Part shown: one piece after another, positions 1 through 39,414 of the stretch | Layout: the number at the start of each line of letters is the position of its first letter | How positions within the stretch are numbered: the stretch's first letter is position 1 | Assembly: GCA_029883265.1 (NCBI GenBank) | Contig: JAOUJM010000018.1 | Coordinates: 1-39,414, forward strand | Origin: Gammaproteobacteria bacterium | Lineage (GTDB): Bacteria; Pseudomonadota; Gammaproteobacteria; S012-40 | Direction of reading: 5' to 3' | Length of the DNA: 39,414 nt | The notes under the pieces: generated by a model | Database searches by the model: none | What the model saw: the letters and a program-made list of their open reading frames with translations, nothing else | Told to the model about the DNA's origin: nothing | Program-made: the position numbers and the translations under genes

Positions 1-2
1 CA

Positions 3-995
3 GGTAGTAACGCTCGCTTGGGTGCTGGGAAATATTTGGTAGCCGAAGCTGATGAAAGCGACGCTTCGTTTCTATTTCTACAACCAATGATGGCGATTGT
101 CACAAATATTGATATGGACCATATGGGTACCTATGACGGCGATTTTAATCGCCTTCGCCAAACGTTTGTTGAATTTCTACAGCATCTGCCTTTTTATGGC
201 TTAGCCGTTATGTGTGCGGATGATCCGGTTGTGCGTGAAATTTTGCCTGAAGTTAATCGTCCTGTTAAAACCTATGGCTTGCATGATAGTAGTGATATAT
301 GTGCATGTAATACTAAACAAAAAGGGAATTTAACTGAGTTTGATGTTGTTGTTAATGACGAGACTTTGATGCATATCAAACTTAATATGCCAGGTTTGCA
401 CAATGTACAAAACGCTTTAGCAGCGATAAGTATTGCCTTGGAGCTTGGTGTAGAGCCGAAAATTATTTGTCAGGCACTAGCGAGGTTTGAAGGTATTGGT
501 CGTCGTTTTCAGATCTATGGCGATTTGGAATTGCAAAGTGGTAGTGCCATGTTGGTGGATGATTATGGTCACCATCCACGCGAATTGGAAACCACACTAC
601 AAGCAATTCGAGATGGCTGGCCGGAACGACGTCTGGTTTTAGTGTTTCAACCTCACCGATATAGCCGTACTCGTGATTTATTTGAAGATTTTGTGCGAGT
701 GCTTTCACAGGCGGATGTTTTAGTGTTAACCGAAGTTTATGCCGCAGGAGAAGAGCCTATTGCGGGTGCAGACGGTCGATCACTTATGCGTGCGATTCGA
801 ATGCAAAGTAGCAATGATTGTGTGTTTGTGGAATCACTTGAAGAACTACCCAGTTTATTAGGACGTATTTTACAAGCGAATGATGTTGTCGTAACTATGG
901 GCGCGGGTAATGTCGGTACTATGCCAGCGCGTCTGATTGCAGATGCACCGCTTACACCGACCATGAGTACGGTTGCACAAGAGGTGCAACATTAA
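3..995 (+). CDS. murC: UDP-N-acetylmuramate--L-alanine ligase MurC (5' end missing)
   Basis: MurC joins L-alanine to UDP-MurNAc with ATP, the first amino-acid addition in cytoplasmic peptidoglycan precursor synthesis. The frame is open from base 3, so the gene starts outside the window and roughly the first third, including the nucleotide-binding N-terminus and P-loop, is missing. Visible are the central Mur ligase segment (LGAGKYLVAEADESDASF, then VTNIDMDHMGTYDGDF) and the C-terminal domain with VDDYGHHPRE and FQPHRYSRTRDLF, all typical of MurC rather than MurD/E/F. The TAA stop at 993-995 directly abuts the murB ATG, so the two are co-translated in the dcw operon. Identity is secure. Only the start is unknown. 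Confidence 0.97.
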   Translation, partial: GSNARLGAGKYLVAEADESDASFLFLQPMMAIVTNIDMDHMGTYDGDFNRLRQTFVEFLQHLPFYGLAVMCADDPVVREILPEVNRPVKTYGLHDSSDICACNTKQKGNLTEFDVVVNDETLMHIKLNMPGLHNVQNALAAISIALELGVEPKIICQALARFEGIGRRFQIYGDLELQSGSAMLVDDYGHHPRELETTLQAIRDGWPERRLVLVFQPHRYSRTRDLFEDFVRVLSQADVLVLTEVYAAGEEPIAGADGRSLMRAIRMQSSNDCVFVESLEELPSLLGRILQANDVVVTMGAGNVGTMPARLIADAPLTPTMSTVAQEVQH

Positions 996-1949
996 ATGCA
1001 GGCTATTAGTGAATGGAAACAAGTGGACAAGAAATTAATGCAAAACCAGGTTGATCAATTGCGCGGAACCTTGAGTTTGGATGAACCCATGTCCAAGCAT
1101 ACCTCGTGGCGCGTTGGTGGTCCGGCCGATCGTTTTTATCGTCCTGCCGATATTGAAGATCTTGTTTCCTTTCTTGTAGCTTTGCCTGAGCACGAGCCAC
1201 TGACATGGGTAGGTTTGGGTAGCAATTTATTAGTACGTGATGGCGGTATACGTGGAACCGTAATTTATACCACGAACCTTCTGAAACAAATTAACCGTTT
1301 GCCTGGCAATATTGTTCGCGTAGAAGCCGGTGTTACTTGTGCCAAAGTTTCGAAATTCTGTGCGCGAGAAAATTTGGTGAATGCGGAATTTCTTACCGGC
1401 ATACCCGGTACCATGGGTGGCGCACTAGCGATGAATGCTGGTGCATTTGGTGGCGAGACGTGGCCTATTGTGCAAAAAGTGGAGACGATTGATCGTTTTG
1501 GAGCACGGCATGTGCGTATGCCTAAAGATTTTGAAATTGCTTATCGTCATGTGGCTAGTGATCGCGAGGAATGGTTTATTGCTGCTTATTTACAGTTGCA
1601 GGTTGGTGACGGTGAATCCGCATTTGGCAAAATGAAAGCATTGCTAAATCAGCGCAACCAGACACAGCCGACTAATCTACCTAGTTGTGGTTCTGTTTTT
1701 CGAAACCCGGAAGGTGATCATGCCGCACGTTTGATCGAAGTCTCTGGACTCAAAGGATTTTGTCAGAATAACGCCTGTGTTTCAGAAAAACATGCAAATT
1801 TTATTGTGAACAATGGCGCGGCAAGCGCGAAGGATATCGAAGCGGTTATTGATCATGTAAGCATCGTTGTTAAACAGAAACAAGGTGTCGAACTTGTGCG
1901 GGAAGTGCGCGTAGTGGGTGAGCCAGGAATAAAGGTAAAACTTCCGTGA
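996..1949 (+). CDS. murB: UDP-N-acetylenolpyruvoylglucosamine reductase MurB
   Basis: MurB is the FAD/NADPH enzyme that reduces enolpyruvyl-UDP-GlcNAc to UDP-MurNAc. The 317-residue product shows the entry HTSWRVGGPAD, the FAD-binding stretches WVGLGSNLLVRDGG and GIPGTMGGALAMNAGAFGGE, and the active-site region SCGSVFRNPEGDHAARLIE, where the Ser of GSVF is the expected proton donor. The compact length and layout fit the shorter type II MurB family. The ATG at 996 follows the murC stop with no gap and has GAGG upstream at 981-984. An in-frame ATG at 1038 is a possible alternative, because the first residues are poorly conserved. Its TGA overlaps the GTG start of ddl. Confidence 0.96.
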   Translation: MQAISEWKQVDKKLMQNQVDQLRGTLSLDEPMSKHTSWRVGGPADRFYRPADIEDLVSFLVALPEHEPLTWVGLGSNLLVRDGGIRGTVIYTTNLLKQINRLPGNIVRVEAGVTCAKVSKFCARENLVNAEFLTGIPGTMGGALAMNAGAFGGETWPIVQKVETIDRFGARHVRMPKDFEIAYRHVASDREEWFIAAYLQLQVGDGESAFGKMKALLNQRNQTQPTNLPSCGSVFRNPEGDHAARLIEVSGLKGFCQNNACVSEKHANFIVNNGAASAKDIEAVIDHVSIVVKQKQGVELVREVRVVGEPGIKVKLP

Positions 1950-2872
1950 CAGATTATACAAAACTATTTGGAAAAGTTGCGGTGCTACTCGGCGGCAAGT
2001 CTGCCGAACGTGAGATTTCTCTGTTAAGTGGTGATGCCGTTTTACAAGCATTAAAACGTCAGGGTGTGGATGCACATGCGCTCGATGTGGGTGATGATGT
2101 GCTTGAACGCTTGCAGCAAGGTAAATTTGATCGAGTGTTTAATATGTTGCATGGACGTATGGGAGAAGATGGCGTTATACAAGGTGTGCTAGAGGTCATG
2201 GATTTACCCTATACAGGTAGTGGCGTGATGGCCTCGGCGATTTGCATGGACAAATTAAAAACCAAAGAAATATGGTGCGCGAATCAGTTGCCTACGCCAG
2301 AATTTCGCGTTGTTACTAAAGCAGACCAACTGGAGCAAGTTAATATTGAGCTTGGTTTTCCTGTGATCGTCAAACCGATTCATGAAGGATCAAGCATAGG
2401 TATGAGTAAAGTTACTCACGCTGATGAGCTCTATACTGCCTGGGAAACTGCGCGTGAATTTGATCATCAGGTTTTGATAGAAAAATGGGTGGTTGGTAAA
2501 GAATATACAGTCGCTATTCTGAATGATCAGGTGTTGCCCGCTATTTGTTTAGAAACGCCAAATGACTTTTATGATTTCGAAGCAAAATACAAATCCGATA
2601 CTACACGCTATCTTTGTCCTTGCGGTTTGCACGCGGAGCAGGAAGCAATTCTACATCGTTTATGTGAAAAAGCGTTTGCTGTGGTTGGAGCCTCCGGTTG
2701 GGGCCGAGTGGATTTAATGCTAGATGCGCAGCAGCAGCCTTGGTTGATAGAAGTTAATACGCTTCCTGGAATGACTGACCATAGTTTGGTACCCATGGCA
2801 GCGAAACAGGCAGGGATAAGCTTTGATGAGTTGGTGATTCGAATTTTAAATACGAGCTTTGAACATGAATAG
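1946..2872 (+). CDS. ddl: D-alanine--D-alanine ligase
   Basis: Ddl makes the D-Ala-D-Ala dipeptide used by MurF. The 308-residue protein has the family hallmarks in order: VLLGGKSAEREISLLSG near the N-terminus, HGRMGEDGVIQGVLE, the ATP-grasp loop VIVKPIHEGSSIGMSKV, and the C-terminal metal/substrate segment LIEVNTLPGMTDHSLVP. Translation most likely begins at GTG 1946, in a GTGA overlap with the murB stop. The alignment of the N-terminus (KVAVLLGGKSAE after 9 residues) fits this start. The gene lies in its usual place between murB and ftsQ and overlaps ftsQ by 8 bases, so expression is operonic. Confidence 0.97.
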   Translation: MTDYTKLFGKVAVLLGGKSAEREISLLSGDAVLQALKRQGVDAHALDVGDDVLERLQQGKFDRVFNMLHGRMGEDGVIQGVLEVMDLPYTGSGVMASAICMDKLKTKEIWCANQLPTPEFRVVTKADQLEQVNIELGFPVIVKPIHEGSSIGMSKVTHADELYTAWETAREFDHQVLIEKWVVGKEYTVAILNDQVLPAICLETPNDFYDFEAKYKSDTTRYLCPCGLHAEQEAILHRLCEKAFAVVGASGWGRVDLMLDAQQQPWLIEVNTLPGMTDHSLVPMAAKQAGISFDELVIRILNTSFEHE

Positions 2873-3632
2873 AACATCAGCAACACCGAAGCCCTTATTG
2901 GCAAAACTGAAGCGACTAACCATCGTGGTTTTGCTGGGCGTGAGCGTGGCTGTTGTATATGCTGGTTTGACTGCTTTAGGTAAGCAACAACTTTTTTCGA
3001 TTGAAAAAGTAGTGGTGGAAGGTGAGTTGAGCATGCTTCAACACGATCAGCTGATTCAAGCGGCAAGTGAAAACTTAAACGGTAACTTTTTTACCTTTGA
3101 TGTTGATCGCATGTATTCACAAGTGAAAGCGTTACAATGGGTGGAACAAGTTTGGGTTGATAGGGTTTGGCCTGACACTATCCGTCTGCGGGTAAAAGAG
3201 CAGCAGCCCGTTGCCTATTGGGGTGAAAAGTTTCTAATTAATCATGCCGGTGTTGTGTTCGAGCGAGGAGGTTTTAATAAAACCTTACCAGCATTCAACG
3301 GGCCGTGGGGCACGCAACAGGACATGTTGAAGATGTATTCGCGGCTTGAAACACAATTTTCAAATGCTGGGCTTGTTATTCAATCATTAGAAATGGATGA
3401 ACGTTTTGCCTGGCGTGCAATGCTGGATAACGGGGTTGAGCTAGTGTTGGGTCGCGCAACTATTGAAGAACGGGTGGTTCGTTTTGTTACTGCCTATGAG
3501 CAAAATTTACTAGAGAAAAAAGATCAGCTAAAGCGCGTGGATCTTCGTTATGGGCATGGGTTTGCGGTGTTGCATCAATCACAAAAAAAATCTGCGGCGC
3601 TGAATAATCAACAACAGCCAAAGGTGTTGTAA
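2865..3632 (+). CDS. ftsQ: Cell division protein FtsQ
   Basis: FtsQ is a bitopic inner-membrane divisome protein that bridges early cytoplasmic and late periplasmic components by binding FtsB/FtsL. A single transmembrane helix spans about residues 18-36 after a short basic cytoplasmic tail. It is followed by a POTRA domain beginning at FSIEKVVVEGELSML and including WVEQVWVDRVWPDTIRLRV, then the FtsQ beta domain. I chose ATG 2865 (product starts MNRTS). An in-frame TTG at 2859 would add two residues. The start overlaps the end of ddl by 8 bases and the TAA shares its last A with the ftsA ATG. Identification rests on both the domain pattern and its place in the dcw cluster. Confidence 0.95.
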   Translation: MNRTSATPKPLLAKLKRLTIVVLLGVSVAVVYAGLTALGKQQLFSIEKVVVEGELSMLQHDQLIQAASENLNGNFFTFDVDRMYSQVKALQWVEQVWVDRVWPDTIRLRVKEQQPVAYWGEKFLINHAGVVFERGGFNKTLPAFNGPWGTQQDMLKMYSRLETQFSNAGLVIQSLEMDERFAWRAMLDNGVELVLGRATIEERVVRFVTAYEQNLLEKKDQLKRVDLRYGHGFAVLHQSQKKSAALNNQQQPKVL

Positions 3633-4864
3633 TGGCAAAAAAACTAGAGAAAAATCTATTTGTTGGTTTAGATATTGGGACTTCGAAAGTGGTGGCCATT
3701 GTTTGTGAGATCACGCCAGAAGGTGATGTTGATATTGTCGGCTTAGGTTCACATCCTTCTCGAGGCCTTAAAAAAGGCGTGGTAGTTAATATTGAATCTA
3801 CGGTTCAATCGATTCAACGAGCGGTTGAAGAAGCAGAGCTAATGGCAGGTTGTCAAATCCATTCGGTATATGCGGGGATTGCAGGTAGTCATATTCGCAG
3901 TTTGAATTCACACGGCATAGTTGCTATTCGTGATAAAGAAGTTTTGCAGAGTGATGTGGATCGCGTTATCGATGCTGCAAAGGCAGTCGCCATTCCTGCG
4001 GATCAAAAAATACTTCACGTCTTGCCACAAGAATTCATTATTGATGAACAAGATAGTATTCGTGAGCCAGTGGGAATGTCAGGTGTTCGGCTTGAAGCAA
4101 AAGTTCACATGGTAACGGGTGCGGTTAGTGCGGCACAAAATATAGTTAAATGTGTGAAGCGCTGTGGATTAGAAGTGGATGATATAATCCTTGAACAGTT
4201 GGCGTCTGCGTATGCGGTTCTAACCGAAGACGAAAAAGAATTAGGTGTTTGCATGGTGGACATTGGTGGTGGTACCACTGATATTGCTGTGTTTACAGAT
4301 GGAGCGATACGCCATACAGCCGTCATTCCCATTGCCGGCGATCAGGTAACAAGCGATATTGCTGTGGCCTTGAGAACGCCGACACAACATGCTGAAGACA
4401 TAAAAATTAAATTTGCATGTGCGCTTACACAAATGGCGAGTCCTGAAGAAACAATTCAGGTGCCGAGTGTTGGTGATCGTCCGCCACGTCGATTGGCGAG
4501 ACAAACTTTAGCTGAAGTTGTCGAGCCGCGTTACGAGGAATTATTCACTTTAGTGCAAGCCGAACTCCGTCGCTGTGGTCTGGAAGATTTAGTTGCTGCG
4601 GGAATTGTTCTGACTGGTGGAAGCTCGAAAATGGAAGGTGCAGTCGAATTAGCAGAAGAAGTATTCCATATGCCGGTACGCCTAGGTGTACCTCAATATA
4701 TTTCTGGACTTGTAGACGTGGTGAAAAATCCCATTTATTCCACAGGTGTTGGTTTGCTACTTTATGGGCAAAAACACGGTGCTGATGGATATTCGCGAAA
4801 ACGGTTTGACAAGACTGAGGGTGTGTGGACGCGAATGAAAGAATGGTTTCAAGAAAATTTCTGA
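3632..4864 (+). CDS. ftsA: Cell division protein FtsA
   Basis: FtsA is the actin-like ATPase that tethers FtsZ to the membrane and recruits later division proteins. The 410-residue protein begins with the phosphate-1 motif FVGLDIGTSKVVAIV, carries MVDIGGGTTDIAVF as phosphate-2 and GIVLTGGSSKMEGA as the adenosine motif. It ends in an amphipathic membrane-targeting helix (GVWTRMKEWFQENF). The C-terminal tail directly after the core is as expected for a functional membrane anchor. The start codon overlaps the ftsQ stop by one base. About 100 bases separate it from ftsZ, enough for an extra ftsZ promoter, although none is convincing by eye. Confidence 0.97.
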   Translation: MAKKLEKNLFVGLDIGTSKVVAIVCEITPEGDVDIVGLGSHPSRGLKKGVVVNIESTVQSIQRAVEEAELMAGCQIHSVYAGIAGSHIRSLNSHGIVAIRDKEVLQSDVDRVIDAAKAVAIPADQKILHVLPQEFIIDEQDSIREPVGMSGVRLEAKVHMVTGAVSAAQNIVKCVKRCGLEVDDIILEQLASAYAVLTEDEKELGVCMVDIGGGTTDIAVFTDGAIRHTAVIPIAGDQVTSDIAVALRTPTQHAEDIKIKFACALTQMASPEETIQVPSVGDRPPRRLARQTLAEVVEPRYEELFTLVQAELRRCGLEDLVAAGIVLTGGSSKMEGAVELAEEVFHMPVRLGVPQYISGLVDVVKNPIYSTGVGLLLYGQKHGADGYSRKRFDKTEGVWTRMKEWFQENF

Positions 4865-4952
4865 CTATGTTGCATATAACAGAAGAAATTTTGTTTAGTG
4901 CGAAGTGGTTATCGGTAAAAAGAATTAAATGATTTAAAATGTGGACCTGGCG

Positions 4953-4959
4953 AAAGGAG
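4953..4959 (+). promoter_or_regulatory. Ribosome binding site of ftsZ
   Basis: The sequence AAAGGAG ends 7 bases before ATG 4967. It favours this ATG over the in-frame GTG at 4964 and is the strongest Shine-Dalgarno in the dcw segment, in keeping with the high FtsZ level cells need. Confidence 0.75.
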
Positions 4960-4966
4960 ACTGGTG

Positions 4967-6121
4967 ATGTTTGAAATAATGGATGCATACGCGCAAGACG
5001 CGATCATCAAAGTGATCGGTGTTGGTGGCGGTGGCGGTAATGCAGTCGAACATATGGTGAATGCGAACATTGAGGGTGTGGAATTTGTTTGTGCAAATAC
5101 AGACGCTCAAGCACTGCGCAATAGTTCGGCCAAGTTAGCATTGCAGCTCGGTGCAAATGTGACGCAAGGCTTAGGTGCAGGTGCAAATCCTGAAGTGGGT
5201 CGACAAGCTGCCTTAGAGGACCGTGAACGAATCATGGAAGTTTTAAGTGGTAGCAATATGGTATTTATTACTGCTGGAATGGGTGGTGGTACGGGTACTG
5301 GTGCTGCTCCAATTTTTGCTCAAGTTGCTAAAGAAATGGGAATTTTAACGGTTGCCGTTGTGACTAAACCATTTCCATTTGAAGGCAAAAAACGCATGCA
5401 CTTTGCTGAGGAGGGAATTTCTGAACTTGCGCAATACGTTGATTCACTTATCACGGTTCCTAATGAAAAACTACTTTCAGTGTTGGGTAAAAGCGTCAGT
5501 TTATTAGATGCATTTAAATCCGCAAACGATGTATTACTAAATGCAGTGCAAGGAATTGCAGAGCTCATTACGCGCCCAGGCTTGATCAATGTAGACTTTG
5601 CTGACGTGCGTACGGTGATGTCAGAAATGGGTATGGCAATGATGGGCTCTGGTCACGCAAAAGGAGAAAAACGCGCAAAGCAAGCAGCTGAAATGGCTAT
5701 CGCTAGTCCACTTCTTGAAGATGTGAGTTTGGCAGGTGCTAGAGGTATATTAGTTAATGTTACCGCTGGATTAGATGTTTCTATTGGAGAGTTTGAAGAA
5801 GTTGGAAACATGGTGAAAGGTTGTGCTTCGGAAAATGCAACAGTTGTGGTTGGCACAGTAATTGATCCTGAAATGACGGATGAGATTCGTGTTACCGTTG
5901 TTGCAACAGGAATTGGTCAACCTCTAGAAATGCCAGAATCAAAACCGGTCAAATTAGTAAAGAAAAATGACGGTGCGGTCGATTACGGTGCGCTAGATAG
6001 ACCAACTGTCATTCGAAACAAAAGTGCTGATGATTTTACTGCAGAAGGTAAATTGAAGTCTGCGAGTGGCGACATGGACTATCTTGATATACCTGCTTTC
6101 TTACGACGCCAGGCTGACTGA
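4967..6121 (+). CDS. ftsZ: Cell division protein FtsZ
   Basis: FtsZ is the tubulin-like GTPase that forms the Z ring. The 384-residue product has an N-terminal IKVIGVGGGGGNAVEHM, the tubulin signature GGGTGTGAAP, the T7-loop region DFADVRTVMSEMG, a variable linker from about residue 320, and the conserved C-terminal peptide DYLDIPAFLRRQAD that binds FtsA and ZipA. All catalytic elements are present. The start at ATG 4967 is fixed by an AAAGGAG site and gives the usual MFE... N-terminus. A gap of about 106 bases separates the stop from lpxC, with no clear terminator, so read-through into lpxC is possible. Confidence 0.98.
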   Translation: MFEIMDAYAQDAIIKVIGVGGGGGNAVEHMVNANIEGVEFVCANTDAQALRNSSAKLALQLGANVTQGLGAGANPEVGRQAALEDRERIMEVLSGSNMVFITAGMGGGTGTGAAPIFAQVAKEMGILTVAVVTKPFPFEGKKRMHFAEEGISELAQYVDSLITVPNEKLLSVLGKSVSLLDAFKSANDVLLNAVQGIAELITRPGLINVDFADVRTVMSEMGMAMMGSGHAKGEKRAKQAAEMAIASPLLEDVSLAGARGILVNVTAGLDVSIGEFEEVGNMVKGCASENATVVVGTVIDPEMTDEIRVTVVATGIGQPLEMPESKPVKLVKKNDGAVDYGALDRPTVIRNKSADDFTAEGKLKSASGDMDYLDIPAFLRRQAD

Positions 6122-6227
6122 AGCATGTAAATTTATTGTCTAGAATTGTGATGAGCGTCACTAGGAAGCAGGTTATGAGTATGTTAACATCGCGGCCTCT
6201 TCGCCGTAGATAAAACCGGAATTGAGT

Positions 6228-7139
6228 ATGATCAAGCAGCGCACATTAAAAAATGCAATTCGAGCCACTGGTATAGGATTACATACTGGTCAAAAAATAT
6301 ACTTAACACTCAGGCCAGCGGCTGCTGATAGTGGAATAGTTTTTCGACGTGTGGATTTGGACTCTCCAGTTGAGATTGCTGCAAGAGCTGAAAATGTGGG
6401 TGATACTCGATTATCCACCACCTTGGTAAAGGAAAATATTAGTGTATCAACTGTTGAGCATTTATTATCCGCTTTTGCTGGCTTGGGTATTGATAATGCT
6501 TATGTTGATGTGAGCGCCCCGGAAGTCCCAATTATGGATGGAAGTGCGGGGCCATTTGTGTTCTTAATTCAGTCCGCTGGTGTTGAAGAACAAAATAAAG
6601 CCAAACGGTTTATCCGAATTAAAGAGCATATACGTGTCGAAGAAGGTGACAAGTGGGCGAGTTTTAAACCATTTGAAGGTTTCAAAGTTTCTTTTAGTAT
6701 AGATTTTAAGCATCCCGTCTTTGATGATAAGTATAAGAAAACAGTTGTTGATTTCTCGACCACTTCTTTTGTAAAAGAAGTAAGTCGTGCCAGAACATTT
6801 GGGTTTACACGCGATATTGAAATGTTGCGAGAAAATAATTTGATTCTAGGTGGTAGCCCGGATAATGCCATTGTGATTGACGATTACCGTGTCTTAAATG
6901 CGGATGGGCTGCGCTACGACGATGAATTTGTGAAGCATAAAGTTCTAGATGCTATTGGTGACCTTTATTTATTAGGTCACAGCTTGATCGGGCAATTTGA
7001 AGGTCACAAATCAGGACATGCATTAAATAATAAACTCTTAAGATCTCTACTTGAAAATGAATCCGCATGGGAGCTGGTTACTTTTGAAGAGAATCAAGGT
7101 ATGCCAATTTCTTATATGCAACCGGCTCATATTGGTTAA
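6228..7139 (+). CDS. lpxC: UDP-3-O-acyl-N-acetylglucosamine deacetylase LpxC
   Basis: LpxC is the zinc deacetylase that commits UDP-acyl-GlcNAc to lipid A synthesis. The 303-residue protein is of normal length. It begins [20 protein letters not shown] and contains the zinc-ligand segments [17 protein letters not shown] and [18 protein letters not shown]. The catalytic His lies in the late [12 protein letters not shown] segment. ATG 6228 is preferred over an in-frame TTG at 6222 because the family starts with MIKQRTL and ACCGGA lies 7 bases upstream. It is the last plus-strand gene of the dcw cluster and converges with dciA. No strong terminator is visible in the 55 bases between them. Confidence 0.97.
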
Positions 7140-7194
7140 TCTTGCCAAATACTAGGTTATATTGAACACTCACATAGTTTTTGTGTTTCATATA

Positions 7195-7506
7195 TTAGTT
7201 AGGTTTAATTCGAACCTCGATTTCAGTGAATTGTTCGAATTCTGGAGCCGTTCTAAGTTGTACAAGTATTTCTATAGACTGGAAACGAATTCGGGTTGCC
7301 CAAGCCGAATTTGAGGTAAATAGGATTAATTTTGTCTGTCTGATATTTGCGATTGAGCATTGTTTGCTTATTGAGTCAGGAATTATTGAGCAAAATAAGT
7401 CGTTTAAATGTTGTAATTGTCCAGCTCTTTGGAGTAACCTTTCGAGGCTGGATGTATTAGAGCTAGCAAGAATGCTGGCGATTTGTTTTGGGTGTTGTTT
7501 AGCCAT
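7195..7506 (-). CDS. dciA: DciA-type replicative helicase loader (DUF721), short form
   Basis: DciA (DUF721) promotes loading of the replicative helicase DnaB in bacteria lacking DnaC/DnaI. The 103-residue product shows the family pattern: LERLLQRAGQLQHLNDLF, then IPDSISKQCSIANI, then LILFTSNSAWATRIRFQSIEIL, ending in EIEVRIKPN. This is the KH-like domain. Characterised homologues continue for roughly another 40-50 disordered residues, which are missing here. Position supports the call, since a DUF721 gene lies between lpxC and the M23 peptidase gene upstream of secA in Pseudomonas. It is on the minus strand, convergent with lpxC and divergent from the peptidase gene 63 bases away. A plus-strand open frame over the same bases has no recognisable content. 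Confidence 0.85.
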   Translation of the reverse strand: MAKQHPKQIASILASSNTSSLERLLQRAGQLQHLNDLFCSIIPDSISKQCSIANIRQTKLILFTSNSAWATRIRFQSIEILVQLRTAPEFEQFTEIEVRIKPN

Positions 7507-7569
7507 TCTTTATAAAGATCAAATAGGTGAAGACGATACTATAAAGCAACGAAGGGAAGTATTTGTATC

Positions 7570-8493
7570 ATGAGCGTAATCCTCGTTACAAGTCGTTCCG
7601 GTAGAACGAAGAAAATTCATTTTGGTAGTGTTCAAATGACACTGCTGGGGGTTGCTTTTTGCTTTATTATTGCCGGCGCTGTCTATCTCGGCATGCAAAA
7701 TGGCCAATCAAAAACCCGCCCATTAGCCATGGTTTCTGTGATGCAGAAAGAATTAGAGCATCAAAATCATGAGCTTAATAGCGTTACTTTAGCCGCAGAA
7801 GAAAATATGAATGCTTTGGCAGTACGACTTGGTCAAATGCAGGCACATGTAATTCGTCTCGATGCCTTAGGTGAGCGATTAATTGAAAAAGCCAAGCTTA
7901 GCCGAGGAGAATTTGATTTTCGTAGTTCACCCGGTCAAGGTGGGCCTAGTTCTAGCGACTCGAATCGGGGAGAAGCAATGACTATCCCTGATTTCATTAG
8001 GGCTATGGGTGAACTTGATCAGCAAATTGAGCATCGTTCACTTCAGCTTGGTGTGCTTGAAACCATGCTAATGAACAGAGAACTTCAGGATGAGGTGTAT
8101 CCGGCTGGGCGTCCTGTTAGGCGTGGTTGGGTATCATCCTATTATGGTTTTCGTACTGATCCGTTTAATGGTCGTATAGCACACCATGACGGTATTGATA
8201 TCGCCGGCAAAGAAGGTTCTGAGATTATCGCTGTTGCAGCAGGTGTTGTGACTTGGGCAGGAAGACGTTATGGATACGGTAATTTAGTTGAAGTTAACCA
8301 TGGCAATGGTTATGTCACTCGCTACGCACATAATAAAGATGTGTTAGTCAATGTTGGTACGACGGTTAAAAAAGGCCACGTGCTAGCGCAGATGGGTTCA
8401 AGTGGACGATCAACTGGTCCCCATGTACATTTTGAGGTTATAAAAAATGGCCGCGTTGTTGACCCAATGAAATATATTCGAGCCTCTCGTTAA
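7570..8493 (+). CDS. Membrane-anchored M23 family metallopeptidase
   Basis: This is a LytM/M23 zinc endopeptidase expected to cut peptidoglycan cross-bridges in the periplasm. The 307-residue protein has a short basic N-terminus, one transmembrane helix near residues 20-40, a helical, coiled-coil-like region (about 50-180) and a C-terminal M23 domain. Zinc ligands are visible in HHDGIDIAG (H-x3-D) and HVHFE (HxH), so the enzyme looks catalytically competent rather than an EnvC/NlpD-like activator. ATG 7570 has AAGGGA upstream. The gene precedes secA as in Pseudomonas, but a strong terminator separates the two. Its substrate and any partner amidase cannot be told from sequence. Confidence 0.9.
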   Translation: MSVILVTSRSGRTKKIHFGSVQMTLLGVAFCFIIAGAVYLGMQNGQSKTRPLAMVSVMQKELEHQNHELNSVTLAAEENMNALAVRLGQMQAHVIRLDALGERLIEKAKLSRGEFDFRSSPGQGGPSSSDSNRGEAMTIPDFIRAMGELDQQIEHRSLQLGVLETMLMNRELQDEVYPAGRPVRRGWVSSYYGFRTDPFNGRIAHHDGIDIAGKEGSEIIAVAAGVVTWAGRRYGYGNLVEVNHGNGYVTRYAHNKDVLVNVGTTVKKGHVLAQMGSSGRSTGPHVHFEVIKNGRVVDPMKYIRASR

Positions 8494-8517
8494 TTTAAAA
8501 AGAATAATTATGCAATG

Positions 8518-8548
8518 AAAACCGGCTTTTTAGCCGGTTTTCTGTTTT
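8518..8548 (+). terminator. Rho-independent terminator after the M23 peptidase gene
   Basis: A perfect 10-bp stem, AAAACCGGCT (8518-8527) with AGCCGGTTTT (8532-8541), closes a 4-base loop. It is followed by a T-rich tract (ctgttttt). It ends the peptidase transcript 25 bases after its stop and insulates secA. Confidence 0.85.
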
Positions 8549-8587
8549 TGTGTGTAGTATTACTAATGCAATAAATTAGATTCAGAT

Positions 8588-8593
8588 TATAAT
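8588..8593 (+). promoter_or_regulatory. Candidate -10 box of the secA promoter
   Basis: A perfect TATAAT lies 39 bases before the secA ATG, in the stretch left after the upstream terminator. No good -35 hexamer sits at 16-18 bases upstream, so the promoter is inferred mainly from the -10 match and from the need for a promoter downstream of the terminator. Confidence 0.45.
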
Positions 8594-8632
8594 ATCCCCC
8601 TTTGTCAAAATACTGAGAAGTCTAGGAAAACC

Positions 8633-11341
8633 ATGTTTAAATCTATCGCCAGTAAGGTTTTTGGTAGTCGAAATGACCGCGAGTTAAAACGCTTAACCAA
8701 GCGGGTTACTCAGATTAATGCTCTTGAAGCTCGTTATGCTGAAATGAGTGATGAGCAACTCCAACAATTAACCAGCCAGTTCCGTGAACGCTATCAAAAC
8801 GGTGAAAGCTTGGATGCAATGTTGCCTGAAGCATTTGCTGCAGTCAGAGAGGCCGGTAAACGCGTATTACATATGCGTCATTTTGATGTTCAATTAATCG
8901 GCGGTATGGTGCTACATGAAGGGCGTATCTCAGAAATGCGTACTGGTGAAGGTAAAACACTAGTAGCGACGTTGGCGGTTTACCTAAATGCGCTGAGTGG
9001 TGAGGGAGTGCATGTTATTACTGTTAATGATTATTTGGCGCAACGTGATTCGGACTGGATGGGACGTTTATACAATTTTTTAGGCATGAGTACTGGAGTC
9101 ATAGTCTCAGGGCAGGACAACGACACAAAACGTGCGGCTTATGCTTGTGACATCACATATGGCACTAATAACGAATATGGTTTTGATTATTTGCGCGACA
9201 ACATGGCGTTTTCTTCAGCCGATCGAGTTCAGCGAGGTTTAAATTTTGCGGTTATCGATGAGGTGGACTCAATACTTATCGATGAAGCACGTACACCTTT
9301 GATTATTTCTGGGCCTGCCGACGAAAGTTCGGATTTGTACACTAAAATAAACAAATTGATTCCAAATCTGGTCAAGCAAGAACAAGAAGATGGACCGGGT
9401 GACTATTCGGTTGATGAAAAAATCAAACAAGTTTATTTCACAGAAGATGGTCATGTGAATGTCGAGCAATTGCTAACGAAAGCGGGTATTTTGGCTGAAG
9501 GTGAAAGCCTCTATGATCCGCAGAATATCAACATCATGCATCATTTGAATGCCGCATTACGGGCACATGTGCTTTATCAACGCGAGGTTGATTATGTCGT
9601 GCAAAATAACGAAATTGTTATTGTTGATGAGTTCACTGGTCGCACTATGCCTGGGCGTCGTTGGTCTGAGGGTTTGCACCAAGCAATTGAAGCAAAGGAA
9701 GGGGTAACGATTCAGCAAGAAAACCAAACCTTAGCATCGATCACTTTTCAGAACTACTTTCGTTTATATAACAAACTTTCTGGTATGACCGGCACGGCTG
9801 ATACTGAGGCATATGAGTTTCAGCATATTTATGGATTGGAAGTTACAGTGATTCCAACCAACAAACCCGTCGTACGCCAGGATTTAACGGATCTTGTATA
9901 CCTTACTGCTAGAGAAAAATTTAGTGCAATCTGCGAAGACATCAAAGGCTGTGTCGAGCGTCAGCAACCAGTCTTAGTTGGTACAACGTCAATTGAAGTT
10001 TCTGAATATTTAGCCAGTATTTTGAAGAAAGACAATATTAAATTCGAAGTACTTAATGCTAAATATCATGAACGTGAAGCAGAAATTATTTCTCAAGCGG
10101 GGCAGCCCGGTGCGGTGACTGTTGCAACTAATATGGCGGGTCGTGGAACGGATATTGTCTTGGGTGGCAATTTGGAAACAGAAATTTCTGCCTTGAAAAA
10201 TCCAACGACAGAAGAAATTGATAAGCGTACTCAAGACTGGCAAGAGCGTCATCAAAAAGTCTTAAACGCTGGCGGTTTGCATGTTATCGGTACTGAGCGC
10301 CATGAGTCACGACGCATTGATAATCAATTACGCGGTCGTAGCGGACGCCAGGGTGATGCTGGCTCGACACGATTTTATTTGTCTTTAGAAGACAATTTAA
10401 TGCGAATTTTTGCATCTGAGCGTGTTGCTGGATTAATGCAAAAACTAGGCATGCAAGAAGGTGAAGCTATTGAACATCCATGGGTGACCAAGGCCATAGA
10501 AAATGCGCAACGCAAAGTTGAAGGACGAAATTTTGATTCACGCAAACAGCTTCTAGAATATGATGACGTTGCCAATGAACAACGTAAAGTAATATATGAA
10601 GAACGCAACGATGTGATGGATCTTGAAGATATTTCTGACATGATTACAACCATCCGCAGCGATGTTGTGCATAATATGCTTGCTCAGTATATTCCACCGG
10701 GTAGCATGGATGAACAATGGGATGTGTCAGGTCTTGAGGATGCATTGCAGCGCGAGTTTGGTCAAACCCTGCCAATAAAGCAGTGGTTGGATGATGATCA
10801 TGATTTGTATGAAGAAACTCTGCGTGATCGTATTAGTGAAACTATAATCGCTGATTATCATCAAAAAGAAGAACAGGTCGGTGCATCGACTATGCGTCAG
10901 TTCGAAAAAGCCGTAATGTTGCAAGTGCTAGATAATTTGTGGAAAGAACATTTGGCTGCTATGGACTATTTACGTCAAGGTATTCATTTACGCGGTTATG
11001 CACAGAAAAACCCTAAACAAGAATACAAACGCGAAGCATTCGAGTTGTTCTCCAATTTATTGGATCGAGTAAAAGCTGAAGTTATTAATATTCTTTCCCG
11101 GGTACAAGTTGCTGCGGAAGAAGACGTGCGTAAGGTTGAAGAGCAACGTCGAGCACAGCAACAAATGCAATTTAATCATCCTGATGCGCAAAGCGTGTTA
11201 AGTGGGAGTGATAATGATTCAGTTAGCTCTGAAGAAGCTGCGCAACCATTTGTAAGGGATGGCCGAAAAGTAGGACGCAATGAACCCTGTCCATGTGGCT
11301 CAGGTAAAAAATACAAACAATGTCATGGGAAAGTGAATTAG
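8633..11341 (+). CDS. secA: Preprotein translocase motor ATPase SecA
   Basis: SecA drives secretory preproteins through SecYEG using ATP. The 902-residue length matches the E. coli enzyme. Walker A is [11 protein letters not shown] and Walker B is [21 protein letters not shown]. The second nucleotide domain shows [15 protein letters not shown], and [21 protein letters not shown] gives motif VI. The helical scaffold is seen in [20 protein letters not shown]. The C-terminus keeps the zinc/SecB-binding motif [14 protein letters not shown], implying a SecB-dependent system. No secM-like arrest gene precedes it; the upstream gene is the M23 peptidase behind a terminator. A PilZ gene follows 82 bases downstream. 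Confidence 0.99.
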
Positions 11342-11423
11342 TTTTTGTAAACCAATAAACTAAGTCTGGCATGAATATTGGAATCTTTGTTGTGCTCAGT
11401 GAAGATCATCCGGAGGCTCGACC

Positions 11424-11759
11424 ATGGCAGACACATTATACAATTACAAACGTTCATTCAGTGAAAAGCGCGATTTTATGCGCATGCAGATCAAATGTCC
11501 GGTCACATTTAGTGAGATTGATTCGGATGTTGAATACCAAGGTACATGCATCAATTTAAGTGCCAAAGGTGTATTGATTCAAGCAAAACGCCGTTTCCCA
11601 GAAGGTACCCGCTTAGCTATTTTTGTGCAGCCAGAATTAGCTATTTCACCAAATTTTTCCGCTACTATCGAGGTTATTCGTACGGAAGTCGATGCTGATG
11701 CTTCTGAATATCGTTTTGCAGGACGTATAGAAGAAATAAGCGTGGCAAAACCCAAATAA
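11424..11759 (+). CDS. PilZ-domain c-di-GMP-binding protein
   Basis: This is a single-domain 111-residue PilZ protein, a class that responds to cyclic di-GMP and often acts on pili, flagella or exopolysaccharide. Both ligand motifs are present: RxxxR as R16-D-F-M-R20, and (D/N)xSxxG as N44-L-S-A-K-G49. It should therefore bind c-di-GMP, unlike the non-binding founding PilZ protein. The start is set by GGAGG at 11412-11416, 7 bases before ATG 11424. The gene lies 82 bases after secA and upstream of a phosphatase-like gene and the flgT-flgP pair. A motility role is suggested by these neighbours and is an inference only. Confidence 0.85.
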   Translation: MADTLYNYKRSFSEKRDFMRMQIKCPVTFSEIDSDVEYQGTCINLSAKGVLIQAKRRFPEGTRLAIFVQPELAISPNFSATIEVIRTEVDADASEYRFAGRIEEISVAKPK

Positions 11760-11818
11760 AATATTATCGCCAATTGGTTTATACTCTACGCATTTAATTC
11801 ATGGGTTGAGTAAATGTT

Positions 11819-12262
11819 ATGCCAGCATTGAGCGATATACCTAATTTTCGTGTAGTAGATTCCGAAATTTTTACCGCAGGTCAGCCAAGTCGTGATCAGT
11901 TTAGTATCATTGCTGAGGAAGGCTTTGAAACTGTGATTAATCTCGCAATGCTTGATAGTCTTGGTGCGCTGGAAGATGAAGCTGCAGTCGTGAAATCGTT
12001 CAAAATGGAATATGTTCATATTCCCGTTCCATTTGATGCTCCAGAGCTATCCCAGTTTTTAAGATTTGAAAAGGTTTTATTGGACTTGAAACAGGAGGCT
12101 TGTTTCATCCATTGTATTGCCAATAAGCGTGTAAGCGTTTTTATGTATTTGTTTGCCATAAGGCATCGCAAGGATGCGCAAGAAATTGAGCGAATGATGC
12201 TTTCAGTATGGCAGCCCAATAAAGTTTGGCGAGTGTTTATTAAAAACTGTTTGGTTAATTAA
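11819..12262 (+). CDS. DUF442/tyrosine-phosphatase-like protein with variant P-loop
   Basis: The 147-residue protein resembles the small dual-specificity-phosphatase-like (DUF442, beta-lactamase-hydrolase-like) family. The opening DSEIFTAGQPSRDQFSIIAEEGFETVINL is the family's usual N-terminus. The catalytic loop reads H98-C99-IANK-R104, a Cys-x4-Arg arrangement with Asn where classical loops have Gly. Cys and Arg are both kept, so phosphatase activity is plausible, but the substrate is unknown. ATG 11819 gives the expected N-terminus. It starts 59 bases after the PilZ gene, so the two could share a transcript, and it converges with flgT, whose stop lies 19 bases beyond. Confidence 0.7.
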   Translation: MPALSDIPNFRVVDSEIFTAGQPSRDQFSIIAEEGFETVINLAMLDSLGALEDEAAVVKSFKMEYVHIPVPFDAPELSQFLRFEKVLLDLKQEACFIHCIANKRVSVFMYLFAIRHRKDAQEIERMMLSVWQPNKVWRVFIKNCLVN

Positions 12263-12281
12263 GAAATACAATTTGCATGTT

Positions 12282-13448
12282 TTACCAGCCAAAACGAATA
12301 ATATCACCTGGGTATAATTTAACTTTATCGACTTCGAGTTGGCCAATGGAAAATTGGGGTTGCACATTCTTAACTGCGATTGAAGCGACTGGATCTTGGT
12401 CAAACCCCAAAAGATACTGATTGCTGCGGTCTAAAATAGGTTTAGGTTTGAAACGATAGGCTGAAAGTACATCACCTACCCGCACTAGGGAAACACCTCC
12501 CGCATTAAAAAATATTTTTTTTCCCTCTACCTGAAGCACTCTTGCGAGAAAGGGTATTTGTAATAAATCGGATTGTACGAATTCGACTTGGCGTTTTAAG
12601 ATTCGTTCTAGTACCCGTCCAAAATTTGTTTGATAAAAATCCGCTTGAGAAAATAACGTTGTGTTAGGTTTCAAATATCCGGCATGATTGGCTTTTTCAC
12701 TAAAACGATGCTGAGCGATTCGAGCACCGGTAAATCCATCGTAAATAGTCAATTCGATTTCAACTTGCCTTGCCTTGCTAACCACATACTGTTTGTGTAC
12801 GCCAAGATCGCGGATAACACCATTTATGATTATTTGTGCGCCAAGGGTTTCGCTAAGATGATTGATTTGTTTTGCATAATCCGAGACTTGCGGGGTTACT
12901 TCTGGGATTAAATACGCTGTGGCATCAACTGCGATAAACTCGCCGGTCAACTCGAGGCGTCGCAATAATTCCCTAGGAAGGTCATGTTCGATATTCGGTA
13001 AATCATAAGTATGGGTGCGATTAATTATCTGAAATTGTAGTGCTGCGATTTTCTTGCGGTAACGTGCAGCAGGGTTGGGTTTGCGGATTTTATTGTGTGG
13101 AACAATTGCACGAATGCGTACGTGATAAGTATCGCCTGTTGTCCATTCATCTAGTATTTGCACGTCTTCAACTGTGCCAGCGGCGGAAACGCGTACACTG
13201 TCGATGATTAATACGTTTTCACTCACTGTGCTACTGGAGTCAACTTTTGCTTCGGTCTGTAGCATGGCTTGTTGTACAGCATTCTTGATTGCATGTTGTT
13301 TTGCTAATTGGGTTGCGCCATTAATGATTGCCGCACTGCCTTCGGTTTCGATGGTGCGTTCGGCAAATACTGTTGTGATAAATAAATTAAGACAAAAGAA
13401 ACCGGCAAACCAAAGTTTGCCGGAAAAGTTTTGCAGTGTTGTCGCCAT
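12282..13448 (-). CDS. flgT: Flagellar H-ring protein FlgT
   Basis: FlgT is a periplasmic protein that builds the H ring around the LP ring of Vibrio-type polar flagella and stabilises the basal body and the MotX/Y stator ring. The 388-residue product has a signal peptide (hydrophobic to about residue 28, cleavage near TVFA-ER), then ETEGSAAIINGATQLAKQHAIKNAVQQAML, typical of the FlgT N-domain. A middle domain (AALQFQIINRTHTYDLPNIEHDLPRELLRRLE) and a C-terminal beta domain ending YPGDIIRFGW follow. All three FlgT domains appear present. The ATG lies 2 bases after the flgP stop, so the pair is translationally coupled. No other flagellar gene is visible nearby. Confidence 0.85.
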   Translation of the reverse strand: MATTLQNFSGKLWFAGFFCLNLFITTVFAERTIETEGSAAIINGATQLAKQHAIKNAVQQAMLQTEAKVDSSSTVSENVLIIDSVRVSAAGTVEDVQILDEWTTGDTYHVRIRAIVPHNKIRKPNPAARYRKKIAALQFQIINRTHTYDLPNIEHDLPRELLRRLELTGEFIAVDATAYLIPEVTPQVSDYAKQINHLSETLGAQIIINGVIRDLGVHKQYVVSKARQVEIELTIYDGFTGARIAQHRFSEKANHAGYLKPNTTLFSQADFYQTNFGRVLERILKRQVEFVQSDLLQIPFLARVLQVEGKKIFFNAGGVSLVRVGDVLSAYRFKPKPILDRSNQYLLGFDQDPVASIAVKNVQPQFSIGQLEVDKVKLYPGDIIRFGW

Positions 13449-13450
13449 GT

Positions 13451-14203
13451 TTATTCGTTGTAATAGAAGTCGGAACTGATCATGCCGTTATTGGGTTTGT
13501 TGACCGGCATGAAAGCAGGATTTGGATCTCTATCGCTAATTTGTTCAATGGAAAGCTGTGGTTTAATTTGGGTGCCAACGGGAAGCATGGAGGCGCAGGG
13601 ATCACCGGGTTTCATGGCCGCATTTCGAATGGCGCCGACAAGAAAATCTTGACCAATGCGCATTTCAACAACGGTTTCATAAGTGCCATCTTCTTGAGAA
13701 TTCTCGGCTATGACACGAGCGCCGCGCAGATGAGTGTCCAAATAAACACGGAAACGATCCTTCTCGACAACCATGTCACCGATAGTGGTGCCACCCCAGA
13801 TTTGAACGCCATTCACGCGTTCAGCCAAACTGCGGTATGCGTCTATTTTTGCGGCTCGCATGGACATTAAGCGGCGTTGGGCTTCCGGGTAGAATGCTTT
13901 AGGTGGCGCGCCATAGCCGGTTACGCGTATGCGTATGGCCTCGGCTTTCTGGCCATTATTGTTTATGTATTGCAAGAGTTCCTTCTGTGCGTCAGTGCAT
14001 TCCTGTTCTCTAGTCTTTTCATCTTCTTTTTGCGAAACTTTTTGTGTGCTAAATGCGGTCTCTGCGTTTGTTTGAGCGCTTGCGCCAGAATTAGGATCGA
14101 ATTCCGCGTTGGCATTTTCGTTACTGGGTACAGTCGAGCAGGCGCAAAGCAAACTGAATACACCTGCAAGTATGTAAGCGTTGGCCGAACGTGAAATAGT
14201 CAT
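13451..14203 (-). CDS. flgP: FlgP/LPP20-family outer-membrane lipoprotein
   Basis: FlgP is an LPP20-family lipoprotein forming part of the outer-membrane-associated disk/H ring of polar flagella. From ATG 14203 the product is 250 residues. It begins MTISRSANAYILAGVFSLLCAC, a signal peptide with lipobox LLCAC. The core contains IRIRVTGYGAPPKAFYPEAQ, then RLMSMRAAKIDAYRSLAERVNGV, the LPP20 signature. AGGAG at 14210-14214 sits 6 bases before this ATG. An upstream in-frame ATG at 14269 would put the lipobox far from the N-terminus and would overlap the promoter, so it is rejected. It is followed at once by flgT. A sigma-54-type promoter lies about 60 bases upstream of the start. Confidence 0.85.
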   Translation of the reverse strand: MTISRSANAYILAGVFSLLCACSTVPSNENANAEFDPNSGASAQTNAETAFSTQKVSQKEDEKTREQECTDAQKELLQYINNNGQKAEAIRIRVTGYGAPPKAFYPEAQRRLMSMRAAKIDAYRSLAERVNGVQIWGGTTIGDMVVEKDRFRVYLDTHLRGARVIAENSQEDGTYETVVEMRIGQDFLVGAIRNAAMKPGDPCASMLPVGTQIKPQLSIEQISDRDPNPAFMPVNKPNNGMISSDFYYNE

Positions 14204-14209
14204 TATGAA

Positions 14210-14214
14210 CTCCT
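14210..14214 (-). promoter_or_regulatory. Ribosome binding site of flgP
   Basis: AGGAG on the minus strand lies 6 bases before ATG 14203. It decides the start in favour of the lipoprotein signal peptide over the longer open frame from 14269. Confidence 0.75.
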
Positions 14215-14264
14215 GGTAAAAATAGTTTGAAACGAATTCATCGTTTCCCAAGTGATTGTTAAAA

Positions 14265-14281
14265 AGCAAAAGCTAAGCCAA
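14265..14281 (-). promoter_or_regulatory. Sigma-54 (RpoN) -24/-12 promoter for flgP-flgT
   Basis: Read on the minus strand the site is TTGGCTTAGCTTTTGCT. It has the -24 element TTGGC and the -12 element TTGCT, with exactly 10 bases between the invariant GG and GC, matching the YTGGC...TTGCW consensus at its key positions. Transcription would start near 14254, leaving a leader of about 50 bases to the flgP ATG. RpoN control of middle flagellar genes is established for polar flagella of the Vibrio/Pseudomonas type. No activator site was identified. Confidence 0.65.
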
Positions 14282-14352
14282 CCTTGTTTGGCTCAAATCT
14301 TGTAAGTGCTAGTGGTGAAGGTTTTTTCTAGAGTCTTGTTGGTTGTGAGTAA

Positions 14353-14366
14353 TTGAGCTCGCTCAA
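14353..14366. repeat. Palindrome in the flgP/VWA intergenic region
   Basis: TTGAGC and GCTCAA flank a 2-base spacer, a perfect 6-bp inverted repeat. It lies 85-100 bases upstream of the flgP sigma-54 site and 40 bases upstream of the divergent VWA-like gene. It could be an operator for either gene; its length gives only modest significance. Confidence 0.35.
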
Positions 14367-14406
14367 CTAGGGTGTTGTGTTTATGGTGTGTTGACGGGAA
14401 TGCTTT

Positions 14407-15237
14407 GTGTGTGTGACTAGATATATTTATTTAATTATTGGATTGCTTGCATTCAACGCACCAGTGTTAGTTGCCGCGCCAAACTCTTGTTTTGAGGCGA
14501 TAGAATACGGTCAGAAAGTTGACGTAACAACTCGTCAGTCATTATTTGTATTAATCGATCAAACAACGCCTCTCGGTCCACAAATGAAAGCGCGCGTTCA
14601 AAGCCTATTGAATTTCTGGGGTGATGCTGGCGATAAAGTAACGGTGGTCGCTTTTTCTGCGAATATGCGAGGTCGATATCCTGAAGTATTGTTTAGTCAG
14701 CAACTAGAGCCCAAACCAACACAAGATTATCTATACAATCTGCGACATGATGACCGCAAAGTGCTGTTAGAATGCTTGGCATTGCAGCAAAAATTTTTTC
14801 GAAACGGTTTTGCAGATGCTTTGTCAATGGCTCTAAACGGCATCAATCCAGAAATTCCCAAAACGGATTTGTTGGATACACTAAAACAAGTATCCTTGGA
14901 ATTGGTGAAAAAAGAAAAAGGTGAGCGTCGAATTCTATTTTTAGTGAGTGATGGAATGGAAAATAGTAGCGCTATTTCATTCTATCGAGCGAAAACCATT
15001 GAACGTACCAAGTCTCGAAAATTAATGGGCAAAATTAGGCGCAAGGGTTTAGTTGCGAACTGGGATGGAATTGAAGTTTATATGTACGGGCTTGGATTAC
15101 CGTCCAAGCCTAAGGCCTATGTGAAAACCAAAACAATGCGCAATTTACGAGACTTCTGGGAACATTATTTCACTGAAGGTAATGCAACGATTAAAGCCAT
15201 CGGTAGCCCAGAATTACTTATTTCATCATTAGAGTAA
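14407..15237 (+). CDS. Secreted VWA-like domain protein of unknown function
   Basis: The 276-residue protein begins with an uncleaved-looking basic start and a hydrophobic signal (IYLIIGLLAFNAPVLVAA), so it is probably periplasmic. The core resembles a von Willebrand factor A fold: QSLFVLIDQTTPLG stands where the DxSxS MIDAS motif would be, GDKVTVVAFSA follows, and RRILFLVSDGMENSS gives the later strand with Asp. The MIDAS motif is altered (D-Q-T-T), so metal binding is uncertain. No Shine-Dalgarno decides between the two tandem GTG starts at 14407 and 14413; there is no in-frame ATG. It is divergent from flgP-flgT and overlaps the 3' end of the transporter gene by 9 bases. A link to the flagellar pair is only positional. 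Confidence 0.6.
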   Translation: MCVTRYIYLIIGLLAFNAPVLVAAPNSCFEAIEYGQKVDVTTRQSLFVLIDQTTPLGPQMKARVQSLLNFWGDAGDKVTVVAFSANMRGRYPEVLFSQQLEPKPTQDYLYNLRHDDRKVLLECLALQQKFFRNGFADALSMALNGINPEIPKTDLLDTLKQVSLELVKKEKGERRILFLVSDGMENSSAISFYRAKTIERTKSRKLMGKIRRKGLVANWDGIEVYMYGLGLPSKPKAYVKTKTMRNLRDFWEHYFTEGNATIKAIGSPELLISSLE

Positions 15238-16155
15238 CGTCTGTTCTTGTCGACTGCGTAAATAGGCACTCATTCCCGCTGCGGTCAAAACACACCACAC
15301 CGCAAAAATGGCACCTGGTAACGCGGTTTCAGCTTGAAAATGTTTTAAGGCTAAAGCAACACCTAGTCCTGCGTTTTGCATTCCAATTTCAATAGACAAG
15401 GCTATACGTTTGCGTAGCCCAAAGCCATAGAGTTTTGCTAAATACCAGCCAAGCACATAGCCGAGTGCATTAATCAAAACCACCCAGAATAATAATTCTA
15501 GTCCTACTGTACTCAAACGGGATTGGTTCGCGGCAATGGCATAACTGCAAATAATGACAATGGCGATGACTGCAATCGTGGGTGCGATTTGAATAATTGG
15601 TTTGACTTGGCGTGCAAAATATTTTTTAACGCTTATGCCGAGTAAAACCGGAAGTAGCACGGTATAGATAATTGTTTTCATCATTGGCCAAAATGGGATA
15701 GGCAATAAGGCACCGCCGAGAAGTTCAACTAATGTAGGAGTAAAAAGTGGCGAAACTAGCGTGGCAATTGTTGTTAAGGTGATTGAATAAGCAATAGCAC
15801 CACCGGCGAGATAAACGACCACGTTGCTCGCCATAGCGCCGGGAGCACATCCGACAATAATTAGTCCTAACGCTATTTCAGGCGGCAAATTACTTAGCAT
15901 AGCTGCCGCAAAGGCCAATAAGGGCATCACCGTATATTGAGTCGCAAGTCCATAAATGATGGGTAAAGGTTGTTTTAGGGTGGCTTTTAAATCATCACTT
16001 TCTAGCACCAATCCAAGGGCAAACATAGTGGCGGCAAAAAACCAAAGAAAACTGGATTTAAAAATAAGAAACGCAGGTGGATAAAAATAGGCGCTAATCG
16101 CACCTAAAGCCGTTAAAAGCGCCAGGTTTTTTCCAATAAAATTGAATATAAACAT
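15229..16155 (-). CDS. Bile acid:sodium symporter (BASS) family transporter
   Basis: This is a polytopic 308-residue membrane protein with about nine or ten hydrophobic segments. It belongs to the BASS/SBF family of sodium-coupled organic-anion transporters. Family hallmarks are IVGCAPGAMASNVVVYLAGG in the first half and SIEIGMQNAGLGVALAL in the second, the two crossover motifs that form the sodium and substrate sites. Bacterial members carry diverse substrates (organic and keto acids, steroids), so the substrate here is not assigned. ATG 16155 begins MFIFNFIGKN. The gene converges with the VWA-like gene and diverges from uvrD. Confidence 0.88.
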   Translation of the reverse strand: MFIFNFIGKNLALLTALGAISAYFYPPAFLIFKSSFLWFFAATMFALGLVLESDDLKATLKQPLPIIYGLATQYTVMPLLAFAAAMLSNLPPEIALGLIIVGCAPGAMASNVVVYLAGGAIAYSITLTTIATLVSPLFTPTLVELLGGALLPIPFWPMMKTIIYTVLLPVLLGISVKKYFARQVKPIIQIAPTIAVIAIVIICSYAIAANQSRLSTVGLELLFWVVLINALGYVLGWYLAKLYGFGLRKRIALSIEIGMQNAGLGVALALKHFQAETALPGAIFAVWCVLTAAGMSAYLRSRQEQTLL

Positions 16156-16246
16156 GAATATTAGTCACTTATGGTTTGATTATTAAATAGAAGCCAACTT
16201 GAAATCAACGCCAACTTTGTGTGCAGTTTCTGATAAAATCCCATCC

Positions 16247-18421
16247 ATGGATGTTACACCAATACTCGAATCACTCAATGATAAACAACGCGAAGCCGTT
16301 ACTGCGCCAGCCGGTAATATTCTGGTTTTAGCTGGGGCTGGTAGTGGAAAAACACGGGTTTTGGTGCATCGCATCGCTTGGCTAATTCATACCGAAGGTG
16401 TTTCGCCTTACGCCATACTTGCAGTTACCTTTACTAATAAAGCCGCCAGCGAAATGCGTCATCGTATTGAGCAGCTTTTGCAAATTCCAGCCGGCGGTAT
16501 GTGGGTTGGCACTTTTCATGGGATTGCGCATCGTTTGTTACGTGCCCATTGGCAGGAAGCAGAGTTGCCAAAAACCTTTCAGATTCTGGACTCTGATGAT
16601 CAATTTCGAATGGTTAGGCGTGCCGTCCGTGGTTTGGAGCTGGATGAAAATAAATGGTCGCCGCGACAGGCTCAGTGGTATATCAATGGCAAAAAAGATC
16701 ACGGTTTGCGTGCCGAGCATCTTGAAGATAATGGCGATATTGCCGAGCGTACACTGATTCGCATTTATCAAGCCTATGAAGATATTTGCCGTACTGCGGG
16801 TTTGATCGACTTTGCCGAGTTATTATTGCGTTCCCACGAATTATGGTTGAAACGACCGGACTTGCTTGATCATTATCGCAAGCGATTTCGTTTTGTTTTA
16901 GTCGACGAATTTCAAGACACGAATAGTATTCAATATGCTTGGTTACGTTTGCTTGTAGGTGAGCAAGGAAAAATATTTATTGTTGGCGATGATGATCAAT
17001 CAATTTATGGTTGGCGCGGCGCAAAAATGGAAAACCTGCATTCATTCGAGCAGGATTTTAAACATCCACAAGTGATTCGTTTAGAGCAGAATTATCGCTC
17101 GACTGGCGTGATTCTGCGTGCAGCAAATCGTTTGATTGAAAACAATACCGGTCGCATGGGTAAAAATTTATGGACAGAAGGTGAAGATGGCGAATTAATT
17201 CGTTTTTATGCTGCTTATAACGAACAAGACGAAGCACGTTTTGTTGCTGAGTCAATTCAGCAATGGGTAAATCAAGGGAATGTTCGTAAAGACTGCGCCA
17301 TACTCTATCGTTCCAATGCACAGTCACGGGTGTTGGAAGAAGCATTGTTAATGATTGGTATGCCATACCGGGTCTATGGTGGTTTGCGCTTTTTTGAACG
17401 TGCGGAAATCAAAGATGCCCTGGCTTATATGCGATTAGCAATGAACCCTCGAGACGACGCTTCGTTTGAACGAATAGTGAATTTGCCGACACGTGGTTTG
17501 GGCGAACGAAGCATTCAGCAAATTCGAGATTGTGCGCGAGCGCGCCAACTTTGCCTTAGTGATGCAGCACAACTTATGATTGAAGAGGTGCAACTAACAC
17601 CTAGAGCGCGCAATTCTTTGCAGCAATTTTTGGCAATGATGCAGGCATTGGGGGTTGAGCTACAAGGTAATTTAAGTCTAGGTGAAGGATTCGAACAAAT
17701 TTATGAAGCCGTAGATTTAATTAGTCATTATCAAAAAGAAAAAGGTGAAAAGGGTCGCGCGCGAATAGAAAACTTACAAGAGTTGGTAAATGCAGCCAGC
17801 GAGTTTGAGCAGGGAATGCAGGATGAACTGGAGGACGGTGAGGAAATTATTTCCAATTTTCTATCATACACCGCACTGGAATCAGGTGAAGGACAAGCTG
17901 GGCCTGGTGATGATTATGTGCAGCTAATGACCTTGCATTCGGCAAAAGGTTTGGAATTTCCGGTGGTGTTTTTAGTTGGAATGGAGGAGGGTTTGTTTCC
18001 TCATGAGTTATCGTCTGATGATGCTGATAAGCTTGAAGAGGAACGACGCTTATGTTATGTCGGTATGACGAGAGCAAGGCAAATGTTATATTTCTCTTGT
18101 GCTGAGCGTCGACGTTTATGGGGACGTGAAACCTATGCCCAAGCTTCACGATTTATCAATGAAATTCCTGCTGATTGCATCATGGAAATTCGACCACGTA
18201 CTTTGGTGAATTATCAAAGTGACAATTTCAGTAGCAATGATTGGCAGGTGGAAGAAAGCAATGGTTTTTATGTGGGGCAACAAGTGAAACACCAAAAATT
18301 TGGGGTTGGGACGTTGTTAGCGTGTGAAGGTAGTGGTCACCATGCTCGTGTTCAGGTCAATTTTGACCAGGTAGGTACTAAATGGCTGGTTGTGGCCTAT
18401 GCGAATTTGCAAGCCTGTTAA
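16247..18421 (+). CDS. uvrD: DNA helicase II UvrD
   Basis: UvrD is the 3'-5' superfamily 1A helicase of nucleotide excision and mismatch repair. From ATG 16247 the protein is 724 residues, close to E. coli UvrD, and starts MDVTPILESLNDKQREAV. Helicase motifs are complete: LAGAGSGKTRVL (I), TFTNKAASEM (Ia), VDEFQDTN (II), VGDDDQSIYGWRGA (III), LEQNYRST (IV), VQLMTLHSAKGLEFPVVF (V) and EEERRLCYVGMTRAR (VI). The C-terminal Tudor-like, RNA-polymerase-contacting domain is present (GQQVKHQKFGVGTLLA). An in-frame codon at 16199 would add 16 unconserved residues and is not preferred. No LexA-box-like palindrome was seen upstream. Confidence 0.97.
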   Translation: MDVTPILESLNDKQREAVTAPAGNILVLAGAGSGKTRVLVHRIAWLIHTEGVSPYAILAVTFTNKAASEMRHRIEQLLQIPAGGMWVGTFHGIAHRLLRAHWQEAELPKTFQILDSDDQFRMVRRAVRGLELDENKWSPRQAQWYINGKKDHGLRAEHLEDNGDIAERTLIRIYQAYEDICRTAGLIDFAELLLRSHELWLKRPDLLDHYRKRFRFVLVDEFQDTNSIQYAWLRLLVGEQGKIFIVGDDDQSIYGWRGAKMENLHSFEQDFKHPQVIRLEQNYRSTGVILRAANRLIENNTGRMGKNLWTEGEDGELIRFYAAYNEQDEARFVAESIQQWVNQGNVRKDCAILYRSNAQSRVLEEALLMIGMPYRVYGGLRFFERAEIKDALAYMRLAMNPRDDASFERIVNLPTRGLGERSIQQIRDCARARQLCLSDAAQLMIEEVQLTPRARNSLQQFLAMMQALGVELQGNLSLGEGFEQIYEAVDLISHYQKEKGEKGRARIENLQELVNAASEFEQGMQDELEDGEEIISNFLSYTALESGEGQAGPGDDYVQLMTLHSAKGLEFPVVFLVGMEEGLFPHELSSDDADKLEEERRLCYVGMTRARQMLYFSCAERRRLWGRETYAQASRFINEIPADCIMEIRPRTLVNYQSDNFSSNDWQVEESNGFYVGQQVKHQKFGVGTLLACEGSGHHARVQVNFDQVGTKWLVVAYANLQAC

Positions 18422-18431
18422 AAAACTTGGC

Positions 18432-18477
18432 AAAAAAAGAGGGAGAAAGTTCACATCCTTGTGAAACAGTCCCCCTC
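18432..18477 (-). terminator. Rho-independent terminator of the minus-strand gene at 18509
   Basis: On the minus strand GAGGG and CCCTC (18473-18477 with 18439-18443) enclose an inner stem TTCACA/TGTGAA with an AGGA loop. Seven T residues follow (18432-18438). It lies just past the stop of the uncharacterised 429-residue gene, between it and the convergent uvrD. Confidence 0.65.
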
Positions 18478-18487
18478 GTGTGGTAAC

Positions 18488-18505
18488 CGACATATCCGTA
18501 TGTCG
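18488..18505. repeat. Perfect hairpin between uvrD and the convergent gene
   Basis: CGACATA and TATGTCG form a 7-bp perfect stem around a TCCG loop, 4 bases beyond the minus-strand stop. On the plus strand it is followed by only a short TTGTT, so as a terminator for uvrD it would be weak. Confidence 0.45.
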
Positions 18506-18508
18506 TTG

Positions 18509-19798
18509 TTACATCTCTACATTGTTAACCATTGTGTCAATCAAGTCGGCTTCATCATGTTGCCTGTCCCCATCCTGATTTTGGTTCTGTTTTTCTTCTA
18601 AATCTCTTTTCTCTTTTTGTTCAACCATCGCGCTCAGAATGTCCGACACTCCTTCAAACGGATTGTTAAAAAAATCTGAATTTCGAGCAAAGTTCAGAGC
18701 TTCGAATAACTGTTGAAATATGCTTGGCGTATTTTCAATATTGGCTTCTGATTGAACCGCCGGAGGCACGACATCAGTTTGCTCCGATGCAGGCGCTTCA
18801 GTCGTGGATTTAGCATTAGGCTCTGTTAATGTTACTGTCTCATCATCATTTGATTGATTAGCGAGTGTTGCTGGAGACGGATTTGTTTGGGTGATTTCAT
18901 TATCATCGTCAGCGAGTGGTGCTTGGGTATAGGCAGCCATACGTGAATAGCGTTCTTCTATTTCATTAATAAAGGAAATGGCGGACAATGCACTGGTTTC
19001 ACTACCCAATAGTGATGCCTCCAAGCCATTCTCGTCAGCATCTGAGTTTGAAAGTGAATTACTGACATTGTCGAGTTTTTGCAATAAAGTTTGAATGTCG
19101 TTTAATTCTTGCTCGCTTAAGTCGCCTTCAACGCTAATATTGATTGAGCTTTGTAAGCTAAATTCGGCGTTAAATGCTTGGCCACCTTCACTCAAGCGTT
19201 GAGCACTTATCGATGTTTCTGTTGAACGGGAGATATTAATTTTTACGATATCGCCTTCTTTGGTTTTAATTTCAACCTCTGAAGAAAAACTTGCGGCATA
19301 GCTTTGAGACCCAGATATTTGATTCTCTGACATTCCCGCCATAAATTGTTTGGCTTTCTGCATAAGCTTGTTATGAATGTCCTGACCAAAATCAAACATA
19401 TTATTTTCTTGGCCTAGGGCGTTCATGGATGCGAAGGCACTGCCCAATCCATTTTGTATAGCGTTATCAACACTATTGAGTGTTTGTTCTTGCGAATTTG
19501 TTTGCTTAAATAATTGCTTTGTAGTTGTTAGCAATTGATTGTTGACCGTTTCTTCCGTGTCCATAGCGTAATGCATAGGTTTAAGATGGGGTTTGCTAAA
19601 TGGCACAAGATTTTGTAATTGATTAAGTATTCGGTTTTTTATTAATTCACGGCCACGTTGATGATCCAGTGACTGCATCGAAATTTTGTCATCATTATTA
19701 TGCTTATTTTCTGATTTATGAGAGCGAGCGCGATGGTCTAAATCCAGACGCGGGGATTTATCCCGGTCGAATATAGATTTTATATGATCAATGTTCAT
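18509..19798 (-). CDS. Uncharacterised protein under a sigma-28-like promoter
   Basis: I do not recognise this 429-residue protein with confidence. There is no signal peptide or membrane segment. The N-terminal 60 residues are charged and His-rich. The middle (about 165-245) looks beta-rich (EVEIKTKEGDIVKINISRST, SLQSSINISVEGDLSEQEL) and then has LNDIQTLLQKLDNVSNSL, somewhat like DUF5610 proteins. A low-complexity acidic/Thr/Ser/Pro linker follows (about 290-355), then a helical C-terminus and a highly charged tail (EKEKRDLEEKQNQNQDGD-like). This layout recalls secreted or scaffold-type flagellar proteins, but no FliK or FlgM signature is seen. AGGAAG precedes ATG 19798. Its own FliA-type promoter and terminator suggest a late flagellar regulon member. 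Confidence 0.6.
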   Translation of the reverse strand: MNIDHIKSIFDRDKSPRLDLDHRARSHKSENKHNNDDKISMQSLDHQRGRELIKNRILNQLQNLVPFSKPHLKPMHYAMDTEETVNNQLLTTTKQLFKQTNSQEQTLNSVDNAIQNGLGSAFASMNALGQENNMFDFGQDIHNKLMQKAKQFMAGMSENQISGSQSYAASFSSEVEIKTKEGDIVKINISRSTETSISAQRLSEGGQAFNAEFSLQSSINISVEGDLSEQELNDIQTLLQKLDNVSNSLSNSDADENGLEASLLGSETSALSAISFINEIEERYSRMAAYTQAPLADDDNEITQTNPSPATLANQSNDDETVTLTEPNAKSTTEAPASEQTDVVPPAVQSEANIENTPSIFQQLFEALNFARNSDFFNNPFEGVSDILSAMVEQKEKRDLEEKQNQNQDGDRQHDEADLIDTMVNNVEM

Positions 19799-19846
19799 AA
19801 TCGCTTCCTAGTTTAGATTTAGATTGGCTTTAAAATCTTATGAGCG

Positions 19847-19873
19847 TTTTCGACACGTTTTCAATTTTCTTTA
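19847..19873 (-). promoter_or_regulatory. Sigma-28 (FliA) type promoter
   Basis: On the minus strand the site reads TAAAGAAA, 11 bases, GTCGAAAA, against the FliA consensus TAAAGTTT-N11-GCCGATAA: 5 of 8 and 6 of 8 matches with exact spacing. It lies 49 bases upstream of ATG 19798, leaving a leader of about 40 bases. The surrounding DNA is A/T-rich, which raises the chance-match rate. Confidence 0.5.
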
Positions 19874-19912
19874 GAAATATTTTAAAAAAAATTCAAGTGC
19901 TAGTATTGCGAA

Positions 19913-20371
19913 TTAAACTGAGGTTTTAATAGATTGGTCAGTGCAAAAATCCAACAATAGGGATAAATCGGGAATAATGGCGGATTGCCCATTAATACTG
20001 ACATAGCTCAATGCTATTTGATGGGTAGCCAGTGGTTGCAAATCTTGTTCGAGACTGTCGCTACTCGCTTGTACAAAATGTGGAATGTTACGGCTAAGCA
20101 AACCCAGGTAGTCAGCGTTACCACTGATGCTGGGAATGCGCAGGATAATAAGATTGCTACGATTGCTGTTAGATGCATACGCTTCCAGATTGCAAACTTT
20201 GATACGCCGCGTATGCCAGACAAATTCACCGCTAACGTGAGGATTTAAATCATTGCTAGGGTCAAGGATTTGTGGCGGAAGAATTTCAGCGATTGCTGTG
20301 TTGGGCAGCAATAGCTGAAATTCCTGAAAAGGTATTAAAACACAAGCAACCTTAGATTGATTATGAACCAT
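19913..20371 (-). CDS. chpC: ChpC-like CheW-domain protein
   Basis: This is a 152-residue CheW-like coupling protein at the end of the Pil-Chp cluster. The fold is seen in KVACVLIPFQEFQLLLPNTAIAEILPP at the N-terminus, a mid-segment with FVWHTRRIKVCNLEA, and AIIPDLSLLLDF near the end. It is weakly conserved, as is ChpC of Pseudomonas, an accessory CheW in twitching chemosensing. The start lies 8 bases after the chpA stop, so it is translated from the same message. Assignment as ChpC rests on domain plus position, since sequence alone cannot separate it from other divergent CheW proteins. Confidence 0.78.
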   Translation of the reverse strand: MVHNQSKVACVLIPFQEFQLLLPNTAIAEILPPQILDPSNDLNPHVSGEFVWHTRRIKVCNLEAYASNSNRSNLIILRIPSISGNADYLGLLSRNIPHFVQASSDSLEQDLQPLATHQIALSYVSINGQSAIIPDLSLLLDFCTDQSIKTSV

Positions 20372-20379
20372 TGTTTACC

Positions 20380-23300
20380 TTATATATGTTCATTATCTCG
20401 GTGCAAAGACTTGCCTGTCAGGTTTTGAATATGAGAAATTAAGTCACTTTCCTGATAAGGTTTGCCTAGAAAAACATCAACGCCTAATTGTTCGGCCGCA
20501 ATACGGTGCTGTTTGCCCGTGCGCGAGGTAATCATAATAATGGGTGTGTTTGCAAGCTCTGGAGTATCTTTTAATTTCCTAACCAGCTCTAGTCCATCCA
20601 TTCTTGGCATTTCGATATCGAGTAAAATAGCGTCCGGTTTGAGAGTTTCAATTTTCTCCAGCGCTTCGACTCCATCCTTTGCTGTTGAAACTTTCACGCC
20701 ATAACGACGTAAAAAGCGTTCAGTGACCTTGCGTACAGTAACTGAGTCATCGATGACAATGATATTCAGGGTATCATCCTTGCTGCGATTTAATTCCTTT
20801 AAATGTATGAGTTTGGGTTTTTCCAAAGTCTGTGCTTTACGCAGCAAAGCCAGTAAATCCAATATGAGAACAACATTGCCATCGGACATAATCGTCGCGC
20901 CAGAAACACCTTTGACTTTATTTAATTGTGGGCCGGTTGGTTTTAGAACACTGTCACGTGTGCCCATTATGCTGTCAACATACACTGCTCCTTTTAAGCC
21001 ACTATGATTGATTATGAGTAGCATCATTTTTTGCTGTGGGTCTGGTATGACTGCTGGCGAGTTGTTCAATAATGTATCCAAGTAAGCCACGGGGTAGGTT
21101 TGTTTATTCCAAACATAGTCTGCCTTTTCCAAAGCAAAAATTGTTTCCAATTCTTGATTCGAGACTGGTACAGCATGTGACACCATATTTGCAGGTAAGG
21201 CATAAATGCGATCACGAAGGCGAACTAGGAGTGTGCGATTCATGGCCATGGTGAAGGGGAGACGGATTGAAAAACTTGTGCCTTTACCTTGCTGAGTGTC
21301 GATGAATAATTCGCCGCCAAGGTTCTGCACTTCGCTATACACGACGTCCATGCCGATGCCGCGACCAGCAATTTGCGAGACAGATGCTACGGTGCTCAAG
21401 CCCGATTCTAAAATTAAATTGAGAATTTCTTCGCGTGTAAGTACTTCATCAGCCTCAACTAAGCCTTGCTCGATGGCCTTTTGTTTAACTTTATCGAGAT
21501 TAATGCCATTGCCGTCGTCTTCGATTAATAATAGGTTTTCAGTGCGTTCTTTAATAAGTTTGATTTTGATTTTTCCAACTTCAGGCTTACCAGCATCAAC
21601 TCGTTCTTTTGGCGTTTCAATACCGTGAACAATAGCGTTGCGTAATATATGCTCCAGTGGACCCATTAACTTTTCTAGTAGGTGACGATCTAAAGAGCCT
21701 TCCGTGCCTTCGATACTCAGTTCTGCTTTCTTGCCAAGCTCGCGACAGGTTTGGCGCACAATGCGTTGCAGGCGTTGGGTTTGATTGGAAAAAGTTATCA
21801 TGCGTGTGCCGAGAAGACTATCATACAGTTCTGAGTGTATGCGCTGTTGTTGTGTTGCGAGGTTATCCATTTCAAGCGTGAGCCGAGTAATCGTGCCGTG
21901 TAAATTACTGATGTCATCAATCGATTCAGCTAAACGCTTGGCCGTCTCCTGATTATTGCTGAAACGATCAAGCTCCAATTGATTGGGTTTGGCGTTAGGT
22001 CGATTTTGTTGGTGGTCGTGGTGATGCTCAAATTCCAAGTCACGCAATTGATCTTTTAACCGCGAAATGGTTTTGTCCAATTCCAGTAAATTATCTTTGA
22101 CTAAGCTTAATTGGTCTTCCTGGCGATTGTGGATTGCATTCGCTTCACTGGCGCGATCAACTAAGCCATCAAGTACATCTGCATTAATTCTTACGGAGTC
22201 GCTGATAGTGCGTTTGTGGTCGCTATCCGTTTGTTTTGACGCGGCCACGGGTGAAGATTCCTTGACAAGTGTTTCATCGATAACCTCTGATGTTGGTGGC
22301 GTATTATTCGGGTTGTGCTTGTCAGCGTCTAACGATGCTTGCGATTTTTCAAAATCATCTTTGGTTTCATCAGGCGCTACATGATCACATTTAAGAACAG
22401 GTGCTGCTGTGTCTAGTGTTTGCGGTTGTTCTAATGTAAGGTCAACGATTACTACTTCGTCTAGTATCGAATCAGTCTTTTCTGTTAACGCCTCGGCGGG
22501 TTGCTTATGCGCATTTCCCGCTTGCGTGTGCATGTCAGACATTGCTTGAGAATCTTGATGTAGTTGTTGTTCAAATCGATTGACGACTTGTAACAGATTG
22601 TTGTCATCAACAATGCTTTGTTGGTTCTTGCAGGCGTAAACCATTTCAATAATTCGATCGCAAACTTCTTGTGTGAGTTGTTTGAAACCGGCTGTGGATT
22701 GCTGCTGCGAATCAACGCTCAAAATAAGATTTTCTAGTGCATGAGTTAAATTGCCGATGGCATGAATGTTCGCCATGCGTGCGCTGCCTTTTAATGTATG
22801 CAGAAGGCGTTGAATATGGCCAAAGTCTGTTTCACCGGTATCATCCCATTGACCCATCAATGACGCTAGTTGGTCAGTAATTTCAGTCGCTTCTTCTACA
22901 AAAATTTCAAGCAATTCCTCATCGATCGGGTCACTTGCGGTATTTTGTTTAACCGAAGTTTGGGTATAAATATCATTCGCTGGTTCGAAAGTCTCGTCTA
23001 TATCAGGTTTGGTCGCGACGGCCTCAGCTGTGGAAATCTCCACTTCAACTTGAGCTAATAACTCTGCTGCATTGTTGTTCGCCTTGCTTGAGTCAGTCAA
23101 ATGTGAGTTTGGATTATTATTGAGACTGTTGAGCAAGTCGCGTGTAGTCACGCAAAACTCATCGAGAATATCTAGGGTGTCGTTACTAATATTGTTTTGG
23201 TTTGAATACAAGTTATCGGTGTACTGTTCTAATAACTCAGTGGTTTGTAAAAACTCTTCAATGCCAGAAGCCATTGCTTTAATATGTAACTCTTTCACTG

Positions 23301-25764
23301 AAATCGCGATGGCCTGAGGCAATGGCTCAAGTTCAGGTTTTTGTTTCTGTGTGATTATATAATTAAGTATATGCTCAATTTCTGTGAGCGCACCTTCGAC
23401 AAACCGTTGAATAGTCGCTTGTGCGTCGACCAGTGATGATTCAGCCGTAAAGTCATCATCATCGATTAATGTCGTGGCGACGTTCTTGTCAGCGTCGGCA
23501 TCATGATGTTGTGTGGCATATTGACTGAGTAATGTTATTAATTGTTCGACTGCCTCAGGTACAATATCGTTTTCTCTAAAACGTGGAATCAGGTCCGCTA
23601 AAACGGTATAAGCTCGAATTAATAAATGACCAGTTTCTTCATTATAACGAATGGCGCCACAAAGCAAATCACGGATGAAATCGTCACAGCAAGTGGCGAA
23701 TCGACTTATGGCTTTAGCGCCTGCAATATCACCGCTACCTTTCAAGGTATGAAAGGACTTGCGTAGGTTTGATAGTGCATGTTCGTTGTAACCGCTGGTT
23801 TGTAATGTGCCCAGGTGAATCGCAATGACTTCGAGCTCTTCAGTCGCTTCTTCAAGGAATATTTTTGCAACTTCTTTCTCTAAGTCCTCAATGGGTAGTT
23901 CGACAATATTGTTCTCAATTTTCACATCGGGTTCAGCGCGAATTTTGTCTGCATCATCATTGTCGTCGGCCAGTTTGTTTTCGTGTTTGGTTTGTGGTAG
24001 TCGTTCATATTCAAGGGCCTCGTTATCGATGCTTGCTTGCAACACCGCTTTCGGGTCATATCCCAATTTTTTTAAAGATCGCTCTGTGATTTGCAAAGCT
24101 TGTTGTGCCTGAGGGCCTTCGTCGGCCAAAGCTTCAAGAAAATACTCGATGCCGACGATCGTCTCCGCCACTAAATCGAGTTCAGGTTTCTTTAAATTGC
24201 TTTCGTTTCCAAGTATTTTCTCCTCAATGCATTGCGCGCTGCACTGCAACAGATGGCTAGCGGCTGTTTGGTTGATTAATAACAAACAGGCATTTACTTG
24301 ATCGAGTAAGCTAGGCGTCGAGCCCAAGCTTTTCGACTTAATGCGATTGGTTAGAAAGGCTAATATATTATTCTTCACCTGATTGATATTGCTTCGGCAT
24401 TCATCGATCAAATGCTTTTCCAGTTGTTTGACTTCTGACTCTGGTAAACGATGTCCGCGAAGATTGCCATCTCCAGCCGAAGTCCTTTTCGCTTTTTCAG
24501 CGCTTATCGTTAACTTATCGTTCATGATTTCCCGATCCACGTGTTGTAAAGAAGTTTCGATGTGCAGCAAATTCGATGCGATGCTGATCATCGTATTTTT
24601 GTCAAAATTATTTTTTAAGATATTCTGAATTTTAATGATTTGTTCAATTAATAATTTGCGCTTATCACCCATGCCGATGAGTCCGAGTGTGTCGGCAATA
24701 TGTTTTAAAGGTGTAATCGTCTTCTTAAGGCTGTTCGTGCTCTTATTAGGGTTGCGTTCAAAACTATCAATAACAGTCTTCACTTTTTGTAAGGTTGTGT
24801 TTAACTCCTTAGCGACGCACTTTAATGTGTCAGGGCGACTTTGGTATTTAATGTCAGAAGAATTCGCGGGTAGCAGTTGGCGCAATTTATAAACGGAGTT
24901 GAGTGCGCTAACACGTTCACTTTTACTGCCTGACTGGGCAATGTAAAACAAAAAGTTTTTCAAAAGCTGAATGGGAGGGTTGGATTCTAGCACTTGATTG
25001 CCTTGCACAATTAGCAGCTTGATCTCGCGATCAAGTTGACCCAGCAGTAAACGCAAGGAAACATTTGAGTTTAAGGTGCTGTCATTTAATGCATCAAGTA
25101 AACCACCAGCAATCCACCACAATTGTCGTGCACGTGGTGATTGACTCAAGGCTTCAAGATGTGCGATGACTCGGCGCATTTGAGTTAAGCCTAATTTGTC
25201 GTCGGGGTCGCGATACCAACTGAGCAAGGCCGCTTGGTAATAAGGGCGTAATTGTTTTGCGCCTTGGACCAAGTCAGCCGGAATATCGGCTTTGGTAGGC
25301 AAAGGTAATGCGCGTGGAACGATAGAAAGATCGGGATTAAAAAAAGAACTTTCCGTGACTAGTGGTTCGTCGCGACTGGCGCGCAATTCGTTAATAGCGC
25401 CGAGCAATTGATACGTATCCATTTGCTCAAGCTGATCCATGTGATGGATATAATCCTGCAAATTCAGGGTGGCAGAAATTAATGCGCTATAGGCTTCTTC
25501 AGGTTTTTTAATTTTGTGGCTGATAATCGAACGTAAAGTGTAGCCCATGTCATCAACTAGCAAAGCCACGCCACGAAAATTCAAAATATAAAACGCACCG
25601 CGCAATTGATTGAGTTGCTCAGCCAGTGGTACTAATAAATCTATCGAGTTAAGATCTTTGCCGTAGTTTTCCAAGGCGTCATGACATAATTGCGCAATCC
25701 GCGCCATTTCATCTTTGACCCATGTGATTGGTTGTTTTTGCGTATTGTTGTGACTTACACCCAC
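20380..25764 (-). CDS. chpA: ChpA-type chemotaxis hybrid histidine kinase (type IV pilus)
   Basis: This 1794-residue CheA-like hybrid kinase controls twitching motility and surface sensing. Residues 1-300 resemble FimL and the ChpA N-terminus. Phosphotransfer domains are clear around His672 (SFHTLKGSGD) and His989 (LLHTLKGSAR). Segments near 450-540 and 790-880 look like degenerate Hpt domains without a proper phospho-His. The CheA core follows: a dimerisation helix, the N box near 1370-1380 (LEHILRNAIVHGIE), the G1 box LIEDDGNGI, the G2 box GRGIGMDVV, a CheW-like domain from about 1508, and a C-terminal receiver with phosphoacceptor Asp1716 (LLDIEMPRMDG). Pseudomonas ChpA carries eight xPt domains, so this copy has fewer working ones. 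It lies between pilJ and chpC. Confidence 0.95.
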   Translation of the reverse strand: MGVSHNNTQKQPITWVKDEMARIAQLCHDALENYGKDLNSIDLLVPLAEQLNQLRGAFYILNFRGVALLVDDMGYTLRSIISHKIKKPEEAYSALISATLNLQDYIHHMDQLEQMDTYQLLGAINELRASRDEPLVTESSFFNPDLSIVPRALPLPTKADIPADLVQGAKQLRPYYQAALLSWYRDPDDKLGLTQMRRVIAHLEALSQSPRARQLWWIAGGLLDALNDSTLNSNVSLRLLLGQLDREIKLLIVQGNQVLESNPPIQLLKNFLFYIAQSGSKSERVSALNSVYKLRQLLPANSSDIKYQSRPDTLKCVAKELNTTLQKVKTVIDSFERNPNKSTNSLKKTITPLKHIADTLGLIGMGDKRKLLIEQIIKIQNILKNNFDKNTMISIASNLLHIETSLQHVDREIMNDKLTISAEKAKRTSAGDGNLRGHRLPESEVKQLEKHLIDECRSNINQVKNNILAFLTNRIKSKSLGSTPSLLDQVNACLLLINQTAASHLLQCSAQCIEEKILGNESNLKKPELDLVAETIVGIEYFLEALADEGPQAQQALQITERSLKKLGYDPKAVLQASIDNEALEYERLPQTKHENKLADDNDDADKIRAEPDVKIENNIVELPIEDLEKEVAKIFLEEATEELEVIAIHLGTLQTSGYNEHALSNLRKSFHTLKGSGDIAGAKAISRFATCCDDFIRDLLCGAIRYNEETGHLLIRAYTVLADLIPRFRENDIVPEAVEQLITLLSQYATQHHDADADKNVATTLIDDDDFTAESSLVDAQATIQRFVEGALTEIEHILNYIITQKQKPELEPLPQAIAISVKELHIKAMASGIEEFLQTTELLEQYTDNLYSNQNNISNDTLDILDEFCVTTRDLLNSLNNNPNSHLTDSSKANNNAAELLAQVEVEISTAEAVATKPDIDETFEPANDIYTQTSVKQNTASDPIDEELLEIFVEEATEITDQLASLMGQWDDTGETDFGHIQRLLHTLKGSARMANIHAIGNLTHALENLILSVDSQQQSTAGFKQLTQEVCDRIIEMVYACKNQQSIVDDNNLLQVVNRFEQQLHQDSQAMSDMHTQAGNAHKQPAEALTEKTDSILDEVVIVDLTLEQPQTLDTAAPVLKCDHVAPDETKDDFEKSQASLDADKHNPNNTPPTSEVIDETLVKESSPVAASKQTDSDHKRTISDSVRINADVLDGLVDRASEANAIHNRQEDQLSLVKDNLLELDKTISRLKDQLRDLEFEHHHDHQQNRPNAKPNQLELDRFSNNQETAKRLAESIDDISNLHGTITRLTLEMDNLATQQQRIHSELYDSLLGTRMITFSNQTQRLQRIVRQTCRELGKKAELSIEGTEGSLDRHLLEKLMGPLEHILRNAIVHGIETPKERVDAGKPEVGKIKIKLIKERTENLLLIEDDGNGINLDKVKQKAIEQGLVEADEVLTREEILNLILESGLSTVASVSQIAGRGIGMDVVYSEVQNLGGELFIDTQQGKGTSFSIRLPFTMAMNRTLLVRLRDRIYALPANMVSHAVPVSNQELETIFALEKADYVWNKQTYPVAYLDTLLNNSPAVIPDPQQKMMLLIINHSGLKGAVYVDSIMGTRDSVLKPTGPQLNKVKGVSGATIMSDGNVVLILDLLALLRKAQTLEKPKLIHLKELNRSKDDTLNIIVIDDSVTVRKVTERFLRRYGVKVSTAKDGVEALEKIETLKPDAILLDIEMPRMDGLELVRKLKDTPELANTPIIMITSRTGKQHRIAAEQLGVDVFLGKPYQESDLISHIQNLTGKSLHRDNEHI

Positions 25765-25812
25765 GTTAGTTCCTTTGTTGCTTTATCGCTACAGCGTTAA
25801 TCTATTCTACCG

Positions 25813-27849
25813 CTATTGCGGTAGTTTGAAACCACTGACCTTGGATTTCTGTTCAGTGGCTAAATGCGCCAAATTGCCGGTTAAGGCGGCTGTTTGTTTC
25901 GCGCCTTCAAGGTTCTGGCTGGTTACATCTTGAATCGTATTCATTGAAGCCGAAATGTCATTGGCCGATTGCGATAAACGATTAGCAGCAAATGAAATAT
26001 TGCTGATTAATTCGGCCAAATGGGAAGATACGTTTTCAATTTTGGCGAGTGCGTCACCCGCAATTTCGGCTAGATGAGTGCCTTGTAACACGTCAGCGGT
26101 ACTTTGTTCCATGGCGTCAACAGCTTTGCCGGTATCCACTTGGAATGAATAGACCAGTGATTCGATTTGTTGCGTGGCTTGGGTAACGCGTTCGGCAAGT
26201 TGTTGCACTTGATCGGCAACCATGGCGAAACCCACACCTTTTTCGCCCGCAGCGGTGGCTTGTATGGCGGCATTTAAAGCTAAGATATTGGTTTGTTCAG
26301 CGATGTCATTAATCAACTCGACGATATCGCCAATTTCCTGTGAGCTTTCACCTAACCGTTTTATACGACTGGCGGACAAACGAATATCTTCTCGAATCGT
26401 ATCCATGGAATTCACGGTATTGCGTACGGCCGCTGCACCACGTTCGGCAGTTAATAAAGCGTTACTGGCAACTTCGGCCGATTGACGGGCGTGTTGCGAT
26501 ACCATGTGTAAGGACTTGGCCATTTCATTAATCGATTGGCTAACGCCGGTAATTTGTGATGCTTGGGTGCCACTGGCCTGATTTAGTTTAAGTGCCACAG
26601 TACGGGTGACTTCAGCATTGCTTGCGACTTCTTCTGATAATTCATTAATCGAAGTGACCAACTTGCGTAAAGCCCCAACGGCATAATTAATTGCGTCTGC
26701 AATAGCGCCCGTCACTTCCTGACCCACAGTCGCATGTACACTTAAATCGCCCTGGGCCAGCGGATGTATCTCAGTGAGCAAGGTGTGAATTGCGGTTTGT
26801 GTGCGGGCGTTGAGCTGCGCTTCCTGGCGTAATCGGATTTGAGTGGCGCGCATTAAAGCGCCGCCTAAACCAATGAGTAATACTAAAGCCAAGGCTGCAA
26901 ACACATACCCAATGTAGTTATAAATATTTCGTTTTTCATCGAGTGTTACATAAGCATCAACTAGCTGAGTCGATGCGGCAAGTAATGGACCGATTTGCGC
27001 AAAAATATTATTTGAAGCTTGTTGGGAACGAAATAGTTGATTGGATTTCTCTAAAACACGCTGCACTAATTCACGCACAGTATCAAACAGCGGTTGTAGT
27101 TTTTCAACTTTTTCTCGTGCTTGGCGTGAAGTGATACGGCTAATGCCGCGATCACGATTGCCGTTAAGCATGGCGTTCAACACAGTTGCATATTCGTTTG
27201 CATCATTTTGCAAAGCCTTTGCCGCGTTTAAACTGTCATTCGTTCCCTGAATAACTAAATTTACATTGGTCGCCATGCGCTGCGCTAATAAGAGTTGGCG
27301 ACTAGCAATATAAATTGAACCACTGCGAGCGCCACTATCAAGTAAGCTAATGGCAACATCTTCGGTGGCATTGATCAACGATGGCATGACATTGTTAATC
27401 GCAGAGACAAAGCCTTGTAGCATGCGGATAACGCCTTCGTCGCGTAAAATTATTTGCACATTCTCACTGAAATCGGGCCATTGTGCGCTGAGTTCTCTTA
27501 ATTGATTCTGAACTTCCGTTGGCGAGGCTGGGAGTTGGCTTTGTTCGTCGCCATTGACCAAGGCATTTAGGGAATTTTCAAAACGATAGTGCGCATTTTG
27601 TAAGAGTGGAAAGGCTTCGACTTTGGCGCGACTGGCTTCTGATGCATTACGCAAAATCTGCAAGGCTAATACACGCTGTTCCCCTGACATGCTGATATAC
27701 GCACGATTGTATTGACTGACAATGGCGCTATAACCAAAACTTGCCGCCATCAAAATTACACACAAAATCAATAGCAGCAATAATAGCGAGGGGCGACTGC
27801 TTTTGCTGGTTACGGTATAAGTATCTTGCAGTGGACTCATTTGATTCAT
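25813..27849 (-). CDS. pilJ: Type IV pilus chemoreceptor PilJ
   Basis: PilJ is the methyl-accepting-type receptor of the Pil-Chp system and senses through PilA at the cell pole. The 678-residue protein has transmembrane helices at about 21-44 and 311-333 around a periplasmic helical PilJ domain (GEQRVLALQILRNASEASR). It then has a HAMP-like linker and a signalling domain with the hairpin tip IAEQTNILALNAAIQATAAGEKGVGFAMVADQVQQLAER. Length matches Pseudomonas PilJ. No methylation partner is in the cluster, as pilK and chpB are absent here. Its ATG is 3 bases from the pilI stop and its stop is 48 bases before chpA. Confidence 0.95.
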   Translation of the reverse strand: MNQMSPLQDTYTVTSKSSRPSLLLLLLILCVILMAASFGYSAIVSQYNRAYISMSGEQRVLALQILRNASEASRAKVEAFPLLQNAHYRFENSLNALVNGDEQSQLPASPTEVQNQLRELSAQWPDFSENVQIILRDEGVIRMLQGFVSAINNVMPSLINATEDVAISLLDSGARSGSIYIASRQLLLAQRMATNVNLVIQGTNDSLNAAKALQNDANEYATVLNAMLNGNRDRGISRITSRQAREKVEKLQPLFDTVRELVQRVLEKSNQLFRSQQASNNIFAQIGPLLAASTQLVDAYVTLDEKRNIYNYIGYVFAALALVLLIGLGGALMRATQIRLRQEAQLNARTQTAIHTLLTEIHPLAQGDLSVHATVGQEVTGAIADAINYAVGALRKLVTSINELSEEVASNAEVTRTVALKLNQASGTQASQITGVSQSINEMAKSLHMVSQHARQSAEVASNALLTAERGAAAVRNTVNSMDTIREDIRLSASRIKRLGESSQEIGDIVELINDIAEQTNILALNAAIQATAAGEKGVGFAMVADQVQQLAERVTQATQQIESLVYSFQVDTGKAVDAMEQSTADVLQGTHLAEIAGDALAKIENVSSHLAELISNISFAANRLSQSANDISASMNTIQDVTSQNLEGAKQTAALTGNLAHLATEQKSKVSGFKLPQ

Positions 27850-27852
27850 GGG

Positions 27853-28413
27853 TTAACCGTTCGCTGCATCTTGAAACTCGGGGTCAGCGAGTAATTTGTC
27901 AATATCAATAATGCCCCATTGTTGGTTATTTTCTAGCGAGTACGCGGCTTCCAAGCAATCACTGATAATGGGACTAAAGGTATTTGCGCTTAGCTGATCC
28001 GCTTGCTTGAAATGACGTATACCTAGTACTTCATCAACCAAAAGGCCGAAACAGAAGTTCTGGCGACGAATAACGATGACGCGGGATTTTTTACTAATGC
28101 TGCATGCTTGCTGGTGTAAAAACAAATTGAAATCGATGACGGATAGTAACTGGCCACGTAAACTAACTAAGCCCTTGAGCCAGGCTTTTGCACCCGGTAC
28201 CGGAGAAGGTTTGCCATGTCGCACGAAAGAATAAGTTTCCTGAACTAAATGTATAGGTAGGAGCAACATTTGTTGTTCAAGACGAAATCCTAAGCCCGAC
28301 CAATCACCTTGTATTTTGAATAATTGATTGACGGGCTCGATTTGGGCGCGACACTGGTCTTCAATGGCGATTAACAGTGAAAGTGGATGATGTAAATTTG
28401 AAGCCTGAGTCAT
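27853..28413 (-). CDS. pilI: CheW-like coupling protein PilI
   Basis: PilI couples PilJ to the kinase ChpA. The 186-residue protein contains a CheW domain: GFRLEQQMLLLPIHLVQETY, then VPGAKAWLKGLVSLRGQLLSVIDFNLFL, then FCFGLLVDEVLGIRHF. The LVSLRGQLLSVIDF block is the hallmark of CheW/PilI proteins. It sits immediately upstream of pilJ in the usual order. In Pseudomonas a second response regulator, pilH, stands between pilG and pilI. Here the 88-base gap holds no gene. Confidence 0.93.
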   Translation of the reverse strand: MTQASNLHHPLSLLIAIEDQCRAQIEPVNQLFKIQGDWSGLGFRLEQQMLLLPIHLVQETYSFVRHGKPSPVPGAKAWLKGLVSLRGQLLSVIDFNLFLHQQACSISKKSRVIVIRRQNFCFGLLVDEVLGIRHFKQADQLSANTFSPIISDCLEAAYSLENNQQWGIIDIDKLLADPEFQDAANG

Positions 28414-28501
28414 AGTTGCGCCTGTTTTATAGTCTAAGCCGTTTTTGGTTTATTGAATCGGGCGCCTCATCAAAAAGCGATCGCAGATAATTGCATCGAG
28501 C

Positions 28502-28921
28502 TTAGTGTTCGTTGGAGACACTACTCGGCGCGTGCTGCTCAATCGCTTGGAGTAATTCATCTTTTGTAAATGGCTTGGTCAGGTATTGGTCAGAACCGAC
28601 AATTCGCCCTCGGGCACGATCGAACAGGCCGTCCTTACTGGAAAGCATAATGATCGGCGTATTTTTAAATGCGTCATTGTTTTTAATCAAGGCACAGGCT
28701 TGGTAGCCATCTAACCGGGGCATCATGATATCCATGAAAATAATGTCAGGTTGGTGGTCGACCACTTTTGCTAGTGCTTCAAAACCATCGCTAGCAGTAA
28801 TTACAGTGAAACCTGCTTTGGCTAATAATGTTTCCGCCGTGCGACGAATCGTTTTACTGTCGTCTATGACCATTACTTTAGTCAATGTATTATTCTCCTC
28901 GGCATGGCTAACAGCATCCAT
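28502..28921 (-). CDS. pilG: Type IV pilus response regulator PilG
   Basis: PilG is a single-domain CheY-like regulator phosphorylated by ChpA that promotes pilus extension and cAMP signalling in Pseudomonas. From ATG 28921 the product is 139 residues and reads KVMVIDDSKTIRRTAETLLAKAGF, with the phosphoacceptor Asp in IIFMDIMMPRLDGYQACALIKNN and the switch Lys in YLTKPF. SSKDGLFDRARGRIVGSDQYL is typical of PilG rather than PilH. AAGGAG at 28928-28933 sits 6 bases before ATG 28921, so the longer in-frame start at 28942 is not favoured. It is the first gene of the minus-strand Pil-Chp unit, divergent from gshA. Confidence 0.94.
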   Translation of the reverse strand: MDAVSHAEENNTLTKVMVIDDSKTIRRTAETLLAKAGFTVITASDGFEALAKVVDHQPDIIFMDIMMPRLDGYQACALIKNNDAFKNTPIIMLSSKDGLFDRARGRIVGSDQYLTKPFTKDELLQAIEQHAPSSVSNEH

Positions 28922-28927
28922 TTTGCT

Positions 28928-28933
28928 CTCCTT
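28928..28933 (-). promoter_or_regulatory. Ribosome binding site of pilG
   Basis: AAGGAG on the minus strand is 6 bases from ATG 28921. It lies inside the longer alternative frame from 28942 and so selects the shorter protein. Confidence 0.7.
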
Positions 28934-29164
28934 GCATCCCACTTAAAATAATGAATTCCTTAGTATTATTTCTGATTATACGGATTCTACAAGCGAAATA
29001 TACATTTTACAGCTTATATTTTGCTTAATTAACAAACGCTTATATGTATTCTAACTCCGTGATTTTTAGGCAAATTTAGCGTTTTTTCAAGGGTGCGCTA
29101 TGATATGATTAGATGATTCTCGGCAGTTTCTAATGGCGTCATACTTAAATATTTTAAGGATACT
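28934..29164. promoter_or_regulatory. Divergent pilG/gshA intergenic control region
   Basis: This A/T-rich spacer must contain the promoters of both divergent units. On the minus strand a perfect TATAAT lies at 28975-28980, about 54 bases before pilG, with no good -35. On the plus strand two overlapping TATGAT boxes lie at 29099-29104 and 29104-29109, about 55-65 bases before gshA, also with weak -35 boxes. AAGGA at 29156-29160 is the gshA ribosome binding site. No operator palindrome, tRNA or small gene was recognised. Confidence 0.4.
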
Positions 29165-30454
29165 ATGTCTATTAACACACAATCTAATGTTCCACATCTA
29201 ACAACAGCGCTTACCGGGCCTTTGCTCGAGATTGAAAGCCATTTTTTAGAGCACCAGGCAAAAATTGAGTCCTGGTTACGGGCTCAATGGCATAAAACCC
29301 CCGCGCCATTTTATGCGTCGGTTGATTTGCGAAATGCGGGATTCAAGTTGGCGCCAGTGGACACTAATTTGTTTCCCGCAGGTTTTAATAATCTCAACCC
29401 AGCCTTTATGCCTTTATGCATTACTGCCATTCAAGCGGCTGTTGAACGGGTTTGTCCTGAAGCGGCTGGATTGATGCTTTTGCCTGAGCGTCATACTCGT
29501 AATTTATTTTATCTAGAAAGTGTCGCCACCTTGCGTGACGTTTTACAGAGCGCTGGTTTTGTGATTCGAATAGGCTCATTAATTGAGGAGCAAAGCGAAG
29601 CCATGGAAATGGATTTGCCTTCCGGACGTAAGCTTTTGCTTGAGCCTATAGAACGTGATGGTGATGTGATAAGGATTAATGATTTTGAGCCTTGTTCCAT
29701 CGTATTAAACAATGATTTATCCGGGGGGCAGCCCGCCATTCTTGAAAATATTAAACAGCCCCTATTGCCACCGCTAAAAGCGGGTTGGCATCAGCGTTTA
29801 AAATCTCAGCATTTTGCAGAATACCGCAAAGTGGTCAAAGAGTTTGCTGAACAAATTGACATCGATCCATGGCTGATAGACCCGGTGTTTCGCCAATGTG
29901 GTGAAATTAATTTTAAGAAAAAAGAGGGTGAGGACTGCCTGGCACGAAATGTTGAAAACTGTCTTAGTGAAATACAGAAAAAATATGATGAATATGGTGT
30001 CGATAAACGTCCGTTTGTGATTGTAAAAGCGGATGCTGGCACTTATGGCATGGGTATAATGACAGTGCACGATCCGGATGAAATTTACGAGCTCAATCGT
30101 AAACAACGCACACGGATGTCGTCTACGAAGGAAGGTCAGGTTATTTCCAAAGTGATTGTACAGGAAGGAGTTTATACCTTCGAAACTTGGGGGGCAACTA
30201 ATGCTGTGGCTGAGCCTGTGGTATATATGATTGATCATTTTGTTGTTGGTGGGTTTTATCGAGTACACACTCAGCGTGGACCGAATGAAAACTTAAATGC
30301 CCCCGGAATGCATTTCGAGCCTTTGGCATTTGCTCAACCACTGAACACGCCGGATGCGTCCCAGGACCCAGATGCTTGCCCAAATCGCTTTTACGCCTAT
30401 GGTGTGGTGGCGCGCTTGGCCTTATTGGCTGCGGCCCGAGAGATTGCGAGTTAA
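29165..30454 (+). CDS. gshA: Glutamate--cysteine ligase (Acidithiobacillus-type GshA)
   Basis: This enzyme makes gamma-glutamylcysteine, the first step of glutathione synthesis. The 429-residue sequence belongs to the family first described from Acidithiobacillus ferrooxidans (gshA_ferroox type), which is distinct from the E. coli GshA. Typical blocks are CGEINFKKKEGEDCLARN, VIVKADAGTYGMGIMTV, IVQEGVYTFETWGATNAVAEPVVYMID and NENLNAPGMHFEPLAF. ATG 29165 has AAGGA a few bases upstream. gshB begins 2 bases after its stop, making a complete glutathione operon. In P. aeruginosa gshB is also next to pilG but this gshA type is not there. Confidence 0.92.
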   Translation: MSINTQSNVPHLTTALTGPLLEIESHFLEHQAKIESWLRAQWHKTPAPFYASVDLRNAGFKLAPVDTNLFPAGFNNLNPAFMPLCITAIQAAVERVCPEAAGLMLLPERHTRNLFYLESVATLRDVLQSAGFVIRIGSLIEEQSEAMEMDLPSGRKLLLEPIERDGDVIRINDFEPCSIVLNNDLSGGQPAILENIKQPLLPPLKAGWHQRLKSQHFAEYRKVVKEFAEQIDIDPWLIDPVFRQCGEINFKKKEGEDCLARNVENCLSEIQKKYDEYGVDKRPFVIVKADAGTYGMGIMTVHDPDEIYELNRKQRTRMSSTKEGQVISKVIVQEGVYTFETWGATNAVAEPVVYMIDHFVVGGFYRVHTQRGPNENLNAPGMHFEPLAFAQPLNTPDASQDPDACPNRFYAYGVVARLALLAAAREIAS

Positions 30455-30456
30455 TC

Positions 30457-31413
30457 ATGCAAAAGCCTTTTCGCCTTGGCATGGTGATGGATCCAATACA
30501 GTCCATCAATATCAAAAAAGATAGTAGTTTTGCCATGTTACTCGCCGCTCAGCGCGCAAATTGTTCATTGCACTATATGCAATTAGAGGATTTATCCTTA
30601 CGCGATGGTGTTTGTTGGGCGCGTTGGACAGCACTGCATGTGCAAGACCAGACAGGTAAGCATTTTCAATTAGGCGAAACTAAAGAGCAGCCCATGCACG
30701 AGGCTATGGATGCAGTGATTATGCGTAAAGATCCGCCTTTTGACATGGAATATGTGTACGCCACTTATTTATTAGAGCGCGCCGAAACCCAGGGTGTGTT
30801 GGTGGTTAACAAACCGCAAGCCCTACGCGATGCTAATGAAAAATTATTTACTGCTTGGTTTCCGCAGTGCTGTGTGCCAAGCGTCGTATCGCGTCGCGCC
30901 CAGGAGTTGAAACAGTTCATTGCTCAACAGCAAGATGTGATTATTAAACCACTGGGATTAATGGGCGGGGCCTCAATATTTCGTGTGAAAATGAATGACC
31001 CTAACCTAAATGTCATTATCGAAAACATGACCCAACATGGTCGTGAATATACCTTGGCTCAGCGTTTTATTCCTGAAATTAGCGAGGGTGACAAACGTAT
31101 CTTAATCGTCGATGGCGAGCTTGTGCCTTATGCCTTGGCGCGTGTACCGACCAAGGGTGAAACTCGGGGTAATTTGGCTGCGGGTGGTGAAGGGGTGGGT
31201 GTTGCTTTGAATGAACGTGATCAATGGATAGGTCAGCAATTGATACCAACATTGAAACAAAAAGGTTTGTTATTTGTTGGTATTGATGTGATCGGTGATT
31301 ATTTGACTGAAGTCAATGTCACCAGTCCAACTTGTATTCGCGAACTAGATGCCTTGTATGGTTTGGATATTGCGGGTGATTTGATCAAAGCTATTGGTAG
31401 GCATTTATCATGA
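30457..31413 (+). CDS. gshB: Glutathione synthetase GshB
   Basis: GshB is the ATP-grasp ligase adding glycine to gamma-glutamylcysteine. From ATG 30457 the protein is 318 residues and begins RLGMVMDPIQSINIKKDSSF, the conserved GshB start. It has MRKDPPFDMEYVYATYLLE, the ATP-grasp segment DVIIKPLGLMGGASIFRV, RILIVDGELVPYALARVP, and the Mg/ATP site FVGIDVIGDYLTEVNVTSPT. An upstream in-frame ATG at 30376 lies inside gshA and adds unconserved residues, so it is rejected. The stop overlaps the apbE start by 4 bases (ATGA). Confidence 0.97.
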   Translation: MQKPFRLGMVMDPIQSINIKKDSSFAMLLAAQRANCSLHYMQLEDLSLRDGVCWARWTALHVQDQTGKHFQLGETKEQPMHEAMDAVIMRKDPPFDMEYVYATYLLERAETQGVLVVNKPQALRDANEKLFTAWFPQCCVPSVVSRRAQELKQFIAQQQDVIIKPLGLMGGASIFRVKMNDPNLNVIIENMTQHGREYTLAQRFIPEISEGDKRILIVDGELVPYALARVPTKGETRGNLAAGGEGVGVALNERDQWIGQQLIPTLKQKGLLFVGIDVIGDYLTEVNVTSPTCIRELDALYGLDIAGDLIKAIGRHLS

Positions 31414-32315
31414 GACGCCTATATTTTTTAAGTTGTTTATGGTTTATTTGCGCCTGCGCTGCCCCTCAAGCTCCTGTGCACAAACAACTTTATGCCATGG
31501 GAACCTTAATCGATGTTAGTTTTTATGATAGCAGTGATGAGCAAATCAACCAGGCTATGCAGGCGATTACTGATGATTTTACTTATATGTCGGTGGCCTG
31601 GAATCCCTGGAAAGCGGGTACAATTGCACGAGTAAACAAGCTCTTGCCACTACAGGCCTCATTCTCAAGCTCAGCATCAGCGGCACAATTGATTGCTGCC
31701 GCTAAACCTCTTGCAGAACAAAGTGAAAATTTATTTAACCCTGCCATGGGGCAATTAATCAAACTCTGGCGTTTTAATGTGGCGGATAATATATCGCCAC
31801 CACCACCGAGCGATGTGGCAATCAAAGCCTTGATCAATGATATGCCGACACTCGCAGATGTGGAAGTGAAGGGTTTGGTGCTCAAGGGGAAACACCAAAA
31901 TCTATTGCTAGATTTTGGTGGTTTCGCCAAAGGTTACGGTGTGGACAAAGTGATTGAGCACTTGCAGGATCTCGGCGTGAAAAATGTGATTGTCAATGCG
32001 GGTGGAGATTTGCGCGCAATCGGTAGTAAAGGTAAAAAACCATGGGTAGTCGGTATTCGACATCCGCGTGCTGACGGTATTATTGCCTCGGTGAACATTG
32101 ATCAGGATGAAAGTGTTTTTACCTCGGGTGATTATGAGCGTTATTACGATTATGAAGATCGTCGCTATCATCATATTCTCGATCCGCGCAGCGGATATCC
32201 GGCACAAGGCGTTACATCAGTCACTGTTATCCATAAAAATGCCGCTACGGCAGACGCCGCTGCAACGGCATTATTTGTTGCTGGAGTTAAAGACTGGCAT
32301 CGTATTGCCATGTAA
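31410..32315 (+). CDS. apbE: ApbE-family FMN transferase lipoprotein, ending early at an in-frame stop
   Basis: ApbE proteins attach FMN covalently to Thr/Ser of periplasmic redox proteins such as NqrB/C, RnfG or extracellular-electron-transfer carriers. The 301-residue frame starts with a lipoprotein signal (FICAC, lipid Cys near 17). It holds YAMGTLIDVSFYD, LLLDFGGFAKGYGVDKVIEHL, VNAGGDLRAIGSKGKKPW, RRYHHILDPRSGYPAQGV and TADAAATALFVAG, so FAD and Mg binding residues look intact. The TAA at 32313-32315 is followed in the same frame by MGIRYVMLIDDKGEV, the usual ApbE C-terminal strand. The chain therefore appears to lose its last 40 or so residues through a nonsense change, or the stop is a sequence error. 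It overlaps gshB by 4 bases. Confidence 0.85.
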   Translation: MRRLYFLSCLWFICACAAPQAPVHKQLYAMGTLIDVSFYDSSDEQINQAMQAITDDFTYMSVAWNPWKAGTIARVNKLLPLQASFSSSASAAQLIAAAKPLAEQSENLFNPAMGQLIKLWRFNVADNISPPPPSDVAIKALINDMPTLADVEVKGLVLKGKHQNLLLDFGGFAKGYGVDKVIEHLQDLGVKNVIVNAGGDLRAIGSKGKKPWVVGIRHPRADGIIASVNIDQDESVFTSGDYERYYDYEDRRYHHILDPRSGYPAQGVTSVTVIHKNAATADAAATALFVAGVKDWHRIAM

Positions 32316-32441
32316 ATGGGTATTCGTTATGTCATGTTGATTGATGATAAGGGCGAGGTGCATATGAACCCCGCCATGAAGGCACGGATTAAATGGCAAC
32401 AAAGCACGCAGAAAATTCATCTCAGCCCCGAATTGGGTTAA
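32316..32441 (+). pseudogene. apbE: Severed C-terminal segment of apbE
   Basis: Directly after the apbE TAA the same frame stays open for 41 codons to TAA 32439-32441. It begins MGIRYVMLIDDKGEVHMNP and continues AMKARIKW. This matches the normal end of ApbE proteins (a Gly-x-x-x-Val-Leu-Leu-Ile-Asp hairpin and an M-x-P-A-M helix). The ATG immediately follows the stop (ATGTAAATG), so re-initiation is conceivable. It overlaps the next gene by 49 bases. Confidence 0.75.
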
Positions 32442-32797
32442 ATCGCCCCGATCAAGTGCTGCTGGTCATTGTATGCATGGGTATCGGATTTTTATATGGA
32501 AATATATGGTCAGGCCAGGTAGTGGCGGAACAGCTTAGTCTGAAAGTTGCCGACCAAGCAGAGCAGCATTTTCATTTAGACAAGGATCAAGTCATTGAAA
32601 TACATGGCGAATTAGGTCTGTCGCGGATTGAAATCAAAAACCATAGAGTGCGTTTTCTTAGCTCACCTTGCCAAAGCCAGTTTTGTGTGCGCCAAGGCTG
32701 GGTGCAGCATGGGGGAGAAACACTGGCATGCTTGCCCAATAAAATTGTGTTGCACCTGCAAGGCAAAGAGAATGCATTTGATAGTATTAATTTTTAG
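32393..32797 (+). CDS. NusG domain II-containing membrane-anchored protein (EetA-like)
   Basis: The 134-residue protein has one N-terminal transmembrane helix (about residues 23-41, VLLVIVCMGIGFLYGNIW) and a C-terminal NusG domain II-type beta barrel. Its signature is SPCQSQFCVRQGWVQHGGETLACLPNKIVL, with three conserved cysteines. Despite the name, the family is extracytoplasmic and unrelated in role to transcription factor NusG. Members occur next to ApbE and Gx-transporter genes, including eetA of the Listeria flavin-based electron transfer locus, and this gene has those same two neighbours. ATG 32393 lies inside the severed apbE tail; no later in-frame start precedes the helix. The specific function is not established. 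Confidence 0.82.
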   Translation: MATKHAENSSQPRIGLNRPDQVLLVIVCMGIGFLYGNIWSGQVVAEQLSLKVADQAEQHFHLDKDQVIEIHGELGLSRIEIKNHRVRFLSSPCQSQFCVRQGWVQHGGETLACLPNKIVLHLQGKENAFDSINF

Positions 32798-32805
32798 CTA
32801 ATGCA

Positions 32806-33330
32806 ATGAGTATACGCTTAAGCCCTAGTCTAGAGGATCATCGCATAGCCAAACTGGCGGCGCTCAGCGTGGGTATTGCGGTTATCGAGGCAGCGATTCC
32901 AAGTCCTCTGCCGGGAATAAAGCCAGGCTTGGCTAATATCATCGCCATTGCCGTGTATTTCTTGCTTGGTTGGCGAGCGGCTGCCTGGGTCAGCATCTTG
33001 AGAATCTTGGTTAGTGGCTTGATCTTAGGTACTTTTTTAAGCCCCGGATTTATCTTAAGTGTAGCCGGTGGGGTGTCGAGTCTAATAGCATTGGCATTGC
33101 TATCGCATATAGGCAAGCTTGGTTTGAGTCCTGTAGGCGTGGCGATTTTAGCCGCTTTAGCTCATAGTCTGGGGCAGTTTGTCGTGGCTTATTGGTTATT
33201 CGTGCCTCACCCAGGTTTATTTTATTTATTACCTGTTTTTCTTACGGCGGCTTTGGTATTTGGCTTGATTAGTGGGTTTTTAAGTCAAATGTTGATTACA
33301 AAATATAGAGTACAACATGAGTTCAGCTAG
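32806..33330 (+). CDS. Gx-transporter family membrane protein (EetB-like)
   Basis: The 174-residue polytopic protein has about five hydrophobic segments. It belongs to the family annotated either as Gx transporter or heptaprenyl diphosphate synthase component I. The hallmark is IPSPLPGIKPGLANIIAI, followed by ILRILVSGLILGTFLSPGF and the Gly-rich SVAGGVSSLIAL. These resemble S-components of ECF-type carriers. In Listeria the homologue eetB lies beside eetA in a flavin-based electron transfer locus. Here it follows the NusG domain II gene by 8 bases and overlaps tonB by 14. A role in quinone, flavin or precursor handling is possible but unproven. Confidence 0.82.
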   Translation: MSIRLSPSLEDHRIAKLAALSVGIAVIEAAIPSPLPGIKPGLANIIAIAVYFLLGWRAAAWVSILRILVSGLILGTFLSPGFILSVAGGVSSLIALALLSHIGKLGLSPVGVAILAALAHSLGQFVVAYWLFVPHPGLFYLLPVFLTAALVFGLISGFLSQMLITKYRVQHEFS

Positions 33331-34222
33331 CCTGGTTTTTTACTCGCATACAGCTTCTCGCGATCGATTGAAGTTGACCATGATCGTTGCAACCGCTTTG
33401 CATGCCGTGGTCATTCTCGGTGTTGGTTTTGGCTGGATGGAAAATCTTAAAGAATCTGATTTAAGCAATCATATCGAAGTCACGCTGGTAAACACTCAAA
33501 CTGAAAAAGCACCCGACGAAGCAGAATATATCGCCCAGGCGAATCAAGAAGGCAGTGGAGGTGGAACCACGGATGATCGAGTGCGCCCGGAAACGATTTT
33601 ATCGCCCTTGGTGCCGAGTAATGAAGCAAGAATAGTTTCACCCACGCCACCGATTTTTACGCCGCCGCGTGAACAACGGGATACGCGTAGCAATGTCATG
33701 ACAGTAATAAAAAGTGAGGATCGTCATGCTAGCGATGTGGAGAAAATGCAAAAACAGGAATCGGATAGTCCCAGTTTGGCACAGCTGATTAGTAGTAGTA
33801 TGGAAATCGCATCTTTGGAAGTTGAGGTTGGACGCGCCATTCAAGCATATTCAAAAATGCCCAAACGTGAATATATTTCGGCACGTACTCGTGAGCATGT
33901 GCAAGCCGCGTACATGCATGCATGGGTGCGTAAAGTAGAAGCTTTGGGGAATGAATATTTTCCTGCCGAAGCGAAAAAGCGAAATTTATCGGGTAGTTTG
34001 GTTCTAGAAGTTATTATCAATCCCAATGGCACGGTCGCTGATATTGTTATTCGTAAATCTTCGGGCGTGCGTATACTCGATGATGCAGCCATTCAAACCG
34101 TGCGCCGCGCCGCGCCATTTGCCCCTATCCCAGATGAAATTTTGAAAAAAGACATTGATCAGTTAGTGATTGTGCGGACTTGGCAATATCGCTCTGGTCA
34201 ACACCACTTAAGTGCTCGTTGA
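33317..34222 (+). CDS. tonB: Energy transducer TonB (TonB3-like)
   Basis: TonB proteins transmit proton-motive energy from ExbBD to outer-membrane receptors. The 301-residue protein has an N-terminal membrane helix (about 20-40, MIVATALHAVVILGVGFGW). A long periplasmic linker follows that is acidic and only mildly Pro-rich. The C-terminal TonB domain from about 195 shows YFPAEAKKRNLSGSLVLEVIINPNGTV and FAPIPDEILKKDIDQLVIVRTW. No exbBD genes are adjacent. In P. aeruginosa tonB3 occupies the same place between gshB and algH and is needed for twitching motility, so this is probably its counterpart. Confidence 0.87.
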   Translation: MSSASLVFYSHTASRDRLKLTMIVATALHAVVILGVGFGWMENLKESDLSNHIEVTLVNTQTEKAPDEAEYIAQANQEGSGGGTTDDRVRPETILSPLVPSNEARIVSPTPPIFTPPREQRDTRSNVMTVIKSEDRHASDVEKMQKQESDSPSLAQLISSSMEIASLEVEVGRAIQAYSKMPKREYISARTREHVQAAYMHAWVRKVEALGNEYFPAEAKKRNLSGSLVLEVIINPNGTVADIVIRKSSGVRILDDAAIQTVRRAAPFAPIPDEILKKDIDQLVIVRTWQYRSGQHHLSAR

Positions 34223-34265
34223 GAAAACACTTGATCCCAAACCAATAGACATGAATACTTAAGCT

Positions 34266-34832
34266 ATGAATGAAGCGACTTCTTTAATGAATCATTTTCT
34301 AATTGCCATGCCGGCCTTAGACGACCCAAATTTCTTTCACACAGTGACTTATATTTTTCAGCACGATGAACGGGGTGCGATGGGTATCGTGATTAATCGC
34401 GAAACCGATGTGAGCTTGGGTGAAGTGTTTTCTCAACTCGGATTTGAATGGCCAGACGATAATCGTATTACCGATCGGCGAGTATTTCTTGGTGGCCCCG
34501 TGGATAATGAACGTGGTTTTATAATCCACTCTCCAGTGGGTGAGTGGGATTCAAGTTTTAAAGTGACCGATGATCTTGCTGTCACCACTTCGAAAGATAT
34601 GTTGTTGGCCATGAGTGAAAACCATATGCCCGATCGAGTTCTGGTAGCATTGGGTTACGCAGGTTGGGGCGCCGGACAGTTGGAAAATGAAATGATGGCG
34701 AATGCCTGGATGAGTGGCCCGGCTGATCTCGATATTATTTTTGATTTGCCAGTCGACGAACGTTGGCAAGCAGCGGCTACCCACTTGGGTGTTGACCTAT
34801 CGCGCTTATCCAATGATATTGGTCACGCTTAA
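34266..34832 (+). CDS. algH: YqgE/AlgH family protein
   Basis: A 188-residue cytoplasmic protein of the YqgE/AlgH family (DUF179). The typical entry is NHFLIAMPALDDPNFFHTVTYIFQHDERGAMGIVINR, then VFLGGPVDNERGFIIHS and VALGYAGWGAGQLENEMMANAW. The family was named AlgH as an alginate regulator in Pseudomonas, but its biochemical role is unsettled. ATG 34266 is taken as the start; a second ATG seven codons later (MNHFLIAMP) would also fit the family. It precedes ruvX as in most gammaproteobacteria, only 6 bases apart. Confidence 0.93.
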   Translation: MNEATSLMNHFLIAMPALDDPNFFHTVTYIFQHDERGAMGIVINRETDVSLGEVFSQLGFEWPDDNRITDRRVFLGGPVDNERGFIIHSPVGEWDSSFKVTDDLAVTTSKDMLLAMSENHMPDRVLVALGYAGWGAGQLENEMMANAWMSGPADLDIIFDLPVDERWQAAATHLGVDLSRLSNDIGHA

Positions 34833-34838
34833 TCACTT

Positions 34839-35282
34839 GTGGATCAGATCATTCCTGAGGAGATAAAAACGGTTTTAGGCTTTGATTTTGGTCTAAGCCG
34901 TATTGGCGTGGCCGTTGGACAAACGATTACCTATACCGCACAACCCCTGACTATTATTCAAGCCCGTCAAGGCATTCCTGATTGGAAATTAATCGAGAAA
35001 CTGATCCACCAATGGCAGCCACAAGTGTTGCTCGTGGGTTGGCCTTTGCGCTTAAACAATGATGTGCAATCCACTACCAAGCGTGCACAAAAGTTTGGTC
35101 AGCGCTTGCATGGACGATTTGGTTTACCTGTCGTATGGGTGGATGAGCGGTTGACATCTTATGAGGCTCAGGACATGCTTAACAGCCGAGAAGGAAACAA
35201 AAAAATAACCCAAGGAGTTGATGCCTTAGCTGCAGCCCTTATTGTAGAAACCTGGCTGTCGACGGTTCAGAAGCAATCATGA
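34839..35282 (+). CDS. ruvX: Pre-16S rRNA nuclease / RuvX (YqgF)
   Basis: YqgF/RuvX is an RNase H-fold nuclease needed for 5' maturation of 16S rRNA and earlier proposed as a Holliday-junction resolvase. The 147-residue protein has VLGFDFGLSRIGVAVGQ with the first catalytic Asp, LLVGWPLRLNNDVQSTTKRAQKF, VVWVDERLTSYEAQDM with the Asp-Glu pair, and VDALAAALIVETWL with the last Asp. The start is GTG 34839, since no in-frame ATG fits. The stop overlaps the pyrR ATG by 4 bases (ATGA), placing it in the pyr operon. Confidence 0.93.
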   Translation: MDQIIPEEIKTVLGFDFGLSRIGVAVGQTITYTAQPLTIIQARQGIPDWKLIEKLIHQWQPQVLLVGWPLRLNNDVQSTTKRAQKFGQRLHGRFGLPVVWVDERLTSYEAQDMLNSREGNKKITQGVDALAAALIVETWLSTVQKQS

Positions 35283-35788
35283 GTCAAGAAATCGAAGTAA
35301 AACCCTTAATTACGCAAATGGCGCAGGATTTAAAAGCCCTATTGCAACATCGTGGTATCGAAAAAGCCTATATGATCGGTATTCATACCGGTGGTGTATG
35401 GGTGGCTGAACAATTACATCAAGCCTTGGCTATAGAAGCACCATTAGGAACTTTGAACATTGCTTTTTACCGTGATGATTTTACCCGAATTGGCGTACAT
35501 CCTCAGGTTAAACCCTCAGTGTTACCCTTCAGTGTGGAAGATGCACCCATCATTTTGGTTGATGATGTGCTCTACACCGGACGAACCATTCGCGCTGCGT
35601 TAAATGAAATATTTGATTATGGTCGCCCGGCAAGTGTGATTCTTGCCTGTTTGGTTGATCGTAGTGGTCGAGAACTTCCCGTTCAGGCCGATGTGCTTGG
35701 GAAAGTAGTTGAGTTAAGTGAGCATGAACAGGTAAAATTAACCGGTCCAACACCACTGCGGTTGTTGGTCACAGATGCCGGTACATAA
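35279..35788 (+). CDS. pyrR: PyrR uracil phosphoribosyltransferase / pyrimidine regulator
   Basis: PyrR has a type I phosphoribosyltransferase fold. In Gram-positive bacteria it binds pyr mRNA for attenuation, and in pseudomonads it is linked to pyrBC' control. The 169-residue protein shows the PRPP-binding loop [20 protein letters not shown] and the flexible-loop region [14 protein letters not shown], so catalytic residues are present. It is located directly upstream of pyrB. I saw no anti-terminator/terminator hairpin pair in front of pyrB, so RNA-based regulation by PyrR is not supported by this window. Confidence 0.94.
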
Positions 35789-35822
35789 CCGGAAAGGCAT
35801 TAGCGCAAAAGCGAAAGATTGC

Positions 35823-36803
35823 ATGGGCTATCGAGATACACTGCAATTAACACCCGAAAAACAACTTCGTCATTTTCTTACCATCGAAGGTCTTCCCCGT
35901 TCTGTACTCGTCGATATTCTTGATACCGCACAAACTTTTTCCACCGTGGGTGAACAAGCCGTCAAGAAAGTTCCACTCTTACGCGGCAAGACGATTGTTA
36001 ACTTGTTTTTTGAAAACAGTACGCGTACACGCACTACATTTGAACTTGCGGCCAAACGATTATCGGCTGATGTGCTGAATATGAACATTAGCACCTCTGC
36101 CACTACCAAGGGTGAGTCATTGCTCGATACCTTGCGTAATCTTGAAGCCATGCAATGCGACATGTTTGTAGTGAGGCATTCCCGTAGCGGCGCTGCACAT
36201 TTCATTGCGCGACACGCACCGCAACATATTCGTGTGATTAATGCCGGGGATGGTTGGCATGCGCACCCAACGCAAGCCATGTTGGATATGTTTACTATTC
36301 GCCAGCATTTCGGGGAATTCGCCTCGCTAAATGTAGCCATTGTTGGTGACATTCTACATTCACGCGTAGCGCGATCACAAATCCATGCACTAACCACACT
36401 TGGTGTTAACAGTGTGCGAGTAATTGCACCGAAAACATTAATTCCAAAAGATATAGAATCGCTTGGTGTACATGTGTTTCATGAAATGATTCAAGGTTTA
36501 GAAGATGTGCATGTGGTTATTATGTTGCGCTTACAACAAGAACGCATGAGCGGCGCATTTTTGCCGAGTACGGAAGAATATTTTCATTGTTATGGCCTGA
36601 CCGAAGAAAAACTTAGCTATGCTCACGCCGATGCAGTTGTGATGCATCCCGGACCGATTAACCGTGGAGTTGAAATCGAATCCAGTGTTGCTGATGGGGA
36701 GCGTTCCCTGATTTTGCGACAAGTCACCAATGGTATCGCTGTGCGTATGGCGGTAATGTCCATGGCCATGGGTAGTTACCAAGCGCCACGGGAGACAAAA
36801 TAA
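35823..36803 (+). CDS. pyrB: Aspartate carbamoyltransferase catalytic subunit PyrB
   Basis: PyrB condenses carbamoyl phosphate and aspartate, the committed step of pyrimidine synthesis. The protein has the carbamoyl-phosphate loop [34 protein letters not shown], the [12 protein letters not shown] motif and [15 protein letters not shown]. This is the Pseudomonas-type class A chain that assembles with a PyrC' partner. ATG 35823 gives 326 residues and the family-length N-terminus (about 13 residues before QLRHF). An upstream in-frame ATG at 35775, overlapping pyrR by 14 bases, would give 342. Neither has a strong ribosome site, so the start is uncertain. The stop overlaps the pyrC-like ATG by one base. 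Confidence 0.93.
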
Positions 36804-38086
36804 TGCGTCTGCATATTCGTGGTGGTCATTTGGTTGATGCAAAAAATCAGCAAGATGGAATTTGTGATGTGTTTATTGCCGATGGCAAAGTGGTTGGCTT
36901 AGGCCAAGCGCCGCATGGTTTTAGCGCTGATCGTTTGATCGATGCGCAGGGTTTAGTTGTGATGCCGGGCATTGTAGATTTATGCGCACGCTTACGTGAA
37001 CCTGGTTTTGAGAATAAAGCTACGATTGCTAGCGAAACCGCAGCCGCAGCTAAAGGTGGCGTTACAACGATTTGCTGTCCACCTGATACGATTCCAATTG
37101 TCGATACACCAGCTGTTGTTGAGTTAATCACGCAACGCGCACAACAAGCGGGTAAGGCCCGGGTGGTCACCTTGGGTGCCATGACGCGGGGGCTTGAAGG
37201 CCAGCAGATTTGTGAAATGCTCGCCTTAAAAAACGCAGGATGTGTCGGTGTCAGCAATGCTTTGCGAGCGGTTAAAGACACCTTAGTTATGCGTCGTGCT
37301 TTGGAATATGCGGCCAGTCACAACATGACAGTATTTATATTTTCAGAAGACCCATGGTTACGTCGAAGTGGCGGCGCCCATGAGGGTCCGGTTAGCACAC
37401 GTCTAGGCCTGAGTGGTATTCCAGAAATTGCCGAGACGATTGCTGTTGCACGTGACTTGGCTCTGGTCGAAGCGACTGGTGCACGTGCGCATTTCTGCCA
37501 TTTATCTACAGAAAAAGCGGTGCGTATGGTGGCTCGTGCGCAGCACGATGGTTTACCGGTTACCGCTGATGCAACCATTTATCATCTACATCTGAATGAA
37601 ATGGATTTAATGGATTTTAATGTGGACTGTCATGTTAAACCACCATTGCGCAGTCAGCGGGACCAAGCGGGTTTGGTTGCAGGTTTAGCTGATGGGGTTA
37701 TTAGTGCGGTTTGTTCTGATCATCAGCCGCATGAATTAGACGCTAAGCTCGGTCCCTTTAGCGAGACCGAATCGGGCATGAGCACTATTGAAATGTTATT
37801 GCCACTGGGTTTGCGCTTAGTGCATGACAAAAAGTTGTCGCTTGCGCAATTAGTCGCAAGTTTGACGTTTCAACCGTCACAGATTCTGGGATTGGATTTG
37901 GGTCATTTAAGTCTAGATGCAGTTGCTGACATTTGCATATTTGATCCTGAGAAACCTTGGCTATGCAAAAAATCTGAATTATTGAGCGCAGGTAAAAACA
38001 CCGCATTCGACTCCTGGGAGTTTAACGGTCAGGTGCAAGAAACGATCTTGGCAGGTCAAAGTGTTTATCAGGCTATAAAAAATTAA
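36803..38086 (+). CDS. pyrC: Dihydroorotase-like protein PyrC' (probably non-catalytic)
   Basis: The 427-residue protein has the dihydroorotase/amidohydrolase fold. In active enzymes the first strand ends DLHVHLREPG, where the two His bind zinc. Here it reads DL-C61-A-R63-LREPG, so HxH is gone. A second expected His before the Glu-Asp is also replaced (FIFSEDPWL). FCHLST and the late SDHQPHE are kept. In Pseudomonas such a pseudo-dihydroorotase, PyrC'/PyrX, is fused in operon with pyrB and is required structurally for the ATCase dodecamer. Overlap of its ATG with the pyrB stop fits 1:1 synthesis. An active dihydroorotase should be encoded elsewhere. Confidence 0.9.
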   Translation: MRLHIRGGHLVDAKNQQDGICDVFIADGKVVGLGQAPHGFSADRLIDAQGLVVMPGIVDLCARLREPGFENKATIASETAAAAKGGVTTICCPPDTIPIVDTPAVVELITQRAQQAGKARVVTLGAMTRGLEGQQICEMLALKNAGCVGVSNALRAVKDTLVMRRALEYAASHNMTVFIFSEDPWLRRSGGAHEGPVSTRLGLSGIPEIAETIAVARDLALVEATGARAHFCHLSTEKAVRMVARAQHDGLPVTADATIYHLHLNEMDLMDFNVDCHVKPPLRSQRDQAGLVAGLADGVISAVCSDHQPHELDAKLGPFSETESGMSTIEMLLPLGLRLVHDKKLSLAQLVASLTFQPSQILGLDLGHLSLDAVADICIFDPEKPWLCKKSELLSAGKNTAFDSWEFNGQVQETILAGQSVYQAIKN

Positions 38087-38104
38087 ATTCGTTTCGGTGT
38101 ACCA

Positions 38105-38137
38105 GATTTATTCATCCTAAATCAAATTTTCTTTTCT
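38105..38137 (+). terminator. Possible weak terminator after the pyr operon
   Basis: GATTTA (38105-38110) and TAAATC (38118-38123) can form a 6-bp A/T-rich stem followed by a T/C-rich tract. It is 19 bases past the pyrC-like stop. Stem stability is low, so this is tentative. Confidence 0.3.
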
Positions 38138-38349
38138 TCATGTACATTTTCTTCGCATCTTGTTTGTAAAAAATCTTGTCGAGCATTTCGATCATAAAAT
38201 ATTTGTATATACTTGTGTGAGGGTATGGGTACATGTAATCTATTCTGTAAAAAGTCTAGTGTATCTCATCGTGACTAAATATTTTTTGCGAAATGCATTC
38301 TGTTTGAAGATGTAAACATATGCTTGTTATGCAACAAAAGAGATAATGA

Positions 38350-39414
38350 ATGTCAATTGATGTTGATGTCGAAACACTTGCTTCACAAGGATTGAGTAGA
38401 GAGATCTTGCTCAATCTTTTAAATTTAGCCTCGGATGCGATAATCTTGTTGAATGATGATGGTCGTATTTTTTCTTTTAATAGAGGTGCAGAAACTGTAT
38501 TTGGCCATTCCGAGTCAGATCTGATCGGGAAATCGGTCAATGTTTTAATCCCACAATCATTTCATCAAGCTCATCAGCAGTACTTGCAAACATTTAAACA
38601 AGCAGACATCGAGTCGCGTGTCATGAATAGTCGACGCCCCGTCAATGGTGTACGAAAAAATGGTGAAGTTTTTCATTTAGACGCTGCTATTTCAAAAATT
38701 CGTTTGGCCGATCAGTGGGTTTTTATGGTAATTATGCGAGATATTAGTGAATCTGAACAAATACTTGCTGAGTTGCAACACTACAAATTGCACTTGGAAG
38801 ATCTTGTAGAACAACGTACGGTGGAACTGTGCAACTTAAACCAAGAGCTTGAAGCATTTAGTTATTCTGTTTCGCATGATTTGCGTGCGCCTTTGCGAAG
38901 TATTGATGGATTTTCTCAGGCGCTACTAGAAGATTATTCAGATAGTTTTGATGAGCTGGCAACAGACTATTTGTGGCGTCTACGTCGAGCGAGTCAGCAT
39001 ATGGGTGAGTTAATTGACAATTTACTCATATTATCCCGGGTGACTCGGTATGACTTGAGCTTTACTACGGTCAACCTAAGCCAGCTATGTCAGAAAATTA
39101 TTCCTGAAATCGTACAGCTCGATCCTTCAAGACGTGTGAATTGGTTGATACCAGACAATATTTCTTGTTGGTGTGATGAGAAGTTGTGTGAAATTTTGTT
39201 AATGAATTTGTTGAGTAATGCTTGGAAATATAGCGCTCGAGAAGCGCAGGCTGAAATTGAATTTGGTGTGAAGATGATTGATCAAGAGACGGTGTTTTTC
39301 ATTAAAGATAATGGTGTGGGATTTGATATGGCTTATGTAGATAAACTATTTATCGCATTTCAACGTTTACATGGCGGTGATGAATTTAAAGGCACGGGCG
39401 TGGGTTTGGCGACT
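38350..39414 (+). CDS. PAS-domain sensor histidine kinase (3' end missing)
   Basis: The frame is open from ATG 38350 through the right edge (355 residues visible). A PAS domain spans about 25-140, with ILLNDDGRIFSFNRGAETVF and the PAC-type IMRDISESEQI. A coiled linker leads to the dimerisation domain with the H box SYSVSHDLRAPLRSIDGF (His176). The catalytic domain shows the N box NLLSNAWKYS, G1 IKDNGVGFDM, the F segment FIAFQRLHG and G2 GTGVGLAT, where the window ends. There are no membrane segments, so it is a soluble sensor, reminiscent of phytochrome-type kinases in its H and F boxes. Its signal and any receiver domain or partner lie beyond what can be seen. A nearby ATG at 38346 is out of frame and stops at once. 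Confidence 0.93.
   Translation, partial: MSIDVDVETLASQGLSREILLNLLNLASDAIILLNDDGRIFSFNRGAETVFGHSESDLIGKSVNVLIPQSFHQAHQQYLQTFKQADIESRVMNSRRPVNGVRKNGEVFHLDAAISKIRLADQWVFMVIMRDISESEQILAELQHYKLHLEDLVEQRTVELCNLNQELEAFSYSVSHDLRAPLRSIDGFSQALLEDYSDSFDELATDYLWRLRRASQHMGELIDNLLILSRVTRYDLSFTTVNLSQLCQKIIPEIVQLDPSRRVNWLIPDNISCWCDEKLCEILLMNLLSNAWKYSAREAQAEIEFGVKMIDQETVFFIKDNGVGFDMAYVDKLFIAFQRLHGGDEFKGTGVGLAT

Follow-up and report, generated by a model that had tools for sequence, protein, structure and literature searches.

The locus and its gene product

The window, i.e., the whole stretch of 39,414 nucleotides analyzed here, carries on its minus strand an open reading frame for a protein of 429 amino acids (18509–19798), whose ATG start is preceded by GGAAG. 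Upstream lies the gene for a CheW-like protein in chpC position (19913–20371, minus strand), and beyond it follow a Hpt/CheA-type kinase and then a PilJ-domain receptor. On the downstream side, uvrD is convergent with the open reading frame, and the gap between the two is 87 nt. A sigma-28 (FliA) type promoter, TAAAGAAA-attgaaaacgt-GTCGAAAA with an N11 spacer, is located at 19847–19873 on the minus strand. From the end of this site (GTCGAAAA) to the ATG we counted 48 nt; the exact sigma-28 spacing proposed in the initial annotation was borne out, with a distance of 48 instead of 49 nt. Two hairpins follow the stop codon on the minus strand, one with a 7-bp stem and a CGGA loop (18488–18505), the other an intrinsic terminator (18432–18477; stem 18439–18477) with the stem GAGGGGGA...TCTCCCTC, an apical TTCACA-AGGA-TGTGAA and a run of seven T. 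A simple terminator scanner missed the latter, the stem of which is interrupted. The promoter and the hairpin plus T7 terminator had both been ascribed to this gene beforehand and were found again.

A flgT gene (12282–13448) and an LPP20-domain gene (13451–14269) are encoded on the minus strand 4–7 kb from the open reading frame. In the window they adjoin housekeeping genes, apart from the flagellar clusters on other contigs; flgT and an LPP20-type gene are also found near the homologue in two relatives (L014, L015).

The full-length structure model (mean pLDDT 53) has helices at residues 46–155, strands within 160–291, disorder at 292–358 and helices at 360–428. This agrees with the beta-rich middle, acidic linker and charged helical tail described earlier, and the signal peptide said to be missing was not evident by eye either. 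According to the model, a disordered N-terminus would precede a helical domain (residues about 45–156; 19331–19666, minus strand) that aligns with DUF5610, a stretch not reached by Pfam directly. The C-terminal domain (residues about 160–292; 18923–19321, minus strand) would consist of strands, two helices and a strand and contains the motif TKEGD...GDLSEQE. An acidic disordered linker (about 293–358) and a charged helical tail (359–429) would complete the product (18512–18922, minus strand). The full-length low-confidence model had no PDB match, and a PDB sequence search with a profile gave nothing below 0.1.

Long proteins of the DUF5610 family have the same order, i.e., a DUF5610 domain and then a second domain with the motif T-x-D-G-D-x-V...G-x-L-D-E-x-E. 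We modelled this second domain alone from the Marinagarivorans copy (L082) with 15 relatives and obtained three long strands, two helices and one strand at a pLDDT of 89.9. Against the PDB, the best Foldseek E of 8.9e-3 was weak, and the best Z, for a pilus usher barrel, was 5.7 (rmsd 4.1, 90 aligned), within the noise range. The structural matches, to capping protein, ushers and porins, were weak and scattered. We claim no new fold here; as modelled, the second domain has no clear PDB match.

Membership in the DUF5610 family

Pfam and NCBIfam gave nothing for the window protein; a line for DarT at E 0.069 was discarded as chance. DUF5610 itself was not hit up to E 1, and the protein is not a Pfam-defined member of DUF5610 (PF18433), the cut-off of 26.4 bits not being reached. 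Relatives scored 80.5 (L013), 19.7 (L016) and 17 bits (L014). We built a profile from 20 canonical proteins of the family, leaving out the window protein; it matched the latter with E 1.3e-21 over residues 26–397, and thus across both domains, and found no other open reading frame of the window below E 1. By its sequence, the window protein belongs to the two-domain DUF5610 family as a diverged member. Neither this membership nor the 3′ UTR hairpins with GGA loops, discussed below, appeared in the initial annotation. Canonical members of PF18433, a Pfam name that stands for function unknown, exceed the cut-off, and many have the same sigma-28 site as the window gene; the window protein differs from them in its lack of a direct Pfam match, with about 20% identity. 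Our literature search found no paper on DUF5610, and among the papers listed for the FliA regulon none dealt with the family.

Matches to the window protein were present in 8 of the 56 genomes searched, its own included, all 8 from the same taxonomic family. Since one of the other seven genomes has two copies, this amounts to nine window-type genes. With an E limit of 1, five of the nine proteins are matched by DUF5610, the best E being 1.7e-22, and DUF5610 is above the cut-off in L013 and in a second copy in the own genome. Among 369 genomes of the class, DUF5610 occurs in 26 and the family, as defined by the profile of long proteins, in 30. Among the named carriers are Psychrosphaera, Marisediminitalea, Aestuariibacter, Marinomonas and Marinagarivorans. 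A plasmid collection contained no match.

The second copy of the own genome (L044:1425–2567, G000:C100) is a canonical DUF5610 gene in which the second domain matches weakly, L102:1252–2604 (G247) contains the second domain without matching DUF5610 in Pfam, and L103 (G224), the open reading frame of which is over-extended, was detected with the family profile alone. Possibly, the second domain is a mobile module. One family member (L074, JACQXT010000083.1) sits outside Gammaproteobacteria in a MAG labelled Chitinivibrionia, which is a case of transfer or mis-binning.

Sigma-28 promoter and flagellar context

We scored promoters as TAAAGTTT-N10-12-GCCGATAA, with T given half weight at position 2 of the second box and a threshold of 21. 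The sigma-28 consensus was taken to be TAAAGTTT-N11-GCCGATAA, and a flagellin site of the same genome served as a check: the first flagellin of its cluster has TAAAGAAA-N11-GTCGAAAT about 130 nt before the ATG, with a score of 20. Several flagellins of relatives score 21–23. Most of the 21 flagellin loci examined, many of them cluster-internal, stayed below the threshold, which counts against the sigma-28 reading. None of 200 dinucleotide shuffles of the 250 nt of upstream DNA reached the score of the window site.

The initial annotation had regarded the gene as part of the late flagellar regulon, a reading that would have failed if orthologues lacked the −35/−10 pattern upstream; we looked for this pattern, and the reading withstood the check. 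Among the nine window-type genes, which are about 20% identical, eight score at least 21, every one with spacer 11; only L013 is below the threshold. In the family, 27 of 48 genes reach 21 with spacer 11, compared with 6 of 363 neighbor genes of the same loci; a Fisher value for this enrichment overstates independence because the family genes are related. No more than 4 of the 48 reach it at any spacer of 4–10 or 12–19, and none on the reverse strand. The first possible start codon was used throughout and the scan was permitted 75 nt within the nominal open reading frame, so some sites lie inside it. The 48 genes exclude L069–L072 (the same genes as G009, G011, G005 and G001), L074 and L083 (no upstream DNA), the broken copy of G326, the DUF5610 matches in G112 and G327 missed by the family profile, and repeat loci of the same gene.

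The 21 family genes below the threshold count against a FliA-regulon reading. Among them is the second DUF5610 gene of the own genome (L044), which scores 16. A script put 12 genes into a "short" class, L044 included despite its 380 amino acids, and 8 of the 12 are below the threshold. Also, a strict sigma-28 pattern had 11 matches in the own genome, several inside open reading frames, compared with 4 for the reversed control, and therefore this pattern alone is no regulon predictor here. We nevertheless consider, on sequence grounds, that the window promoter is not a chance pattern and that the gene, with a sigma-28 type promoter conserved upstream, very likely belongs to the FliA regulon. 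The late flagellar assignment made before is strongly supported by this conservation.

The position beside the chpC-type gene allows another reading, in which the window gene would belong to the type IV pilus chemosensory (Chp) system and be read through from chpC. It lies 114 nt behind chpC on the same strand, the simple scanner lists no minus-strand terminator-like site between them, and in L016 and L017 the gene is beside chpC as well. However, the window-type gene has its own conserved promoter, and only 3 of 9 window-type genes adjoin a Chp cluster. In L010, L012, L014 and L015 the same interval lacks a chpA-pilJ-chpC cluster and has the gene at or near its uvrD side, in L011 and L013 the gene is located elsewhere, and the locations of the wider family are widely scattered. 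The Chp link is therefore incidental; we rejected membership in the Chp system for lack of linkage and regard it, with read-through from chpC, as highly improbable. The link between swimming and twitching raised as a possibility before was not supported.

We also compared the family with the distribution of flagellar genes. FliA is above the cut-off in 25 of 30 family-bearing genomes and in 208 of 369 genomes overall (Fisher p 0.002). Three of the five family-bearing genomes without FliA have FliF (G224, G231, G243) and two do not (G064, G326). A stop interrupts the family copy of G326. The DUF5610 gene of G064 is short, and the lack of FliF in this genome counts against a flagellar reading. 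FliF was left out of the comparison because it was checked in these five and in six same-family genomes only. Co-occurrence within the taxonomic family is uninformative, FliA being present in all 13 of its genomes. The own genome has FliA, FliF and nine flagellin matches. Eight of the nine lie in one tandem cluster (L161/L162, G000:C482). Two FliA-type sigma factors are encoded in this genome (L066:8122–8853, G000:C282; L067:686–1414, G000:C469), one in an apparent flhA-flhF-flhG-fliA-che operon and one as an orphan near leu-type genes, with neighbors named by eye. Two FliA matches above the cut-off occur in 11 of the 13 genomes of the taxonomic family.

The window protein contains neither Cys nor Trp. 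In 29 family proteins (9,500 amino acids) we counted 3 Cys and 11 Trp, compared with 1.02% Cys and 1.13% Trp in 302 neighbors; Cys is absent from 42 of 48 family proteins, and 11 of the 16 Cys of this set sit in the over-extended L103 open reading frame. The flagellins and the FliD-like and FlaG-like proteins of the own genome, named by eye, are nearly free of Cys and Trp too, and the scarcity of these residues suggests export. With its disordered N-terminus, lack of a signal peptide and scarce Cys and Trp, the window protein has the traits of an export substrate. These traits are non-specific because FliF, FliG and FliH of the own genome, which are not exported, are also without Cys.

Taken as a whole, the window gene is probably a stand-alone late (class 3) flagellar-regulon gene of the DUF5610 family, with a product that may be a client or accessory of the export path, and its Chp neighborhood is accidental. 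After completion of the hook-basal body, FliA-RNA polymerase would start at the gene's own sigma-28 promoter and stop at its own terminator. Like flagellin, FliD and FlaG, the product would be handled by the flagellar export path, either leaving through it or staying behind as a partner of exported proteins; this part of the reading we hold tentatively, at somewhat below an even chance. The promoter, the family membership, the conservation of the promoter with the family and the link to flagellated genomes are all shown by sequence. The window gene shares with late FliA genes of the flagellin/FliD/FlaG class its own sigma-28 promoter, near-zero Cys and Trp and occurrence with flagella. Unlike them, its protein has no flagellar Pfam match and, for the second domain, no clear PDB match, and the gene lies outside a flagellar operon.

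Alternatively, the product could be a cytoplasmic regulator of the flagellar programme, of the anti-sigma or chaperone type, and neither exported nor structural. A net charge of −34 and the disordered ends fit this role, as does a V-x-L-S stretch in the N-termini of several relatives that may resemble FlgM. No FlgM, FliS, FliT or FlgN appeared among the Pfam matches listed (for window-type proteins, the best 25 of 28), and we regard such a regulator as rather unlikely. With a late flagellar-regulon gene as the preferred reading, DUF5610, an uncharacterized Pfam family, would gain a testable home in the FliA regulon of swimming Gammaproteobacteria of several orders. When they lie outside flagellar operons, late flagellar genes of unknown function can readily be overlooked, and the window gene brings its own promoter evidence.

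GGA hairpins at the 3′ end

The 97-nt 3′ stretch folds at −27.9 kcal/mol, its shuffles at −17.5 on average (z −3.8), and no shuffle out of 200 was as stable. The apical part of the terminator contains TCACAAGGATGTGA (18451–18464, minus strand), a candidate CsrA/RsmA-type site that is close to ideal, with the 12-mer core CACARGGAYGTG. A CsrA-binding motif of the CANGGANG type, as quoted in PMC4894983, with GGA in a hairpin loop is present. Across the 39 kb window, the minus strand has no hairpins with NGGA/ANGGAN loops and stems of at least 6 besides the two in this 3′ UTR. Shuffling the 3′ UTR 5000 times never produced two such hairpins, and of 430 3′ regions of 100 nt, the window gene's included, one contained two GGA-loop hairpins.

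The 12-mer CACARGGAYGTG was found in 8 of 113 loci, all directly behind four distinct family genes (window, G009, G007, G003a), i.e., behind four of the eight window-type genes with 3′ DNA. It is absent behind G001, G003b, G005 and G008, and G011 has no 3′ DNA. The longer 14-mer TCACARGGAYGTGA occurs at four places in 11 genomes, three of them behind a window-type gene (G000, G009, G003) and the fourth in G000, 5 nt before an ATG; the reversed control pattern gave 0. Of 8 genomes, all have CsrA and none has FliW. Moreover, the first clustered flagellin of the own genome (L161/L162) carries a ccccaAGGAtgggg hairpin in its leader.

These observations are consistent with a transcript of dual function, in which the mRNA or a cut 3′ fragment would bind CsrA via the two GGA-loop hairpins, and late flagellar transcription would titrate CsrA. 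A precedent is the Campylobacter jejuni flaA mRNA, a dual-function CsrA antagonist the leader of which titrates CsrA with two GGA stem-loops (PMC4894983). Like the window gene, it is a sigma-28 transcript with two such stem-loops; the flaA loops, however, belong to the 5′ leader of a flagellin and occur along with FliW, whereas those of the window are in the 3′ UTR of a different gene, FliW is absent and the site is predicted from sequence. RsmZ/CsrB-type RNAs share the GGA-in-loop hairpins; unlike these, the window element is in the terminator of a coding transcript, has two sites only and has no Rfam match. Rfam found no known Csr/Rsm RNA around the gene, its two matches lying far below gathering scores. 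Against a dual function, the element was noticed post hoc, is kept in three of the seven relatives' genes with 3′ DNA and missing from four, and occurs in none of the wider family. The distance of 39 nt from GGA to GGA, start to start, exceeds the optimum of 18 nt given in PMC4894983. Among the papers listed on CsrA sponges, that on flaA appeared but nothing on the window gene.

Nearly palindromic and placed between two convergent genes, the element may be a plain two-way terminator, which accounts for part of these observations. We give an even chance to the reading that the hairpins are a mere intrinsic terminator for the window gene and uvrD, with accidental GGA loops. A T-run follows the stem on the strand of the window gene and an A-run on the opposite strand, and the 87-nt gap to the convergent uvrD fits as well. 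However, conservation in G009, G007 and G003a extends beyond the stem to the loop and closing bases, and G003a sits elsewhere in its genome.

A dual-function transcript is compatible with the late flagellar gene that we prefer and adds an RNA role to it. We regard such a transcript, and with it the predicted CsrA binding, as speculative and rather unlikely. If CsrA did bind the 3′ hairpins, the regulator of swimming and settling would receive feedback from the tail of a flagellar mRNA in bacteria without FliW. By analogy, the sigma-28 transcript of an unstudied flagellar-regulon protein, one domain of which lacks a clear match to solved structures, would then end in a putative CsrA-binding terminator, its 3′ UTR would sponge CsrA, and the whole would correspond, in Gammaproteobacteria and without FliW, to the Campylobacter flaA circuit; we think this complete picture unlikely, at about one chance in four.

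The remaining TCACARGGAYGTGA of the own genome, at L117:1501–1514 (G000:C374), is the only other one there and precedes the gene of a 414-amino acid protein without Pfam match. Just before an ATG is a usual place for a CsrA site. From its sequence, this gene is a probable CsrA target.
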